DNA of 64,000 bases from NCBI RefSeq assembly GCF_006783905.1, contig NZ_VFPE01000002.1, positions 1,116,001 through 1,180,000 of the forward strand, given 5' to 3'. A program made the position numbers and the translations under genes. This DNA is from Microbacterium kyungheense. Lineage in GTDB: Bacteria > Actinomycetota > Actinomycetes > Actinomycetales > Microbacteriaceae. Below are positions 1 to 64,000 of this stretch, piece by piece. Numbering within the stretch: position 1 is the stretch's first letter; every line of letters starts with the position of its first letter. The notes under the pieces were generated by a model. That model saw only the letters and a program-made list of their open reading frames with translations, did not search any database and was not told where the DNA came from.

Positions 1-1
1 C

Positions 2-2074
2 AACCTTCCCGGCGTGCCCAAGGTCGGCGAGAAGACCGCGGTCAAGTGGCTCAACCAGTTCGGCTCGCTCGACGCGCTGCTCGACGGCGCCTCGACCATC
101 AAAGGCGTCGTCGGCGGCAATCTCGTCGCACACACCGAGGACGTCCGTCGCAACCGCCGCCTCAACCGGCTGCTGCGCGACGTCGAACTGCCGTACGGTC
201 CGGCCGACCTCGAAGTGCAGCCGATGGATGCGCAGGCCGTGCGCGACATCTTCTCGCGCCTCGAGTTCAAGACGCTGATCCCGCGCGTGGCCGAGCTCGC
301 GGGCATCGAGCAGCAGATGGCCGCGGTCAACTCGGCCGCCGCGGAGCTGGCGCCGGTCGCCGCCGAGCTGTCCGGCCCGGACCTCGCCGCGTGGCTCGAC
401 AAGGCGACGGGCGACGTCGGCGTGACGCTGACCATCGAGGGCGGCCTGCCCGCGCGCATCGGCCTGGCGACGAAGTATGCCGCGGCCGAGGCCTCGTGGA
501 CGCCGGAGGTCGAGGCATCCCTCACGCCGTGGCTCGCCTCGGACGCGCCGAAGGTGTTCGCCGACGCGAAGCCGCAGGTCAAGGCGCTGCGCCGAGCCGG
601 TCTGAGACTGGGCGGTCTGGACTTCGACGTCGTGCTCGCGGGGTGGCTGCTGCGCCCGAGCTTCCCCGACAAGAACCTCGCCGACCTCGTCGACCGGTAC
701 CTCGACGAGAAGCTGCCCGAGTCCGACCCGTCGCAGCTCGTGCCCGAGACCGAGGGCGCGACGCCCGGTCAGCTCTCGTGGTACACGCTGCGCGTCGCCG
801 GCGCGGTGCGTGCCGAGCTGCCCGAGAGCGTCGCGACCGTGCTCGCCGACATCGAGCTGCCGACGCTGCACACGCTGGCCGACATGGAGCTCGCGGGGGT
901 CGCGGTGTCGCACGACATCCTGTCGACCTTCTCGGGCGAGCTCGGAGCACGTGCCGACGCTCTCGCGCAGGAGGCGTACGCGGCGATCGGGCGCGAGGTC
1001 AACCTCGGATCGCCCAAGCAGCTGCAGGAGGTGCTGTTCGACGAGCTGCAGCTGCCGAAGACCCGCAAGACCAAGACGGGCTACTCGACCGACGCCGCCG
1101 TCCTCGCGGACCTGCAAGAGACGAATCCGCACCCGTTCCTCGACCTGCTCCTGCAGCACCGCGAGGCGACCAAGCTCCGGCAGATCATCGAGTCGCTGGA
1201 CGGGTCCATCGGCAACGACAGGGCGATCGGCGACGACGGCCGCATCCACACCACGTACGTGCAGACGGGCAGTCAGACGGGACGTCTGTCGAGCACCGAC
1301 CCCAACCTGCAGAACATCCCGATCCGCACCGAAGAGAGCCGGCGCATCCGCTCGGCGTTCACGGTCGGCGAGGGGTACGAGACGCTTCTCACCGCGGACT
1401 ACTCGCAGATCGAGATGCGCATCATGGCCCACCTGTCGGAGGATCCGGGACTCATCGAGGCGTTCAACTCCGGAGAGGACACGCACCGGTTCGTCGGTTC
1501 GCGCGTGTTCGGCGTCGCGCCAGAAGACGTCACGGCGGCGATGCGCACGAAGGTGAAGGCGATGTCGTACGGACTCGTCTACGGTCTGTCGGCGTTCGGC
1601 CTGTCGAAGCAGCTGCGCATCGAGCAGTCCGAGGCGAAGCAGCTCATGATGGAGTACTTCGCGCGGTTCGGCGCCGTGCGCGACTATCTGCGGTCGTCGG
1701 TCGAGCAGGCGCGCATCGACGGGTACACCGAGACGATCTTCGGGCGCCGCCGCCCGTTCCCCGACCTCGCGAGCCCGAACCGGGTGCTGCGCGAGAACGC
1801 CGAGCGTGCCGCGCTCAACGCTCCGATCCAGGGCAGCGCGGCCGACATCATGAAGATCGCGCTCTTCCACATCCACGACGATTTCGCCGCGGCCGAGCTG
1901 CGCTCGCGCGTGCTGCTGCAGATCCACGACGAACTCGTGGTCGAGGTCGCACCGGGGGAGTGGGATGCGGCCGAACGCATCGTGCGCGATCGCATGGGCG
2001 ATGCGGCGACGCTCTCGGTGCCGCTGGACGTGCAGATCGGCCGCGGCGGCGACTGGAACGAGGCCGGGCACTGA
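2..2074 (+). CDS. polA: DNA polymerase I, 3' part (5' end outside window)
   Basis: About 690 C-terminal residues of the repair and Okazaki-fragment polymerase. The visible part begins in the helix-3-turn-helix of the 5' nuclease domain (LPGVPKVGEKTA). The central 3'-5' exonuclease-like domain lacks the acidic DxE motif of E. coli Pol I, so proofreading is probably absent, as in other actinobacterial Pol I. The polymerase domain is intact: motif A TADYSQIEMR near 1390-1420, O-helix RTKVKAMSYGLVYG near 1545-1590, motif C LLQIHDELVVE near 1912-1945. The gene ends in a 17-bp near-perfect tandem duplication that spans the stop codon. Identification is secure. Confidence 0.97.
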   Translation, partial: NLPGVPKVGEKTAVKWLNQFGSLDALLDGASTIKGVVGGNLVAHTEDVRRNRRLNRLLRDVELPYGPADLEVQPMDAQAVRDIFSRLEFKTLIPRVAELAGIEQQMAAVNSAAAELAPVAAELSGPDLAAWLDKATGDVGVTLTIEGGLPARIGLATKYAAAEASWTPEVEASLTPWLASDAPKVFADAKPQVKALRRAGLRLGGLDFDVVLAGWLLRPSFPDKNLADLVDRYLDEKLPESDPSQLVPETEGATPGQLSWYTLRVAGAVRAELPESVATVLADIELPTLHTLADMELAGVAVSHDILSTFSGELGARADALAQEAYAAIGREVNLGSPKQLQEVLFDELQLPKTRKTKTGYSTDAAVLADLQETNPHPFLDLLLQHREATKLRQIIESLDGSIGNDRAIGDDGRIHTTYVQTGSQTGRLSSTDPNLQNIPIRTEESRRIRSAFTVGEGYETLLTADYSQIEMRIMAHLSEDPGLIEAFNSGEDTHRFVGSRVFGVAPEDVTAAMRTKVKAMSYGLVYGLSAFGLSKQLRIEQSEAKQLMMEYFARFGAVRDYLRSSVEQARIDGYTETIFGRRRPFPDLASPNRVLRENAERAALNAPIQGSAADIMKIALFHIHDDFAAAELRSRVLLQIHDELVVEVAPGEWDAAERIVRDRMGDAATLSVPLDVQIGRGGDWNEAGH

Positions 2075-2102
2075 ATCCCCGCCGGCACTGAATCCCACCC
2101 GG
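2069..2102. repeat. 17-bp tandem duplication at the polA stop codon
   Basis: Copy one (2069-2085) contains CAC plus the TGA stop of polA; copy two (2086-2102) matches at 15 of 17 bases and repeats the CAC-TGA-ATCCC block. It looks like a slip duplication just downstream of the coding end. Confidence 0.7.
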
Positions 2103-2123
2103 CCCAGCACTTAGGCTCAAGCT

Positions 2124-3797
2124 ATGACAGACGAAACCCGCACGCCCACGCAGATCGACAAGATCGCAGATGCGTGGGTCGACACCCTTGCCGACCTGGA
2201 GCCGACGCTCGCGACCTATATCGGCCGCACCGAGCACAACGGCCGGTTCGGCGACTACAGCCCCGCCGGGCAGGAGCGCCTCGCCGAAGAGGGACGCCGG
2301 ACTCTGGCCGCGCTGCAGGCCGCGACGCCCGCCGACTTCGTCGACGAGGTGACCAAGGACGACCTCTCGCGCGAGATCCAGCTGGGTCTCGACCTCGACG
2401 AGGCGAAGTGGCACCTGCGCGACCTGAACGTCATCGCGTCGCACGCGCAGGACATCCGCTCGGCGTTCGACCTCATGCCGACCGCCACCACCGACGACTG
2501 GTCGGTCGTCGCGACGCGCCTGGCCGCGGTCCCCGGAGCGATCGACGGCTACGTCGCGAGCCTCCGCGAGGGCATCTCGCAGGGCGTGGTCCCCGCGCGC
2601 CGGCAGGTCGTCGAGGTCGTGACGCAGATCGGGCGGTACACGGCCGACGGCGGCTTCTTCGCCACGTTCGCGGCCGAGGCGGCGCCCGACGAGGGGCAGC
2701 TCCCGGCATCCCTCGCCCGTGACCTCGCCGACAACGCCAACGCCGCCCGCGTCGCCTACGACGAGCTCGCCTCGTTCCTGTCGAACGAGCTCGCCCCCGC
2801 AGCCAGCGAGAAGGACGCCGTCGGCCGGGAGCTGTACGCGCTGCACTCGCAGCGCTTCCTCGGCGCGACGATCGACCTCGACGAGACCTACGAATGGGGT
2901 GTCGAGGAGCTCGCGCGCATGGTCGCGGAGCAGGAGTCGATCGCGAACGAGATCAAGCCCGGCGCCTCGGTCGAAGAGGCCGTCGCGTTCCTCGAGCAGG
3001 ACGCCTCGCGCAAGCTGTACGGCACCGATGCACTGCAGAAGTGGATGCAGCAGACCAGCGACCGCGCCATCGAAGAGCTGGGACGCACCCACTTCGACAT
3101 CGCGGAGCCGATCCGCAGGCTCGAGTGCATGATCGCCCCCACCAAGGAAGGCGGCATCTACTACACCGGTCCGACGGACGACTTCTCGCGTCCGGGCCGC
3201 ATGTGGTGGTCGGTGCCCGAGGGCGTCGAGGACTTCGACACGTGGCGCGAACTCACCACGGTGTACCACGAGGGTGTCCCCGGACACCACCTGCAGATCG
3301 CGCAGGCCGTCTACAACCGGGCCCAGCTCAACACCTACCGCCGCCTGCTCGGCGGCACTTCGGGTCATGCCGAGGGGTGGGCGCTGTACGCCGAGCGCCT
3401 CATGGAGCAGCTCGGGTACCTCTCCGACCCGGCTGACCGCCTCGGGATGCTCGACGGTCAGCGCATGCGCGCCGCCCGCGTCGTGCTCGACATCGGCGTC
3501 CACCTCGAGAAGCCGCGCCTGGACGGCCAGGGCACGTGGGATGCCGACTACGCCCTCGCCTTCATGCTGCGCAACGTCAACATGCCCGACGAGTTCGTGA
3601 AGTTCGAGGTCAACCGCTACCTCGGCTGGCCGGGTCAGGCGCCGGCATACAAGGTCGGCCAGCGCATCTGGGAGCAGCTGCGCGACGAGGTCGCCGAGCG
3701 TGAGGGCGACGCGTTCTCGATCAAGCAGTTCCACAAGCGCGCGCTCGACATCGGCGGAGTCGGCCTCGACACGCTGCGCTTCGCGCTGTCGCGCTGA
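2124..3797 (+). CDS. DUF885 family protein, putative zinc peptidase
   Basis: 557 aa, full length for the DUF885 family of putative metal-dependent carboxypeptidase-like proteins. The family signature YHEGVPGHHLQ is present at about residues 381-391, with a downstream HAEGWALYAERL segment that supplies the second metal-ligand region. No signal peptide, so probably cytoplasmic. Substrate unknown. A TAGGCT hexamer lies exactly 6 nt before the ATG and there is no Shine-Dalgarno, so the mRNA is probably leaderless. It is not in an operon with polA (49 nt gap with its own -10). Confidence 0.88.
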   Translation: MTDETRTPTQIDKIADAWVDTLADLEPTLATYIGRTEHNGRFGDYSPAGQERLAEEGRRTLAALQAATPADFVDEVTKDDLSREIQLGLDLDEAKWHLRDLNVIASHAQDIRSAFDLMPTATTDDWSVVATRLAAVPGAIDGYVASLREGISQGVVPARRQVVEVVTQIGRYTADGGFFATFAAEAAPDEGQLPASLARDLADNANAARVAYDELASFLSNELAPAASEKDAVGRELYALHSQRFLGATIDLDETYEWGVEELARMVAEQESIANEIKPGASVEEAVAFLEQDASRKLYGTDALQKWMQQTSDRAIEELGRTHFDIAEPIRRLECMIAPTKEGGIYYTGPTDDFSRPGRMWWSVPEGVEDFDTWRELTTVYHEGVPGHHLQIAQAVYNRAQLNTYRRLLGGTSGHAEGWALYAERLMEQLGYLSDPADRLGMLDGQRMRAARVVLDIGVHLEKPRLDGQGTWDADYALAFMLRNVNMPDEFVKFEVNRYLGWPGQAPAYKVGQRIWEQLRDEVAEREGDAFSIKQFHKRALDIGGVGLDTLRFALSR

Positions 3798-3806
3798 CGC
3801 GCTCCG

Positions 3807-4436
3807 TCAGCCGGGGAGGCCGTGGTGCAGCAGCGCCACGACCTCCCCGTCGCTCGTCTGCGTGAAGACGTCGTAGTACTGGCCCACGGCCCAGAAGTCC
3901 GGCTCGCGGTTCGGGCACACGTAGTCGTCGACCGCATCTGCGGGTGGGATCCATTCCTCGGGTGCGACGGGGACGGCCAGCACGATGCGCGACGGCTGGC
4001 GCGTCCTCAGCGCACGGCAGGCCGCGACCGCACTCGCGCCGGTCGCCACGCCGTCATCCACGACGATCGCGGCGCGGCCCTGGAGCTCGGTGCGCGCCGT
4101 CCTGTATGCCCGCGTGCGGCGTGAGAGCTCGTCGCGTTCGGATGACTCGACCCGATCCACCTCCTGCGGTGTCATCCCCGCCCAGCGGACGGCGTCGGGG
4201 GTCACGATCCGCACTCCGTCGGCGATCGCGCCGACCGCGAACTCCTCGTGCCCGGCGGCCCCGAGTTTGCGGACCACGACGGCATCCAGGGGCAGCCCGA
4301 GCTCGTCGGCGACCGCCGCCGCGACGACCACGCCACCGCGGGGGATGCCCAGGACGACGGCATCGGATCCGCGCCAGGGTTCGAGGTGTGCGGCGAGCGC
4401 GCGCCCTGCGGCCCGCCGGTCGTCGAACAGGGCCAT
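3807..4436 (-). CDS. Phosphoribosyltransferase family protein
   Basis: 209 aa, type I PRTase fold. The PRPP-binding loop is visible as AAIVVDDGVATGASA, and the N-terminal segment GIPRGGVVVAAAVADELGLPL is typical of the ComF/orotate-like stand-alone group that is often found near stress genes. The acceptor base cannot be told from sequence. Convergent with the DUF885 gene, with only 9 nt between the stops. The start has TAGCGT 6 nt upstream and no ribosome binding site, which suggests a leaderless transcript; it diverges from the SGNH hydrolase gene at 4502. Confidence 0.85.
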   Translation of the reverse strand: MALFDDRRAAGRALAAHLEPWRGSDAVVLGIPRGGVVVAAAVADELGLPLDAVVVRKLGAAGHEEFAVGAIADGVRIVTPDAVRWAGMTPQEVDRVESSERDELSRRTRAYRTARTELQGRAAIVVDDGVATGASAVAACRALRTRQPSRIVLAVPVAPEEWIPPADAVDDYVCPNREPDFWAVGQYYDVFTQTSDGEVVALLHHGLPG

Positions 4437-4501
4437 GCGCCCACGCTACGCCGGGTCCGAGGTGGGCGGGAGCACCCCGGGCCGCGCCGTAGGCTGGGTC
4501 G

Positions 4502-5263
4502 GTGGCATCCGTTCGATACGTCGCGATCGGCGACTCCTTCACCGAGGGCGTGGGCGACGAGCTCCCCGACGGACACGTCCGCGGCTGGGCGGACCTCGTC
4601 GCCCAGGGATGGGCGGACGCGCTGGGCGAGCCCGTCGAGTACGCGAACCTGGCGATCCGCGGCAAGCTCGTGTGGCCGATCGTCGAGCAGCAGCTGGAGC
4701 CCGCGCTCGCGCTGAAACCCACGCACCTGTCGTTCAACGGCGGCGGCAACGACATGCTGCGCCCGCGCACGAGTGTGACCGGCGTCGTCACCGCCTTCGA
4801 CCGGGTGCTGAAGCGCTGCGACGAAGAGGGTGTGCAGCTCATCGTGCTGTCGGGCGCGAACCCGTCCGGGCAGCTCCCGATGCGCCGCCTCATCCAGCGC
4901 CGCGGCGACCTGCTGTCGCACGCCGTCGAGGCGCACCTCGCGTCGCGCCCGGATGTCGTCCGGGCGTACAACTGGTTCGACGCCGAGCTGGCGACGCCGC
5001 CGTTCTGGTCGGAGGACCGCCTGCACATGAACTCCCGTGGGCACCACAGGGTGGCCGCGCGCGTGCTGGACGCACTGGGCCTCGACCCGCACCCGGAGTG
5101 GTGGTCGCTCCCGCTCCTGCCGCCGGCAGGCGCCCGCGGGCCCGCCTACTACCGCGAGCACGTCGGGCCGTGGGTGCGCCGCCGGCTCACGGGGACCTCA
5201 TCCGGAGATGGCCGCGAGCCGAAGTTCGGCGGCGGCTGGAACGCCGTCGCTCCGTCGGTGTGA
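4502..5263 (+). CDS. SGNH/GDSL-family hydrolase
   Basis: 253 aa lipase/esterase-type hydrolase. Block I is GDSFTEG with catalytic Ser12, block III FNGGGNDML and block V EDRLHMNSRGHH with the Asp-x-x-His pair; these make a complete SGNH catalytic set. No signal peptide or membrane segment, so intracellular. GTG start with TAGGCT 6 nt upstream (leaderless type). A clear paralogue lies at 43379-44239 sharing DSFTEGVGD, YANLAIRG and GGND blocks. Substrate unknown. Confidence 0.9.
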   Translation: MASVRYVAIGDSFTEGVGDELPDGHVRGWADLVAQGWADALGEPVEYANLAIRGKLVWPIVEQQLEPALALKPTHLSFNGGGNDMLRPRTSVTGVVTAFDRVLKRCDEEGVQLIVLSGANPSGQLPMRRLIQRRGDLLSHAVEAHLASRPDVVRAYNWFDAELATPPFWSEDRLHMNSRGHHRVAARVLDALGLDPHPEWWSLPLLPPAGARGPAYYREHVGPWVRRRLTGTSSGDGREPKFGGGWNAVAPSV

Positions 5264-5285
5264 GGGCTCCGCTCGCGCGCAGCGC

Positions 5286-5858
5286 TCACTCGCCGTCGGC
5301 CCGGGTCACGCGATACGTCAGCTCGGCGAACGCACCGGCCTGACGCACCGCCGTCAGCTCGAGCCGATCTGCGCCGAGGGCACGGGGGAGCAGCGGCCTG
5401 CCCGACGGGAGCGTCGCGGGCGCCACCGACACCCTGATCTCGTCGAGCAGGCCTGCGTCGGCGAACTGCCCGGCGAGGTCGCCGCCTCCGACGACCCACA
5501 CATCGCGGTCGCCGGCCGCCTCCTGGATCGCCGGCCACGCGTCTTGCACGTCTCCGGCGGCGAACCGGATGTCGACACCCGGGACGACCGGCTGGTCGCG
5601 GCTCGTGAAGACCCAGGTCGGCCGGTCGCCGTAGTACGACGGCCACTTCTCGGGATGGGCCACGAGGTCCTCGTGCTCCACCACCCAGCGATACGTCGAC
5701 GACCCCTGCACCAGAACCCCGATCCCGGCGAGGAAGCTCTGGAAGTCGGCGTCGCCGCCCTCTCCGCCCGGAACGGCGAACAGCCACTCCAGCGAATCCT
5801 GGTCGTCGGCGAGGAAGCCGTTGAGCGTGGTGGCGGTGTAGAAGATCACTCGGGCCAT
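5286..5858 (-). CDS. Dihydrofolate reductase family (RibD C-terminal-like) protein
   Basis: 190 aa with the DHFR/RibD-C fold: N-terminal MARVIFYTATTLNGFLADD, central WVVGGGDLAGQFADAGLLDE and C-terminal beta region. These stand-alone proteins bind NADPH, but their substrate is usually unknown; it is not the main folate enzyme. I chose the internal ATG at 5858 because it gives the conserved N-terminus and has TACGGT exactly 6 nt upstream; a longer frame to 5915 adds an unconserved tail. Divergent from the ArsR gene. Confidence 0.86.
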   Translation of the reverse strand: MARVIFYTATTLNGFLADDQDSLEWLFAVPGGEGGDADFQSFLAGIGVLVQGSSTYRWVVEHEDLVAHPEKWPSYYGDRPTWVFTSRDQPVVPGVDIRFAAGDVQDAWPAIQEAAGDRDVWVVGGGDLAGQFADAGLLDEIRVSVAPATLPSGRPLLPRALGADRLELTAVRQAGAFAELTYRVTRADGE

Positions 5859-5900
5859 GTCGCCACCGTAGCGCCGCCTCCCGACATCTCGGGGAAGGTC

Positions 5901-5944
5901 TTGACTCGTATTCAACCAAGCAGTACTGTACCAATCAGTTGAAT
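5901..5944 (+). promoter_or_regulatory. Promoter and operator of the arsR-SRPBCC operon
   Basis: TTGACT (5901-5906), a 17-nt spacer and TACTGT (5924-5929) form a good housekeeping promoter. The same DNA carries a 7-bp inverted repeat ATTCAAC (5910-5916) / GTTGAAT (5938-5944) and a direct repeat ACCAA(G/T)CAGT at 5915-5924 and 5930-5939. The overlap of promoter and repeats fits autorepression by the ArsR product. Confidence 0.65.
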
Positions 5945-5956
5945 GCGAGGTGAGTC

Positions 5957-6334
5957 ATGACCGACACCCTGAGCCGCACGTTCGCGGCGCTGGCCGATCC
6001 GACGCGACGAGCCATCCTGGCCCGGCTGAGCACGGGCGAGGCGACCGTGGGCGAGCTTGCCGAGCCGTTCGACATGACGTTCGCCGCCGTCTCGAAGCAC
6101 CTGCGCGTGCTCCAGGAGGCGGGGCTCGTCACGCGCGGCAGGACGGCTCAGTACCGTCCTGCCCAACTCGACGCACGACCGCTGGCCGCGGCATCCGCCT
6201 GGATCGGCGACTACGCGAAGTTCTGGGACGACAGCCTCACCGCCCTCGACCAGTACCTCAACGCCCTGCAGCAGCTCGGCACACACCCTGAGAACGACAC
6301 ACGCACGACCGACAAGGAGAATGACGATGACTGA
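5957..6334 (+). CDS. ArsR/SmtB-family transcriptional regulator
   Basis: 125 aa winged-helix repressor. The N-terminal block TFAALADPTRRAILARL and the recognition helix MTFAAVSKHLRVLQEAGLV are typical of the ArsR subgroup paired with SRPBCC proteins. No cysteine metal-binding motif is present, so the signal is probably not a metal ion. GAGGTGAG precedes the ATG. It overlaps the next gene, an SRPBCC protein, which is the usual two-gene arrangement; the promoter carries repeats that are probably its own operator. Confidence 0.92.
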   Translation: MTDTLSRTFAALADPTRRAILARLSTGEATVGELAEPFDMTFAAVSKHLRVLQEAGLVTRGRTAQYRPAQLDARPLAAASAWIGDYAKFWDDSLTALDQYLNALQQLGTHPENDTRTTDKENDDD

Positions 6335-6770
6335 GTACTTCACGGTGACCCGGACCCTCCGGGCTCCTCGCGAACTGGTCTTCGAGACCCTGACCAAGCC
6401 CGAGCACTTCGCCGTGTGGTTCGGCACGGCCGAGGTCGAAGTGCCCCAGGACACCCTCACGATGGAAGTGCGGCCCGGCGGCGCGTTCCGCGCGGTGATG
6501 CACCTTCCGGACGGACACCGCATCGACTGGTCGGGCGAGTACAAGGTGGTCGAGCCGCCGTCGCATCTCGCGATGACCCTCACGGATCAGCCGGGCGACG
6601 ACACCGGGCTGCCTGTGCTCTTCGATCTCGAAGAGACCGCCGACGGCACGGTGCTGACCATCCGCCAGGACCGCTCGGACTTCACGGACGAGCAGGTCGC
6701 CGCCACCATCGCCGGCTACAACTCGTTCATCGACGACATCGAGCGGGTGCTGGAGCGCCTGCAGGCCTGA
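6327..6770 (+). CDS. SRPBCC domain-containing protein (AHSA1-like)
   Basis: 147 aa START/AHSA1-type protein with a hydrophobic ligand cavity: TRTLRAPRELVFETLTKPEHF at the N-terminus and a C-terminal helix SFIDDIERVLERL. The ATG at 6327 is preferred over 6321 because AAGGAG (6314-6319) lies 7 nt before it. It overlaps arsR by 8 nt, so the two are co-translated. ArsR-SRPBCC pairs are common in actinobacteria, but the ligand is unknown. Confidence 0.9.
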   Translation: MTEYFTVTRTLRAPRELVFETLTKPEHFAVWFGTAEVEVPQDTLTMEVRPGGAFRAVMHLPDGHRIDWSGEYKVVEPPSHLAMTLTDQPGDDTGLPVLFDLEETADGTVLTIRQDRSDFTDEQVAATIAGYNSFIDDIERVLERLQA

Positions 6771-6780
6771 CGGCCCTTCG

Positions 6781-7617
6781 TCACAGGGCGCCCGGGCGTC
6801 GCAGCGCACTCATCGCGAGCGCGCCGCCTGCCCGGGCGCTCTCGTGCGGGCCGGCACCCGACAGCGCCGCCGCGACGTACCCGGCCGCGAACGCATCGCC
6901 CGCGCCGGTGGAGTCGAGCACGTCATCGACGCGCTCGACGGGGACGTCGGACGACACCCCGTCGACCGTGACGCTGACGGGGTCCGGGCCCCGCTTGACG
7001 ACGTAGACCCCCGTCACCGCCACGCCGAGCTCCGCGCCGGCCCGCGCCTCGTCGTCATTGGCGAACACGACATCGGGGCGGACGCCGTCGAGGATCCGCT
7101 GCAGTCGCGCCGCCCCCAGCTCGCGCATGGTCGCGACGCTCGAGAGGTCGATGCTGACCCGCGCGCCGCCGGCCGCGGCGCGGGCCACAGCATCCGTCAA
7201 CGCGGTCCGGGAGCGGGTCACAGCGAACCCGTACAGCGGCGCATGCACCCACTCTGCGCCCTCCAGCCATGCGGGCTCGATCGCCTCGAGTTCGGCCGCC
7301 GCGCCGCGATCGGTGATCATCGTGCGTTCGCCGACGGCATCCACGAGCACGACGATCGAACCGGTGCGTCCCGCCCGCTGCACCCGCACCTCGACGCCCG
7401 CCGCCTCCAGCTCGCCGACCAGCGCGCGGGCGAGGGTGTCGTCGCCGACGCGGCCGATGAAGCGGACCGGATGCCGCGAGGCGGCCGCCACCGCCACGTT
7501 CGCGGCGCTGCCGCCGCGCGTCAGGCGGATCTCGGCGGGATTGTCGGTGCCATGCTCCAGGACGGCGCCGCCGAGCACGATGAGATCGGCGACGAGATCG
7601 CCGATGACGACGAGCAT
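6781..7617 (-). CDS. psuK: PfkB-family sugar kinase, probable pseudouridine kinase
   Basis: 278 aa ribokinase-fold kinase. N-terminal GDLVADLIVLGG, the ligand loop RGGSAANVAVAAA and the C-terminal signature DSTGAGDAFAAGYVAA with the catalytic Asp are all present. Its start overlaps the stop of psuG by one base, so the two are translationally coupled. PsuK phosphorylates pseudouridine to the 5'-phosphate, which PsuG then cleaves. The kinase role is read from this context; the PfkB family itself also contains ribokinases and adenosine kinases. Confidence 0.8.
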   Translation of the reverse strand: MLVVIGDLVADLIVLGGAVLEHGTDNPAEIRLTRGGSAANVAVAAASRHPVRFIGRVGDDTLARALVGELEAAGVEVRVQRAGRTGSIVVLVDAVGERTMITDRGAAAELEAIEPAWLEGAEWVHAPLYGFAVTRSRTALTDAVARAAAGGARVSIDLSSVATMRELGAARLQRILDGVRPDVVFANDDEARAGAELGVAVTGVYVVKRGPDPVSVTVDGVSSDVPVERVDDVLDSTGAGDAFAAGYVAAALSGAGPHESARAGGALAMSALRRPGAL

Positions 7618-8531
7618 CAGACCGCGCCCGACAGCGCGACGGCGATGTGCGCGCCCAGATCCACGTTGCCGCGGTACACCTCGACGTTGACGTCGAGGCT
7701 GCGCCCGGCGGTCTCGCGCTGGAAGAAATCGAGCAGGAAGGGCGTGGTGTCGTGCCCGGCGATGCCCGCCGACTCGGCGGCCGCGAGTGCGCGGCGAAGG
7801 ACGCGATCGTGCTCTGCGGGATCGAGCTCGCGCTCGGGGGCGAGCGGGTTCGCGACGAGCAGGGTCGAGGCGATCCCCAGGGCGTCGCGCGTGCGCGCGA
7901 TCGCCGCGATCTCGGCGGGGGAGTCGGCTGCGAACTCGATGTCATGACCCGAATCGGCCACGTAGAAGCCGGGGTAGTCGGTGGTGCGGTAGCCGATCAC
8001 GGCAAGACCGAGCGTCTCCAGCCGTTCCAGGGTGAGCGGGATGTCGAGGATGGACTTGACGCCCGCGCTCACCACGACGAGCGGCAGGCCCGCGAGCGCG
8101 GGCAGGTCCGCCGACTCGTCGAAGGTCTGCGGCGCACCGCGGTGCACGCCGCCGAGACCGCCGGTCGAGAACACCCGCACGCCGGCGCGAGCCGCCAGGT
8201 ACGCCGTGGCCGCCACCGTCGTTCCCGCGCTGAGCCCTTTGACCACGGCCACCGGCACGTCTCGCACGCTCGCCTTGACGACATCGTCCGCGGTAGCCAG
8301 TCGCTCGATCTCTTCGGGCGACAGACCCACGGTCGGCCTGCCGTCGATGATTCCGATCGTGGCCGATACGACACCGAGCGCACGCACCCGCGCCTCGGCC
8401 TCGAGCGCCACGTCGATGTTGCGAGGGCGCGGCAGCCCGTGGGTGAAGATCGTGGACTCCAGCGCGAGGACGGGCTCGCCGTCCGCGACGGCCGCCCGCA
8501 CCTCGGGGGCGATGACGAGGGGATCGGACAT
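7617..8531 (-). CDS. psuG: Pseudouridine-5'-phosphate glycosidase
   Basis: 304 aa, full length for PsuG (IndA family). Conserved blocks: ALESTIFTHGLPRPRN near residue 24, ATIGIIDGRPTVGL, KASVRDVPVAVV, the glycine-rich FSTGGLGGVHRGA, and C-terminal NPLAPERELD. The enzyme reversibly cleaves the C-C bond of pseudouridine 5'-phosphate to uracil and ribose 5-phosphate. Start chosen at 8531 (MSDPLVIAPEV); longer frames upstream run into the transporter gene. It sits 17 nt after the MFS gene and overlaps the kinase gene, giving a three-gene salvage operon. Confidence 0.95.
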   Translation of the reverse strand: MSDPLVIAPEVRAAVADGEPVLALESTIFTHGLPRPRNIDVALEAEARVRALGVVSATIGIIDGRPTVGLSPEEIERLATADDVVKASVRDVPVAVVKGLSAGTTVAATAYLAARAGVRVFSTGGLGGVHRGAPQTFDESADLPALAGLPLVVVSAGVKSILDIPLTLERLETLGLAVIGYRTTDYPGFYVADSGHDIEFAADSPAEIAAIARTRDALGIASTLLVANPLAPERELDPAEHDRVLRRALAAAESAGIAGHDTTPFLLDFFQRETAGRSLDVNVEVYRGNVDLGAHIAVALSGAV

Positions 8532-8548
8532 GTGAGTATCTTGGCGGA

Positions 8549-9889
8549 TCAGCCTCGCGGCCGCCGCGGTGGGCGCGGCGGGTCCATGCCGAGCCGGATT
8601 CGCGTCCGCTTGCGCTCGATGACGATGAACGTCGCACCCAGGGCCCACAGCGGCACCTGGGTGAGGAAGGCGATGCGGAACGCGTCCAGGCTGTACGTGG
8701 CCGGCGTGCCCGCACCCTGGAGGTCGAGGGCGAGGCCGATCAGGAGGATGGCGATGAGCGCCGCGAGGAAGCCTCCCGCGTTCGTCACGCCCGTCGCAGT
8801 GCTCAGCCGGTGCGAGGGATTGTGGGTGCGAGCGTGGTCGAAGGCGATCATGGATGCCGGACCGCCGGTCGCGAGCGCCACCGCGAGGGCCAGCAGCAGC
8901 CACAGCGGCGCCGGTCCGGGGTAGGCGACGACGGCGAGCCACGCAGCCGCCTGGACGGCCACGGTGGGCAGCACCAGCGCGCGAGAGCGCAGATGCGGAT
9001 TGCGGCGCGAGAGCTCGCCCATGATCGGCCCGAGCGCCATGCCGACCACGACGTACAGCGACATGATCGACGCCGCCTCGGCGGTGGTGCGCCCTTCACC
9101 GGCCGTCAGGAACGGCATGCCCCACAGCAGCACGAACGCGGTGCCCGCGAAGGGCGTGGTGAAGTGCGACCAGAACGCCAGCCGGGTGCCGGGATGCGCC
9201 CAGGCGGCACGGATGCCGACGCCGGTGTCGACGGCCGACGTGACGACGCGGATGGCGCCGGTGTCGGTGTCCACCGACACGTCCTCGTCCCGGTCGGGCG
9301 GATGGTTGCGGATGAGCAGGAACACCAGCACCGCGAAGAGCACGCCCAGCCCCGCGATGCTGCCGAACGTGATCGACCACGTCGTGGCGTGCAGCAGAGC
9401 GGCCAGCGGCACCAGGGCGACCAACTGGCCCGCCTGTCCGACGATGCCGGTGAGCTGCACCATGATCGGGCCGCACTGAGCCGGGAACCACGTCGCGATC
9501 AGACGCAGCACACCGGGGAAGATCGCCGCGTCGCCCGCGCCCAGCAGCATGCGCGCGAGGATCGCCACCCCGACGCTGGGTGAGACGGCCATCGTCAGCT
9601 GACCCACGGCCATGAGCAGCATCCCGATCGTCATGATCGGTCGCGCGCCGTACCTGTCCAGCAGCACGCCGATCGGGATCTGCATGCCGCCGTAGACCGC
9701 GAGCTGGACGACGGCGAACAGCGACAGCGTCGCAGCGTCCGCGTCGAACCGCGCCGCCGCGTCCACCCCGACCGCGCTCAGCGACGAGCGGTTGGTGATC
9801 GCCAGCACGTAGGCGGCCACACCGACGGTCCAGATGATCCACGCGCGCGTTCCCGGCCCGCTCGCGGCGGGGCGGGACAGGCTGTGCAC
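8549..9889 (-). CDS. MFS transporter, candidate pseudouridine/nucleoside permease
   Basis: 446 aa major facilitator with twelve likely membrane segments; the loop-2 motif is GVLLDRYGARPI and a second RNHPPDRDED loop follows TM6. First gene of the operon with psuG and the PfkB kinase, 17 nt ahead of psuG. The context suggests uptake of pseudouridine, but sequence alone does not show the substrate. GTG start with TACGCT 6 nt upstream; GGAGAG in between could serve as a ribosome site if the mRNA starts earlier. Confidence 0.85.
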   Translation of the reverse strand: MHSLSRPAASGPGTRAWIIWTVGVAAYVLAITNRSSLSAVGVDAAARFDADAATLSLFAVVQLAVYGGMQIPIGVLLDRYGARPIMTIGMLLMAVGQLTMAVSPSVGVAILARMLLGAGDAAIFPGVLRLIATWFPAQCGPIMVQLTGIVGQAGQLVALVPLAALLHATTWSITFGSIAGLGVLFAVLVFLLIRNHPPDRDEDVSVDTDTGAIRVVTSAVDTGVGIRAAWAHPGTRLAFWSHFTTPFAGTAFVLLWGMPFLTAGEGRTTAEAASIMSLYVVVGMALGPIMGELSRRNPHLRSRALVLPTVAVQAAAWLAVVAYPGPAPLWLLLALAVALATGGPASMIAFDHARTHNPSHRLSTATGVTNAGGFLAALIAILLIGLALDLQGAGTPATYSLDAFRIAFLTQVPLWALGATFIVIERKRTRIRLGMDPPRPPRRPRG

Positions 9890-10043
9890 CTCTCCAGCGT
9901 AGTCACCGGTGGGCAGCGCGCCGTCGGCACCTGTTTGTCAACCCCCTCCCGCCGGAGCGGGTGCATCGGCCAGCGTGGTAGCCGGGACAACCCCGTCCCC
10001 AGGCCCGGGGAGGGCTGAGGAGCACTCCGGAAAGGAGCTTCGC

Positions 10044-10307
10044 ATGAGCATCGGAGCAGGAATCGTACTGTTCGCGATCGGAGCCATTCTGGCGTTCGCG
10101 CTGAACGTCCAGGTGGACTGGGTCAACCTCGACATGATCGGCTACATCCTGATGGGCGCGGGAGTCGTGATCTTCCTCGTCGGCATCGTGCTGATGATGC
10201 GCCGGCGTCGGTCTGACGTCGTGACGCACACGGCCGTGGATCCTGCCGGAGACGAGCGGGTCGTGCGCCGTTCGACGCGCACCCCGGACGACACCGCCGG
10301 CCTCTGA
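10044..10307 (+). CDS. DUF6458 family small membrane protein
   Basis: 87 aa with two membrane helices, at about residues 3-22 and 33-54, then a basic RRRRS stop-transfer and a polar tail. The MSIGAGIVLFAIGAILAFA start matches the small actinobacterial DUF6458 family, whose function is unknown. AAAGGAG lies 6-7 nt before the ATG at 10044 and decides the start. Monocistronic, followed directly by a strong hairpin. Confidence 0.85.
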   Translation: MSIGAGIVLFAIGAILAFALNVQVDWVNLDMIGYILMGAGVVIFLVGIVLMMRRRRSDVVTHTAVDPAGDERVVRRSTRTPDDTAGL

Positions 10308-10321
10308 CGCGCAGCAACGTG

Positions 10322-10347
10322 GAGCGGGCGCTCGGGGGCGCCCGCTC
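10322..10347 (+). terminator. Rho-independent-type hairpin after the DUF6458 gene
   Basis: Perfect 10-bp stem GAGCGGGCGC / GCGCCCGCTC with a 6-nt loop, followed by TGCTTTG. It lies between convergent genes and can act for both strands. Confidence 0.75.
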
Positions 10348-10356
10348 TGCTTTGCG

Positions 10357-11040
10357 TCAGTGCTCGGTCGCGAGGGGTGTGCGGATCACCTCGACGCCCC
10401 ACAGCTCGACGGGCGAGCCCAAGAGCGCGGCGTGATCGTCACGCTGCGCCAGCCATCGTTCCCGCGACATCGTGTACCGGTTGTGGAGCACCGCGGCCCC
10501 CTCGCGCGCGACCTGGAACGCCCCGTCGGATTCGTACCCCAGGCGCCGGGAGACGGCGTTGGACGGCCCGTTGTCGGCGAACGCGCCGGATGTCGCCTCG
10601 AGGGCGCCGAAACCCTCGAACGCGAGATGCAGGATGAGCGCCCGCATGCGCGTCCCGATCCCGTGACCCTGGTGCTCCAGACCCAGCCACGACCCCGTGG
10701 TGACCGTGCGGAGCACGGTCCAGTCCTTCGCGGTGAGCCCCTGGATGCCCACGGGAACGCCCCGGTGCAGCACCGCGAACTCCAGCGCGAACGCCTGCGG
10801 CGACACCTCGCCGCGCAGGCCCCACTGGTAGGTGAGGACACTGCGGGCCACCTCGTCCGCGGTGCCGCGCGTCCACGGATGCTCGAACGGCATCGCGTCG
10901 GGAGCGTGGATGCCGCGACCGGCGAGCTCCGCGAGCTCGAGCAGCAGCTGGTCATCGATCCACCGCAGTTCGAGGTCTCCGGCACGGGCACGGACGGCGG
11001 AGGCCGGCCAGAGTCGGGCGAGCGCGTCAGGGTGCGGCAT
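10357..11040 (-). CDS. GNAT-family N-acetyltransferase
   Basis: 227 aa, RimJ-like acetyltransferase fold. Acetyl-CoA loop region GLEHQGHGIGTRMRALILHLAFEGFGA and the following AFADNGPSNAVSRRLGYE are typical. Substrate unknown; could be a protein N-terminus or a small amine. It is transcribed divergently from a TetR gene, and the palindromic operator at 11111-11140 lies between them, so it may be a target of that regulator. Confidence 0.87.
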   Translation of the reverse strand: MPHPDALARLWPASAVRARAGDLELRWIDDQLLLELAELAGRGIHAPDAMPFEHPWTRGTADEVARSVLTYQWGLRGEVSPQAFALEFAVLHRGVPVGIQGLTAKDWTVLRTVTTGSWLGLEHQGHGIGTRMRALILHLAFEGFGALEATSGAFADNGPSNAVSRRLGYESDGAFQVAREGAAVLHNRYTMSRERWLAQRDDHAALLGSPVELWGVEVIRTPLATEH

Positions 11041-11110
11041 CCCGGAATTCTGTCAGACGCGTCGCGCGATCGCACGATGGTCGTGGGGCTGGGAAGATAG
11101 AGTGACCATG

Positions 11111-11140
11111 CGCCCACTATAAAGTGGGCGAGCGCCCACT
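11111..11140. promoter_or_regulatory. TetR operator with three 8-bp half-sites
   Basis: CGCCCACT (11111-11118), AGTGGGCG (11123-11130) and CGCCCACT (11133-11140) form two overlapping perfect inverted repeats with spacers of 4 and 2 nt. It lies 15 nt ahead of the TetR start and between divergent genes, as expected for an autoregulatory site. Confidence 0.75.
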
Positions 11141-11154
11141 TGAAAGGAATCTCC

Positions 11155-11724
11155 GTGCCGACAGGCAGAGCACTCGACGACGCACGCACGTTGCTGCTGG
11201 AGTCGGGCCGGCGCATCCTCGCCGCCGAGGGCGCCGGTGCTCTCACCAGCCGGTCGGTGACCGACAGGAGCGGGGTGGCCAAGGGCGTGCTGCATCGGCA
11301 CTTCGCTGACTTCGACGCGTATCTCGCGGCGCTGGTCGCAGAGGACGCCGAGCGGATCCGGGCGATCGAGCCCCGCGCCGCCGGCTCGGCGGTCGACGCC
11401 GTGACCGATGTGATCGAGCAGGTCTTCACACCGACGACCCGGGCGCTCGTCGCCCTCGTCATCAGCCGCGACGAGGTGCGCCGCCGTGTGCGCGCGCCCG
11501 GCTCGTATGGGATCCCGCTCCTGATGGACGCGACCGCCGTCGTCATCGACGTGCTCGCGGCCGGCCGCGACCTGGGGTGGCTCCGTCCGGACGCCGAGGT
11601 GGCCGCCCTCGCGCTGGCGCTCATCGGAAGCGCGCACCTGCTCTACGCGGGAGAGCTGGGGGCGTTCCCCGACCGCGCCGCGACGCACGAGGTCGTCGAG
11701 TCGATCCTCGTCGGCTCGCTGTGA
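11155..11724 (+). CDS. TetR/AcrR-family transcriptional regulator
   Basis: 189 aa. N-terminal HTH: LLESGRRILAAEGAGALTSRSV, then GVAKGVLHRHFADFDAYLAAL as the recognition helix region. The C-terminal ligand domain is not assignable. GTG at 11155 is chosen because GAAAGGA lies 6 nt before it; an upstream TTG at 11140 falls in the operator. Its stop overlaps a possible GTG start of the serine hydrolase, so the two may be co-transcribed. Likely represses itself through the palindromes just upstream. Confidence 0.88.
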   Translation: MPTGRALDDARTLLLESGRRILAAEGAGALTSRSVTDRSGVAKGVLHRHFADFDAYLAALVAEDAERIRAIEPRAAGSAVDAVTDVIEQVFTPTTRALVALVISRDEVRRRVRAPGSYGIPLLMDATAVVIDVLAAGRDLGWLRPDAEVAALALALIGSAHLLYAGELGAFPDRAATHEVVESILVGSL

Positions 11725-11750
11725 GCCGACGCTCTGCCAGACTGCTGAGC

Positions 11751-12623
11751 GTGACCGCTTCTACCATCCTCGACCGGATCGTCGCCGACATCGACGCGGA
11801 GGGACTCGGTGCGTATGGCGTTCACGTCCGCGTGGGCGACGACCAGGCGCAGCACCGCTGGCGCAGCGACGATCGCGTCAACATCTACTCCGCTTCCAAG
11901 GGCGTGTGCGCGCTGGCCGTCGGGATGGCCGCGGACGACGGCATCCTGTCCCTCGACTCGACGGTGGCCGAGCTGCTGCCCTCGTTCGAACTCGGCGAGG
12001 GCGTCGATCGCGTGACCGTGCGCCACCTGCTCACGATGACGAGCGGCATCGACTTCGAGTGGTTCGGGGATCAGCCCGTGCCGTGGCCTGATCTCGCACA
12101 GGAGATGCTCCGCCGCCCGTCGAGGGGAGCGGGCGAGGCGTTCCAGTACAGCGACGCGAGCACCTACACTGCGATGCGGCTGCTCGGCGCGCGGGTGGGC
12201 GATGTGCGCGACTGGCTCGTGCCACGGCTGTTCGAGCCGCTGGGCATCCACAACCCGCAGTGGCACCGCTGCCCGCAGGGTTGGATCGTGGGCGGCAGCG
12301 GCCTGGAGCTGCGCACAGAGGAGCTCGCACGCATCGGAAGCGTGCTGCGCGACCGCGGGCGGTGGGGAGCGGAGCAGCTGGTCAGCGCGGAGTGGGTCGA
12401 TCGCATGCACTCGGAGTGGGTCACGACCCCGTACGACGGGTCGTCGTCGCACTACGGGCTGGCCGTCTGGCAGGGCCCCGGCGCGTGCTGGCGCCTGGAC
12501 GGAAGGTACGGCCAGTACGTCGTCATCGACGACGCCGGCACCTCCGTCGTCACGATCACGGCGCACGAGGAGTCGCGCGATCACCTGCTCGCCGCGATCG
12601 CCGCGGCGGCGATCGCCGGCTGA
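11751..12623 (+). CDS. Serine hydrolase, beta-lactamase/class C-like
   Basis: About 290 aa with a penicillin-binding-protein-like fold. The SxxK motif is YSASKGVCAL near residue 46; the second motif is YSD (EAFQYSDASTY) in place of the usual YxN; a HYGLAVW segment replaces KTG. Esterase or peptidase rather than true beta-lactamase is most likely. No signal peptide. An alternative GTG at 11721 overlaps the TetR stop and would add 10 residues; neither start has a clear ribosome site. Follows the TetR gene and overlaps or nearly touches it. Confidence 0.82.
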   Translation: MTASTILDRIVADIDAEGLGAYGVHVRVGDDQAQHRWRSDDRVNIYSASKGVCALAVGMAADDGILSLDSTVAELLPSFELGEGVDRVTVRHLLTMTSGIDFEWFGDQPVPWPDLAQEMLRRPSRGAGEAFQYSDASTYTAMRLLGARVGDVRDWLVPRLFEPLGIHNPQWHRCPQGWIVGGSGLELRTEELARIGSVLRDRGRWGAEQLVSAEWVDRMHSEWVTTPYDGSSSHYGLAVWQGPGACWRLDGRYGQYVVIDDAGTSVVTITAHEESRDHLLAAIAAAAIAG

Positions 12624-12633
12624 GGACGACGGG

Positions 12634-13239
12634 ATGCGGCGCACCGACGGTCCACGATGGAATCACAACATCCACTTCCATCGCGTGGTCATCGACGCGA
12701 TCCCGGCGGGGGCGACGTCGGCTCTCGACGTCGGCACGGGCAACGGCATGCTCGCGCGAGAGCTGCGCGAGCGCCTGCCCGACGTGACGGCCGTCGACAT
12801 CGACGCGACGGTGCTCGCCGATGCGGCCGCCGAGCACGGCGATGACATCGCGTGGACGCACGCCGACGTGATGAAGCATGACTTCGGCCGACGCTTCGAC
12901 GTGGTGGCATCCATCGCGACGCTCCACCATTTCGACGATCTCGGGGCCGCCCTCGTGCGCCTGCGCGACCTGACCGCCCCCGGCGGAATCCTCGTCGTCG
13001 TAGGGCTCGCCCGCGAAGGGTCTCTGGCGGACCGGGTGCGCGGACTGGCAGGCGTCGCACAGCACCAGTACTACGCCCGGACCCGCAACCTGTGGGAGCA
13101 CACCGCTCCCACTGTCTGGCCCCCTCCGCACACGTACGCCGAGGTCCGGGAGATGGCGTCCGCGGTCCTCCCTGGCATGCGCTGGCGGCAGTTCGCACTG
13201 TGGCGCTATGCCTTGACGTGGCACCGGCCCGCGTCGTGA
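12634..13239 (+). CDS. Class I SAM-dependent methyltransferase
   Basis: 201 aa Rossmann methyltransferase. Motif I ALDVGTGNGMLAREL, motif II acidic end AVDIDATVLADA, and motif IV-like VASIATLHHFDD. The substrate is unknown; small-molecule type. It lies 10 nt behind the serine hydrolase and is probably in the same transcript as the TetR and hydrolase genes. ATG at 12634 with weak GGACGACGGG upstream. Confidence 0.85.
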   Translation: MRRTDGPRWNHNIHFHRVVIDAIPAGATSALDVGTGNGMLARELRERLPDVTAVDIDATVLADAAAEHGDDIAWTHADVMKHDFGRRFDVVASIATLHHFDDLGAALVRLRDLTAPGGILVVVGLAREGSLADRVRGLAGVAQHQYYARTRNLWEHTAPTVWPPPHTYAEVREMASAVLPGMRWRQFALWRYALTWHRPAS

Positions 13240-13269
13240 CGGCGGAGCTGGACGGACGTATCGCGACCG

Positions 13270-14043
13270 TCAGCGCTCCACGTACGCGGCGATGCCGTCG
13301 AGGATCCTTGCGAGCCCGAACTCGAACCCGTCGAGCGGAGGCTCGTCCGCGAGGAACATCGGTTCCCGCATCACGTCGGCCACCGCATCGAGTCGGCGAG
13401 CGCGCAGCTGCGCGTCGAGGAACTCGCGCACGGCCCGCATCGCGCGCTGCTGATCCGGGTTCGCGCGACGCAGCTCGGCGGGGGTCGGGGCGTCGCGCCG
13501 CAGATCCGCGCCGTACCGCGCGTGGCTGTCGAGCAGATACGCGCAGTTCAGCATCTGCTGAGAGCCCATGCCGGTCGGCGCCAGGGCGCCGATGAGCTCC
13601 TCCAGCCACGCCGCGTTGTGGGGCGTGAGCGGAACGGTGCGCGGAACGTCGAGCAGCCAGGGGCGAGCGACGAACTGCTCGAACAGGCCTCGGGCCCACT
13701 GCGCAGCGGCCTCTCTCCAGTCGCCGTCGGGCAGCGCGGGCGGGTCGCCCCACGCGCGGTCCGCGACGAGGACGAGCAGCTCGTCCTTCGAACTCACGTA
13801 GCGGTAGAGCGCGTTCGTGCTCACACCGATCCGTGACGCGACGCGGGGGAGGGATGCCGCCGCGATACCCTCCTCGTCCGCCAGCGCTGTCGCGGCCTCG
13901 ACGACCTCGTCGACGGTGTGGGCTGGTTTGGGGCCGCGGCGTCCCTCCGTCCCCGTCACGCCCCACGCCGCCGCGAGGCCGGGAGGAAGGGCGTCGAGGT
14001 CCACAGCTGTGCGTTGCGGGTGATCTGGCGCGGCCGGCGTCAT
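13270..14043 (-). CDS. TetR/AcrR regulator with TetR_C-like ligand domain
   Basis: 257 aa. The HTH (residues about 45-90) includes AATALADEEGIAAASLPRVA and GVSTNALYRYVSSKDELLVLV. The long C-terminal part with GLFEQFVARPWLLDVPRTVPLTPHNAAWLEEL resembles the tetracycline-repressor C-terminal class. The ATG at 14043 is preferred to 14052 because GAGAGG then sits 9 nt upstream. Divergent from a six-helix membrane protein with a CACAGT-N7-ACTGTG palindrome between them, the classic repressor/target pair layout. Confidence 0.87.
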   Translation of the reverse strand: MTPAAPDHPQRTAVDLDALPPGLAAAWGVTGTEGRRGPKPAHTVDEVVEAATALADEEGIAAASLPRVASRIGVSTNALYRYVSSKDELLVLVADRAWGDPPALPDGDWREAAAQWARGLFEQFVARPWLLDVPRTVPLTPHNAAWLEELIGALAPTGMGSQQMLNCAYLLDSHARYGADLRRDAPTPAELRRANPDQQRAMRAVREFLDAQLRARRLDAVADVMREPMFLADEPPLDGFEFGLARILDGIAAYVER

Positions 14044-14088
14044 GTGCGGCATCCTCTCGACGTCTCGTAACAAACAGTAGACGGCTTA

Positions 14089-14107
14089 CACAGTTAAGGC
14101 TACTGTG
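14089..14107. promoter_or_regulatory. Operator and promoter between the TetR and membrane-protein genes
   Basis: CACAGT (14089-14094) and ACTGTG (14102-14107) form an inverted repeat with a 7-nt spacer. The right arm overlaps TACTGT (14101-14106), a -10 element 7 nt before the ATG at 14114. An outer repeat ACAGTAG (14074-14080) / CTACTGT (14100-14106) also exists and its left arm gives a TACTGT -10 for the minus-strand TetR gene. Confidence 0.6.
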
Positions 14108-14113
14108 CATGCC

Positions 14114-14809
14114 ATGAACACTTCATCTCATACACAGTTATCGCTCACCACGGCAGCACAGCGGTGGATCGGGGGAGCGGCGATCGTCGGCGGGGTCTTC
14201 GCCATCGCCGAGCTCCCGCTGTACTTCGTGGTGCCCGCCTGCAACACCTGCAGCGTCGACACCGGCTCGCTCATGCCGGATGGTCTGATCCTGACGCGCA
14301 CGCTGTTCAACTTCCTGGCCCTGACCGCGTTCCTCGTGTTCATGAGCGGGGTGCGGTTCCTGATCGGACGCGCCGACTCGCGATTCGAGTGGTTCGGAGC
14401 CGTCGCGGGCACCGCCGGCGTGGCCTGGACGATCGTCGACATGGTCGCGAAGGGGCTCGAGGGCAGCAGCGCCATCCAGACGGCGGAACTCATCGATCCG
14501 ACCCGCACGGTCCCGACGTACCTGCTGTACGGATCCATCTCCCACCTGCTGCTGACGGTGTTCGGCGTCGCATTCGGGTACGCGGTGCTGCGCACGCGGG
14601 CGCTCGCTCCGTGGGTCGGCTGGTCGGCGTTCGCGATCGCGCTCCTGCACCTGGCCGGGGTCCCGTCGATGTTCTTCGGCTACAACTCGTCGGAGTTCTA
14701 CGCCTCGAACGGCTGGGGTGCTGTCGCGATGTTCAACGGCATCGCCGCCCTGTGGCTCGCCGTCGTCGGGATCGCCGTCCTGCGCCGCAGGACGTCCGGC
14801 ACCGTCTGA
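14114..14809 (+). CDS. Hypothetical six-helix integral membrane protein (DUF4386-like)
   Basis: 231 aa with about six hydrophobic helices (near residues 16-36, 60-80, 92-112, 134-156, 165-184, 199-222) and a short extracytoplasmic loop with two cysteines (PACNTCSVD). Similar in layout to DUF4386-type proteins, but I cannot assign a function. ATG at 14114 has TACTGT 7 nt upstream and no Shine-Dalgarno, suggesting a leaderless mRNA. Divergent from a TetR gene, which probably represses it; a drug-linked role is only inference. Confidence 0.75.
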   Translation: MNTSSHTQLSLTTAAQRWIGGAAIVGGVFAIAELPLYFVVPACNTCSVDTGSLMPDGLILTRTLFNFLALTAFLVFMSGVRFLIGRADSRFEWFGAVAGTAGVAWTIVDMVAKGLEGSSAIQTAELIDPTRTVPTYLLYGSISHLLLTVFGVAFGYAVLRTRALAPWVGWSAFAIALLHLAGVPSMFFGYNSSEFYASNGWGAVAMFNGIAALWLAVVGIAVLRRRTSGTV

Positions 14810-14821
14810 CCTCCGTCGTGC

Positions 14822-14852
14822 CGCGGTCCGGGTGCTCGCCGCCCGGACCGCG
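14822..14852. terminator. Bidirectional hairpin between convergent genes
   Basis: 11-bp perfect stem CGCGGTCCGGG / CCCGGACCGCG with a 9-nt loop, located between the stops of the membrane-protein gene and the methyltransferase gene. No T-run follows. Confidence 0.7.
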
Positions 14853-14858
14853 TCGCGC

Positions 14859-15608
14859 TCATGCCGACGGGATGTCCACGGGGAGCGCGCTGATCAGCCA
14901 CGACGTGTAGTGCTCGGTCACGGCGCCGCCCAGTTCTGCCGCGGCCGAGGCCGCCTCCTCGACTTCGGCCGGCGTCCAGTCGCTGAACGTCGCGAAGAGG
15001 GCACGCACCTGTGCAGTCGTGAGCGTCACCGACCACCGGTAGTGATGGATGCCGTCGACGGCGAACAGTCCCGTGCCGCCCAGCCGCGCTGCCGTGGCAT
15101 CGGCGTCCTCGGTGTTCCCGGGTCGGGTGGTGCCTCTCCGCTCCACGATCCGGTGCACAGCGCGGCGGAACGGCGTGATGTCCGCGGCGGCGTCGCCGAA
15201 CACGTTGCGCCACACGAGGAACCGCCCCGTGGGCTTCAGCGCACGGTGGAGGAGCGGCAGCACGATGTCGAGATCCATCCAGTGGATCGATGTCGCCGCG
15301 ACCGCCAGGTCGAACGCTCCGTCGTCGACGCGAAGGTCCTCCGCGCGCGAGCGGACGACCGTCACCGAGGGGAGCCGCCTCTGCAGGATCGCGGCAAGGT
15401 TCGGCCCCGGCTCGACCGCGACGACGTCCATCCCCGCGGCGACGAGCTCTCGGGTGGCCTCACCGCTGCCGGCCCCGAGGTCGAGTGCGCGTCTTCCCGG
15501 GCCGAGGAGCCCGGTGCTCCGCACGTCGCGCCAGAGCTCCTGCGGATACGGCGGCCGGGCGGTCGCGTAGCGGTCCGCCATCCCGTCGAAGTGCAGAGGA
15601 TCGACCAC
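14859..15608 (-). CDS. Class I SAM-dependent methyltransferase
   Basis: 249 aa. Starts with the FDGMADRYATARPPYPQELW block common to the methyltransferase_11 group, then motif I ALDLGAGSGEATREL, VVAVEPGPNLA, and SIHWMDLD. Small-molecule methyl transfer is likely; substrate unknown. GTG start with TAGGCT 6 nt upstream, so probably leaderless. Not an operon member: the gene on its 5' side ends 25 nt upstream but has no coupling. Confidence 0.87.
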   Translation of the reverse strand: MVDPLHFDGMADRYATARPPYPQELWRDVRSTGLLGPGRRALDLGAGSGEATRELVAAGMDVVAVEPGPNLAAILQRRLPSVTVVRSRAEDLRVDDGAFDLAVAATSIHWMDLDIVLPLLHRALKPTGRFLVWRNVFGDAAADITPFRRAVHRIVERRGTTRPGNTEDADATAARLGGTGLFAVDGIHHYRWSVTLTTAQVRALFATFSDWTPAEVEEAASAAAELGGAVTEHYTSWLISALPVDIPSA

Positions 15609-15633
15609 GCCGCGAGCCTAGCCCTCCCACGAG

Positions 15634-16122
15634 TCAGCTGCCGCGGGCATCCTCCTCGAGCAGGGTGGTCGCCACGACCGTGGCCGTCGCGCCCGGCATC
15701 ACCGCGACGGCGACGAAGGGCAGCTGCGCGCTCGTGCCGGCCGGAGTCGCGACGCCGGGGACGTGCGTCATGTGCGGGCGGTAGCCCTCGCGCCAGTAGC
15801 CGGGCCCGTCGGGAGCGAAGCCGTCGAGCGCCTCGAGCGAGTCGGCCAGGCGCGCGTGCAGTGCCAGGATCCGGGCGGAATCCACCAGCTGCACGGCGAT
15901 GTCCTGTCGCGGTCCGAACCACGCCGCGTCGCCGAACCGCAGCTTCAGCGGCCGCTCGCCGGCGCAGACGCGGCGCACGGCGCTCACGACCGCATCGGCG
16001 GTGCCCTCGACCACGAAGTTCGACGCAAGCGTCACGTGCGCGGGCCACGCGCGGCGGCTGACCCGCTCGCCGACGGCGAGTGGCGCGGGCAGGGCGACCA
16101 CGACGAAAGGCTCTCGAGACAT
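15634..16122 (-). CDS. 2H-phosphoesterase (2'-5' RNA ligase/LigT-like) protein
   Basis: 162 aa with the two HxT motifs of the 2H phosphoesterase superfamily: HVT in WPAHVTLASNF near residue 28 and HMT in YRPHMTHVPG near residue 125. These hydrolyse or ligate 2',3'-cyclic or 2'-5' linkages in RNA or nucleotides; the exact substrate is not predictable. ATG at 16122 gives the conserved MSREPFVVVALPAP start. It follows the broken epimerase gene and may be read from that gene's old promoter. Confidence 0.75.
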   Translation of the reverse strand: MSREPFVVVALPAPLAVGERVSRRAWPAHVTLASNFVVEGTADAVVSAVRRVCAGERPLKLRFGDAAWFGPRQDIAVQLVDSARILALHARLADSLEALDGFAPDGPGYWREGYRPHMTHVPGVATPAGTSAQLPFVAVAVMPGATATVVATTLLEEDARGS

Positions 16123-16138
16123 CCTGTCGCGCACGACC

Positions 16139-16333
16139 TCAGTCTGACGCATCGACGTACACCGCACGTGACGAGATCACGACGGGGGAGTGCACGGCCT
16201 TCCGGTGGAACCGCACGCCCGCCTCCGCCAGCTCGTCCGGCATGAGCCCGGGGGAGCGCCCGGTCACGTCGACGGCCCACCCCGCTCTTGCCAGACGCTC
16301 CGCGGTCGCTCCGCCGAGGATGACCGCGCGCAT
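16139..16333 (-). pseudogene. Remnant of an NAD-dependent epimerase/dehydratase gene
   Basis: A 64-codon frame that keeps recognisable pieces of an extended-SDR epimerase: MRAVILGGA, then LARAGWAVDVTGRSPGLMP and AGVRFHR, then VVISSRAVYVDA. The GxxGxxG loop after ILGGA and the whole stretch between FHR and VVISS are missing, as are roughly 200 C-terminal residues. In intact relatives these blocks are separated by about 10 and 50 residues. It cannot bind NAD or act as an enzyme. The deletions keep the frame. The stop lies 16 nt before the 2H-phosphoesterase gene. Confidence 0.7.
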
Positions 16334-16374
16334 CCGTCCAGCCTGTCAGACGGCGGACGGCGGACGGACCGCGG

Positions 16375-16821
16375 TCAGCCGGGCTGTGCTCGGTTGACCG
16401 CGGTGATGATGTACGAGCTCCGCAGTGCGAGGCGGTATCGCGCGTCGAGCGGGACTGCCGACGGATCGACGAGAGCTCGTTCGACGTGTTCGACATCGAC
16501 ATCCGCGAGCCGTGCGACGTTCTCGGGTGTGAGGCGGCACTCGACCGTGAGTGATTCGAGGATGGCCCGGAGCCGCTCATCGTCGTCGATCGTCAGCCCT
16601 GTTGAGACGTACGCGGAGAAGATCGAGAGACGGCGGCTCTCGTCGTCGCTCAGCAGCGGGGTCGACGTCGCCGGTGGCGAGCCCGGAGCCTCTCCGTGGA
16701 GGAAGCGGGCCACCGTCTCCGCGGGGATGCGGGTGATCGCGTGCAGTGCGTCCTCTGACATCCCGCCCGCATCGATGACGGCCTGGAGATCTTCGCTGGG
16801 GAGATGGCCGCGGTGCGTCAT
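16375..16821 (-). CDS. Hypothetical helix-rich protein, possible DNA-binding regulator
   Basis: 148 aa, acidic, no membrane segments. Two repeated HTH-like helices can be traced: EDALHAITRIPAETVARFLHG near residues 25-45 and CRLTPENVARLADVDVEHVERAL near 95-120. The pattern resembles short lambda-repressor-type HTH units, but I do not recognise the family. ATG at 16821 with AGGATGG about 6 nt upstream. An AT-rich palindrome lies about 90 nt further upstream. Confidence 0.62.
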   Translation of the reverse strand: MTHRGHLPSEDLQAVIDAGGMSEDALHAITRIPAETVARFLHGEAPGSPPATSTPLLSDDESRRLSIFSAYVSTGLTIDDDERLRAILESLTVECRLTPENVARLADVDVEHVERALVDPSAVPLDARYRLALRSSYIITAVNRAQPG

Positions 16822-16894
16822 GAGCACCATCCTGCCCACATGCGCGCACCACTGCGTCGAGGGGAGCGCCAGATGCGCATCAGTTACGGCATGC

Positions 16895-16924
16895 GATCAT
16901 ATAAGTTGACATAATGTGCATTAT
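16895..16924. promoter_or_regulatory. AT-rich palindromic island upstream of the HTH-like gene
   Basis: ATAATG-TG-CATTAT (16911-16924) is a perfect 6-bp inverted repeat next to ATCATATAAG and TTGACA (16906-16911). Such AT content is exceptional here. It may hold the promoter of the minus-strand gene at 16821 and a protein binding site. The rest of 16822-17094 holds no gene that I can support. Confidence 0.4.
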
Positions 16925-17094
16925 CGGCTGTTCTTCATCACGGCCGCACCCCTTCTGAAGGAACCCTCACCGCGGGCGCCCAGAAGGGGCCGACCGCCGG
17001 CATCCGGCAACGACGCGGCACCGGGCCGACCGCGCAAACTGCGCCGGCGCGACGCAGAATCGTCGTGGTGCACGCCGATGCACCGCACGATGCG

Positions 17095-17544
17095 TCAGAC
17101 GAGCCAGGAACCGTCCCGCATCAGCACGCGGCCGGTGAGCTCGTTCGACTCGCGCCATGCCTGGATGCGCGTCGGCCGCAGCACGAGGTACACATACCCG
17201 TCGACACCGCGCGGATCCCAGTCGGCCTGTGCTGCGTACGCCGCACCGATCGCCGGGTCGTCGTCCACGGGCACTGAGCGCTCGAGCGCGACGTCGAGAA
17301 GCGCCACGTCGCGCGTCGGGCCGACGCCCAGGCGCGCGGTGCCTGAAGCGGCGAGGTTGCGGGCGGTGAGAGATGCCACGTCCAGAGCGATCACCGCGCG
17401 GTCGTCGATCCAGGCCAGAGACAGCGGCACCAGATGCGGGACGCCCTCAGAGGATGCCGTCGCCACCCATACGTCGGCGGCTGCTGCGGTCAGCGCCGCG
17501 ATGAGATCGGCCTTGCGGCTCGCACGATCGCGTGGTTCAGGCAT
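17095..17544 (-). CDS. Pyridoxamine 5'-phosphate oxidase family protein
   Basis: 149 aa, split-barrel flavin fold: VWVATASSEGVPHLVPLSLAW, RNLAASGTARLGVGPTRDVALL and VYLVLRPTRIQAWRE. These stand-alone proteins bind FMN, F420 or haem; the actinobacterial group often uses F420. Which cofactor is used here cannot be read. RBS GGGGATCCGG precedes the ATG. Monocistronic and divergent from the AEC transporter. Confidence 0.87.
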   Translation of the reverse strand: MPEPRDRASRKADLIAALTAAAADVWVATASSEGVPHLVPLSLAWIDDRAVIALDVASLTARNLAASGTARLGVGPTRDVALLDVALERSVPVDDDPAIGAAYAAQADWDPRGVDGYVYLVLRPTRIQAWRESNELTGRVLMRDGSWLV

Positions 17545-17631
17545 CCGGATCCCCTGTCTGCTCAGCGAGCCAGTCTGTCAGACGACGCCACACGATTCAC
17601 GTCCAGGTAACGATTTCTCTAGGCTCGAAGC

Positions 17632-18552
17632 ATGCTGGAGTCGCTCACCGGGTTCGTCGTGGTGGGCGTGGCGATCCTGGTGGGCTGGATTCTCGGTCGC
17701 ATCGACCTGCTGGGCGAACACGCGCGGCCGGTGCTGGCCCGTCTGACGTTCTTCGTGCTGTCGCCGTTCCTGCTGTTCACGGTGCTGTCGCAGGCGGACG
17801 TGCACACCCTGTTCTCGTCGCTGCTGCCGGTGTCCGCGATCGCCGCGGTGGCCGTCATCCTCGTCTACGCGGTGATCGCGCGATTCGTGTTCCGGCGCTC
17901 CGTCGGCGAGACGGTCATCGGAGCCCTGAGCGCCGGACAGGTCAACTCGAACAACATCGGCATCCCGCTGTCGCTGTACCTGCTGGGCAGCGCGGCGTAT
18001 CCGGCGCCGGTGATCCTCATGCAGCTGCTGCTGTTCACGCCCATCACGATGGCGATCCTGGATGCCGTCACGACGGCCCGCACGTCGCTGTGGCGTTCCG
18101 TCGTCCGGGTGGCGACCAACCCGATCGTGCTCGGCTCGGCTCTGGGCGCGCTCGTCTCGGTCCTCGGGATCGAGCTGCCGCCCGTCGTGCTGCAGCCGGC
18201 GCTGCTCATCGCCAACGCGTGCGTGCCCGTGCTCCTCATCGCGTACGGGATATCCCTGCACGGGCAGCGCGTGCTCGGCCCATCCGGGCGTCGACGCGAC
18301 ATCGTGCTGGCCACCACGCTCAAGCTCGTCGCGATGCCGCTCATCGCCTGGTCGGTCGCCGAGTTCGCGTTCGGCCTCAGCGCGCATGACGTGCTGATCG
18401 TCACGGTGCTCGCCGCACTGCCGACCGCGCAGAACGTCTTCAACTACTCGCAGCGCTACGACATCGGCGAGACGATCTCGCGCGACACCGTGTTCCTCAC
18501 CACGATCGGGTGCGTGCCGGTCCTCATCCTCGTGACACTCCTGCTGGGCTGA
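17632..18552 (+). CDS. AEC-family transporter (auxin efflux carrier type)
   Basis: 306 aa with about ten membrane helices. Typical AEC blocks: N-terminal GWILGRIDLLGEHARPVLARL, the central AGQVNSNNIGIPLSLYLLGS and late PTAQNVFNYSQRY. In bacteria these carry malate or other organic acids; substrate not predictable. ATG with TAGGCT exactly 6 nt before it and no Shine-Dalgarno, so probably leaderless. Confidence 0.92.
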   Translation: MLESLTGFVVVGVAILVGWILGRIDLLGEHARPVLARLTFFVLSPFLLFTVLSQADVHTLFSSLLPVSAIAAVAVILVYAVIARFVFRRSVGETVIGALSAGQVNSNNIGIPLSLYLLGSAAYPAPVILMQLLLFTPITMAILDAVTTARTSLWRSVVRVATNPIVLGSALGALVSVLGIELPPVVLQPALLIANACVPVLLIAYGISLHGQRVLGPSGRRRDIVLATTLKLVAMPLIAWSVAEFAFGLSAHDVLIVTVLAALPTAQNVFNYSQRYDIGETISRDTVFLTTIGCVPVLILVTLLLG

Positions 18553-18567
18553 CTCCCCCGGCGCGGC

Positions 18568-18837
18568 TCAGTCCCGCACGATCTCGTGCAGCGTGCCCAG
18601 AATCAGCCTCGTGCCCCGCTCGTCGCGGAGCACCGTGAACAGGGTATGTGTGCACGAGCGGCAGCGGACGATCGCCGCCGCCTCGTCCAGCTCCACGATC
18701 GTCTCGGCGAACGGGGCCGCGGCGCCGCAGCCACCGCAGACGCCCACGAGCGCCGTGACATCCGTACCGAACACGTCCCACAGCATCCCGGCCGCAGCAT
18801 TGCCGTCGACCGTGCTCGTCGCGTTCTCCACCCGCAT
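18568..18837 (-). CDS. DUF6510 zinc-ribbon protein
   Basis: 89 aa with two CxxC pairs, CGGCGA near residue 35 and CRSC near residue 59, as in the small actinobacterial DUF6510 family. A zinc ribbon is likely; function unknown. The ATG at 18837 has GGAGG 6 nt upstream; an ATG one codon earlier overlaps the stop of the reductase gene. It is the last gene of a three-gene overlapping operon with a ferredoxin-NADP-type reductase and a molybdopterin enzyme, so it probably serves that system. Confidence 0.82.
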   Translation of the reverse strand: MRVENATSTVDGNAAAGMLWDVFGTDVTALVGVCGGCGAAAPFAETIVELDEAAAIVRCRSCTHTLFTVLRDERGTRLILGTLHEIVRD

Positions 18838-19562
18838 CATGCGCCTCCGAACCGTTCGGTCTTGATCCGCTCCGGCGCATGGCCGAGTTCGACCAGCGCG
18901 TCGGCCACATGCTCGACGAACCCCGTCGGGCCGCAGACGTAGACGATCGGCCGCCGATCCGGCGGCCACGCCGCCGCCCGCAGGGCTTCCGCGTCGATCC
19001 TGCCGACGGCGCCCTCCCAGCCGTCCGGCGCAGCGCGCGTGTAGCGCCAGGTGACCGCCACTCCCCCGTCGGCGGCCGAACCGTTCAGCTCATCGCGATA
19101 TATCGCGTCAGTCGGGGTTCGCACCGAGTACAGGAGCCGGAGGGATGCCGCTGCTCCGGCATCCTTCGCGGCCCGCGCGATCGCCACCAGCGGCACCACA
19201 CCCGACCCGCCGGCGATGAGCTGGACGGGGTCCGCTCCCCCGGGTCGCCAGACGAAGTAGCCGCCGAGCGGGCCCTTGACCTCCAGCTCGTCGCCCGGGC
19301 GCACGTCCCGCACGAGATACGGCGACACCTCGCCCTCGGGGATCTCGTCGACGGCGAGTTCGATGGTCTCGGACGCCCCGTACGAGCCCAGCGAGTAGGA
19401 CCGCACCGCCTGGTAGCCGTCCTCGGCGGTCAGCCGGATGTCGACGTGCTGCCCGGCCTCGCTGCCCGCCCAGCCGGGAACGGTGACGCGGAGCACGCGC
19501 GCGGACGGCGTCGCATCGGCGACCTCGACCACGCGGGCGGCGCGCCAGCCGCCGACCGTCAC
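18837..19562 (-). CDS. FAD/NAD(P)-binding ferredoxin reductase-type oxidoreductase
   Basis: 241 aa, FNR-superfamily. FAD-binding block RSYSLGS near residue 58, then LIAGGSGVVPLVAI for the pyridine nucleotide pyrophosphate and VYVCGPTGFVEHVADAL near the C-terminus. No [2Fe-2S] domain is attached, so it must pass electrons to a partner. GTG at 19562 overlaps the stop of the molybdopterin gene and has GGAG 8 nt upstream. Likely supplies or takes electrons for that enzyme. Confidence 0.88.
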   Translation of the reverse strand: MTVGGWRAARVVEVADATPSARVLRVTVPGWAGSEAGQHVDIRLTAEDGYQAVRSYSLGSYGASETIELAVDEIPEGEVSPYLVRDVRPGDELEVKGPLGGYFVWRPGGADPVQLIAGGSGVVPLVAIARAAKDAGAAASLRLLYSVRTPTDAIYRDELNGSAADGGVAVTWRYTRAAPDGWEGAVGRIDAEALRAAAWPPDRRPIVYVCGPTGFVEHVADALVELGHAPERIKTERFGGA

Positions 19563-20152
19563 CAATACCGCTCCTCGGTCCACGGATCGCCGTGCATGTT
19601 GTAGCCGTTCTGCTCCCAGAATCCCGGCTCGTCCTCGTCCATCAGAGTGAGGCCGCGCACCCACTTGGCGCTCTTCCAGAAGTAGAGGTGGGGCACGAGC
19701 AGGCGCGCGGGCCCGCCGTGCTCCGGGTCGAGCGGCTCACCGTCGAACTCGAACGCGACCCACGCCTGGCCGTCGCGCAGCTCGTCCAGCGGCACATTGG
19801 TCGTGTAGCCGCCGTACGAGTGCGCCATCGCGTACGACGCCTCGGTGTCGACGGCATCCAGCAGCGTGTCCAGCGACACCCCGCGCCACGACGTGCCGAG
19901 CTTCGACCAGCGGGTCACGCAGTGGATGTCGGTGTGGATGTCCTCGATGGGCAGCGCGAGGAACTCGTCCCACGTCCACGACGCTCCCCCTCCGGTCTCG
20001 GTGCGGATCCCGAACCGCCAGTCGGCGGTGTCGATCCGCGGCGTGGGACCGGCCGACAGGACCGGGAAGTCCTCGGTCAGGTACTGCCCCGGAGGCAGGT
20101 GCGGGTCACTGTCCCGGCGCCGTGCGCCGAATCCCCTGGAGATGACGGCCAT
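19559..20152 (-). CDS. Sulfite oxidase-like molybdopterin-dependent oxidoreductase
   Basis: 197 aa, only the Moco (SUOX-like) domain. The Mo-ligand cysteine is Cys78 in HCVTRWSK, and LLVPHLYFWKSAKWV plus NGYNMHGDPW complete the fold. No Tat or Sec signal is present (MAVISRGFGARRR start), so it acts in the cytoplasm, unlike MsrP/YedY. Haem domain and dimerisation domain are absent. Substrate unknown. GGGAGGA precedes the ATG at 20152. First gene of the three-gene operon. Confidence 0.9.
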   Translation of the reverse strand: MAVISRGFGARRRDSDPHLPPGQYLTEDFPVLSAGPTPRIDTADWRFGIRTETGGGASWTWDEFLALPIEDIHTDIHCVTRWSKLGTSWRGVSLDTLLDAVDTEASYAMAHSYGGYTTNVPLDELRDGQAWVAFEFDGEPLDPEHGGPARLLVPHLYFWKSAKWVRGLTLMDEDEPGFWEQNGYNMHGDPWTEERYW

Positions 20153-20316
20153 GCATTCCTCCCTGCGGCTGCTGCACGATCACGCTAGCGCGTCCCTGCC
20201 GTCCGTTCGAGTGCTGTCCGGTTTACGCCGTACGGCCGGTCGCCACGCCGATGTTCGACATGGGGTCTAAGCTTTAGCCGCATTCCATTCAGGAAAATCT
20301 CAGAAAGGGACCTCTC

Positions 20317-20874
20317 ATGTCCACCGCATCCGAGGCCGAGAAGTCGGCCGTCAACGGAATCCGCACCGCGCTCGGCATCGGCGGCGTCCTCGCAGTCATC
20401 GTCGGCGTCCTGATCCTGGTGTGGCCGGGCAAGACCGCCGCGGTCGTCACCGCGATCATCGCGATCTACGCCATCGCCGCAGGTCTCGTCTATGCCGGAC
20501 TCGGCATCTTCTCCAAGACCAAGGGCGGGTGGGCGCGCGTCGGCCACATCGTCCTGGGAATCCTGTTCATTATCGCGGGCGTCGTGGCGCTGTTCAACCT
20601 CGCCGCGTCGACCGCGTGGCTCGCGCTGTTCATCGGCATCCTCGTCGGCATCATGTGGATCGTCGAGGGCATCGTCGCGCTGTCGACGCTCGGCGACGCG
20701 TCCTCGAAGGGCTGGTCGATCTTCTTCGCCATCCTGAGCATCATCGCCGGTGTCATCGTGCTGTTCTCGCCGGTGTGGGGCGTCGCTGTGCTGTGGTGGC
20801 TGCTGGGCATCTCGCTCATCGTCCTCGGCATCATCAACGTGGTCCGCGCCTTCACCTTCAAGGGCGACCTCTGA
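20317..20874 (+). CDS. HdeD/DUF308-family membrane protein
   Basis: 185 aa with six membrane helices arranged as three hairpins, each carrying the G(V/I)(L/I)xxxxG repeat of DUF308. HdeD-like proteins are linked to acid or envelope stress, but the mechanism is unknown. AGAAAGGGA precedes the ATG. The 164-nt region before it contains no other gene. Ends before a very strong palindrome. Confidence 0.87.
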   Translation: MSTASEAEKSAVNGIRTALGIGGVLAVIVGVLILVWPGKTAAVVTAIIAIYAIAAGLVYAGLGIFSKTKGGWARVGHIVLGILFIIAGVVALFNLAASTAWLALFIGILVGIMWIVEGIVALSTLGDASSKGWSIFFAILSIIAGVIVLFSPVWGVAVLWWLLGISLIVLGIINVVRAFTFKGDL

Positions 20875-20891
20875 TCCGTGCCTGAACGCCG

Positions 20892-20927
20892 GAGAGGCCC
20901 CGGGAGCAGCTGCTCCCGGGGCCTCTC
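20892..20927. terminator. 36-bp perfect palindrome between convergent genes
   Basis: Arms of 18 bp, GAGAGGCCCCGGGAGCAG and its exact complement, without spacer. It lies between the hdeD-like and S9 peptidase stops and can form a terminator or cruciform for both directions. Confidence 0.8.
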
Positions 20928-20939
20928 TCGTGCTCGGCG

Positions 20940-22919
20940 TCAGCCGACGGGCAGGCGACGCGCCCACCAGTCGAGCACGGCGTCGAAGCGCTCGACGCGG
21001 TGCCGCGGCTGCCCGGAGCGGGTCAGTTCGTGGTTCTCACCCGGGAACACGAGCATCTCGGCCTCGGTGCCCTGACGCTTGAGAGCCGTGTAGTAGCGCG
21101 TGGCCTGCTCCAGCGGGCAGCGGAAGTCCAGTTCGGAGTGCATCACGAGCGTCGGCGTCTTGACCTGGCCGACGACCGACATCGGGCTCTGGCGGGCGAT
21201 GTCCTCCGCCGAGACGCCGACGTACTCGTCGCCGAAGAACGACCCGATGTCGCTCGTGCCCTGGAACGACACGGGCTCGAGGAAGCCGCGCTCCACGATC
21301 GCGCCGGCGAAGCGGTGGTCGTGCGCGATGACCCAGGCCGTGAGGTAGCCGCCGTACGAGCCGCCCTGGACGCCCACGCGCTCGCCGTCGAGCCGCTCGT
21401 CGGACGCGATCGCGCCCTCGAAGAAGTCGATGACGTCGGCGAAGTCGACGGTCCCCATCTGCTGGCGGATGCTGCGGCCGTGCGCCGGGCCGTACCCCGC
21501 GGATCCACGCGGGTTCGAGTAGACGACGGCGTACCCGGCGTCGACGAGGACCTGCGTCTCGTCGAACAGGTGCACGCCGTACGAGGCGAACGGTCCGCCG
21601 TGGATCTGCAGGATCACAGGGAACGGCCCCTCGCCCTCGGGGGCGGCGACCCAGCCGTGGACGGGGTAGCCGTCGCGCCCCGTGACGGTGAGTTCGCGCG
21701 GGAGAGAGATCCCGGATGCCGCAGCCCCGGCTCCGAAGTCGGTGAGGGTGCGCGCCACCCCGCCTTCGACGAGCACGAGCTCTCCGAACGAGTCCGGCCG
21801 TGCCACGGCGGCGACGACACGCCCGCCGGCTGCGGCGTGCCCGCCGACTTCGAGGTCTCCGCAGAGCACCTCCGCGACCTCGCCGTCCCGCGACACGCGC
21901 AGGAGGCGGACGCGGCCGCGCGTGGCGTCGTGGGCGAGGAAGTCGTCGCCGTCGGCGGTGATGTGCCCCTCTCCGAGGTACACCTCGTCGACGTGCGTGA
22001 GGCGACGGGGCCCCGCCGGTTCGAGGAGGAAGAGCCCGACCCCCGGTGCGACGAAGTCCCGGCCGTCTCCGACCTCGTGTCCGAGCACCGCGACGGCGCC
22101 GTCGTCGGCGACCGCGATGTCGAAGAGCGACAGCCCGGCTCCGACGCCGAGCACCTCCCGCTCGCCGGACCCGTCGACCGCGACCGCGATCACCCGCGTG
22201 CGCAGATCCCGTACCGCGGACTCGATCTCGTCGGTCGCGGTGAGCAGCTCCGCGCCGTCCGCCGAGAACACCAGTCCGGCGTGCGACGTCGTGCCCTCGG
22301 TGAGCTGGCGCGCCTCCGCGGCGACCACGGTCTTCTGGGGCGCCGGAGCGTCATCGTCACGGACCGCGGCAGCGGGCTCGTAGAACGGCTCGGCGTCGGC
22401 CTCGGGCGCCGCGATCACGAAGATGTGCGACGGACGATCGCCGATGTACCCGAGCCCGTTGGCGTGCCAGCGGATGCCCGTGATGTGCCGCGGCGATTCG
22501 GCGGCGGCATCCAGTCCCTCCACGCTGCCGTAGCGGCCCTTCTCGGGAACGCGCGCCAGGTACGCGATGGAGGTGCCGTCGGGCGACCACGCGTACTCCT
22601 CGACACCGAGCACCGCCTCGGTCGCCTGCACGGGTTCGCCGCCCGCGGCCGGGATCACGTGCACCTGCGGCTTGCCCTTCGCGTCGCCGCGGACGAACGC
22701 GAGCCGCGTGCCGTCGGGCGACAGACGCGGCGCGCCGTCGGCGGTACCGCGGGTCAGGCGGCGAGGGGCGCCGTCGGGAAGGTCCACGCGCCAGACCTGT
22801 CCCACGCCGCGGTTGGCGGCGATGTCGGGGCGGGACGTGGCGAAGACGGCGAACGACCCGTCGGGAGCGATGTCGGGCCGCGTGACCGCGATGAGCGTCT
22901 CGATGTCAGTGGCGCGCAT
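20940..22919 (-). CDS. S9-family (prolyl oligopeptidase-like) serine peptidase
   Basis: 659 aa: N-terminal beta-propeller with WSPDG/LSPDG repeats (about residues 30-390) and a C-terminal alpha/beta-hydrolase. Nucleophile in GGSYGGY, acid in HSELDFRCP and histidine in GENHELT, so the triad is complete. No signal peptide, so it acts on cytoplasmic peptides; dipeptidyl or acylaminoacyl peptidase is likely. It follows the SDR gene by 3 nt and is co-transcribed with it. Confidence 0.92.
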   Translation of the reverse strand: MRATDIETLIAVTRPDIAPDGSFAVFATSRPDIAANRGVGQVWRVDLPDGAPRRLTRGTADGAPRLSPDGTRLAFVRGDAKGKPQVHVIPAAGGEPVQATEAVLGVEEYAWSPDGTSIAYLARVPEKGRYGSVEGLDAAAESPRHITGIRWHANGLGYIGDRPSHIFVIAAPEADAEPFYEPAAAVRDDDAPAPQKTVVAAEARQLTEGTTSHAGLVFSADGAELLTATDEIESAVRDLRTRVIAVAVDGSGEREVLGVGAGLSLFDIAVADDGAVAVLGHEVGDGRDFVAPGVGLFLLEPAGPRRLTHVDEVYLGEGHITADGDDFLAHDATRGRVRLLRVSRDGEVAEVLCGDLEVGGHAAAGGRVVAAVARPDSFGELVLVEGGVARTLTDFGAGAAASGISLPRELTVTGRDGYPVHGWVAAPEGEGPFPVILQIHGGPFASYGVHLFDETQVLVDAGYAVVYSNPRGSAGYGPAHGRSIRQQMGTVDFADVIDFFEGAIASDERLDGERVGVQGGSYGGYLTAWVIAHDHRFAGAIVERGFLEPVSFQGTSDIGSFFGDEYVGVSAEDIARQSPMSVVGQVKTPTLVMHSELDFRCPLEQATRYYTALKRQGTEAEMLVFPGENHELTRSGQPRHRVERFDAVLDWWARRLPVG

Positions 22920-22922
22920 CGC

Positions 22923-23708
22923 TCACGCCGCCCCGAACGACGAGACGTCGCCGATGAGCCGGGTGTTGTCGTCCGGCACCGGCTCGTACGCGGCGGCCGC
23001 GACCTCCGCGGCGAACTCCGACACGTTGTAGAGCTTGCCGGCGTCTTCGCGGCGCGCGGCGATGGCTCCCGGGTTGGCGCGCTCCAGCAGCGTGGCGGTG
23101 ATCGTGCCCTCGATCATGTCGCCCGACACGACGACGAAGTCCACGCCGCGCTCGGTGAGCGCGGGGATGCGCTCGCGCAGCGCGTCCTCGCCGGCCCGCT
23201 TCGACAGCGCGACGGGCTCGTACTCGGGCATCGTCGGCGTGGTGCGGATGAAGTGGGCCTGGTGGCTCGTGACGAACACGACGCGCGAACCCTCGCCCAG
23301 CAGCGGCAGCGCGGTCTCGAGCACGTTCACCTGCGCGTCCCGGTTGAGCTTCAGCGCGTAGTCCTCGGCCATGCCGGACTCCATGCCGCCCGAGGCGTTC
23401 AGCACCAGGATGTCGAGCCCGCCGAACGCGCGCTGGACCTCGTCGAACATCGCCTGGACGGATGCCTCGTCGGTGAGGTCCGCGCCCACGACGAGCGTCT
23501 GCACCCCGAGCTCGCGCAGCTCGCCGGCGAGCTTCTCGGCGCGCGGCGCCTTGTTGCGGAAGTTGATGACGACGTTCGCGCCGGCCTCGGCGAGGAAACG
23601 GGCGGTGTCGGCGCCGATGCCTCGTGACGAGCCGGTGACGAGTGCGGTCTTGCCGCTCAGCGAACCAGCAGGAATCGGGGTGGAAGTCGGGTTGTTTGAC
23701 TCGGTCAC
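22923..23708 (-). CDS. SDR-family protein lacking the catalytic tyrosine
   Basis: 261 aa with a full NAD(P) Rossmann site TGSSRGIGADTARFL and LVLNASGG. The YxxxK motif is changed: the lysine is kept in VALSKRAGE but Val stands where the Tyr should be; the Ser position is VTSHQ. Activity as a standard dehydrogenase is therefore doubtful. GTG start with TAGGGT 6 nt upstream (leaderless type). First gene of a two-gene unit with the S9 peptidase. Confidence 0.85.
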   Translation of the reverse strand: MTESNNPTSTPIPAGSLSGKTALVTGSSRGIGADTARFLAEAGANVVINFRNKAPRAEKLAGELRELGVQTLVVGADLTDEASVQAMFDEVQRAFGGLDILVLNASGGMESGMAEDYALKLNRDAQVNVLETALPLLGEGSRVVFVTSHQAHFIRTTPTMPEYEPVALSKRAGEDALRERIPALTERGVDFVVVSGDMIEGTITATLLERANPGAIAARREDAGKLYNVSEFAAEVAAAAYEPVPDDNTRLIGDVSSFGAA

Positions 23709-23750
23709 GGAACGACCCTACCTGGTAGGTTCGACGCAAGGAGGCGCACC

Positions 23751-24242
23751 GTGGAGCTCATCCAGACCATCGAGCAGTGGGCGTGGATCGGCTGGCTCGT
23801 CCTGATCCTCGTCTTCCTCGTCATCGAGATGCTCACGCTCGATTTCACGTTCCTGATGCTGTCCATCGGCGGTCTCGCCGGCCTGGTCTCGGACCTGCTC
23901 GGAGCGCCGATCTGGCTGCAGGTGATCATCGCCGCGGCCGCCGGCGCCGTGCTGATCCTGTTCCTGCGTCCTCCGCTCCTGCGGCGCCTCCGACGCGGCG
24001 AGGATCCCACCCCGTCGAACGTCGACGCGCTGATCGGGATCGGCGGGCTCGTCGTCTCCACCGTCGGCGCCCACGCCGGGCAGGTCAAGCTCGCCAACGG
24101 CGATATCTGGACCGCCCGCGCCGAGGGCGGCGAGCTCGAACCCGGCACGCGCGTGCTGGTCAGCCGCATCGACGGGGCGACCGCCGTCGTGCGCGGCGCC
24201 GAAGCGATCACTCCCCCCAACCCCGAGGAGCCCCGACTGTGA
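23751..24242 (+). CDS. NfeD-family membrane protein
   Basis: 163 aa: an N-terminal hydrophobic region of about 65 residues (three helices) and a C-terminal OB-fold beta domain (LIGIGGLVVSTVGAHAGQVKLANGDIWTARAEG... pattern). It belongs to the short NfeD1b type that pairs with SPFH/stomatin proteins. GTG start with AAGGAGG 7 nt before it; TAGGTT further up is the probable -10. The stop overlaps the next start. Confidence 0.88.
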   Translation: MELIQTIEQWAWIGWLVLILVFLVIEMLTLDFTFLMLSIGGLAGLVSDLLGAPIWLQVIIAAAAGAVLILFLRPPLLRRLRRGEDPTPSNVDALIGIGGLVVSTVGAHAGQVKLANGDIWTARAEGGELEPGTRVLVSRIDGATAVVRGAEAITPPNPEEPRL

Positions 24243-25351
24243 ACGACTCCGTCATCCCCACCACGATCGGGTGGGTCCTCGCGATCGCGGTCTTCATCTT
24301 CGTGCTGGTCGTGATCTTCCGATCGATCCGCATCATCCCGCAGGCCAGCGCCGGCATCGTCGAGCGACTCGGGCGGTACCACAAGACGCTCAGCCCGGGA
24401 CTGAACCTGCTCGTCCCCTTCATCGACCGGCTGCGCCCGCTGCTCGACATGCGCGAGCAGGTCGTGTCGTTCCCGCCCCAGCCGGTGATCACCGAAGACA
24501 ACCTCGTCGTCTCGATAGACACCGTCGTGTACTTCCAGGTGACCGACGCCCGCGCCGCGACGTACGAGATCGCCAACTATCTCGGTGCCGTGGAGCAGCT
24601 CACGACCACGACGCTCCGCAACGTCGTCGGCGGTCTCAACCTCGAAGAGGCGCTCACCAGTCGCGACGAGATCAACGGGCAGCTGCGCGTCGTGCTCGAC
24701 GAGGCCACCGGCAAGTGGGGCATCCGCGTCTCGCGGGTCGAGCTCAAGGCGATCGACCCGCCCATCTCGATCCAGGACTCGATGGAGAAGCAGATGCGCG
24801 CCGAGCGCGACCGGCGCGCCGCGATCCTGACCGCCGAGGGCTCGAAGCAGTCGCAGATCCTCGAGGCGGAGGGCCGCCGGCAGGCTGAGATCCTCCGCGC
24901 CGAGGGCGACAAGCAGGCTGCGGTGCTCCGCGCGCAGGGTGAGGCGCAGGCCATCGAGATGGTCTTCAACGCGATCCACGTCGGCGATCCCGACGAGAAG
25001 CTGCTGGCGTACCAGTACCTGCAGACGCTCCCCAAGATCTCGGAGAGCCCGTCGAGCAAGCTGTGGATCATCCCGAGCGAGCTCACCGAGGCGCTCAAGG
25101 GCATCGGCGCGGCATTCGGAGGTCGTGTGCCGGCCGGTCCGCACAGCACGGCGACGGCGTCCTCGCTGGGTACGCCGTCGGCGACGACAGGGACGACGGC
25201 CGACGAGGCTGTCGCCGCCGCCCGGGAAGCCGCCACCGCGGCCGATGACATCGCGACGGCGGCGCAGCAGACCGCAGTGACCGATCTCGGGGCGCCTCCG
25301 GCACCGCAGCCCCCGGACGAATCCGGCGCCGGAACCACCCCGTCTTCGTGA
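24239..25351 (+). CDS. SPFH/band 7 (stomatin-like) membrane protein
   Basis: 370 aa: one N-terminal membrane helix (residues 8-27), SPFH domain starting RIIPQASAGIVERLGRY, a charged coiled-coil with AEGxxQxxILxAEG repeats (about 200-240), then LLAYQYLQTLPKI and an Ala/Thr-rich tail. Such proteins form flotillin-like membrane platforms with NfeD. GTG at 24239 overlaps nfeD by 4 nt, which marks the start. Also overlaps the GDPD gene. Confidence 0.92.
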   Translation: MNDSVIPTTIGWVLAIAVFIFVLVVIFRSIRIIPQASAGIVERLGRYHKTLSPGLNLLVPFIDRLRPLLDMREQVVSFPPQPVITEDNLVVSIDTVVYFQVTDARAATYEIANYLGAVEQLTTTTLRNVVGGLNLEEALTSRDEINGQLRVVLDEATGKWGIRVSRVELKAIDPPISIQDSMEKQMRAERDRRAAILTAEGSKQSQILEAEGRRQAEILRAEGDKQAAVLRAQGEAQAIEMVFNAIHVGDPDEKLLAYQYLQTLPKISESPSSKLWIIPSELTEALKGIGAAFGGRVPAGPHSTATASSLGTPSATTGTTADEAVAAAREAATAADDIATAAQQTAVTDLGAPPAPQPPDESGAGTTPSS

Positions 25352-26124
25352 CCCATCCGTGGTTCCAGGGGGTCGCGACGCCGCGCGTGCTGGCCCACCG
25401 CGGGCTGGTGACCCCTGACGCGGCTGCCGGCGGCGTCGCCGAGAACTCGTTCGCCGCGGTCGCCGCCGCCCACTCCGCCGGCGCGCCCTACGTCGAATCG
25501 GACTGCCATCTGACGGCGGACGGCGTGGTCGTGCTGTTCCACGACGAGGATCTGTCGCGCGTGACGGGCGACCCCCGCCGCATCGCCGAGATCCGGGTCG
25601 CCGAGCTCGAGGCGCTGATGGCCGACCGCGGCGGGCTGATCACCCTCGAACAGGCCCTGGACTCGTTCCCGCTGGTCCGATTCAATCTCGACGTGAAGGC
25701 GGAGGCGGCAGCTGTCCCCGTCGGCACTGCAGTGGCTCCGTTCGCGGATCGGGTGCTCGTCACGAGCTTCTCGGACGACCGGCGGCGCACCGCCCTGGAC
25801 GCGGCCGCGACAGCGGGCGCCGACATCCGACCCGCCACGTCCGCGGGGACCGCCACGATCGCCCGTCTCCTCGCGGCCGTCGCGGCGCGCTCCGACCGAC
25901 TCATCGCGCGCGCACTCCGCGGCATCGACGCCCTGCAGGTCCCCGAGCGTCGCGGGCGCCTGCGCATCGTCTCGCCGCGCCTGCTTGCGGCCGCCCATCG
26001 CCATGGCGTGGAGGTCCATGTCTGGACCGTGAACGACCCGGACGACATGCGCCGGCTCGTCCAGCTGGGCGTCGACGGCATCGTCACGGATCGCGCCGAC
26101 ATCGCACTCGATGTGCTGCGTTAG
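25348..26124 (+). CDS. Glycerophosphodiester phosphodiesterase family protein
   Basis: 258 aa TIM-barrel GDPD. Catalytic blocks AHRG near residue 14, ENSFAAV, ESDCHLTADG and FHDEDLSRVTG; the second metal/catalytic His is in LFHDE. No signal peptide. Hydrolyses glycerophosphodiesters to glycerol 3-phosphate and alcohol. GTG start overlaps the SPFH stop by 4 nt, giving a three-gene envelope operon. Confidence 0.92.
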   Translation: MTHPWFQGVATPRVLAHRGLVTPDAAAGGVAENSFAAVAAAHSAGAPYVESDCHLTADGVVVLFHDEDLSRVTGDPRRIAEIRVAELEALMADRGGLITLEQALDSFPLVRFNLDVKAEAAAVPVGTAVAPFADRVLVTSFSDDRRRTALDAAATAGADIRPATSAGTATIARLLAAVAARSDRLIARALRGIDALQVPERRGRLRIVSPRLLAAAHRHGVEVHVWTVNDPDDMRRLVQLGVDGIVTDRADIALDVLR

Positions 26125-26194
26125 CACACACGAGTGACCGGTGGCCAGCCCCGCTGTGCATCCACTGTGAAAGGTCGTTGAACCCGGCTGCTTC

Positions 26195-26220
26195 GGATGA
26201 TCCGCACAGGTCGCTTCGTT
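26195..26220 (+). promoter_or_regulatory. SigR/SigH-type promoter of rbpA
   Basis: GGATG (26195-26199), an 18-nt spacer and GTT (26218-26220) match the GGAAT-N18-GTT consensus of actinobacterial thiol-stress sigma factors, at a fitting distance before the rbpA start. Streptomyces rbpA is known to be SigR-dependent. Confidence 0.55.
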
Positions 26221-26250
26221 ATACCTGTACAGCGACGAGAGGACCACAAA

Positions 26251-26625
26251 ATGGCAGACCGCAGCCTGCGCGGCATCCGACTCGGCGCCCAGAGCCTACA
26301 GAGCGAAGAGGGCGTCGTGTTCCATGAGCGTGCACAGCACATCTACACGTGTTCGACCTGTGGACGTGACACGACCCTGACTTTCGCGGCCGACGCCGAG
26401 GTTCCCCCGGCGTGGGAGTGCCGCACCTGTGGAGCCGAGGCGCTGCTTCGCGTCGGCGAAGGCACGGCCACCGTCGACCACTCGGGCGACAAGACCCCCC
26501 GCAGCCACTGGGACATGCTCCTGGAGCGCCGCACCATCCCCGAACTCGAAGAGCTCCTCGAAGAGCGCCTCGCCTACCTGCGGGCCCGCCGCGGCGGCGA
26601 AGACGCCGCGAAGCTCACGGCCTGA
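26251..26625 (+). CDS. rbpA: RNA polymerase-binding protein RbpA
   Basis: 124 aa, full length. MADRSLRGIRLGAQSLQSE is the conserved N-terminal arm; CSTCGRD and CRTCGAE form the core zinc-ribbon-like fold; SHWDMLLERRTIPELEELL is the sigma-interaction domain. RbpA binds RNA polymerase and the principal sigma factor and stabilises open complexes. ATG at 26251 with GAGAGGA upstream. Monocistronic, with a SigR-type promoter and a hairpin after it. Confidence 0.97.
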   Translation: MADRSLRGIRLGAQSLQSEEGVVFHERAQHIYTCSTCGRDTTLTFAADAEVPPAWECRTCGAEALLRVGEGTATVDHSGDKTPRSHWDMLLERRTIPELEELLEERLAYLRARRGGEDAAKLTA

Positions 26626-26628
26626 CGC

Positions 26629-28209
26629 TCAGTCGACATCAGCGACGCCGGTCCCCTCGGGGGCCGGCGCTTTCGCGTTGCGGCGACCCGCCACCCCGAC
26701 GTACAGCAGCCCGATGATGCCGCCCCACACCAGCAGCAGCTGGATGGCGCCGCCGGCGAACACCGCAGGCGTGAGGCCAGTGCGCAGCGGCACGTCTTCG
26801 AGCATGTGCCCGGCGGTGTCCGCGGGGATGCCGGCGATCTCGGAACCGTCGGGCGCGATGATCTGGCTCGTCCCGACGGTCGAGATGTTGACCACGGCGC
26901 GTCCGGTCTCGACAGCGCGCATGCGCGCGAACGCGAGCTGCTGGAGGTTCTCGTCCGTGCCGCGGAAGTCTGCGTTGTTCGTCTGGAACATGAACACCTC
27001 GGCGCCGTCCTGCGCGCCGTCCCAGATCACGTCGTCGTAGATGACGTCGAAGCAGATCGCGAGGCCGACGCCCACCCCGTCGACGTCGAAGTAGGGCCGC
27101 GCTCCGCCCGGCGTGTACTCGCGCTGGATCAGGTCGATGAGATCGGGCGCGAACATCCGGTAGAACGCACGATCGGGCACCCACTCCCCGAACGGGACGG
27201 GATGCCGCTTGTCGTACACGTCGACCGGGTTGTCGGCATCCTGCTCCCACAGCAGCGACGAGTTGAAGTACTCGTCCCCGCGCTGCGTCACGGCTGCCAC
27301 GATGAGCGGCGCGTCCATGCGAGCGGCCAGGCTGTCGAGCGTGCGCGCCGTGCTCTCGTTCATCGTCGGGTCGGAGTCGACGCCGCCCTCGGGCCACAGG
27401 AGCACGTCGACGTCCTCGCCGAACAGCGGTGCCGTCGCCTGCAGCTGGGCGTTCAGCACATCGTTGCGTCCGCGCTCGTCGAAGTATCCGGCGGGACCGT
27501 TGCCCTGGACCGCGGCGACGCGCATGGTTCCGGCATCCGTCGTCGGGAACTGCGGCAGGGCGACCAGCAGCACGACGAGGAGGAGCGCCGGCAGCGGCGT
27601 TCGCCAGTCGCGGAAGCGGCCCAGGCGTGCCCATTCGACCGCGGACGCGCAGGCCATCACGATGAGGAACGAGAGCCCCGCGACTCCCACCCACGAGGCG
27701 ACGGGCGCCAGCGGGCTGTCGGCCTGGGTGATGCCTACGCGGCCCCAGGGGAACCCGCCGTACGGCCAGGTGCCCAGCAGCTGCTCGCGCAGCACCCACA
27801 GCGCCGCCACGAGGGCCGGCAACGCCACCAGACGCGCCCATGCACCGTTGCGCACCCGGGGCAGCCACCGGTAGGCGAGGGCGATGGGCACCGCCGCTGC
27901 GGCCGTGAGCGCCGCCTCCAGGATCGACAGCGCGAGCCACGGCACGGGTCCGAGGTAGCGGGCGGTGAACGACACGTTCACGAGGAAGAACGCGAGTCCG
28001 AAGACGAATCCGACGAGCACCGCGCTCCACGCGCGGCGCCCGATGAGGCTCACGAGGGTCAGCGGGATCGCGACGAACACCATGGGCCACCACGCCAGCG
28101 CGGGGAACGCCGTCGTCAGGGCCAGACCGCCGGCGGCCGCCGCGATGAGCGCGGCCCAGAGGGGAAGCAGCGGGCGCGGAAGGACGGGGCGGGGTCGCGC
28201 GTCGGGCAC
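26629..28209 (-). CDS. lnt: Apolipoprotein N-acyltransferase
   Basis: 526 aa. About seven membrane helices in the first 210 residues, then the nitrilase-like catalytic domain. Catalytic Glu in WPEGGVD, Lys in YDKRHPVPFGEW and Cys in ICFDVIYDD, so it is complete; a last helix lies near the C-terminus. It adds the third acyl chain to lipoproteins. GTG at 28209 has TAGGCT 7 nt upstream; the open frame continues into helY but without conservation. Confidence 0.93.
   Translation of the reverse strand: MPDARPRPVLPRPLLPLWAALIAAAAGGLALTTAFPALAWWPMVFVAIPLTLVSLIGRRAWSAVLVGFVFGLAFFLVNVSFTARYLGPVPWLALSILEAALTAAAAVPIALAYRWLPRVRNGAWARLVALPALVAALWVLREQLLGTWPYGGFPWGRVGITQADSPLAPVASWVGVAGLSFLIVMACASAVEWARLGRFRDWRTPLPALLLVVLLVALPQFPTTDAGTMRVAAVQGNGPAGYFDERGRNDVLNAQLQATAPLFGEDVDVLLWPEGGVDSDPTMNESTARTLDSLAARMDAPLIVAAVTQRGDEYFNSSLLWEQDADNPVDVYDKRHPVPFGEWVPDRAFYRMFAPDLIDLIQREYTPGGARPYFDVDGVGVGLAICFDVIYDDVIWDGAQDGAEVFMFQTNNADFRGTDENLQQLAFARMRAVETGRAVVNISTVGTSQIIAPDGSEIAGIPADTAGHMLEDVPLRTGLTPAVFAGGAIQLLLVWGGIIGLLYVGVAGRRNAKAPAPEGTGVADVD
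26647..26668 (+). terminator. rbpA terminator inside the 3' end of lnt
   Basis: GCCGGTCCCC / GGGGGCCGGC with one G-U pair in the + strand RNA and a tight loop, followed by GCTTTCG, about 20 nt after the rbpA stop. It also encodes the last residues of Lnt. Confidence 0.6.
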
Positions 28210-28232
28210 GGCTCCCAGCCTAAGCGAGCCGC

Positions 28233-30731
28233 CTACACGCCGGAGTACGCGACGATGCCGCGCCGCACGGCATCCAGCGCCTTGCGCGCCGTGCCGGCGA
28301 TGGGCTGATCGGCGACGATCGACAGCTGGTCGAGCAGATCGATCGTCTGCTTCGCCCATCGCACGAAGTCCCCCGCGGCCATGTCGGCCTCGATGAGCAC
28401 GCGGTCGAGTGAGCCACCCCGTGCCCACGTGTGCATGGCGGCGGACAGACCCGCGGCGACCGGCTCCGATCCGGGCAGCCGATGCGCCTGCTCCAGGTCG
28501 TCGAGCTCCTGCCACAGCGTCAGCGTCGCGTCGAAGGCCGCCCGGAACGCGCCCCGCGGCAGACCGCGCTCCCCCGGACCGCCGTCGTCCCGCCGCGGCT
28601 CGTAGACCAGGGCACAGGCGAGAGCGGCCAGCGAGGCGGCATCCAGATCCTTCCAGATGCCGCGACGCAGCGATTCCGCGACGAGCAGGTCGCGCTCGCC
28701 GTAGATCCGGCGCATCGTGCGACCGGACGGGGTGAGCGTCGTCACCCCGTCGTCCGAGACCGTCACGTACTCCAGGGCGCCGAGCACATCGACGACGCGG
28801 TCGAAGATGCGCGCGACCGTGCCGGTGCGCGTCTCGATCTGGCGGCGCAGCTTGTCGACGTCGCGCTTCATGCGCCAGTAGCGCTCGGCCCAGCGGGCGT
28901 GGTGCTCACGGTCCGGGCACGAGTGGCACGGATGCCGCTGCATCTGCTTGCGCAGGCTCGCGATCTGGCGCTGACGCTCATCGCGCGTGCGGCGCGACGC
29001 GTTGGCGTCCTTGCGGTTGGTCTTCTCGAGGTCGCTGAGCTCACGGCGGATGCGGGAGTACTCGGGGAAGTCGCCGCGGTCGCACGTCATGGCCTTGGCA
29101 TAGCCGGCGAGCGACTCCTCCAGCTCGCGCACCTGCCGCGCGATCCCGACGACCGCCCGGTCAGCCTGGAACTGGGCGAACGACGATTCCAGGATCTCGC
29201 GGGCCTTCGCCCGGCCGAACTGGTCGATCAGGTTCACGGCCATGTTGTACGTCGGCCGGAAGCTGGAGTTGAGCGGATACGTGCGGCGCGACGCCAGTGC
29301 CGCGACCGCCTGCGGGTCGAGCCCCTCGGTCCACTGGATGACCGCGTGCCCCTCGACGTCGATGCCGCGGCGCCCCGCGCGTCCGGTGAGCTGCGTATAC
29401 TCCCCCGACGTGATGGCGACGCGGGCCTCGCCGTTGAACTTCTCGAGCTTCTCCAGCACGACGGTGCGCGCGGGCATGTTGATGCCGAGAGCGAGCGTCT
29501 CGGTGGCGAACACGACCTTCACGAGCTTGCGCTGAAAAAGCTCCTCGACCACTTCCTTGAACGCCGGCAGCAGTCCGGCGTGGTGCGATGCGACCCCGCG
29601 CTCGAGGTTCTCGCGCCACTCCCAGAAGCCCAGGACGGCGAGGTCCTCCTCCTGCAGCGTGCGCGTGCGCTCCTCGATCACCTCGCGGATCTCGCGCCGC
29701 TCGTCGGGCGTCGTCAGCCGCACGCCGGACCGGCGCACCTGCTGCACGGCGGCGTCGCATCCGACGCGGCTGAAGATGAAGAAGATCGCGGGCAGCAGGT
29801 TGGCGCGCCGCAGCAGCTCCACGACGTCCGGCCGGTCGAGGCGTTCGATGCGCTGCACGTTCGCGGAGCGCACCGGGCGCTTCATGCCGCGGTTCGGACG
29901 ACGACGGGATGCCTCGTACCCGGCGTGGCGGGCGCTGTTGGATGCCTGCACGCGGCGGTTGTTGTCGAAGTTGGAGCCCTTGACCGAGCGGATCCGCATC
30001 AGCTCCTGGTTCACCTGCGCGGTGGCGACGCCGGCGCGGTCGTCGAAGAGGGGCAGCAGGTCGCCGCGCACGAGCACGTGCTGCTCCAGCGGCACCGGCC
30101 GCGTCTCGGACACGATCACCTCGGTGTCCCCGCGGACGGTGTCGAGCCAGTCCCCGAACTCCTCGGCGTTGGACACGGTCGCCGACAGCGAGACGAGCTT
30201 GACACTCGGCGCGAGGTGGATGATGACCTCTTCCCAGACCGCGCCGCGGAACCGGTCGGCGAGGTAGTGCACCTCGTCCATGACGACGTACCGCAGGCCG
30301 CGCAGCGCCGGCGAATCGGCGTACAGCATGTTGCGCAGGACCTCGGTCGTCATGACCACCACCCGCGCATTGCCGTTGATGTTCGTGTCGCCGGTGAGCA
30401 GCCCGACCTCGTCGGGGCCATACACCTCCTGCAGCTCGCGGAACTTCTGGTTGGACAGCGCCTTCATCGGCGTCGTGTAGAACGCCTTGTCATCCGGCTC
30501 GCGCATCGCCAGATGCACGGCGAACTCGCCGACGATCGTCTTGCCCGCCCCCGTGGGCGCGGCGACCAGGACGCTCCGGCCCTCTTCGAGGGCGCGGCAT
30601 CCCTCCAGCTGGAACGGGTCGAGCTCGAACGGCTGGGATGCCGCGAACGCGGCCGTGAGCGGATGGCTGCGGCTGTGGCGCGCCGAGTCGCTCGCGCGCG
30701 CATAGCGCTCGGCGGGGCCGGGATCGCTCAC
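28233..30731 (-). CDS. helY: SKI2-like DEAD/DEAH-box RNA helicase HelY
   Basis: 832 aa superfamily 2 helicase. Walker A APTGAGKT (about 58-65), Walker B DEVH, SAT motif SLSATVSN, motif VI QLTGRAGRRG, then the C-terminal DSHCT domain. Cysteines in HPCHSCPDR sit before an arginine-rich linker. In mycobacteria HelY follows tatC in the same order. GTG at 30731 overlaps the tatC stop by 4 nt. Confidence 0.93.
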   Translation of the reverse strand: MSDPGPAERYARASDSARHSRSHPLTAAFAASQPFELDPFQLEGCRALEEGRSVLVAAPTGAGKTIVGEFAVHLAMREPDDKAFYTTPMKALSNQKFRELQEVYGPDEVGLLTGDTNINGNARVVVMTTEVLRNMLYADSPALRGLRYVVMDEVHYLADRFRGAVWEEVIIHLAPSVKLVSLSATVSNAEEFGDWLDTVRGDTEVIVSETRPVPLEQHVLVRGDLLPLFDDRAGVATAQVNQELMRIRSVKGSNFDNNRRVQASNSARHAGYEASRRRPNRGMKRPVRSANVQRIERLDRPDVVELLRRANLLPAIFFIFSRVGCDAAVQQVRRSGVRLTTPDERREIREVIEERTRTLQEEDLAVLGFWEWRENLERGVASHHAGLLPAFKEVVEELFQRKLVKVVFATETLALGINMPARTVVLEKLEKFNGEARVAITSGEYTQLTGRAGRRGIDVEGHAVIQWTEGLDPQAVAALASRRTYPLNSSFRPTYNMAVNLIDQFGRAKAREILESSFAQFQADRAVVGIARQVRELEESLAGYAKAMTCDRGDFPEYSRIRRELSDLEKTNRKDANASRRTRDERQRQIASLRKQMQRHPCHSCPDREHHARWAERYWRMKRDVDKLRRQIETRTGTVARIFDRVVDVLGALEYVTVSDDGVTTLTPSGRTMRRIYGERDLLVAESLRRGIWKDLDAASLAALACALVYEPRRDDGGPGERGLPRGAFRAAFDATLTLWQELDDLEQAHRLPGSEPVAAGLSAAMHTWARGGSLDRVLIEADMAAGDFVRWAKQTIDLLDQLSIVADQPIAGTARKALDAVRRGIVAYSGV

Positions 30732-31549
30732 GACACCTCGGGCGGCAGCAGCGTCGACGTGCGCTTCGCCTTGCGGCGGTCGAACAGCATCGACAGACCC
30801 GCGGCTGCGAAGAAGAGCACCACGAGGATGCCCGCCAGCATGAGCATGCTGACGACGTCCGCTGCCGGGGTCGCCAGCGCGGCGAACGCCGTGGCGATCA
30901 GGACGGCGACGCGCCACCCCTTCAGGATCCCTCGACCGGAGATGACACCCGCGAGGTTCAGCGCCACGAGGAAGACGGGCAGCACGAACGAGACGCCGAC
31001 GACCACCAGCAGCTTGAAGACGAAGTCGTAGTACAGCAGCGCGTCGTAGAACTGGGCGGCGCCTTCCGGGGTGAACTGCGCCATCAGCTCCACGACGTGA
31101 GGCATGATGAGCAGTCCCACGTAGCAGCCTGCGAAGAAGAGCGGGATCGCCGAGGCCATGAACCCGACGGTGTACCTGATCTCTTTGCGCGTCAGTCCGG
31201 GCATGATGAACGCCCAGATCTGCCAGATCCAGATGGGCGCCGAGATCAGGATGCCGATCGCGAACGAGATGCGCAGTCGCATGTCGAACGGACCGGTGAT
31301 GGTCGCGTACATCAGTTCGACCTTGTCTTCATTCCCCTCGGAGGCCGCGACGATGCGGATCGGCTCCGTGATGAGGTGGATGATCGGGTCGGTCAGGAAA
31401 TAGGCGACGATCATGCCGACGACAAGGGCCAGCGCCGCGTACATCAGCCGCTTGCGCAGCTCGACGAGATGCTGCGCGAGCGACATCCGCTTGTCACGCT
31501 TGGGCGCGTTGGGTTCGTCGAACACGCGCGGCGTTCCCGCCGTTACCAC
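30728..31549 (-). CDS. tatC: Sec-independent translocase subunit TatC
   Basis: 273 aa with six membrane helices. The conserved cytoplasmic N-terminus is MSLAQHLVELRKRL, and FALAMPG-equivalent FIMPGLTRKEIRY is present. TatC recognises twin-arginine signal peptides, such as that of the phospholipase C-like protein at 57937. The GTG at 31549 gives a 21-residue N-terminal extension and has no clear ribosome site; the ATG at residue 22 is an alternative. It lies 7 nt after tatA. Confidence 0.95.
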   Translation of the reverse strand: MVTAGTPRVFDEPNAPKRDKRMSLAQHLVELRKRLMYAALALVVGMIVAYFLTDPIIHLITEPIRIVAASEGNEDKVELMYATITGPFDMRLRISFAIGILISAPIWIWQIWAFIMPGLTRKEIRYTVGFMASAIPLFFAGCYVGLLIMPHVVELMAQFTPEGAAQFYDALLYYDFVFKLLVVVGVSFVLPVFLVALNLAGVISGRGILKGWRVAVLIATAFAALATPAADVVSMLMLAGILVVLFFAAAGLSMLFDRRKAKRTSTLLPPEVS

Positions 31550-31556
31550 GAGGAGT

Positions 31557-31817
31557 TCAGGACTTGGACTCTGACGTGCCCGTGTCGGTGCGGGCGTCGC
31601 TCACCGGCGACTCCGCAGACGTCACGGTGGCGTCCGTGGGCGTTGCGGCACCCGTGCGGGTCGTGTCGTCGTCCTTCATCGCCTTCATCTCGCCCTTGAA
31701 CACGCGAGCGGACTGTCCCATGCTCTTCGCCAGCGCCGGCAGCTTCGCCGCGCCGAACAGGAGGAGGATCACCGCGAGGATGATCAGGAAGTGCCATCCT
31801 GTGAGGCCCTGCAGCAT
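31557..31817 (-). CDS. tatA: Sec-independent translocase subunit TatA
   Basis: 86 aa. One N-terminal helix LTGWHFLIILAVILLLFGAAKLP, an amphipathic helix ALAKSMGQSARVFKGEMKAM and an acidic Thr/Ser-rich tail. Forms the translocation pore with TatC. ATG at 31817 with GAAAGGA 8 nt upstream; a longer open frame to 31916 is not conserved. Confidence 0.95.
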   Translation of the reverse strand: MLQGLTGWHFLIILAVILLLFGAAKLPALAKSMGQSARVFKGEMKAMKDDDTTRTGAATPTDATVTSAESPVSDARTDTGTSESKS

Positions 31818-31882
31818 GATCGGATTCCTTTCGGCGGGGTCGCATTCAGTGTAACCCCCTGTGTGTGCCCCTGGGGACTGTA

Positions 31883-32842
31883 TCAGCGGTACTGCGCGAG
31901 TCCGGCTTCGGCCCACTCGGCGACCGCGCGGCGCGCCGCCGCCGGTTCGAGCACCTCGACGACGCCGCTACGGCGTGCCGCCAGCCGGCGCAGGCTCAGC
32001 TCGTCGGCGACGCGCATCGTGGCGATCGTCACGCCGTCGGTCGTGTCGAGCACCGCGCGATCGAGGTAGTCGCCGAGCAGGGGCGCCGCGGCCTCGGGGA
32101 ACCGCACGCGGGCGACGAGCTCGCCCGCGTCGGTGTCGAACCAGGCCGGGGCGGGCTCCTCGGAATGGGTGCTGCGGATCCCGGTCAGCTCGAGGTCGCT
32201 CACGCGGTCGAGGTGGAACGTGCGCATCGCCTCGCGCAGATGGCACCATCCCTGCAGGTACCACTGGCCACTGGCGATGTGCACCTTCACCGGGTCGACG
32301 GTGCGGGTCGTGGGACCGGCATCCGGAGCCTTGTAGGTGAACGAGACGGCCACGTGCCGCCGCAGGGCGTCGGCGACGAGGTCGCGCACCGTGTCGACGG
32401 GCTCGGGGGCGAGGATGACCTCCGCGGGAGTGGCGGACGCACCGCGCGCGAGCTTGGCCAGCAGGCCGGCGTACAGCTCGGTGTCTCCGACCCCCGGGAT
32501 CGAGCGCGCCAGCTGCAGGCCGGCCAGGAGCGCCGCCGCTTCGCGGGCGGTGAGCTTCGGAGCGCGCTCCAGCCCGACGGCGTTGGTGATGACGATGAGA
32601 TCCCGCTCGTCGAGGAGGTCCCAGTCGATGTCGAACAGGTCGTTCGCCATCTGCCAGTAGCCGCGATCGCCGGGCAGGCCGATGACCGTCAGCTTCTCGA
32701 CCATCGAACGCATCTGGGCGGGAGTGACGTCGAACTCGGCCGCGGCCTCTTCCAGCGACACCTCGCCCTTGCCGATGAGGTATGGCACGAGCTGGAGCAT
32801 GAGGGCGGCGCGGTCGGTCGCCACCAGCGGACGGGGACTCAT
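31883..32842 (-). CDS. pafC: WYL-domain transcriptional regulator PafC
   Basis: 319 aa: winged-helix N-terminus LMLQLVPYLIGKGEVSLEEAAAEFDVTPAQM, a WYL domain (about residues 150-215; QWYLQGWCHLREAMRTFHLDRV) and a WCX C-terminal domain. PafB and PafC form a heterodimer that activates the mycobacterial DNA-damage genes. Start overlaps the pafB stop by 4 nt. Confidence 0.92.
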   Translation of the reverse strand: MSPRPLVATDRAALMLQLVPYLIGKGEVSLEEAAAEFDVTPAQMRSMVEKLTVIGLPGDRGYWQMANDLFDIDWDLLDERDLIVITNAVGLERAPKLTAREAAALLAGLQLARSIPGVGDTELYAGLLAKLARGASATPAEVILAPEPVDTVRDLVADALRRHVAVSFTYKAPDAGPTTRTVDPVKVHIASGQWYLQGWCHLREAMRTFHLDRVSDLELTGIRSTHSEEPAPAWFDTDAGELVARVRFPEAAAPLLGDYLDRAVLDTTDGVTIATMRVADELSLRRLAARRSGVVEVLEPAAARRAVAEWAEAGLAQYR

Positions 32843-33834
32843 GCGACACCCCCGTGGGCGTCACGGGTGGCGGCGAGCCGATCGATCACGCGATCACGCA
32901 GATCGGCCGGCTCGACGACGCGCACCTCTGGCCCGTACGAGGCGAGCTCGTCGGCGAAGATGTGCACGTCCACGTACGCGACGCGGATGCCCTGCTCGGC
33001 CGGGGTCGCCCGTCGGGCGAGCCGGAGCGCCGCCTCGGTACCGGGATTGACCTCGAGCAGGGCGCTGTTGCGGGCCGCGACGGCCTCGAGGCCCGCGAGT
33101 GCGCGCTCACCGGCGCCCTCGCGCAGGGCGGGGTCGAACGAGCCGCGCCCGGTCACCACCGGTCCGACGATGCGTGAGAGCAGGAACGTGCGGTCCGCCT
33201 GCGCGTCGAGGTCGATGCCGAAGACGTGCCAGCGCGCCTCGTACTCGACGAGCGCCAGCGGCTGGATGCGACGGGTGCGCGGTGCGCTCTCGCCGGGTTT
33301 GAGGTACGGGAAGGTCACCACGCGGCTGGCGTCGATCGCCTGATGCAGCGCCGGGAACGCGGGGTCCCGCGGGTTCAGCTGCGGGGAGAAGCCGATGATG
33401 GGCTCGTCGACGAGATCGCCGAGCGCGCGGATCTTGCGCAGCCCGCTGCGCGCGTCGTCCGACATCGAGCTCTCGCTCCACACTCCCCCGGCGAGCGTCA
33501 GCAGGGCGAGCTCGGCCGGGGTGAAATCGATGTCCTCGGGCAGCTCGTACTCCGCGCTCGGCACGCGATAGCGCGCCTCGCGCAGATCGTCGGGGTCGGC
33601 CCAGTCGCCGATCGTCTCGATCGGGACGCCCAGGCCTCGCAGCGACTCCTTGTCGCGCTCGAACATCTTCTCGAGCGCATCCTTCGACGCGCCCGCCTCG
33701 CTCTGCTCGCGGTAGCCCGCCACCGAGGTGAGGATCGTGTCCTTGGTCAGGCCCTGATCGGTCGCGATGAGGGCCACCACGAGGTTGAGCAGACGCTCCT
33801 CGGGCGGGATCTTCGCGGCGGCGGTGGCAGGCAC
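32839..33834 (-). CDS. pafB: WYL-domain transcriptional regulator PafB
   Basis: 331 aa, same architecture as PafC: HTH near LLNLVVALIATDQGLTKDTIL, WYL domain with ARWHVFGIDLDAQADRTFLLSRI and a C-terminal WCX part. GTG start with TAGGAT 6 nt upstream, so probably leaderless, though AGGCGG between could act as a ribosome site. It begins the pafBC-tatAC-helY operon, 47 nt after the FKBP gene. No pafA is present upstream, in contrast to mycobacteria. Confidence 0.92.
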   Translation of the reverse strand: MPATAAAKIPPEERLLNLVVALIATDQGLTKDTILTSVAGYREQSEAGASKDALEKMFERDKESLRGLGVPIETIGDWADPDDLREARYRVPSAEYELPEDIDFTPAELALLTLAGGVWSESSMSDDARSGLRKIRALGDLVDEPIIGFSPQLNPRDPAFPALHQAIDASRVVTFPYLKPGESAPRTRRIQPLALVEYEARWHVFGIDLDAQADRTFLLSRIVGPVVTGRGSFDPALREGAGERALAGLEAVAARNSALLEVNPGTEAALRLARRATPAEQGIRVAYVDVHIFADELASYGPEVRVVEPADLRDRVIDRLAATRDAHGGVA

Positions 33835-33881
33835 CCGCCTATCCTATGGCCGTGCCGGAGCCTGGTCTCGGACGCGCGCGG

Positions 33882-34865
33882 TCAGCCTTCGTCGGTCGTG
33901 GGCGCCTCGGCGTCCAGGCCGAGGATGTCGATCACGAACACGAGCGTCGAGTTCGCCGGGATCGACGCCTGCTCCTTGTCGCCGTAGCCCTGGTCGGGCG
34001 GGATCACGACCATCACCTGCGATCCGACGGTCTGTCCTTCGAGCGCCTTGGCGAACCCGGGCACGACGCCGTCGAGCGTGACGGAGGCGGCCGATCCGTC
34101 CCAGGTGCTGTCGAAGGACTCGTCGGCTCCCCACACGACGCCCGTGTAGTGCACGCGCACCGGCTGGTCGCCGGTGACCTTCTCGCCGTCGCCCTTGATG
34201 AGCGTCTGGACCACGAGGTCGGTCGGCGCGGGGGTGCCGGTCGGGATCGTGATGCCGGGGCGCCCGTCGGGGGCGCGAACGACGCTGGGCAGGCCGAAGC
34301 CGCTGTTGAACTGCAGCTGCCCCGTGGCCGACGGCAGGTAGACCTTGTGGATGTCGAGCACCGCCACGACCGAGTCGTCCTCGTCGATCTTGAAGCTCGC
34401 CGCGATGCCCTCGGCCAGGTCGTCGGGCGACAGCGCGACCGCGACCCGCGAACCCTCGGTCGCGCAGTGCAGCGCGGTCTCGAAGCCGGGGAAATTGGTC
34501 GCCCACTGGGACGGCGACGTGACGCGCGAGAGGTCCCCGTCGTACGCGGTGGCGACGATGGGATCGCCCGTCGTGCCGTCGAAGAGCGACACGTCCATCA
34601 CCATGAGCTGGTCGTTCGAGGTGATGGCGGTGCCGTCGCCGGTCACTACGTCCTCGTAGCCGAGGTGCGAGGCGTGCAGCGGCGTGTACACGTCGACCTT
34701 CGGCTCGCTGTCGGTGTCGCCCGTCACCTCGATGAGCTTCATAACGTCGGGATTCGACACCGATGCCCGGGAGCAGTCCGGGGCCGACACGGTCTGCAAC
34801 GAGCAACCGGTGAGGCCGACGGTCACCAGGCCCAGGACGACGAGGGCAACGGGGATCTTGCGCAC
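33882..34865 (-). CDS. FKBP-type peptidyl-prolyl isomerase lipoprotein
   Basis: 327 aa exported lipoprotein: signal peptide with lipobox LTGC (Cys21). The C-terminal third is an FKBP domain (VRVHYTGVVWGADESFDS ... VVPGFAKALEGQTVG ... VVIPPDQGYGD). The N-terminal half looks like a second, degenerate FKBP domain lacking the HYTG core. GTG with TAGACT 6 nt upstream. Placed between trmI and pafB, where FKBP genes also lie in Streptomyces. Confidence 0.9.
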   Translation of the reverse strand: MRKIPVALVVLGLVTVGLTGCSLQTVSAPDCSRASVSNPDVMKLIEVTGDTDSEPKVDVYTPLHASHLGYEDVVTGDGTAITSNDQLMVMDVSLFDGTTGDPIVATAYDGDLSRVTSPSQWATNFPGFETALHCATEGSRVAVALSPDDLAEGIAASFKIDEDDSVVAVLDIHKVYLPSATGQLQFNSGFGLPSVVRAPDGRPGITIPTGTPAPTDLVVQTLIKGDGEKVTGDQPVRVHYTGVVWGADESFDSTWDGSAASVTLDGVVPGFAKALEGQTVGSQVMVVIPPDQGYGDKEQASIPANSTLVFVIDILGLDAEAPTTDEG

Positions 34866-34874
34866 CGGAACAGT

Positions 34875-35927
34875 CTAGGCGGTGCGCCCAGCCTCTTCCG
34901 TTCCACCGTCGTCATGCCGGGCCGCCTCGCCCTGGGCGTCGGCGGCGGCCAGACGCGCGCCCTCGGCGGCGCGCTCGGCCTCGCGCACACGCTTGCGCAG
35001 GTTCTTGTCGGTGATCTGGCGGTCCCCGACTGCGCCGGGAGTCCAGAGCTCCACGTCCTCGTCGCCGTAGCTCGACTTCGACGCGCGGCGCTTCACCTCG
35101 GGCGGCACGGCGCCGGGGGCGAGCCGGCGCGCCCACACCAGGAAGCCGGTGTGCGCGACCATGCGGTGGTCGGGCCGGACGGCCAGGCCCTCGACGTGCC
35201 AGCCGCGCACCATCGTCTCGTTCGCGTCGGGCTCGGTGAACAGTCCCGTGGCGCGGATGTACTCGGCGACGCGGCTCAGCTGCGTCGCGGTCGCGACGTA
35301 GCAGACCACGACCCCGCCGGGCGTGAGCGCATCGGCGACGACGTCGATGCACTCCCACGGCGCCAGCATGTCGAGCACGACGCGGTCGACGGATGCCGCC
35401 GCCACCGTCTGCGGCAGCTCGGTGGCGAGATCGCCCACGACGACGTCCCAGTTCGCGGGGGCGGCGCCGGTGAACGTCTCGACGTTGGCCTTCGCGACGG
35501 CCGCGAAGTCGTCGCGGCGCTCGAAGGACACCAGGCGCCCCTCGGCCCCGATCGCGCGCAGCAGCCAGAGCGAAAGCGCGCCAGACCCGACGCCGGCCTC
35601 GACGACGGTGGCCCCCGGGAAGATGTCGGCCTCAGCGAGGATCTGCGCTGCATCCTTCGGGTACACGATCGCCGCGCCCCGCGGCATCGACATGACGAAG
35701 TCGCGCAGCAGCGGGCGGAGCGCGAGGTATTCGTGACCGCCGCTGTTGGCGACGACGGAGCCGTCCGGCTGGCCGACGAGCTGCTCGTGCTTGAGCACGC
35801 CGTGGTGGGTGTGGAGCTCACCGCCCGCGCGCAGCGTGATCGTGTGCAGGCGGGCCTTGGGCCCGGTCAGCTGCACGCGGTCCCCGAAGCGGAACGGGCC
35901 GCTGGGTCGGGTGTTCTCGTCGGTCAT
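34875..35927 (-). CDS. trmI: tRNA (adenine-N1-)-methyltransferase TrmI
   Basis: 350 aa. N-terminal beta domain with FRFGDRVQLTGPKARLHTI, and a Rossmann methyltransferase domain: SGALSLWLLRAIGAEGRLVSFERRDDF and VDRVVLDMLAPWECI. Makes m1A58 in tRNA. The long charged C-terminus after KSSYGDEDVELWTPG is typical of actinobacterial members. ATG overlaps the HAD gene stop (ATGA). Confidence 0.94.
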   Translation of the reverse strand: MTDENTRPSGPFRFGDRVQLTGPKARLHTITLRAGGELHTHHGVLKHEQLVGQPDGSVVANSGGHEYLALRPLLRDFVMSMPRGAAIVYPKDAAQILAEADIFPGATVVEAGVGSGALSLWLLRAIGAEGRLVSFERRDDFAAVAKANVETFTGAAPANWDVVVGDLATELPQTVAAASVDRVVLDMLAPWECIDVVADALTPGGVVVCYVATATQLSRVAEYIRATGLFTEPDANETMVRGWHVEGLAVRPDHRMVAHTGFLVWARRLAPGAVPPEVKRRASKSSYGDEDVELWTPGAVGDRQITDKNLRKRVREAERAAEGARLAAADAQGEAARHDDGGTEEAGRTA

Positions 35928-36637
35928 CGCGCGTTCTCCTCGGCGGTGGCGGTCTCGCTCACGCGCGCACGTGCGCGGTGGGACTGATGGAAGGCGGCGA
36001 CGTCGTCGGCCGTACGGCCGTCGAGCGTCTCCCAGATCGTGTGGGCGCCCGCGCCGGCGAGCGACACCATGAGCGGCACTCCGATCACCGCCGCGCCGGA
36101 GGCTACGGCCGAGCGCAGCCCGTTGGGCGAATCCTCGATGGCGACGACCTGGTCCGGCGCCACTCCGAGCGCTTCGCACGCCTGCAGGTACGGGTCGGGG
36201 AACGGCTTCGGACGCGTCGCGTCGTCGCCGGCGACGATCACGTCGAACGCCTCGAAGTCGATGAGGTCGACGACGGTGTCGGCCATCCGGCGCATCGACA
36301 TCGTGACGAGACCGGTCTTGACCCCCGCGGCGCGCAGGTCCGCGAGCAGCTCGCGCGCGCCCGGACGGAACGGGATGCCGGTCTCGGCGAGTTGGCGCAT
36401 CACCTCACTTGTCAGGTGGTCGATGATCGCATCGGTGCTCATGCGCACCCCCGCGCCCTGGAGGATGCGCGCGGAGTCCTCGAGTCCGAGACCGACGAGG
36501 CCCAGTGCCTGCTCGTGCGACCACGATCCGCCGTAGCTCTCGATGAGCGGGGTCTCGGCGGCCATCCAGTACGGCTCGGTGTCGACGAGGGTTCCGTCCA
36601 TGTCCCACAGGACGGCGGCGAGACGAGGTGCATTCAC
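35924..36637 (-). CDS. HAD-family hydrolase
   Basis: 237 aa, subfamily IA. Motif I LWDMDGTLVDTE, motif II GLVTMSM, motif III/IV KPFPDPYLQA and AIEDSPNG. Small phosphate ester hydrolysis likely (beta-phosphoglucomutase or sugar phosphatase type). GTG at 36637 with GGGAGG about 8 nt upstream. Coupled to trmI by ATGA overlap. Confidence 0.92.
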   Translation of the reverse strand: MNAPRLAAVLWDMDGTLVDTEPYWMAAETPLIESYGGSWSHEQALGLVGLGLEDSARILQGAGVRMSTDAIIDHLTSEVMRQLAETGIPFRPGARELLADLRAAGVKTGLVTMSMRRMADTVVDLIDFEAFDVIVAGDDATRPKPFPDPYLQACEALGVAPDQVVAIEDSPNGLRSAVASGAAVIGVPLMVSLAGAGAHTIWETLDGRTADDVAAFHQSHRARARVSETATAEENAR

Positions 36638-36685
36638 CGCACAATCCTCCCACAGGGCCTCCGACCCCCTGGGGGACGGGAGGCC

Positions 36686-36717
36686 TATCCTGGAGGGAAC
36701 CCCGCAGCCGCTGCGGG
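36686..36717 (+). promoter_or_regulatory. Promoter and 5' hairpin of the PAC2-family gene
   Basis: TATCCT (36686-36691) is a -10 candidate, followed by CCCGCAG-CCG-CTGCGGG (36701-36717), a 7-bp hairpin near the expected mRNA start. GGAAGGGG then lies before the GTG at 36731. Confidence 0.45.
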
Positions 36718-36730
36718 TGGAAGGGGTCTC

Positions 36731-37618
36731 GTGGACGGACTGGGTCGCCGGGTGCTCGTCGCCGCGTTCGACGGGTGGAACGACGCGGGCGAAGCCGCGT
36801 CGTCCGCCATCGCGCACCTGCGGGAAGCGGGCTCGTACGAGCCGGTGTTCTCGGTCGATCCCGAGCTGTACTTCGACTACCAGTACACGCGCCCGAGCGT
36901 CGAGACCGACGGCGAGGGCCGCCGGTCGCTGCGCTGGCCCGAGGCCACGCTCCTGCGCCCCGCCCGCACCACGCGCGGCGGCACCCAGCTGTGGCTCCTC
37001 ACCGGCGTCGAGCCGGCCCGCGCGTGGCAGGCCTTCTCGTCCGAACTCATCGACGTGGCGCTGCGCGAAGACATCACGGGCATGGTCGCGATCGGGTCGA
37101 TGATGTCGGACGTGCCGCACACCCGCCCGATCTCGGTGTTCGCAGGCAGCGACAACGAACTGCTGCGCAGCTCACTGGAGCTCGAGCGCAGCACGTACGA
37201 GGGCCCGGTCGGCATCCTCAGCGTGCTGGGCGACGCCGCAGAGCGCGCCGGCATCCCCACCGCGAGCCTGTGGGCCAGCGTGCCGCATTACGTCGCCGGC
37301 CACACGCCGTCTCCGAAGGCGACGCTCGCTCTCCTCGACAAGCTCGAAGACCTCACGGGCGCTTCGGTGCCGCGCGGCGACCTCGCGACCGAGGCGGCGA
37401 CGTGGGAGGCGACCATCGACGCGGCCGCCGCCGACGACGAAGAGATGACGGAGTACATCCGCCAGCTCGAGCGCACCCGCGACACGTGGGACTCCCCCGA
37501 GGCGTCCGGCGACGCCATCGCGCAGGAGTTCGAGCGCTACCTCCGCCGCACCGACGGCCGCCCCGGCGACGGGCCGCAGAAGCCCGGCCGCGACGACCCG
37601 CGCTCCCCCGGCCGCTGA
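36731..37618 (+). CDS. PAC2-family protein (proteasome assembly chaperone-like)
   Basis: 295 aa. VAAFDGWNDAGEAASSAI at the N-terminus, TGVEPARAWQAFSSELI, SVPHYVAGHTPSPKA and a C-terminal charged coil with YIRQLER are typical for actinobacterial PAC2 proteins. Archaeal/eukaryotic relatives help assemble proteasomes; in Actinobacteria the role is unknown. It stays next to the trmI/paf block although no proteasome genes are here. GTG start with GGAAGGGG. Confidence 0.88.
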   Translation: MDGLGRRVLVAAFDGWNDAGEAASSAIAHLREAGSYEPVFSVDPELYFDYQYTRPSVETDGEGRRSLRWPEATLLRPARTTRGGTQLWLLTGVEPARAWQAFSSELIDVALREDITGMVAIGSMMSDVPHTRPISVFAGSDNELLRSSLELERSTYEGPVGILSVLGDAAERAGIPTASLWASVPHYVAGHTPSPKATLALLDKLEDLTGASVPRGDLATEAATWEATIDAAAADDEEMTEYIRQLERTRDTWDSPEASGDAIAQEFERYLRRTDGRPGDGPQKPGRDDPRSPGR

Positions 37619-37619
37619 G

Positions 37620-37694
37620 CCCTTCGACAGGCTCAGGGACCGGATGCGGGCTCAGGGACCGGACGCCGGCTCAGGGACCGGGTGCCGGCTCAGG
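37620..37694. repeat. REP-like element with three 19-bp tandem units
   Basis: CCCTTCGACAGGCTCAGGG seed at 37620-37638 followed by 19-bp units starting GGCTCAGGGACCGG at 37630, 37649 and 37668 plus a partial unit to 37694 that contains the uppP stop. A near-identical seed lies at 55465-55488. Confidence 0.8.
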
Positions 37695-38511
37695 CGCTGA
37701 TGACGCCCAGGCTCAGGAGCACGAGCAGCGTCGAGCCCACCGCGACGCGGTAGACCACGAACGGCAGGAAGCTGTGCTTCGAGATCCAGTTCATGAAGAA
37801 CGCGATCACGCCGAGGGCCACCACGAAGGCGACACCGGTGGCGACGGCGGTCTCGCCCAGCGTGAACACGCCCGGCTCGTCGAGGCTCTTGAACAGCTGG
37901 AAGAACCCGCTGCCGAACACGGCGGGGATCGCCAGCAGGAAGGCGTAGCGTGCGGCGGCCGCCCGCTCGTAGCCCATGAACAGACCCGCAGTGATGGTGC
38001 CGCCCGAGCGTGACACGCCCGGGATGAGCGCCAGCGCCTGCGCGAACCCGTAGATCACGCCGTGGCCGACCGTGATGTCCTCGAGCTTGCGCTTCTTGGC
38101 GCCGTAGTGGTCGGCGATCCCCAGCAGCACGCCGAAGAAGATCAGCATCCCCGCGGTGATCCACAGCGACCGCAGCACGGTCTCGATCTGGTCCTGGAAC
38201 AGGATGCCGAGCACGACGATCGGGATGGAGCCGATGATGATCAGCCAGCCCAGCTTGGCGTCGGGATCGTTGCGAGGGATCCTGCCGAACAGCGCACGGA
38301 ACCAGTGCCCGATGATGCGGACGATGTCGCGCCAGAAGAACACGACGACGGCGGCCTCGGTGCCGATCTGGGTGATCGCGGTGAAGGCGGCGCCGGGGTC
38401 CTGCGCGCCGGGCAGGAACTCCCCCAGGATGCGCAGATGCGCGCTCGATGAGATCGGGAGGAACTCGGTCAGACCCTGGACCAGTCCCAGGATGATCGCC
38501 TCGAGAAGCAT
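37690..38511 (-). CDS. uppP: Undecaprenyl-diphosphatase UppP (BacA)
   Basis: 273 aa with about eight membrane helices. Signature [18 protein letters not shown] near residues 8-26 and the second active-site block [13 protein letters not shown]. Removes a phosphate from undecaprenyl diphosphate in the membrane for cell-wall synthesis, and gives bacitracin tolerance. ATG at 38511 with AAAGG upstream. The end overlaps the REP-like repeat array. Confidence 0.96.
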
Positions 38512-38579
38512 GGGCGCCTTTCAGCCGTGCGGTGACAGTGGGGCGGAGGGATGCCGCGGCCGGCGGCATCCACTCGGTA

Positions 38580-39875
38580 TCAGTACGTGCGCAGCATGTC
38601 CGTCAGCACGGCCTGCCCGAACACGAGCGCGTCGATCGGCACGCGCTCGTCGACGCCGTGGAACATGCCGGTGAAGTCGAGATCGGACGGCAGGCGCAGC
38701 GGCGCGAAGCCGTAGCCCGAGATGCCGAGAGCCGCGAGGGCCTTGTTGTCGGTGCCGCCGCCCATGAGGTACGGGATCACCGGAGCACCCGGATCGTGGC
38801 GGCCCAGCGCGCCGACCATCGCGTCGACGAGATCGCCCGAGAACGGGACTTCGAGGCCGATGTCCTGGTGGACGATCTCGACGTCGACGCCGTCTCCCAC
38901 GATGCGGCGGATGTCGGCGAGGGCCGCCTCTTCGGTGCCCGGCAGCACCCGGACGTCCACGAGCGCCTCGGCACGGTCGGGGATCACGTTGTGCTTGTAG
39001 CCGGCGACGAGGCCCGTGGGGTTGGTCGTGGTGCGCAGCGTCGAGCGGAGGAATCCGGATGCCGCACCCGTCGCCGCGGCGATCGCATCGGGGTCGTCCG
39101 AGCCCTGCCCGGTGAGCTCGGCGAGGCGCTCGGTCATCTCGCGGGTGGCGTCGGTGAGGGTCACCGGCCACGCCGTGCGGCCGAGGGCCGCCACGGCCTC
39201 GGCGAGGCGCGTCACGGCGTTGTGCGCGTGGAAGCTGGAGCCGTGCGCGGCACGGCCGCGTGCGACGAGGCGGATCCAGATGAGCGCCTTCTCACCCACC
39301 TGCAGCAGGTACGCGTGGTGGTCGCCGATCGGGATCGAGTAGCCGCCGACCTCGCTGATCGCCTCGGTGGCGCCGGCGAACCACTCCGGGCGGTTCTCGA
39401 CGACGAGAGCCGACCCCTCGACGCCGCCGTTCTCCTCGTCGGCGAAGAACGCGAGCACGAGATCGCGCTCGGGCTGTTCGCCGGCGCGCAGCAGGTCGGC
39501 GACCGACGTGAGGATCATGGCGTCCATGTCCTTCATGTCGACGGCGCCGCGGCCCCACAGCAGGCCGTCCTTGACGACGCCCTCGAACGGGTCGACGCTC
39601 CAGTCCTCCGCGATCGCGGGCACCACGTCGAGGTGACCGTGCAGCACGAGTGCCGGCTTGTCGCCGTTGCGACCCGGCACGCGCGCCATCACGTTCGTGC
39701 GACGCGGGATCGGCTCGTAGAACTCCGGCGTCAGACCCAGGCCTTCGAGATAGGCGCCGACGTACTCGGCGGCCTCGCGCTCGCCGGCGGACCGGCCGCC
39801 GCCGTGGTTGGTCGTGTCGAAGCGGATGAGGTCCCTCGCGACCGCGGCGACTTCGGGCAGTTCGGCTTCGGGCAT
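38580..39875 (-). CDS. M20-family metallopeptidase (dipeptidase/ArgE-like)
   Basis: 431 aa. Zinc-site blocks LHGHLDVVP, WGRGAVDMKD and ADEENGG are intact, with the dimerisation domain in between and DNKALAALG near the end. Probably a cytoplasmic dipeptidase or deacylase; the exact substrate is not fixed by sequence. The ATG at 39875 has TAGGTT 7 nt upstream; a longer open frame (to 39950) crosses the tRNA terminator. Confidence 0.9.
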   Translation of the reverse strand: MPEAELPEVAAVARDLIRFDTTNHGGGRSAGEREAAEYVGAYLEGLGLTPEFYEPIPRRTNVMARVPGRNGDKPALVLHGHLDVVPAIAEDWSVDPFEGVVKDGLLWGRGAVDMKDMDAMILTSVADLLRAGEQPERDLVLAFFADEENGGVEGSALVVENRPEWFAGATEAISEVGGYSIPIGDHHAYLLQVGEKALIWIRLVARGRAAHGSSFHAHNAVTRLAEAVAALGRTAWPVTLTDATREMTERLAELTGQGSDDPDAIAAATGAASGFLRSTLRTTTNPTGLVAGYKHNVIPDRAEALVDVRVLPGTEEAALADIRRIVGDGVDVEIVHQDIGLEVPFSGDLVDAMVGALGRHDPGAPVIPYLMGGGTDNKALAALGISGYGFAPLRLPSDLDFTGMFHGVDERVPIDALVFGQAVLTDMLRTY

Positions 39876-39919
39876 GCCTGCAAACCTATCTGGTGGACGA
39901 GAGAAGGTCTTGTGGACGA

Positions 39920-39947
39920 AAGAAGGCCCCCTTTCGGGGGCCTTCTT
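39920..39947 (-). terminator. Terminator of tRNA-Leu
   Basis: 12-bp stem AAGAAGGCCCCC / GGGGGCCTTCTT with a 4-nt loop, 6 nt after the tRNA 3' end on the minus strand, ending in TTCTTTC. Confidence 0.85.
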
Positions 39948-39952
39948 CACTG

Positions 39953-40037
39953 TGCGCGAGGGGGGACTTGAACCCCCACGCCCTATACGGGCACTAGCAC
40001 CTCAAGCTAGCGCGTCTACCTATTCCGCCACCCGCGC
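39953..40037 (-). tRNA. tRNA-Leu (anticodon GAG)
   Basis: 85-nt class II tRNA. Acceptor 5' GCGCGGG pairs with CTCGCGC (one G-U), the D-arm is GGCGGAATAGGTAGACGC, anticodon stem CTAGC/GCTAG with loop TTGAGGT gives anticodon GAG, a variable arm GTGCCCGTATAGGGCGT and T-arm GGGGGTTCAAGTCCCCC. CCA is not encoded. Confidence 0.96.
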
Positions 40038-40118
40038 AGGTGGTTTCTGGTTTCGCAACCGAGGAATGACATTACCACGTCACCACACGTTCAACGAATC
40101 GAGCGCGCCCCGGGCGCG

Positions 40119-41207
40119 TCACCCCATCGACACGCCGAACAGCAGGCCGAGCACGTACGTGACGGCGGCGGCGCCGAAGCCGATCGCGAGCTGGCGCAGT
40201 GCGCGCTTGAGCGGTGGGGCGCCCGACAGGAGGCCCACGGCGGCGCCGGTCGACATCAGGGCGATGCCGACGAGCACGAGCGCCAGCACGACGGCGGTGA
40301 GGCCCGAGAGGCCGAAGATCCACGGCAGCACCGCGATGATCGCGCCCGACGCGAAGAACAGGAAGCTCGACAGCGCCGCTCCCCACGCGCTGCCCACGAC
40401 CTCGCCGTGATCCACGAGGTCGATGGGGCCGCTGTCGGCGCGGCCGCGCCCGAGGGCCTGCGCCTGCTCGACGACGCGCCGGGCGCGCGCGGCCGCCTCG
40501 GCCTCGGGCATCCCCCGTGTCCGGTACACGAGCGCGAGCTCGTTGGCGTCGATGTCGAGGTGAGGCAGCGCGATGTCGGCGAAGTCGCTGGGCTCGGTCG
40601 CCGCGAGCAGCTCGCGCTGCGAGCGGACCGACACGAACTCGCCCGCGCCCATCGAGAGAGCGCCGGCGAGGAGCCCTGCGACGCCGCTGAAGAGCACGAA
40701 CTGGCTGCTCGCGCCCGTCGCGCCGATGCCCATCACGAGTGCGAGGTTCGACACCAGTCCGTCGTTGGCGCCGAACACGGCGGCGCGGAAGGTGCCGGAC
40801 AGCCGTCGCCGGCCACGCGCGGCCAGGCCGCGTACGACCTCGTGGTGGACCTTCTCGTCGGCGGCCATCGTCGGCGTGGCGAAGGGCTCGTCGTCGTACG
40901 GCGACCGGGCCTCGGCGTTCTGGGCGAGCGCGAGCACGAAGATCGAGCCGAAGCTCTTCGCCATCGTGCCGAGAAGGCTCGTGCGGACGTCGGGACGGGG
41001 CAGCTTCGCGGGCTCACCGCCGAGGAGGCTCAGCCAGTGCGCCTCGTGGCGTCCCTCGGCCTCGGCCAGCGAGAGCAGGATCCCGCGCTCCTCGCCCTCG
41101 CGGCGGCCGGCGAGCTCGCGGTAGACGCGCGCCTCGGCGCGCTCGTTCACGAGGTACTGCGCCCAGCGGCGGCGATCACGGTCGGTCGGTGCGGCGGGCG
41201 CGCTCAC
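40119..41207 (-). CDS. VIT1/CCC1-family iron/manganese transporter with ferritin-like N-terminus
   Basis: 362 aa. The N-terminal 140 residues form a ferritin-like helical domain (RWAQYLVNERAEARVYRELAG, EAEGRHEAHWLSLL). The membrane part has VIT1-type helices: AVFGANDGLVSNLALVMG and LSMGAGEFVSVRSQREL. Exports or stores Fe2+/Mn2+. GTG at 41207 has GGAGG 5 nt upstream, which settles the start; an upstream TTG does not. Confidence 0.92.
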   Translation of the reverse strand: MSAPAAPTDRDRRRWAQYLVNERAEARVYRELAGRREGEERGILLSLAEAEGRHEAHWLSLLGGEPAKLPRPDVRTSLLGTMAKSFGSIFVLALAQNAEARSPYDDEPFATPTMAADEKVHHEVVRGLAARGRRRLSGTFRAAVFGANDGLVSNLALVMGIGATGASSQFVLFSGVAGLLAGALSMGAGEFVSVRSQRELLAATEPSDFADIALPHLDIDANELALVYRTRGMPEAEAAARARRVVEQAQALGRGRADSGPIDLVDHGEVVGSAWGAALSSFLFFASGAIIAVLPWIFGLSGLTAVVLALVLVGIALMSTGAAVGLLSGAPPLKRALRQLAIGFGAAAVTYVLGLLFGVSMG

Positions 41208-41273
41208 TCGGGCCTCCAGGTCGGGGTATCGGGGACCCGTCAACGGTAGTCACTGCCCGCGGCCGGACCGACC

Positions 41274-41307
41274 CGGAACCGAACATTGCCAGCATTTCGG
41301 GGTTCCG
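41274..41307 (-). terminator. Hairpin between the helicase and VIT1 genes
   Basis: CGGAACC(GAA) / (TTCGG)GGTTCCG with a small bulge, located between the helicase stop and the transporter start on the minus strand. The likely 3' end of the helicase mRNA. Confidence 0.5.
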
Positions 41308-41320
41308 AACCGCGTGCGGC

Positions 41321-43222
41321 TCAGGAGTGGACGCGCTTGCGGAGCACTTCGATGCGCGCCTGCAGCTGCGCGACCGTCGCGTGCGACACCGCGGGGCCGC
41401 CGCAGATGCGGCGCAGCTCGGCATGGACGAGGCCGTGCGCCTCGCCGGACTGACGGGCATAGAGGCCGACGAGGCTGTTGAGCAGCTGCCGCTGCTCCTT
41501 GAGCGTGCGGTGCAGCGCCTGCGGCAGCGCCGGCTCCTCTTCGGGTGCGGCGGCGCGCTCCTGCGCCTCCCGCGCCGAGCGGTGCCGGGACTGGCGCGAC
41601 ACGCGCGACATCAGCACCTCGTGCACCTGGTCGGGCTCGAGCAGACCGGGGATGCCGAGGAACTCCTCCTCTTCGGGCGTGCCCGGCACGGCGAGCTGGC
41701 CGAACTCCTTGCCGTCGAACAGCACGCGGTCGAAGTGGGCGAGCGAGCCGAGCGCCTGATACGTGAACTCCTGCTCGAGCGCGTCGGACGCCTTGTCCTC
41801 GCGCTCGGCCGCGTCCATCATGTCTTCTTCGGCGTTCCACTCGTCCTCGCCGTCTGAGTCGCGGTCCAGCGCGTGATCGCGCTGCACCTCCATCTCGTTC
41901 GCGAGCGCGAGCAGCTGCGGCACGTTCGGCAGGAACACGCTCGCGGTCTCGCCACGGCGTCGGGCTCGCACGAAGCGGCCGATCGCCTGTGCGAAGAACA
42001 GCGGCGTCGAGGCGCTGGTGGCGTACACGCCGACGGCGAGCCGTGGCACGTCCACGCCTTCCGACACCATGCGCACCGCCACCATCCAGCGCGCGGTGGA
42101 CTTCGAGAACTCCTCGATCCGCCCCGAAGCCTCGGCCTCGTCCGACAGCACGACCGTCGGCTGCTCCCCCGTGACCCCGTGCAGGATCGCGGCGTAGGCG
42201 CGCGCGGCGGTCTGATCGGTCGCGATCACCAGGCCGCCGGCATCCGGCACGTGCTCGCGAACCTCGGTGAGCCGCCGGTCCGCCGAGCGCAGTACCGCGG
42301 GGATCCAGTCGCCTTCCGGGTCGAGCGCGGTGCGCCAGGCCTGCGAGGTGATGTCCTTCGTGTTGTCCTGCCCGAGCTGCGCCTCCATCTCGTCGCCGGT
42401 CTTGGTGCGCCAGCGCATGTGGCCCGCGTAGACCATGAACAGCACGGGGCGCACGACGCCGTCTTCGAGCGCGCGCCGATAGCCGTAGGCGTAGTCGGTG
42501 CGCGAGACGCGGATGCCCTTGGCATCGGGGTGGTACTCCACGAAGGGGATCGGCGCGGTGTCGCTGCGGAACGGCGTGCCGCTCAGGAGCAGGCGACGCG
42601 TCGCCCGGGCGTACGCCTCGCGCAGCGCATCGCCCCAGCTGAGCGCGTCGCCGCCGTGGTGCACCTCGTCGAGGATCACGAGCGTCTTGGCGTCCATCGT
42701 GAGCCGCTGGTGCACCGACGCCTTCACGGCGACCTGCGCGTACGTCACGGCGACACCGTGGTACTGCCGCGCGGGTGCGTAGTGCCGGTTGCTGAAGGCG
42801 GGATCGAGCCGGATGCCGACACGCGCGGCCGCATCGGCCCACTGGGTCTTGAGGTGCTCGGTGGGGGCCACGACGACGATGCGGTTGACGATGCGGCGCC
42901 GCAGCAGCTCGCTCGCGAGCCGCAGGGCGAACGTCGTCTTGCCGGCGCCGGGCGTCGCCGCGGCGAGGAAGTCGCGCGGACCCCCGCCCGCGCCGTCGGG
43001 CCCGTCGAGCGAGAAGTACAGGTCGAGCGCCTCGGCCTGCCACGCGCGCAGGCGCTGCGCGGTGCCCCACGGCGCGCGCTGGGGGTACGTGGGACTCAGG
43101 TGCTCCGCGGCGAACGATCCGATGTGGGGGTCGGACGCGTCTTCGCGTACCTCGCTCAGCGCAGGTGCCGTCACGTCGGGGCGCTCTTCGAGCAGGGGCG
43201 AGGCGGCTGATTCGTCGGTCAC
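41321..43222 (-). CDS. DEAD/DEAH-box helicase (superfamily 2)
   Basis: 633 aa. Walker A ATPGAGKTTFAL near residue 95, DEVHH as motif II, LLLSGTPFRSD as motif III and QAIGRFVRARRRGE as motif VI, so the core is complete. C-terminal half acidic then basic. It resembles the type I restriction/XPB-like group but has no nuclease domain. GTG at 43222 with GGGGAAGGGG about 7 nt upstream. Function in DNA repair or RNA unknown. Confidence 0.88.
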   Translation of the reverse strand: MTDESAASPLLEERPDVTAPALSEVREDASDPHIGSFAAEHLSPTYPQRAPWGTAQRLRAWQAEALDLYFSLDGPDGAGGGPRDFLAAATPGAGKTTFALRLASELLRRRIVNRIVVVAPTEHLKTQWADAAARVGIRLDPAFSNRHYAPARQYHGVAVTYAQVAVKASVHQRLTMDAKTLVILDEVHHGGDALSWGDALREAYARATRRLLLSGTPFRSDTAPIPFVEYHPDAKGIRVSRTDYAYGYRRALEDGVVRPVLFMVYAGHMRWRTKTGDEMEAQLGQDNTKDITSQAWRTALDPEGDWIPAVLRSADRRLTEVREHVPDAGGLVIATDQTAARAYAAILHGVTGEQPTVVLSDEAEASGRIEEFSKSTARWMVAVRMVSEGVDVPRLAVGVYATSASTPLFFAQAIGRFVRARRRGETASVFLPNVPQLLALANEMEVQRDHALDRDSDGEDEWNAEEDMMDAAEREDKASDALEQEFTYQALGSLAHFDRVLFDGKEFGQLAVPGTPEEEEFLGIPGLLEPDQVHEVLMSRVSRQSRHRSAREAQERAAAPEEEPALPQALHRTLKEQRQLLNSLVGLYARQSGEAHGLVHAELRRICGGPAVSHATVAQLQARIEVLRKRVHS

Positions 43223-43378
43223 CGAACACCCCTTCCCCCGTTGACAACGAGTCACCACGATAAACGACCCGGACGACATCGCGGGTCACGGCGCCGCGGG
43301 ATGGCGGCATCCGATCGCGCCGTCCGCGGGCCGCGATAGCCTGACTGTCGGTCACAAGCCGAGGAGGACGCGAACCAC

Positions 43379-44239
43379 ATGCCTGCACGCGAGGATCACC
43401 GGAGTCCCTACGTCCCGAACGTCGAGCCGCACCCCTGGCGCCGGTACGTCGCACTGGGCGATTCCTTCACCGAGGGCGTCGGCGACCCCGAGCCCGCTTC
43501 GCCGAACGGGCTGCGCGGCTGGGCGGACCGCGTCGCGGAGGTGCTGTCGGAGCAGGTGGACGACTTCGCGTACGCGAACCTGGCGATCCGCGGGCGCCTC
43601 ATCGGCCAGATCGTGCAGGAGCAGGTCGAGCCGGCGATCGCACTCAAACCCGACCTCGTCACGTTCTCGGCCGGCGGCAACGACGTGATCCGCCCCAACG
43701 GCGATCCCGACCACGTCGCCCAGCTGTTCGAGGACGCCGTCGTGCGCCTCTCGCAGGGCGGGGCGACGGTCGTCGTGTTCACGGGCATCGACACCGCGTT
43801 CACGCCGGTGTTCCGCGGCATCCGCGGCAAGGTGGCCATCTACAACGAGAACATCCGCGCGATCGCCGACAAGTACGACTGCATCGTCGCCGACCAGTGG
43901 GCGCTCAAAGAGGTGCAGGACATGCGCTTCTTCGACGACGACCGCCTGCACTACAACGCGCTCGGACACCACGAGGTCGCCAGGATGGTGCTGCGCGCGC
44001 TGAACGTCCCGAACGATCTGCAGCCGATGCAGCCCGACCCGCTGCCGGTGCGCACGTGGCGCGAGGCCCGTGCGGTCGACCTGGTGTGGGCCCGCGAGTA
44101 CCTCGTGCCGTGGGTGCTGCGGCGTCTGCGCCACCAGTCGTCAGGAGACACGATCTCGGCCAAGCGGCCGGATCCGCTGCCGGTCACGACACTTGCGCCG
44201 GGGCGGGATGCCGCTGCCCACCGCGGCGAGAAGGCCTGA
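43379..44239 (+). CDS. SGNH/GDSL-family hydrolase (paralogue of 4502)
   Basis: 286 aa. GDSFTEGVGD with catalytic Ser29, SAGGNDVIRP, DDRLHYNALGHH; complete SGNH set. Shares long blocks with the protein at 4502-5263 and has an added C-terminal tail of about 40 residues. TAGCCT then GAGGAGG lie upstream, so it is a normally led mRNA. Followed at 13 nt by an SDR gene, probably one operon. Confidence 0.9.
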   Translation: MPAREDHRSPYVPNVEPHPWRRYVALGDSFTEGVGDPEPASPNGLRGWADRVAEVLSEQVDDFAYANLAIRGRLIGQIVQEQVEPAIALKPDLVTFSAGGNDVIRPNGDPDHVAQLFEDAVVRLSQGGATVVVFTGIDTAFTPVFRGIRGKVAIYNENIRAIADKYDCIVADQWALKEVQDMRFFDDDRLHYNALGHHEVARMVLRALNVPNDLQPMQPDPLPVRTWREARAVDLVWAREYLVPWVLRRLRHQSSGDTISAKRPDPLPVTTLAPGRDAAAHRGEKA

Positions 44240-44252
44240 GAGGCGGGCACGC

Positions 44253-44942
44253 ATGGCGACACACCTGGTCACCGGCGCCGGCTCGGGCATCGGCGCAGCC
44301 CTGGCCGACAGGCTCGCCGCACGCGGCGACGACCTGTGGCTGCTCGCGCGTGACGCCGGGCGCGCCACGCAGCTGCGCGAGCGGTTCCCCGGTGCGCAGA
44401 CCCTCGTCGGCGACCTCGGCGACCCCGCTCGCCTGTCATGGGCGTTCAGCCACCAGAGCGTGCCGCCGCAGCTGGACGCGCTGATCCACGTCGCCGGCAT
44501 CGTCGAGCTCGGTCCCGTCGGCGAGACGCCCGTCGCGACGTGGCAGCAGCAGCTCAACGTCAACGCCGTCGCGCCGGCGGAGCTCACGCGGCTCATGCTG
44601 CCCGCGCTGCGCACCGCGCGAGGACACGTCGTGTTCGTGAACTCCGGCGCCGGCCTGCGGGTGAGCCCCGAATGGGGCTCGTACGCCGCCAGCAAGTTCG
44701 CCGTGCGGGCCATCGCCGACGCCCTGCGCGAAGAGGAGCGCGGCAACGGCGTGCGCGTGACGACCGTCTACCCCGGGCGCACGGCGACCCCGATGCAAGA
44801 GAAGGTGCACCAGCAGGAGGGAGCGGCGTACGACGCCGCCCGCTGGATCGACCCGGCCTCGGTCGCGGCGACGATCCTCGCCGCGCTGGACCTGCCGCGC
44901 GACGCCGAGCTCACCGAGCTGACGGTCCGTCCCGGCGCCTGA
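44253..44942 (+). CDS. SDR-family oxidoreductase
   Basis: 229 aa classical SDR with TGAGSGIGAAL, IHVAGIVELG, catalytic Ser in VNSGAGLRVS and the Tyr-x-x-x-Lys in YAASKFAVRA, so it should be active. Substrate unknown. ATG at 44253 gives the conserved MATHLVTGAGS start. Co-transcribed with the SGNH hydrolase. Confidence 0.92.
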   Translation: MATHLVTGAGSGIGAALADRLAARGDDLWLLARDAGRATQLRERFPGAQTLVGDLGDPARLSWAFSHQSVPPQLDALIHVAGIVELGPVGETPVATWQQQLNVNAVAPAELTRLMLPALRTARGHVVFVNSGAGLRVSPEWGSYAASKFAVRAIADALREEERGNGVRVTTVYPGRTATPMQEKVHQQEGAAYDAARWIDPASVAATILAALDLPRDAELTELTVRPGA

Positions 44943-44957
44943 GCCCACAGGCCGGAG

Positions 44958-45758
44958 TCAGCGCGAGCGCAGCTCCCACAGCGCGACGGCGCTCGCCGCG
45001 GCCACGTTGAGCGAGTCCACGCCGCCCGCCATCGGGATCGTGACCACCGTGTCCGCGGCTTCGAGGGCGCGGCGCGAGAGCCCGTCGCCCTCGGCGCCGA
45101 GCATCAGCGCGACCCGGTCCGGCCGGTGCGCGCTGAACGCGTCGAGCGAAACCGCATCGTCGGCGAGCGCGAGGGCAGCCAGCTCGAAACCGGCCTCGTG
45201 CAGCACGCCGCGCGCCTCGGACCACTCCGGCAGTCGCGTCCACGGCACCTGGAACACCGTGCCCATGCTGACGCGCACGCTGCGCCGGTAGAGGGGGTCG
45301 GCGCAGCGCGGGCCGACCAGCACGGCGTCCGCGCCGAGCCCGGCGGCGGCACGGAAGATGGCGCCCACGTTCGTGTGGTCGACGATGTCTTCGAGCACGA
45401 CGACGAGCCGGGCGTCGGCGACGACGTCGGCGACGGAGGGCAGGGGCGGCCGGTGCATCGCCGCCAGGGCTCCGCGGTGCACCGCGTAACCGGTCAGCGA
45501 CTCGGCGATCTCGGGGCTCACGACGTACACCGGCGTGACGGCATCCACCAGGTCCTCGATGTCGGCCAGCCACTTCTCCTGCACGAGGACCGAGCGGGGA
45601 CGGTGCCCCGCGGCGAGGGCGCGGGCGATGACCTTCGCGGACTCGGCGATGTACAGGCCGCCGTCGGGCTCCAGGACGCGCCGCAGGGCGACGTCGGTGA
45701 GGTCGCGGTAGTCGGCGAGGCGGTCGTCGGAGGCGTCGGTGATGTGGAGCGCAGGCAT
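44958..45758 (-). CDS. TrmH-family RNA methyltransferase
   Basis: 266 aa SPOUT methyltransferase. EDIVDHTNVGAIFRAAAGLGADAVLVGPRCADPLYRR, LMLGAEGDGLSRRAL and IPMAGGVDSLNVAAASAVALWE are the three SPOUT motifs. Ribose 2'-O-methylation of tRNA or 23S rRNA. ATG at 45758. Independent of the following methyltransferase gene. Confidence 0.93.
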   Translation of the reverse strand: MPALHITDASDDRLADYRDLTDVALRRVLEPDGGLYIAESAKVIARALAAGHRPRSVLVQEKWLADIEDLVDAVTPVYVVSPEIAESLTGYAVHRGALAAMHRPPLPSVADVVADARLVVVLEDIVDHTNVGAIFRAAAGLGADAVLVGPRCADPLYRRSVRVSMGTVFQVPWTRLPEWSEARGVLHEAGFELAALALADDAVSLDAFSAHRPDRVALMLGAEGDGLSRRALEAADTVVTIPMAGGVDSLNVAAASAVALWELRSR

Positions 45759-45786
45759 CGCCGTCCATCGTCCCACGGCGCAGCGC

Positions 45787-46566
45787 TCAGCCGGCGAGAC
45801 CGACCGCCGCCCAGGCGCGCGCGGTGATCGCGAACGGCCCGTCGCCGATGTCGTCGCGCAGGGCGCCTTCCAGGCGTGCGACCGCCGCGGCGTCGAGCGT
45901 CGCGACGTATCGGCCGGCGGGTCCGACACCGCCCAGGAACGGCGTCCACCAGTCGTCGAAGTCACGGAACGAGACCGTGCACTCCACGACCGACTGCGTC
46001 ACGTCGTGGAGCCCCGCCCGCTCGAAGATGTCGACGAGCTGCCCCTCCGAGGCGCCGTTCAATGCCGACTCGGTGCGCACGTCGGGGTCGAGCACGGTCG
46101 CGACGCGCCAGAATGCCGACAGCGGTCCGCTGCCCCCGCCGTGGTCCCACACGCACGCGCCCACCCGGCCGCCCGACGTCGTGACCCGCGCCATCTCGGC
46201 GACGCCGCGCACCGGATCGGTCATGAAATGAACGACGAGCTGCGCGAGGGCGGCGCCGAACGCGGCGTCCGCGAACGGCAGGTCCTCGGCGGTGGCGACG
46301 CGCGCATCGACTCCGTGACACGCCTGCGCCGTCGCCGCGACGAACACCGGTTCGGGGTCGACGGCCGCGAGCGACTCCGCCCCGCGTCGACGGGCGAGCT
46401 CGAGCGTCAGCATCCCGGGTCCGCTCCCGACGTCGAGCACGCGTGCTGCCGCAGGGACGCCGTCGAGGCCGAGATCGGCGAACTCCACCGCCAACGGCGT
46501 GGAGAACCGTCCCATGAACGCCGCGTAGCCCTCTGCGCTCACCCCGCCGAAGCCGCCCACGGGCAC
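45787..46566 (-). CDS. Class I SAM-dependent methyltransferase
   Basis: 259 aa. YAAFMGRFSTPLAVEFADL then motif I VLDVGSGPGMLTLEL, AVDPEPVFVAAT, AQLVVHFMTDP. Methyltransferase_11 type; substrate unknown. GTG start with CCAGGAT just upstream. Same strand as the TrmH gene, 28 nt apart. Confidence 0.87.
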   Translation of the reverse strand: MPVGGFGGVSAEGYAAFMGRFSTPLAVEFADLGLDGVPAAARVLDVGSGPGMLTLELARRRGAESLAAVDPEPVFVAATAQACHGVDARVATAEDLPFADAAFGAALAQLVVHFMTDPVRGVAEMARVTTSGGRVGACVWDHGGGSGPLSAFWRVATVLDPDVRTESALNGASEGQLVDIFERAGLHDVTQSVVECTVSFRDFDDWWTPFLGGVGPAGRYVATLDAAAVARLEGALRDDIGDGPFAITARAWAAVGLAG

Positions 46567-46643
46567 ATCCTGGCACGCGCGGGCCCGCTCCGTAACATGC
46601 CCGAAAACCGCGAGGCCTACACTCGACCCGAAGGGGGTGCGCC

Positions 46644-47498
46644 GTGACGACGATCGCGACCGATTTCGACGCGAGGACGACGGATGCCGTGGCCGCAGCG
46701 GTCTCGGAGCTGTCGGGCCGGCGCATCGCGGTGCTGACCGGAGCCGGCGTCTCGACCGACTCGGGCATCCCCGACTACCGCGGCGAGGGCGCCCCCGTGC
46801 GCACGCCGATGACCGCGGAGCAGTTCATGTCGAGCGAGGCGGCCCGCCGCCGCTACTGGGTGGGCAGCCACCTCGGCTGGAAGGCGTTCGCCGCCGCCGA
46901 GCCGAACCCCGGCCACCGCGCCGTCGCCGCGCTGGAGAGCCGCGGCGTGGCCACCGGCGTCGTCACCCAGAATGTCGACGGGCTGCACGTGCGCGCAGGC
47001 AGCCGCCGCGTGGTCGAGCTGCACGGCACCATGCGCCGCGTGTTCTGCACGCATTGCGGCCAGGTGTTCGACCGCCGCGACCTGGCCCGCCGCGTCGAGG
47101 ACGACAACCCGTGGATCCGCGTCCCGGCCGATGTTCCGCTGGGGCCGGACGGCGACGTGCTGCCCGAGACCACCGAGGGCTTCGTGATCCCCGAGTGCAC
47201 CGTCTGCGGCGGTGTGCTCAAACCCGACGTCGTGTTCTTCGGCGAGTTCATCCCCGCCGCGAAGTTCCGCGAGGCCGAGCAGCTCGTCCACACGAGCCAG
47301 GCGCTCGTGATCGCGGGCTCGTCGCTCGTGGTGAACTCCGGCATCCGCCTGCTCGAGCGGGCGCGGCGCCGACGCCTTCCCGTCGTGATCGTCAACCGCG
47401 GCGTCACGCGCGCCGACGCCCGCGCCACGGTCAAGATCGACGCGGGCACCAGCGAGGTGCTGCAGGCGTTCGCCGACGCGCTGCCGCCTCTCGGCTGA
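46644..47498 (+). CDS. Sir2-family NAD-dependent protein deacylase
   Basis: 284 aa sirtuin. NAD loop TGAGVSTDSGIPDYRG, catalytic TQNVDGLHVRAGSRRVVELHG with the His, two Zn CxxC pairs (CTHC, CTVC), and GSSLVVNSG. Removes acyl groups from lysines. TACACT (46618-46623) is a -10 and GAAGGGGG is the ribosome site before GTG. The IS element is inserted just after it. Confidence 0.93.
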   Translation: MTTIATDFDARTTDAVAAAVSELSGRRIAVLTGAGVSTDSGIPDYRGEGAPVRTPMTAEQFMSSEAARRRYWVGSHLGWKAFAAAEPNPGHRAVAALESRGVATGVVTQNVDGLHVRAGSRRVVELHGTMRRVFCTHCGQVFDRRDLARRVEDDNPWIRVPADVPLGPDGDVLPETTEGFVIPECTVCGGVLKPDVVFFGEFIPAAKFREAEQLVHTSQALVIAGSSLVVNSGIRLLERARRRRLPVVIVNRGVTRADARATVKIDAGTSEVLQAFADALPPLG

Positions 47499-47583
47499 CT
47501 GTGAGTCTTGACGTGGCTGGTCTGGGACTGGCTGGCTAGGTGGTGCTGGCCGTCTTCGTCTGGTCGTGACTCGTTATGCCGTT

Positions 47584-47700
47584 GGCCCTTCGAGGGCCTT
47601 GCTTTCGACATGTCCGTCCTGGCGAGGACGGCCGGCGCCTCCCGGCCCACCTCGATGGCCTGATTAGAAGCCTGCTCCACCCCTCCGGGGGTTGTGGCCC
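47584..47700 (+). ncRNA. Candidate IS110 bridge RNA region
   Basis: The transposase 5' non-coding region holds three hairpins: GGCCCT-TCG-AGGGCC (47584-47598), CCGTCCT-GGCG-AGGACGG (47614-47631) and a CACCCC-TCCG-GGGG hairpin near 47678-47693. IS110-group elements make a bridge RNA from this end. The limits and loops are my inference. Confidence 0.4.
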
Positions 47701-47792
47701 GTCACAGTGATGCCTCGAAGTGACTTCCTCCCAGCCGGCGCCGGCCGTCGCGCGGCCGAGCCCGTGTTCCATCTAGGAAGGACCGATCCGCC

Positions 47793-48904
47793 ATGACAAT
47801 CGTCGCGCACTCCCATCCATTCGTCATCGGCGTGGACACCCACGCGAAGACACACACCTATGCCGTCATCCAAACGGCATCCGGGCAACTGCTGGGCACC
47901 CAGCAGTTTCCGACTACCCCGCCAGGCATCGCCCGCGCGATCGGCTGGGCCGGCCGACTGACGGGGGGGGGGGTGACGCCGCGACGCTCTGGGCGATCGA
48001 AGGCGTTGCCACCTATGGGGCCGGGCTGGCCCGCACCGCGGCCGCGAGCGGCTACGAGGTGGTCGAAGCACCCCGGATGAACGCGAAGGCCCGGCACGGT
48101 GTCGGGAAGTCGGACCCGTTGGACGCACGCGCGATCGCCACCGCTGTTCTGCCGGTGGAGGAGGACCGGTTGCGTCGTCCGCGCGCCGACGACGGGACAC
48201 GTCAAGCGTTGCGCGTGCTGATCGCCGCCCGCGACCAGATGACTGGTGAGAAGACGATGAACATCAACGCCCTCATCGCGCTCCTGCGCGCCAACGACCT
48301 CGGCATCGACGCTCGCAAGCCGCTCACGATGGAGCAGTTCGGGCAGGTATCACGATGGCATCACCGGACCGAACCGCTCGCGACCGCCATCGCACGAGAA
48401 GAAGCGATCCGCCTGGCGCGCCGGATCCTGGAGCTGCACCATGCTCTGACGGCGAACCATGCCCGGCTCAGCGAGCTCATCACCGCGAGCCCCGCCGCGC
48501 CGCTGCTGGAGGAGATAGGCGTCGGTGCATATACCGCCGCGGTCATCCTCACCGCATGGTCACACCCCGGCAGGGTCCGCAACGACGCTGCGTTCGCCTC
48601 CCTCGCCGGCGTGAACCCCATCCCCGCATCCAGCGGCAACACCACCCGGCACCGCCTCAACCGCGGCGGAGACCGACGACTCAACAAGGCGCTCCACGTG
48701 ATCGCGATCACCAGGATGAGCCGTCATCCCGCCACCAAGGCCTACCTGGAGAGGCGCCTGGCCGAAGGCCGCACCCGATCCGAAGTTCGCCGCTGCATCA
48801 AGCGCTACCTCGCTCGCCACCTCTACCGAACCCTCAACGCCCTCCACGACCACGCACCCGAGGCGACCGTCTCGGACTCCACCCTCGCTCCGACAATCGG
48901 CTGA
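47793..48904 (+). pseudogene. IS110-family transposase, frameshifted at an 11-G tract
   Basis: The N-terminal part (47793 on) reads FVIGVDTHAKTHTYAVI with the first RuvC-like Asp, and the C-terminal part has WAIEG, KSDPLDARAI, LEEIGVGAYTAAV and the catalytic serine region PIPASSGNTTRHRLNRGGDRRLNK. The reading frame changes by -1 at GGGGGGGGGGG (47963-47973); with one more or two fewer G residues it would be one protein of about 370 aa, normal for IS110. Either inactivated, slippage-controlled, or a homopolymer sequencing error. Confidence 0.88.
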
Positions 48905-49223
48905 ACAAGCGGGGCGGGGGCGACGCAGTGCCGGAGTGAGCGATGCTAAGCGCAGCTCGGAGCGCAGCGGAGAGCGGAGTCTGCAAAAGCGAACGACAGG
49001 AACGGAGCCGCCACCACCCCGCTACGCTCTCGCCGTCGGAGGGGGAATAACCTCGACCTCCACCGCCAAGTGTGTCCATCCTCTCGGGCGGGACGACGCA
49101 CGTCCCCCGGCGGGAGCGTCCGAAGTTCTGCTTGTGTGTTTATCGGATCGTGCTGTAAACATTCCACAAGTGAAGCGCAACCACTGCGCTCTATTCCCGA
49201 CTCGCTCTAGAGATGGGATATCT
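48905..49223. other. Intergenic region after the IS element
   Basis: No gene that I can support. It holds a purine-rich stretch rich in GAGCGCAGC-like repeats (48930-49010), a small hairpin GGGACG-ACGCA-CGTCCC (49090-49106) and then lower-GC DNA leading to the next gene. Part may be the IS right end. Confidence 0.5.
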
Positions 49224-49445
49224 ATGCGCCTTCGCAAGTCAGCTATCGCGGTTCTTATGATCGCGGGACTCGCGGTGCCTTCGCCCGCATTCGCAGCTAC
49301 CGACGATTCCACCACCAGCCCGCCCGATGAATCCACCAGTGCCCCGGTACCGGAGAAGAGGGAGGTCACGATCGATGGCAAGACTGAGGTCATCGAGTCG
49401 AATCTCCCTGGAAGCTCGTGGAAGACGCGGAAACGCACGAATTGA
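49224..49445 (+). CDS. Signal-peptide fragment of a broken secreted protein (5' part)
   Basis: 73 aa: Sec signal peptide of 24 residues (MRLRKSAIAVLMIAGLAVPS, PAFA cleavage), then a Ser/Thr/Pro-rich linker and EVTIDGKTEV. It ends early, and an open frame shifted by -1 (49418-49930) continues with a Cys-rich domain that lacks an export signal. The two are probably one gene broken between about 49388 and 49445. No known family. Confidence 0.55.
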   Translation: MRLRKSAIAVLMIAGLAVPSPAFAATDDSTTSPPDESTSAPVPEKREVTIDGKTEVIESNLPGSSWKTRKRTN

Positions 49446-49930
49446 GACTCTTCGTTGGCCCCGGCGTAGACGACGCTGCCCTGCCTGGGCCCGTGGTGGA
49501 AGAGTGGGACGGTCCGGAGTCGCTTCAGGCCGCAACAACGAATTCCGAGGTTGGCGCACTTGCCAACTGGTATTGCGAGCCCGTGTCTCAGGATCCGCGA
49601 CGCAGTGGGGGCCAGATTCAGGGTTACGTGGGCGCGATTTGTGAAAACGGCCCCATGCCTACCTACCGGTTGCAGTGGCAATTTGAGCGGCACGCGCCCA
49701 TCACCGAGTCAATCACCGGTTGGAAGCAGTACTCAGATCGGCATTACACCGCCTGGACGTCAGCGATGTCCACCGGGACCAACGTCTATGCGCACTGCAA
49801 TACGGCGGACGGTCGCACCCGGGCATATACGACCTATCATCGCGGTGAGACGACGGGCGGCTACCTCTGGTCGTGGCATCGTTCGGTCGCCAGCATCAGC
49901 TGGTTCAACTGCGGCTACAGCGAGTTCTAA
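49418..49930 (+). CDS. Orphan cysteine-containing protein (3' part of the same broken gene?)
   Basis: 170 aa from a GTG; the frame is open from 49388. Four cysteines (WYC, GAIC, AHC, FNCGY) and many Trp/Tyr residues fit an exported, disulfide-bonded beta domain, but there is no signal peptide in this frame. The signal is found 200 nt upstream in another frame. Family unknown. GC is lower than in neighbouring genes. Confidence 0.55.
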   Translation: MEDAETHELRLFVGPGVDDAALPGPVVEEWDGPESLQAATTNSEVGALANWYCEPVSQDPRRSGGQIQGYVGAICENGPMPTYRLQWQFERHAPITESITGWKQYSDRHYTAWTSAMSTGTNVYAHCNTADGRTRAYTTYHRGETTGGYLWSWHRSVASISWFNCGYSEF

Positions 49931-49944
49931 GCAGTGAAGCAGTG

Positions 49945-50259
49945 ATGGAACGACTCACCGCAGCTGAGGCCGTCACTGCCGACGGTCGGCGTTGGCTGAT
50001 CACGCACAGCGTGCATCAGCCAACGTCGACCCTCATCGAGGAGGTTTTTTCGAACGACGGCGAGCGCTGGGTGCTGGCAGCCAGCTACGCATCCGAGGAC
50101 CGCGACGCGAGTCGCGCCTTCTGGACGCAGAGCCCTCTCATTTCTCACTCGCAGCTCCCAGAGGTCCCCGGAAATCTGCCCGCGCCGGAACTCGCCGATT
50201 CCATCAGGCTGCGCACGACGCCGCGCACCCAGACGTGGTTCGCTTCCGACGAAGGCTAA
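49945..50259 (+). CDS. Hypothetical protein in the accessory patch
   Basis: 104 aa, soluble, no signal peptide, no known motif. Starts 14 nt after the previous stop (MERLTAAEAV) with weak GAAGCAGTG upstream. Composition differs from the core genes. It may depend on the preceding secreted protein gene, with which it forms a unit. Function not assignable. Confidence 0.5.
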   Translation: MERLTAAEAVTADGRRWLITHSVHQPTSTLIEEVFSNDGERWVLAASYASEDRDASRAFWTQSPLISHSQLPEVPGNLPAPELADSIRLRTTPRTQTWFASDEG

Positions 50260-50425
50260 GCACGACCAGACATTGCCGACCCGCACCTTTCCCGTCCGGG
50301 TGGCCGCCTCTTCACTGACTCCTCCCCACTCGGTCGCAATTGAAGCAACCTTGACAAGACATAGAAGCGTCCCGCACTCGGCTGATTCAGGGGTTGCCGT
50401 CATCCGGCGCCGATAGGGTCGAACG

Positions 50426-51034
50426 GTGACTTCGCTGACCCTGATCCGCCACGGCGAGACCGACTGGAACCTCGAGCGACGCATCCAGGGCGCGACGGAC
50501 ATCCCGCTGAACGACACCGGCCGGGCGCAGGCGCGCGCAGCGGCCGACGTGCTCGCGGCCGAGTTCGAGCGTCGCGGGGTGACGCCGATCGTCGTCTCCA
50601 GCGATCTGCAGCGCGCGCACGAGACGGCGCGGATCATCGCCGCCGTGCTCGACGCCGATGCGCCGATCCTGTACCCGGAGCTGCGCGAGCGCCGCTACGG
50701 AGCGGCCGAGGGGATGCTGGTGGCCGACTACCGTGCGCACCACGGCGGTCCCGGTCAGCCGCCGGCCGATGGCGAAGAGGACCGCGCGCTGCTGCGCGCC
50801 CGCGGCCTCGACGCCCTGCGCCGCATCGCCCGCGACGCACGCCGCGTCACCGCCCCGACGGACGTACCGGTCGTCGCCGTGTCGCACGGCGGTCTCATCG
50901 GCGAACTCATCCGGCACGCGAGCGGCGACACGCTCCCGCTCGTCGGCGAGCGGATCGGCAACGCGTCGGCGCACCGTTTCGTGGTGGAGCGCGACGGCCT
51001 GCGGCTGCTGTCGTACACCCCGATCGCGGCGTAG
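50426..51034 (+). CDS. Histidine phosphatase family protein (phosphoglycerate mutase-like)
   Basis: 202 aa. RHG motif LTLIRHGETDWN with catalytic His, IPLNDTGRAQA, SSDLQRAHETARII, the acid ELRERRYGAAEG and the second His in AVSHGGLIGELI. Phosphate monoester hydrolase; substrate open. GTG with TAGGGT exactly 6 nt upstream (leaderless type). Confidence 0.93.
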   Translation: MTSLTLIRHGETDWNLERRIQGATDIPLNDTGRAQARAAADVLAAEFERRGVTPIVVSSDLQRAHETARIIAAVLDADAPILYPELRERRYGAAEGMLVADYRAHHGGPGQPPADGEEDRALLRARGLDALRRIARDARRVTAPTDVPVVAVSHGGLIGELIRHASGDTLPLVGERIGNASAHRFVVERDGLRLLSYTPIAA

Positions 51035-51049
51035 CAGCGGCCGCTGGGT

Positions 51050-51859
51050 TCAGCCGCTCGCGCGGGACAGCACGCGCCGCGCGTGGCGCAGCACCGGCTC
51101 GTCGACCATCACGCCGTCGTACGAGAACACGCCCCGCTCCCCCGCGGCGGCGGCGAGCACCGCGCGCGCCCACGACACCGACTTCTCATCCGGCCGGTAG
51201 GCGGCGCGGATCACCGGCACCTGCGACGGATGGATGCACGCGGTGGCGCGGAACCCGGATGCCGCGGCATCCGCCGCCTCGACGGCCAGGCGCTTCGTGT
51301 CGTCGATGTCGAGATGCACGGCGTCGATCGCGGCCTTGCCACGGGCGCCCGCGGCTAGGAGCACGCGCGACCGCGCGTACCGGGCGATGTCGCGGTACCG
51401 GCCGTTGGGCTTGCGGCTGGACGTGCCGCCGAGTGAGGCCACGAGATCCTCGGCGCCCCACATGAGCGCGACCACGTTGTCGAGGGCGGCGATGCGGTCG
51501 GCCTGCGCGACGCCCTTTGCGGTCTCGCACAGCGCCACCACCTCGAAGCGCGCGTCGAGACGCCCGATCCGCTTCGGCGACTGCGCCTTGGCGACCATGA
51601 TGCGCCGGTAGTCGGTCTGCGACAGCGTCGACAGGTCGGCCGCGAACGCGTCGGTCTCGGGCGGATTCACCCGGACGATGACGCGATCGGGATCGAGCTC
51701 GGACTCGATGAGGTGACCCCGTGCCGCGGACTTGTGCGCGGGCGCCACGGCATCCTCGAGGTCGAGTATGACGGCATCCGCCCTCTCCATCGCCTTCGCG
51801 TACCGCTCGGGCCGATCGGCGGGGCAGAACAGCAGCGCGGGTCCGAGGTCGAAGCTCAT
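51050..51859 (-). CDS. citE: CitE-type CoA ester lyase (HMG-CoA lyase-like)
   Basis: 269 aa HpcH/HpaI-CitE family TIM barrel: LLFCPADRPERYAKAM, AVILDLEDAVAP with metal Asp/Glu, ALCETAKGV and CIHPSQVPVI. In Mycobacterium the gene in the same position (Rv2498c) makes a lyase for HMG-CoA and citramalyl-CoA in leucine and itaconate breakdown. ATG overlaps maoC (ATGA). Role taken from synteny. Confidence 0.9.
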   Translation of the reverse strand: MSFDLGPALLFCPADRPERYAKAMERADAVILDLEDAVAPAHKSAARGHLIESELDPDRVIVRVNPPETDAFAADLSTLSQTDYRRIMVAKAQSPKRIGRLDARFEVVALCETAKGVAQADRIAALDNVVALMWGAEDLVASLGGTSSRKPNGRYRDIARYARSRVLLAAGARGKAAIDAVHLDIDDTKRLAVEAADAAASGFRATACIHPSQVPVIRAAYRPDEKSVSWARAVLAAAAGERGVFSYDGVMVDEPVLRHARRVLSRASG

Positions 51860-52380
51860 GGGGTCTCTCCTTCGGCAGAGGCGGGGGCGCACCACATCAG
51901 CGCGGTGCGAGTGGCGAGCGCGACGACGTCGCCGTCCTGGTTGCGCCCGGTGTGGCGCAGCGTCACGATGCCCTGGCCGGGTCGCGAGGCCGACAGCCGC
52001 TTGTCGGTGACCTGGGTCTCGGTGTAGAGCGTGTCGCCGTGGAACAGCGGGGCGGGGAACGAGATGTCGGTGAGGCCCAGCTGGGCGACGAGCGTGCCCT
52101 GCGTGATCTGCGACACGGAGGCCCCGACCATCGTGGCGAGCGTCCACATCGAGTTCATGAGGCGCCGGCCGAACGGCTGACCGGCGGCGAAGGCCGCGTC
52201 CAGATGCAGCGCCTGCGTGTTCATCGTCAGCGACGAGAACAGGACGTTGTCGGCCTCGGTGGCCGTGCGGCCGGGACGATGCAGGTAGCGGGCGCCCACC
52301 TCGAGCTCGTCGTAGTAGAGCCCGCGCTGGACGATGCCTCCGCCGCGGTCGGGGCTGCTCGCGCTGTCTGGCTCGGTCAC
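51856..52380 (-). CDS. MaoC-family dehydratase
   Basis: 174 aa hot-dog hydratase. The hydratase motif TMNTQALHLDAAFA (with an earlier EADNVLFSS) and FHGDTLYTETQVTDKRLSASRPGQGIV are conserved with the mycobacterial Rv2499c type. Likely hydrates 3-methylglutaconyl-CoA in leucine breakdown. GTG at 52380, 4 nt after the acyl-CoA dehydrogenase stop. Confidence 0.9.
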   Translation of the reverse strand: MTEPDSASSPDRGGGIVQRGLYYDELEVGARYLHRPGRTATEADNVLFSSLTMNTQALHLDAAFAAGQPFGRRLMNSMWTLATMVGASVSQITQGTLVAQLGLTDISFPAPLFHGDTLYTETQVTDKRLSASRPGQGIVTLRHTGRNQDGDVVALATRTALMWCAPASAEGETP

Positions 52381-52384
52381 GGTG

Positions 52385-53542
52385 TCACGCTACCCCGAGG
52401 GCCCGCGCGATGACGAGCAGCTGCACCTCGCTCGTGCCCTCGCCGATCTCCAGGATCTTCGAGTCGCGGTAGTGTCGTGCGACCGGGTACTCGTTCATGA
52501 AGCCGTTGCCGCCGAAGACCTGCGTCGCGTCGCGGGCGTTGTCCATCGCGGCGTCGCTCGCGGTGAGCTTCGCGATGGCCGCCTGCGTCTTGAACGGCTT
52601 GCCCGCATCACGCAGGCGTGCGGCGTGATGCCAGGCGAGGCGCGCGACGTGCACGCGCTGCTGCATGCGGGCGAGCAGGAACTGGATGCCCTGCCGGGTC
52701 GCGAGCGGTTCGCCGAACACCGTGCGCTTGCACGCGTAGTCGACGGCGGCTTCGAGGCATCCCTCCGCCGCGCCGGTCGACAGCGCCGCGATGGCGATGC
52801 GTCCCTCGTCGAGGATGTGGAGGAAGTTCGCGAACCCGCGCCCGCGCTCGCCGAGGAGGTTCCCCTCCGGAACGCGTACGTCCTGGAAAGTCAGCGGGTG
52901 GGTGTCGGACGCGTGCCAGCCGACCTTGTCATACGCCGGCTCCACGGTGAAGCCCGCGGTGCCGTTGGGCACGACGATCGTCGAGATCTCTTTGCGCCCA
53001 TCGGCCTCACCGGTCACCGCCGTCACGGTGACGAACCGCGTGATGTCGGTCCCGGAGTTGGTGATGAACTGCTTCGACCCGTTGATGACCCACTCCCCGG
53101 CGTCCAGGCGGGCGGTCGTGCGCGTGGCGCCGGCGTCGGAGCCGGCCTCGGGCTCGGTGAGCCCGAACCCGGCGAGCGCCTCCCCGGCCAGGAGCGGGGG
53201 CAGCAGCTCCTGCTTCTGCTCCTCGGTGCCGAAGCGGAACACGGGCATGGCGCCCAGGCTCACTCCGGCCTCCAGTGTGATCGCCAGGGACTGGTCGACA
53301 CGGCCGAGCGCCTCGATCGCGAGACACAGGGCGAAGTAGTCGCCTCCCTGCCCGCCGTACTCCTCGGGGAAGGGCAGGCCGAACAGGCCGAGCTCGCCCA
53401 TCTGCGCCACGACGTCCAGCGGCAGCGTATGGGTGCGGTCGGCCTCGTACGATCGCGGGGCGACGACCTCGTCGGCGAACTGGCGCACCAGGCCCGCGAG
53501 CTCCCGCTCGTCGTCGGTGACGTCGTAGTCGTAGTCGGGCAT
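52385..53542 (-). CDS. Acyl-CoA dehydrogenase (FadE19/isovaleryl-CoA type)
   Basis: 385 aa flavoprotein. FAD loops FGLTEPEAGSDAGATRT and QVFGGNGFMNEYPVARHYRDSK, C-terminal IGEGTSEVQLLVIARALG. Oxidises a short branched acyl-CoA, probably isovaleryl-CoA, given its neighbours. ATG at 53542 shares one base with the accA1 stop. Confidence 0.92.
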   Translation of the reverse strand: MPDYDYDVTDDERELAGLVRQFADEVVAPRSYEADRTHTLPLDVVAQMGELGLFGLPFPEEYGGQGGDYFALCLAIEALGRVDQSLAITLEAGVSLGAMPVFRFGTEEQKQELLPPLLAGEALAGFGLTEPEAGSDAGATRTTARLDAGEWVINGSKQFITNSGTDITRFVTVTAVTGEADGRKEISTIVVPNGTAGFTVEPAYDKVGWHASDTHPLTFQDVRVPEGNLLGERGRGFANFLHILDEGRIAIAALSTGAAEGCLEAAVDYACKRTVFGEPLATRQGIQFLLARMQQRVHVARLAWHHAARLRDAGKPFKTQAAIAKLTASDAAMDNARDATQVFGGNGFMNEYPVARHYRDSKILEIGEGTSEVQLLVIARALGVA

Positions 53543-55533
53543 CAGTCGTTCTCCTTCACGTGTGCGAGCACCTGGTCGCGCCGCACCTGGTCGCCCACGG
53601 CGACGTCGATCCGCACGATCCCCGCGTGCGGCGCGGCCACGGGGTGCTCCATCTTCATGGCCTCGATCGTCGCGATGCGGTCGCCGGCGGCGACCTCGGC
53701 CCCGTCGGACACGTGGACCGCGACGACGGCTCCCGGCATCGGGGCGCGCAGCTCGGGATCGGATGCCGCAGCCTCCCGCTCCCGCGCGGCCCGGCGCTTC
53801 TCGGCGGCGACGCGGCGGCTGAGCGGACGCAGGGCGGTGGTGACGCCGTCGGCGTGGATCCAGAGCAACCCGTCGTCGGAGCTCGCGGTCGTGACGTCGG
53901 CGGCAGGCACGTGCGCGTGCTCCCCCGGCGCCGCGGCGTGGATGCGCCCGTCGCCGGTCTCGAACGACGCCGTGGCGGCGACCGCCGGCCCACCGGCACG
54001 CCACCCCGAGCGCGCGGACCACAGGGCCGACGCGTGGGACGGACGGGCGGCGGCGGCGGCGGCATCCCGATCCGCCTCCCGGCGTGCGGCAGCGGCGAGG
54101 GCGGCCGCGGGCGGTTCTGGCGCGGTGTACGCGGGCAGCCGCTCGATGAGGCCGGTGTCCATGTCACCGCGCTGCACGCCGGGATCGGCGAGCAGCGTGC
54201 GCAGGAAGCCGATGTTGGTGTCGACGCCCAGCACCACGGTGTCGGCGAGCGCGGCGTCGAGCCGGCGCAGCGCCGCCGCGCGGTCGGGCGCGTGGGCGAT
54301 GACCTTGGCGATCATCGGGTCGTAGTCGGCGGTGACGACGCTCCCGGTCTCGACCGCGCCGTCGGTGCGGACGCCGGGCGCCGCCCGCCAGAGCAGCACG
54401 CCGCCTGTCGCGGGCAGGAAGCCGCGCTCGGGCGATTCGGCGTAGACGCGCGCCTCGATCGCGTGACCGTCCAGGTGCACGTCGTCCTGCGCGATCGCGA
54501 GGGGCTCCCCGGCGGCGATGCGCAGCTGCTGCTCGACGAGATCCACACCGGTCACGAGCTCGGTCACCGGATGCTCGACCTGCAGGCGCGTGTTCATCTC
54601 GATGAAGAAGAACTCGTCGGGTCGGTCGGCGGCGACGAGGAACTCGACGGTGCCGGCGCCGCGATAGTCGACGGATGCCGCCGCCGCACACGCGGCGGCG
54701 CCCAGGCGCGCGCGCGTCTCGGCGTCGAGGACGGGCGACGGTGCCTCTTCGATGACCTTCTGGTGCCGCCGCTGCAGCGTGCACTCGCGCTCTCCGAGAT
54801 GGATGACGCCGCCGTGAGCGTCGGCGAGCACCTGCACCTCGATGTGCCGCGGACGCTCGATGAGCCGCTCGAGCAGCATCGTGTCGTCGCCGAAGGCCGC
54901 CGCTGCGACGCGGCGCGCGGTGGCGAGCGCGTCGGGCAGGTCGGCGGCGCTGCGCACGACCTGCATGCCCTTGCCGCCGCCTCCCGCCGACGGCTTCACC
55001 AGAAGCGGAAAGCCCGTGGCGCCGGCCGACGCCGCGATGTCGGCATCCGTCATCCCGGCCGCGCTGAAGCCCGGAACCGTCGGCACACCGTGGGCGGCGA
55101 CGTGATCCTTCGCCCGGATCTTGTCGCCCATGACCTCCAGCGCGCGCTCCCCCGGCCCGATGAAGACGATGCCGGCGGCGGCGCACGCGCGCGCGAACGT
55201 CACGTTCTCGGACAGGAACCCGTAGCCCGGGTGCACGGCCTGTGCGCCGGTCTGGACGGCAGCGGCGATCACCGCGTCGATGTCGAGGTAGGACTGCGCG
55301 GCCGCGGCCGGCCCGATGCGCACCGCGACGTCCGCCTCGCGCACGTGGGGCGCCGCGGCGTCGGCGTCGCTGTAGACGGCGACCGAACGGATGCCCAGAC
55401 GCCGGAGCGTGCGGATCACGCGGCGCGCGATCTCGCCCCGGTTGGCGACGAGGACGATCTGGAACCCTTCGACGGGCTCAGGGACCGGGGCGGGCTCAGA
55501 GAACGGAGAGGGCTCGGAGAACGGAGAGGTCAT
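53542..55533 (-). CDS. accA1: Biotin carboxylase/carrier alpha subunit (AccA1, methylcrotonyl-CoA type)
   Basis: 663 aa: biotin carboxylase with [13 protein letters not shown]-grasp [24 protein letters not shown], then a linker and the biotin domain with EAMKMEHP (Lys near 627). With AccD1 it carboxylates 3-methylcrotonyl-CoA. The N-terminus is odd: [21 protein letters not shown] repeats precede the normal start of the fold and are encoded by a REP-like repeat. ATG at 55533; a GTG at 55542 overlaps the accD1 stop. Confidence 0.93.
55465..55528. repeat. REP-like seed and 18-bp tandem units inside accA1
   Basis: CCCTTCGACGGGCTCAGGGACCGG (55465-55488) matches the seed at 37620 in 23 of 24 bases. 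Units of 18 bp start at 55475, 55493 and 55511 (GGCTC...), keep the reading frame, and make the PxxEP hexapeptide repeats. Confidence 0.8.
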
Positions 55534-55538
55534 GGCTG

Positions 55539-57143
55539 TCACATCCGGAAGACGCCGAAGCGGGGTTCGGGCAGCGGCGTGCGCGACACGACGTCCAGGG
55601 CCAGGCCCAGGAGGTCCCGCGTATCGAGCGGGTCGACGATGCCGTCGTCCCACAGCCGCGCCGTGGCGTAGTAGGGGTTGCCCTGTTCTTCGTACTGGGC
55701 GCGGATCGGGGCCTCGAAGGCGGACTGCTCGTCGGCGGACCACTGCTCGCCGCGCGCCTGGAGCTGGTCGCGCTTGACCGTCGACAGCACCGACGCGGCC
55801 TGCGGCCCGCCCATCACCGAGATGCGCGAGGCCGGCCACGTCCACAGGAAGCGGGGCGAATACGCCCTTCCGCACATCGAGTAGTTGCCGGCGCCGAACG
55901 AGCCGCCGATGACGACGGTGAGCTTCGGCACCCGCGTCGTCGCGACGGCGGTGACCATCTTGGCGCCGTCCTTCGCGATGCCGCCCGCCTCGGCGTCGCG
56001 GCCGACCATGAAGCCCGAGATGTTCTGCAGGAACAGCAGCGGGATGCCGCGCTGGTCGCACAGCTCGATGAAGTGCGCGCCCTTGAGGGCCGATTCCCCG
56101 AACAGCACGCCGTTGTTCGCGACGATCCCGACCGGATGCCCGTGGATGCGCGCGAACCCGGTGACGAGCGTCGTCCCGTACTCGCGCTTGAACTCGTGCA
56201 GCTCGCTGCCGTCGACGAGGCGCGCGATGACCTCGCGGACGTCGTAGGGCTGGTTCACATCGACGGGCACGATGCCGTACAGCTCCCCCGGATCCGCGAC
56301 CGGATCGACCGTCGGCACGACCTCCCATGCCGGCGCGGCGGGCGGCGGCAGCGTCGCGACGATGTCGCGCACGATCTCCAGCGCGTGCTCGTCGTCCTCG
56401 GCGAGATGGTCGACGACGCCGGAGCGGCGCGCGTGCAGCTCTCCGCCGCCGAGCTCCTCCGCCGTCACGACCTCGCCGATCGCGGCCTTCACCAGGGGCG
56501 GGCCGCCCAGGAAGATGGTGCCCTGGTTGCGGACGATCACGGTCTCGTCGCTCATCGCGGGCACGTAGGCGCCGCCGGCGGTGCACGAGCCGAGCACCGC
56601 GGCGATCTGCGGGATGCCGGCGGCCGAGAGCCTGGCCTGGTTGAAGAAGATGCGGCCGAAGTGGTCGCGGTCGGGGAACACGTCGTCCTGCATCGGCAGG
56701 AACGCGCCGCCCGAGTCGACGAGGTAGATGCAGGGCAGCCGGTTCTCCAGCGCGATCTCCTGCGCCCGCAGGTGCTTCTTGACCGTCATCGGGTAGTACG
56801 TGCCGCCCTTGACGGTCGCGTCGTTGCAGACGACCATCACGTGGCGTCCGTGCACGAGCCCGATGCCCGCGATGACGCCGGCCGCGGGCGCCTCGCCCCC
56901 GTACAGTCCCTCGGCCGCGAGCGGGGCGACCTCGACGAACGGGCTCCCCTCGTCGAGCAGGCGCGACACGCGGTCTCTGGGAAGCAGCTTGCCACGCGCG
57001 AGGTGGCGCTCGCGCGACGCGGGCGGGCCGCCGAGCGACGCCGTGGCCAGACGCTCGCGGAGGTCCTCGGCGAGCGCGCGCTGAGCCTGATCGGCGCGGG
57101 CGAAGGCGTCGTCGGGCACCGCTCGGGTGGTCAGCACGCTCAT
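55539..57143 (-). CDS. accD1: Carboxyltransferase beta subunit (AccD1, methylcrotonyl-CoA type)
   Basis: 534 aa. Both carboxyltransferase halves are present: [12 protein letters not shown]-like [34 protein letters not shown]-equivalent [19 protein letters not shown], and C-terminal [25 protein letters not shown]. Length and the FLPMQ block match the MCC-beta subfamily. First gene of accD1-accA1-fadE-maoC-citE; divergent from its TetR gene with twin palindromes between. Confidence 0.93.
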
Positions 57144-57228
57144 GGCTCTGCGCTCCGTGTCATCCTCGTCGACGTCACGATCGGGTCACACCTGTCAACG
57201 GGGTTCTTGTCGGGGCGCGGCTCGATTG

Positions 57229-57270
57229 GTTAGTGTTCACTAACTGAGGTTTAGGTTAGCGAGCATTAAC
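57229..57270. promoter_or_regulatory. Twin TetR operators between accD1 and the TetR gene
   Basis: Site 1 GTTAGTG-TT-CACTAAC (57229-57244) is a perfect palindrome; site 2 GTTAGCG-AG-CATTAAC (57255-57270) is an imperfect copy with the same spacing, 26 bp away. TTGACA (57198-57193, minus) is a -35 candidate for accD1. Confidence 0.75.
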
Positions 57271-57303
57271 TGAAATCGCAAGCCCTCATCACCCGGAGCA
57301 CAG

Positions 57304-57900
57304 ATGACAAACGGTGTCACCGACCGCAACCGCGCGAAGGCCGACCGCCACGCCGCGATCCTGCAGCAGGCGGCTGCGCTGTTCGCCGAGCGCGGGTTCA
57401 GCGGCGTCAGCCTGGAGGACATCGGCGGCGCCGTCGGCATCAGCGGCCCCGCGCTGTACCGCCACTTCGCCGGCAAGCAGGCGCTGCTGGGCGCGATCCT
57501 CGTCGAGGTGAGCGAGCGGCTGCTCGCGGGCGGACGGACGGTGGTCTCGACGCACGACGGCGCCGACGCGCAGCTGGACGCCCTGATCGCGTTCCACGTG
57601 GCATTCGCGCTGCGCGACGCCGACGTCATCCGCGTCCAGGACCGGGACATGGCGAGCCTCAGCGACGAGGATCGTCACACCGTGCGACGCCTGCAGCGCG
57701 AGTACGTCGAGGTGTGGATCGGCATCCTGTCGGCGCTGCACCCGCACCGCGACGACGACGAGCTGCGCGTGCGCGCGCACGCGTGCTTCGGCCTCATCAA
57801 CTCCACGCCGCACACCGTACGGGTCGCGCGGTCACGGTCCGCCGACTCCGACGTGCGCGGCATCCTGCATTCGATGGCCCGCGCCGCGCTGACCGCCTGA
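57304..57900 (+). CDS. TetR/AcrR-family regulator of the leucine operon
   Basis: 198 aa. HTH QQAAALFAERGFSGVSLEDIGGAVGISGPALYRHFAGKQALLG is canonical (residues about 20-65). The C-terminal domain is of the AcrR acyl-CoA-sensing size. ATG with GGAG 6-8 nt upstream. Divergent from accD1 with two operator copies, so it most likely represses both and responds to a branched acyl-CoA. Confidence 0.9.
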   Translation: MTNGVTDRNRAKADRHAAILQQAAALFAERGFSGVSLEDIGGAVGISGPALYRHFAGKQALLGAILVEVSERLLAGGRTVVSTHDGADAQLDALIAFHVAFALRDADVIRVQDRDMASLSDEDRHTVRRLQREYVEVWIGILSALHPHRDDDELRVRAHACFGLINSTPHTVRVARSRSADSDVRGILHSMARAALTA

Positions 57901-57936
57901 GAGCTCCCGGCGCCGTGACCCCCTAGTCTGAACGCG

Positions 57937-59754
57937 ATGGCGGGGGCGAGCCACGAAGACGACACGGCGCCGGCGGAGCACGGCGAGCCGCCCTCCGTCG
58001 TGCGCCCCGAGGCGGCGCCGCAGCTCGACGATGCGTCGCGCCGCGACTTCCTCAAGCTCGGCGGCATCGCGACCGCGGGGGCCGTGGTCGGCGGCGCCAT
58101 CGGGGCGACCGCCGGGGCGACGATCGGTCACGAGCTCGGCGTCCGCGAGGGCTCGGCCGACCTGGCCACCGTCCCGCCGCGATCCGAGCCCGGGTTCGAT
58201 CACATCGTCGTGCTGATGGGCGAGAACCGGTCGTTCGACAATCTGCTCGGTCGGCTCTACACGCCCGAGACGCTGCCCGTCGGCGAGAGGTTCGAAGGGC
58301 TGGAGTTCGGCGATCACGCCAACACCGCGCCCTCCGGCGAGCGCATCCCGGCACATGTCTACGAGGGCTCCACCGACGTCATCATGGGCAGTCCCGACCC
58401 GGATCCGGGCGAGGAGTACCCGCACGTCAACACGCAGCTGTTCGGTCTGGTCGACCCGCCCGACAACGCGACGGCCGAGATCGCCGACATGAGGGCGCCG
58501 TTCAATGCGCCACGGGCCGCCGCGACACCGACGATGGACGGGTTCGCGACGGACTACCGCAACAACCTGCTCCGGCTGCGGCGCGGCAGCGAGCCGAGCC
58601 TGGACGACGTCTCGCGCATCATGGGCGGCTTCTCGCCCGCGCAGCTGCCCGTGCTGTCGACGCTGGCGCAGCAGTTCGCGGTCTTCGACGCGTGGCACTG
58701 CGCGGTGCCGTCCCAGACGTACTGCAACCGCTCGTTCTTCCACGCCTCCACATCGCACGGATTCGTCACCAACCACGATGGCGGCGGCTACCGGAAGTGG
58801 CTCGACGCGGATGCCTCGCCCACCGTCTTCGACCGTCTCGAGGCGGCGGGACTGTCGTGGAAGGTGTACTTCGACGAGCTGCAGCTGGTCTCGCTCACCG
58901 GCATCCTGCACTCGCCGAGCCTGGAGCGGTACTGGCGCACCGACCACTTCGTGTACATGTCGGAGTTCTACGAGGACGCGAAGAACGGGACCCTGCCCGC
59001 GTACGCGTTCATCGAACCGCGGCTGGTGTACAACCACAACGATTTCCACCCGCCGGTGGGGGTGCTCCGCGAGAGCGATGTCGGGGGCGAGCCCGTCATC
59101 GACTCTGCGATCTCCGACGTCCGCGCCGGCGAGAAGCTCGTGGCCGAGGTGTACGACGCGATCCGCACGAGCGCCACGCCGGACGGCTCGAACGCAGTCA
59201 ACACACTGCTGCTCATCACGTTCGACGAGCACGGCGGCACGTACGACCACGTCGCTCCGCCTGCGGCCACCCCTCCCGAGGAGGACGCCCCCGCGGGAGA
59301 GATGGGCTTCGCGTTCGACCGACTCGGCGTGCGGGTGCCGGCGATCGCAGTGTCGGCGTACACGAAGGCGGGCACGATCGTCCACGACGAGATGCACCAC
59401 GGTTCGCTCATGGCGACCCTCGCCCGGCGCCACGGGCTCGAGCCGCTCACGAGGCGCGACGCCGAAGCGCGCGACCTGTACTCGGTCGTCAACCTGAGCG
59501 CCCCGCGTGACCCGTCCGCCTGGCCGCTGGTGCATCCGCAGTACGTGCCGCCGAACACCGCGGAGGATGAGCGCACCGACCTCAAGAACGGCCCACACCG
59601 CGACATGCCGCTGAGCCCTCCGGGAAAGGGGCTGCTCGGGCTGCTGATCGCGAAGTACGGCAGCGCAGACGGCGAGGACCCGCAGACGTACGCCGACGCG
59701 TACCGCATCCTGCAGGCGAAGGGCCTCGGGCTGTTCTACCCCAAGAAGCGCTGA
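57937..59754 (+). CDS. Tat-exported phospholipase C/phosphoesterase-family protein
   Basis: 605 aa. Twin-arginine signal SRRDFLKLGG at residues 34-43 followed by an Ala/Gly-rich helix, so export by TatAC is expected. The catalytic domain has HIVVLMGENRSFDNLLGRLY, CNRSFFHASTSHG, FIEPRLVYNHNDFHPP and DEHGGTYDHVAPP, as in non-specific phospholipase C and acid phosphatases (phosphoesterase family). No lysis-linked neighbours. ATG has TAGTCT 7 nt upstream. Confidence 0.92.
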   Translation: MAGASHEDDTAPAEHGEPPSVVRPEAAPQLDDASRRDFLKLGGIATAGAVVGGAIGATAGATIGHELGVREGSADLATVPPRSEPGFDHIVVLMGENRSFDNLLGRLYTPETLPVGERFEGLEFGDHANTAPSGERIPAHVYEGSTDVIMGSPDPDPGEEYPHVNTQLFGLVDPPDNATAEIADMRAPFNAPRAAATPTMDGFATDYRNNLLRLRRGSEPSLDDVSRIMGGFSPAQLPVLSTLAQQFAVFDAWHCAVPSQTYCNRSFFHASTSHGFVTNHDGGGYRKWLDADASPTVFDRLEAAGLSWKVYFDELQLVSLTGILHSPSLERYWRTDHFVYMSEFYEDAKNGTLPAYAFIEPRLVYNHNDFHPPVGVLRESDVGGEPVIDSAISDVRAGEKLVAEVYDAIRTSATPDGSNAVNTLLLITFDEHGGTYDHVAPPAATPPEEDAPAGEMGFAFDRLGVRVPAIAVSAYTKAGTIVHDEMHHGSLMATLARRHGLEPLTRRDAEARDLYSVVNLSAPRDPSAWPLVHPQYVPPNTAEDERTDLKNGPHRDMPLSPPGKGLLGLLIAKYGSADGEDPQTYADAYRILQAKGLGLFYPKKR

Positions 59755-59782
59755 TCGGCCGGCCCCGCAGGACCGGCCGATC
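59753..59782. terminator. Hairpin between the phospholipase C-like and bkdC genes
   Basis: GATCGGCCGG / CCGGCCGATC 10-bp stem with 10-nt loop, starting in the stop codon of the phosphoesterase gene and located between two convergent genes. Confidence 0.7.
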
Positions 59783-59809
59783 GTCGACGCTGCACGATGA
59801 GCAGTACAG

Positions 59810-61237
59810 CTAGCGCAGCAGCATCGCCCTCCCCGGCTCGCGCAGCACGTCGGCGACCTCGACCATGAACCGCGCCCCCTGCTCGCCGTCCACCAGTCGA
59901 TGATCGAACGACAGCGCGAGCGTCATGACGTCGCGCAGCGCGATCTCGCCGCGGTGCTCCCACGGCTGGCGCCGGACCGCGCCGAGCGCGAGGATGCCCG
60001 CCTCCCCCGGGTTGATGATCGGTGTGCCGGCGTCCACGCCGAACACCCCGACGTTCGTGATCGAGAACGTGCCGCCCATCATGTCGGCCGGCGCCGTCTT
60101 GCCTGCGCGCGCCGTCTCGGCGAGCGCCCGGATCGCATCGGCGAGCTCGACGAGCGTCAGCTCCTGCGCGTCGCGGATGTTGGGCACCACCAGCCCGCGC
60201 CCGGTGGCCGCAGCGATCCCGAGGTTGACGTAGTGGTGCTCGACGATCTCGCCCGCCTCGTCGTCCCACTTCGAATTGAGCGCGGGGTGGCGCCCGAGGG
60301 CGAGGCACACCGCCTTGGCGGCGACGGCCATCACCCCGATGCGGTGGTCCTGCAGCGCGCGGTCGGCCTTGAGGGACGCGATCAGCTCGCTGGTGGCGGT
60401 GACATCGACGGTGAGGAACGTCGTGACGTGCGGCGCCGTGAAGGCGCTGCGCACCATCGCGTCCGCGGTCATGCGCCGCACTCCGCGGATGGGCGTCCGG
60501 GTGGTGCGCTCCCCCGGCCCACGCTCGGGCGCGAGCGCCTCGGCGGTATCGGGGATGCCGGCGGCCTCGGCCGGCGCTGCCGCCGGGGCGGCGGCGACTC
60601 CGACGCGCTCGGCGTACGCCTCGACATCGGCCCGCGTGATGACGCCCGACGCTCCGGTGGCCTCGACGAGCGCCAGATCGATGCCCAGCTGCTTCGCGAG
60701 CGCCCGCACCGGCGGTGTCGACCGCGGGCGCTCCACGGGCGCCTCGACGACGTCCATCGCGTCGGCGGGGATCGCGTCGTGCGGCGCCGCCTCGAGCACG
60801 GCGGTGTCGGAGCGGGTGGATGCTTCGTCTCGTGCCTCGCTCAGCACACGTGCCGGTCCCGCGACGCGTGCGCGCCGTTGCGGTCGGCCCGCCCCGCGGG
60901 GGGCGGCGCCGTAGCCGACGAGGTTCGGCTCGGCGCGCTCGGCCTCGGCAGGGGCCGCGGGCGCCTCCGCCGCGGGCGCCGGCGGTGCGGCAACCTCTCC
61001 CCCCGTGTCGAAGGTGATCAGCACCGAGCCCACCTCGATGACGTCGCCCGCCCCGGCGTGGAGCGCCGTCACGGTGCCCGCGTGCGGCGACGGCAGCTCG
61101 ACGACGGCCTTGGCGGTCTCGACCTCGGCGATCGTCTGATTGAGGGCGACCGTGTCGCCGACGGCGACGAGCCACTGCACGAGCTCCGCCTCGGGAAGGC
61201 CTTCGCCGAGGTCGGGCAGCCGGAAGTCCTGTGTCAT
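59810..61237 (-). CDS. bkdC: Branched-chain 2-oxo acid dehydrogenase E2 (dihydrolipoyl acyltransferase)
   Basis: 475 aa: lipoyl domain with ETAKAVVELPSP (Lys43), a proline/alanine linker, peripheral-subunit-binding domain (RALAKQLGIDLALV ... ITRADVEAYAERV), and the catalytic domain with SFDHRLVDGEQGARF. One lipoyl domain. Its start overlaps the E1beta stop. Third gene of the operon. Branched-chain specificity is assigned by neighbours and E1 type. Confidence 0.93.
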   Translation of the reverse strand: MTQDFRLPDLGEGLPEAELVQWLVAVGDTVALNQTIAEVETAKAVVELPSPHAGTVTALHAGAGDVIEVGSVLITFDTGGEVAAPPAPAAEAPAAPAEAERAEPNLVGYGAAPRGAGRPQRRARVAGPARVLSEARDEASTRSDTAVLEAAPHDAIPADAMDVVEAPVERPRSTPPVRALAKQLGIDLALVEATGASGVITRADVEAYAERVGVAAAPAAAPAEAAGIPDTAEALAPERGPGERTTRTPIRGVRRMTADAMVRSAFTAPHVTTFLTVDVTATSELIASLKADRALQDHRIGVMAVAAKAVCLALGRHPALNSKWDDEAGEIVEHHYVNLGIAAATGRGLVVPNIRDAQELTLVELADAIRALAETARAGKTAPADMMGGTFSITNVGVFGVDAGTPIINPGEAGILALGAVRRQPWEHRGEIALRDVMTLALSFDHRLVDGEQGARFMVEVADVLREPGRAMLLR

Positions 61238-62247
61238 CGGTCCGCCACCCCCGAGAGGCTGTTCGGCCTGTCCATGACGCGGTCGACGGCGTCGAGGATC
61301 CGGTCGAGGTCGGGCAGATGGTGCTTCTCGAGCTTCGCGGGCGGGTACGGGATGTCGTGACCGGTGACGCGCTGCGGAGCCGCTTCGAGGTAGTTGAAGC
61401 AGCGCTCGGTGACGCTCGCGACGAGCTCCGCCCCGACGCCGGCCTCACGCGCCGCCTCGTGCGTCACCACGACGCGTCCGGTCTTGCGCACCGACGCGGT
61501 GACGGTGCGGTAGTCGACGGGCGAGATCGAGCGCAGGTCGATGACCTCGATCGACACGCCGTCGTCCTCGGCGGCGGTGGCGGCATCCATCGCGGTCCCC
61601 ACCTGCGCGCCGTAGGTGAGCAGCGTCACGTCGGTACCGGGGCGCGCCACACGCGCGAGGCCCATCGGGGGCGCGTCCGCCAGCTGCAGGTCGAGGTCGA
61701 CCTCGCCCTTGGAGTGGTAGAGCCGCTTGGGCTCGAAGTACACGACGGGATCGTTCGAGGCGATCGCCTGGCGCAGCATCACGTAGGCGTCCTGCGGGTT
61801 CGACACGGCGACGACGCGCAGCCCCGACGTGTGCACGAAGTACGCCTCGGGCGACTCGGAGTGGTGCTCGGCAGCGCCGACACCGCCCGCCCACGGGATG
61901 CGGATCGTGATGGGCATCGTGACGTTGCCCCGCGTGCGGTAGTGGAGCTTGGCCACCTGGCACACGATCTGGTCGAACGCCGGGTACACGAAGCCGTCGA
62001 ACTGGATCTCGACCACGGGTCGGTAGCCGCGGAACGCGAGGCCGACGGCGGTGCCCATGATCCCCGCCTCGGCCAGCGGGGTGTCGATCACACGCTGCGC
62101 GCCGAACTGCGACTGCAGGCCGTCGGTGATGCGGAACACGCCGCCGAGCTTGCCGATGTCCTCGCCCATGATGAGGACCTTGTCGTCGTCCGCCATCGCC
62201 CGGCGCAGGCCTTCGTTGATGGCCTTGGCCATCGTGAGCTGCACCAT
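61234..62247 (-). CDS. bkdB: Branched-chain 2-oxo acid dehydrogenase E1 beta
   Basis: 337 aa. GEDIGKLGGVFRITDGL, TPLAEAGIMGTAVGLAFRGYRPVVEIQF, HHSESPEAYFVH and IDLRSISPVDYRTV are standard E1beta blocks. Works with BkdA as a heterotetramer that binds thiamine diphosphate. 1 nt after the E1alpha stop and coupled to E2. Confidence 0.95.
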   Translation of the reverse strand: MVQLTMAKAINEGLRRAMADDDKVLIMGEDIGKLGGVFRITDGLQSQFGAQRVIDTPLAEAGIMGTAVGLAFRGYRPVVEIQFDGFVYPAFDQIVCQVAKLHYRTRGNVTMPITIRIPWAGGVGAAEHHSESPEAYFVHTSGLRVVAVSNPQDAYVMLRQAIASNDPVVYFEPKRLYHSKGEVDLDLQLADAPPMGLARVARPGTDVTLLTYGAQVGTAMDAATAAEDDGVSIEVIDLRSISPVDYRTVTASVRKTGRVVVTHEAAREAGVGAELVASVTERCFNYLEAAPQRVTGHDIPYPPAKLEKHHLPDLDRILDAVDRVMDRPNSLSGVADR

Positions 62248-62248
62248 G

Positions 62249-63370
62249 TCACGCCTCCTGAGCGGGCGCGAAGCCGTCGAGGTACGCGCCGAACCACTCG
62301 CGCTGCTCGTCGATGCCCGAGTGCGGCTCGGCGTAGACGTCGTCGAAGACCGTCAACGGCGCGCGCGTCGTGGCGCTCATCGCCGCCTCGCGGACCGAGG
62401 CGGCCAGCGCGTCGGCGTCCGCCTCGACGCTCGCGGCGAATGCCTCGTCGAACTCGCCGCGCGAGCGCAGCAGAGCCTCGACGCGGGCGATCGGGTCGCG
62501 GCGGCGCCAGGTCTCGACCTCGTCCTTGTCGCGGTAGCGCGTGGGGTCGTCCGACGTCGTGTGCGGGCCCATGCGGTACGTCACCGCCTCGATGAACGCG
62601 GGTCCCTTGCCGCTGCGGGCGTGGTCCAGCGCCCAGCGCATCGCCGCGAGGCAGGCCAGCACGTCGTTGCCGTCGACGCGCATGCTCGGGATGCCGAACC
62701 CCGGCGCGCGACCGGCGATCGGCGCCTTCGCCTGCAGGGCCACCGGCTCCGAGATCGCCCACTGGTTGTTGGTGCACACGAACACCACCGGCGCGCTGAA
62801 CGACGAGGCGAAGACCATCGCCTCGTTGACGTCGCCCTGGCTGGACGCGCCGTCGCCGAAGTATGCGACCGAGGCCTGGTCCGTGCCGTCGCGCTGGATG
62901 CCCATCGCGTACCCGACGGCGTGCAGCGTCTGCGCGCCGATGATGATCTGCTGGGTCGCGGTGTTCAGCTCGTACGGGTCGTAGGTGGAGTGCTCCTCGC
63001 CGCGCCAGGCGAGCACGAAGTCCGAGGGCTTGCCGCCGCGTGCGTACACGACGCCCGTCTCGCGGTAGCTGGGGAAGGCGAAGTCGTCGGCGCGCAGGGC
63101 GCGCGCGGTGCCGATCTGCGTGGCCTCCTGCCCCTGGCACGGGGGCCACAGCCCGAGCTGCCCCTGCCGTTGCAGGGCGACGCCTTCGACGTCGATCCGC
63201 CGGAGCAGGACCATGTCGCGGTACAGGGACCGCAGCGCCGCCGCGTCGACGTCGGCGATCCACCGGTCGAGCTCGGGGTCGGCGATGCGCTCGCCGTCGG
63301 GGGTGAGCAGGCGGGCGACATCCTCGATATCGGTGCCGAGATCCGCCGTGGGGGTCAGGGTGTGCGTCAT
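62249..63370 (-). CDS. bkdA: Branched-chain 2-oxo acid dehydrogenase E1 alpha
   Basis: 373 aa. TPP motif GDGASSQGDVNEAMVFASSF...NNQW, and the phosphorylation-loop region YRMGPHTTSDDPTRYR. The N-terminus after THTLTPTADLG is less conserved. ATG at 63370 is favoured by GAGGAG 8 nt upstream; an ATG two codons earlier is too close to it. Divergent from the Lrp-type regulator. Confidence 0.95.
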   Translation of the reverse strand: MTHTLTPTADLGTDIEDVARLLTPDGERIADPELDRWIADVDAAALRSLYRDMVLLRRIDVEGVALQRQGQLGLWPPCQGQEATQIGTARALRADDFAFPSYRETGVVYARGGKPSDFVLAWRGEEHSTYDPYELNTATQQIIIGAQTLHAVGYAMGIQRDGTDQASVAYFGDGASSQGDVNEAMVFASSFSAPVVFVCTNNQWAISEPVALQAKAPIAGRAPGFGIPSMRVDGNDVLACLAAMRWALDHARSGKGPAFIEAVTYRMGPHTTSDDPTRYRDKDEVETWRRRDPIARVEALLRSRGEFDEAFAASVEADADALAASVREAAMSATTRAPLTVFDDVYAEPHSGIDEQREWFGAYLDGFAPAQEA

Positions 63371-63469
63371 CGTCATCACTCCTCGTTGCGGGCCCCCTTG
63401 TGAGGAGCCGCCTCGTGTGCGCGCCGGCCTCTTCGCCGACAGCTCGAGGCTACGTCGAGGTCGCACCTC

Positions 63470-63505
63470 GCTCAAGCATTCGGGCTCGGCTTGAGCATGT
63501 TGACA
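63470..63505. promoter_or_regulatory. Candidate Lrp operator and promoter between bkdA and the regulator
   Basis: GCTCAAGC (63470-63477) and GCTTGAGC (63489-63496) are a perfect 8-bp inverted repeat with an 11-nt spacer. TTGACA (63500-63505) follows, pointing to the regulator gene on the + strand. Confidence 0.6.
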
Positions 63506-63542
63506 ACTTCACACCCCGATGACCGTGCTAACGTTTCGCACT

Positions 63543-64000
63543 ATGAGTGCCCTCGATCACGTCGACCTGGAGCTGCTGGCAGCCCTGTCGGCAGACCCCC
63601 GCGCGACCGTCGTCGCGCTCGCCGAGCGGCTCGGCCTGTCGCGCAACACCGTCCAGGCCCGCATGGCGCGACTGGAGCGCACGGGCGTCTTCCTGTCGTA
63701 CGAGCGGGCCATCTCGTCGGCCTCGCTCGGGTTCCCCATCGAGGCGTTCATCAGCGTCATCGTGCGGCAGGCCGAACTCCCCCGCATCGCCGTGGAACTC
63801 GCGCGCGTGCCCGAGGTCGTCCAGGCGCACGGCCTGTCGGGTCAGGTCGATCTGCTGGTGCGCGTCGCCTGCCGCGACACGCAGCACCTGTTCGACACCG
63901 ACGCGCGCATCCTCGCGATCGAGGGCGTCGAGCGCACCGAGACCTCGCTCGTGATGGGCGAGGTCATCGCCCACCGCGTGACGCCGCTCATGGAGCTGGC
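63543..64000 (+). CDS. Lrp/AsnC-family regulator (3' end outside window)
   Basis: 152 residues visible. N-terminal HTH MSALDHVDLELLAALSADPR, then LAERLGLSRNTVQARMARLERTGV, followed by the RAM ligand domain (FISVIVRQAELPRIAVELARVPEV...). Typical length is 150-160 aa, so only the tail is missing. Divergent from bkdABC; in Pseudomonas and actinobacteria BkdR-type Lrp proteins activate this operon. Confidence 0.93.
   Translation, partial: MSALDHVDLELLAALSADPRATVVALAERLGLSRNTVQARMARLERTGVFLSYERAISSASLGFPIEAFISVIVRQAELPRIAVELARVPEVVQAHGLSGQVDLLVRVACRDTQHLFDTDARILAIEGVERTETSLVMGEVIAHRVTPLMEL

Follow-up and report, generated by a model that had tools for sequence, protein, structure and literature searches.

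The short tandem array at the start of the accA1 gene of Microbacterium kyungheense is probably an interspersed repeat that landed in the leader of the gene and then grew in 18-bp steps, most likely as a neutral passenger. The features listed here lie within the 64-kb window, by which we mean the whole stretch of 64,000 nucleotides analysed.

53542..55533, minus strand: accA1-like acyl-CoA carboxylase alpha subunit, an ORF of 663 aa with its ATG at 55533-55531
55542-55540, minus strand: alternative accA1 start, an in-frame GTG overlapping the stop of the upstream gene
55539..57143, minus strand: putative carboxyltransferase (beta) subunit, upstream of accA1, named from its sequence
55465..55488, plus strand: repeat core CCCTTCGACGGGCTCAGGGACCGG, reading PVPEPVEG on the minus strand, whose 17-base core occurs 20 times in the genome
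55474..55491, minus strand: accA1 array unit most like the repeat consensus, APVPEP, and of the three the nearest to the conserved block
55492..55509, minus strand: accA1 array unit SPFSEP, 18 bp
55510..55527, minus strand: accA1 array unit SPFSEP, differing from the neighbouring unit at one synonymous site (TCC/TCT)
37615..37694, plus strand: intergenic array of the same repeat, with flanking genes on different strands

The accA1 product is a biotin carboxylase plus biotinyl domain (Pfam: Biotin_carb_N 25-131, CPSase_L_D2 137-346, Biotin_carb_C 360-464, Biotin_lipoyl 594-658), and its ATG lies 5 nt past the carboxyltransferase stop. From that start the gene reads ATG-ACC-[TCTCCGTTCTCCGAGCCC][TCTCCGTTCTCTGAGCCC][GCCCCGGTCCCTGAGCCC]-GTCGAAGGG-TTC-CAG-ATC-GTC-CTC, which places 23 codons ahead of the conserved block. 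Tandem Repeats Finder delimits the array at 55474-55529, with period 18, 3.1 copies and 86% matches; an earlier note on this DNA, which had placed an array of 18-bp period in the first codons of accA1, was thus right about both position and peptide, the gene being on the minus strand. The two SPFSEP units are less consensus-like than the APVPEP unit and are tied to the repeat only via the array. Since they differ from one another at one synonymous base, they are probably its newest duplication, judging from sequence.

Both candidate starts, ATG and GTG, lie upstream of the array, and there is no ATG, GTG or TTG within accA1 codons 2 to 38. The first later candidate, codon 39, already belongs to the conserved block; any translation of the gene must therefore include the array. 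A translation start past the repeat, the finding that the earlier note had said would speak against it, was rejected on these grounds and was not seen. In an AlphaFold2 model of the product (19 sequences, mean pLDDT 83.8), residues 1-20 all fall under 50, with 33 for residues 1-10 and 40 for 11-20, and the first strand appears at residues 26-30. Among the matches listed, 60 PDB sequences align with the product only from residues 18-27 on. The N-terminal tail is therefore predicted to be disordered and rich in Pro, Glu and Ser, in line with the disordered N-terminus proposed earlier.

The seed of the repeat, CCCTTCGACAGGCTCAGGGACCGG, is interspersed in the M. kyungheense genome, as had been suggested from the window: the 4.28 Mb contain its 17-base core, TTCGACNNGCTCAGNGA, 20 times without mismatch and the reversed control pattern not once. 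One of these (L005) was discounted, by judgement, as native codons of another gene, and three loci identical across 3,017 bases (L016, L019 and L020) were counted once, leaving 17 independent copies. These three loci, on contigs C5, C9 and C9, encode a response regulator of the LuxR family whose long linker derives from the repeat, and their identity reflects either duplication or an assembly artefact. Comparison of the 20 loci found the exact 24 bases of the accA1 core once more, in L015. Within the window there are two exact copies only, and a scan allowing 3 mismatches finds 8 against a shuffle mean of 4.22, which is barely above chance as 4 of 100 shuffles reach 8. The intergenic array has, according to Tandem Repeats Finder, period 19 and 3.4 copies at 37630-37694, so the earlier statement that its period and that of the accA1 array differ by one base holds. 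The same program reports a degenerate 33-bp tandem repeat of 3.1 copies at 24832-24933 of the window, with the second-highest score there (85).

Beyond this genome, a 21-base form of the repeat is present in 69 of 198 genomes of the genus, at 0-70 copies each, and the control gave 0 in every row. A phylum-wide sample of 396 genomes, including 4 of the genus and 2 others of the family, contained it in three, two of which are Microbacterium; the control matched once, in another genome. The repeat was also seen in 13 stretches (L270-L282) of a viral contig collection, which may be phage or host DNA. No account of it was found in the freely accessible literature searched.

By reading, 11 of the 17 independent copies lie in frame within ORFs. 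They are C-terminal in ribD, a PadR regulator and an ABC ATPase, N-terminal in cmk, accA1 and two permeases, internal in truB, an FGGY kinase and a GAF-domain protein, and in a linker in the LuxR-family protein. Later starts make the N-terminal assignments less secure for the permeases and for L007 and L014. Only three of the 11 (L009, L013 and L018, that is truB, FGGY and GAF) pass a strict test requiring both flanks to be coding, which calls the remaining terminal and linker copies borders; over all 43 core matches (36 loci) the same test places 7 in genes, one of them the chance match L005. In-frame insertion can be read against empty orthologues for accA1, truB, the FGGY kinase and cmk. 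For truB (L009 1501-1517; L246; L253), five of eight relatives are empty, revealing an 18-nt gain in the window's genome; G028 shares a decayed copy, and G160 and G129 each have a separate insert, in G129 a decayed array of greater length. At the FGGY kinase the site is empty in seven of eight relatives, again an 18-nt gain; the eighth, G129, carries a decayed copy of 15 nt. G028 lacks the cmk extension, and the other seven relatives have different leaders there.

We then compared the accA1 leaders of relatives, using 133 sequences from loci L021-L155 (122 distinct, the window's own included). Leaders were scored against shuffles that kept base content only, three per leader; where no upstream stop was recognised (9 leaders), the leader was trimmed to 60 nt. 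Nine of the 122 exceed the shuffle maximum for this repeat (L101, which is the window, L022, L026, L137, L142, L023 and L045) or for a second one, the ERAKRDEG repeat (L151, L133 and also L022). This second interspersed repeat, GAGCGAGCGAAGCGAGACGAAGG, lies in the accA1 leader of L151 (G128), L022 and L133; its carriers number 21 of the 198 genus genomes, with a maximum of 25 copies in G128, and the window's genome is not among them. In L045, a Cryobacterium leader from outside the genus, the repeat-like sequence is CACTTCGACAAGCTCAGTAACAG. Single or decayed copies in the same orientation as in the window read PLPEPVEG in L022, SLPEPAEG in L026, PLPEPADG in L021 and PPDPAEG in L133, those of L021 and L133 falling below the score threshold and being called remnants only by alignment with neighbours. 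The opposite orientation is found in L137 and, degenerate, in L023, and L142 has a different arrangement.

The sister genome G028, which pairs with the window at support 100 in a tree of the 55 closest accA1 sequences, has no insert: its leader begins ATG-TTCGACACC, reading ATG-TTC-GAC-ACC. The next six relatives all carry the repeat or a remnant of it at this site, in either orientation, and parsimony on the tree requires three changes for its presence. A single clade of the seven repeat-bearing sequences was rejected (AU p 0.017, indicative only, as the group was named post hoc), which leaves two possibilities for the empty site of G028, loss there or parallel gain. With the closest relative empty and the next ones carrying it, the accA1 insert may be old or recent. 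The native F-D-T codons (CTTCGACACC) fit the 5' end of the repeat with scores of 8-9 of a possible 24; we make no claim of target microhomology, as the truB and FGGY empty sites have no such match.

A multi-unit array of the 18-bp repeat occurs only in the window's genome among the 122 leaders. The comparison of N-termini that had been proposed therefore found the array not conserved in relatives, so that the second outcome which the earlier note had named as refuting, conservation in all relatives, was not seen either, and the 'new' N-terminus of the earlier note proves new as regards the 18-bp expansion, seen only here, but not as regards the single copy or remnant, which several relatives share. 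Self-comparison of the leaders detected tandem repeats in six, with periods of 9, 9, 12, 15, 18 and 18, all divisible by three. Four of these are unrelated to this repeat (L135 from G160, 15 bp; L054, 18 bp; L126, 9 bp; L075, 12 bp), and in L023 a 9-bp tandem repeat lies within the degenerate copy. The accA1 leader thus seems to be a place that tolerates tandem growth, beyond the window's genome. In addition, accA1 inserts go with repeat-rich genomes (rank test of 6 against 24 genomes, p 0.0007, kinship uncorrected).

The earlier note also took the 18-bp period in the gene, next to 19 bp outside it, as a sign of selection for a multiple of three. That one pair cannot show it, since arrays outside genes often have periods of 18 or 21 too; the genus-wide arrays do bear the idea out. 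Tandem copies occur in 29 of 198 genus genomes (the control gave 5 matches in 4 genomes), and we classified 75 distinct arrays, which are those around the listed places rather than all in the genus, a few genomes contributing many; for the richest genomes, G019 and G109, which have 34 and 37 places, 20 each were listed. Arrays were classed from the codon statistics of both flanks, in the main setting with 180-bp flanks and a threshold of 8, by a frame classifier trained on accA1 orthologues, for which a check result of 116/116 used windows of the same training sequences. Of the arrays listed, 22 lie in genes, meaning that the two flanks code in one common frame, and every one of these has a period that is a multiple of three (7 of 18, 12 of 21 and 3 of 24 bp), as against 27 of the 53 other arrays listed (Fisher p 1.1e-5); when these others are tallied by distinct periods, as 29 and 26, p is 2.6e-5. 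Over 12 settings p ranged from 3e-6 to 0.087, the last at 120-bp flanks with the strictest threshold, where only 6 in-gene arrays are left. The in-gene class had zero exceptions as long as the stop filter was on; switching it off brought up to 2 in some of the settings. L178 and L223, two of the 22, have homologous host genes.

Since the reading frame survives only where the inserted bases add up to a multiple of three, the rule is the filter to be expected against frameshifts; it shows selection of that kind only and is no evidence of a useful peptide. Should single inserts all share one length that is a multiple of three, the rule is also partly built into the in-gene class, and arrays outside genes (27/53) likewise lean to multiples of three. 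By reading, 11 of the 22 arrays use a GSGT-type frame, 6 a QGP-type and 5 a PVPEP-type; none uses the PFDRLRDR or RSLSLSK frame, although in L014 one lone copy does read RSLSLSK. Pfam searches covered 19 of the 22 hosts (all but L160, L182 and L207), with positions assigned by reading, and two had no match. The array lies between domains in five hosts (L159 Ada, L161, L176 HrpA-like helicase, L215 and L217 DnaE), at a domain edge in three (L184 MoaA, L196 and L223) and inside one domain match in nine (L177, L178, L183, L189, L190 GcvP, L198 HisRS, L212 GMC oxidoreductase, L214 aldehyde dehydrogenase and L222 enoyl-CoA hydratase). Insertion is therefore not confined to linkers.

Taken together, these data suggest the following course of events. 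A genus repeat of 18-24 bp would have inserted into the short leader of accA1, which separates the start codon from the first beta strand of its biotin carboxylase domain, and the inserted copy would have been duplicated stepwise by 18 bp, probably through replication slippage or unequal recombination. An insertion of a multiple of three would be tolerated here because the leader carries no structure, and five of the six reading frames of the repeat are open on inspection of the consensus. The outcome would be a disordered Pro/Glu/Ser-rich tail, most likely a neutral passenger. As no transposase was identified, the mobility asserted earlier is one that we infer solely from the pattern of presence and absence; the mechanism of duplication, the actual translation of the tail and its neutrality are likewise points that we infer.

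The repeat resembles REP sequences in size, interspersion and position near genes, and REP clusters within genes are on record (PMC3733652), so that a classical REP/REPIN moved by a REP-associated tyrosine transposase (RAYT) has to be considered. We regard it as quite unlikely. A single 24-mer unit has minimum free energies of -1.1 kcal/mol (z +0.90) on one strand and -1.6 kcal/mol (z +0.35) on the other, giving no significant hairpin on either strand relative to shuffles, and neither a GTAG nor a CGTC tag was found in the consensus by inspection. Y1_Tnp has 0 matches in the window's genome, where a very diverged enzyme could escape the search, and 197 of 198 genus genomes are without it; the sole carrier, G041, has no repeat copy. 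With no Y1_Tnp found in any repeat-bearing genome of the genus survey, mobilisation by a RAYT is not supported. Copy number is also below the REP norm, which usually exceeds 100 per genome (PMC2817692), with 20 cores in the window's genome and a maximum of 70 copies (21-base form) across the 198 genomes, decayed copies being uncounted. Given a single unit without a significant hairpin and 197 of 198 genomes without a detectable REP transposase, 'REP' is a loose name: the 'REP-like' of the earlier note describes looks, not membership, and is not supported in the strict sense.

The repeat might instead work as DNA or RNA at the carboxylase gene junction, through message stability, translational coupling or a protein-binding site, with translation incidental. 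It sits exactly at the junction of two subunit genes, many other copies are at gene borders, and the unrelated ERAKRDEG repeat occupies the same leader in L151, L022 and L133. The accA1 array strand, however, folds no better than shuffles (z +0.99), the intergenic array only slightly better (z -1.04, not significant), and a consensus-based scan revealed no promoter- or terminator-like site, so a hairpin or terminator role is not supported; moreover, orientation varies among relatives (L137 against L022) and the sister G028 is empty. Such a role is unlikely, if with an outside chance of being right. We consider it very unlikely that the tail is adaptive, a Pro/Glu-rich arm for holoenzyme assembly or solubility whose units selection keeps and expands. 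The use of only three of the five open frames by the 22 in-gene arrays and the retention of PEPxxG in L022, L026 and L021 are what such an arm would lead one to expect, but the frame choice is explicable by selection against harmful peptides, the peptide varies freely between species, and the tail is missing in G028 and in most orthologues, only 9 of 122 leaders exceeding the shuffle maximum. Finally, convergent low-complexity coding sequence could in principle take the place of repeat insertion, given the unrelated tandem repeats in the leaders of L135 (15 bp), L054 (18 bp) and L126 (9 bp). It is extremely improbable in view of the exact 24 bases recurring in L015, the 20 core matches against none for the control and the empty sister site, and for the proximal unit the genome counts already refute it.

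Landing of an interspersed repeat followed by 18-bp growth thus remains our preferred explanation. More tentatively, and at less than even odds, we suggest that the genus has a protein-coding interspersed repeat, moved by a non-RAYT mechanism, that repeatedly gives rise to new peptides in linkers and at termini. In this proposal it would have preferred sites (the accA1 leader, truB), persist mainly in the three frames giving soluble low-complexity peptides and then grow by 18-, 21- or 24-bp steps in enzymes such as DnaE, HisRS, GcvP and the HrpA-like helicase. Empty site, single copy, decayed copy and expanded array are found side by side in one genus, so that the birth and growth of disordered protein tails become traceable. 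The 22/22 rule among the in-gene arrays listed provides a natural test of frame selection and, with no RAYT detectable, what moves the repeat becomes a testable question.

The protein-coding small repeats that we found described are from Rickettsia and proteobacteria, and the present data extend the same phenomenon to an actinobacterial genus. Rickettsia palindromic elements (RPE) lie in frame in unrelated genes and result in translational fusion (PMC10969869, citing Ogata 2000). The repeat studied here is likewise interspersed and inserted in frame into unrelated genes; unlike the RPE, which are palindromic, about 150 bp long and from Rickettsia, it has a unit of 18-24 bp that forms no significant hairpin, shows tandem growth, gives a net insert of 18 nt in truB and the FGGY kinase, and belongs to an actinobacterial genus. 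Intragenic GTAG/CGTC REPs, described by Di Nocera et al. (2013, PMC3733652) with N-terminal and truB insertions and in clusters that code for 43-82 aa, are similar in being small in-gene repeats at N-terminal and truB sites. They are tagged, the GTAG ones often lying near RAYT genes, whereas here there is no tag and no RAYT was detected; the main text of that paper nowhere uses the word Actinobacteria. The REP/REPIN-RAYT systems (PMC2817692, PMC3116915, PMC8266576) share short interspersed repeats that are partly tandem, but the present repeat has far fewer copies (20 cores) in a genus where all but one of the 198 genomes are without Y1_Tnp. Since PMC3733652 names truB among the genes hit by REPs and RPEs in proteobacteria and Rickettsia, such repeats may target this gene recurrently across phyla. 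The present case is set apart from the RPE and REP precedents by its taxon, its unit, the absence of a detectable RAYT and its tandem growth in short steps within genes.
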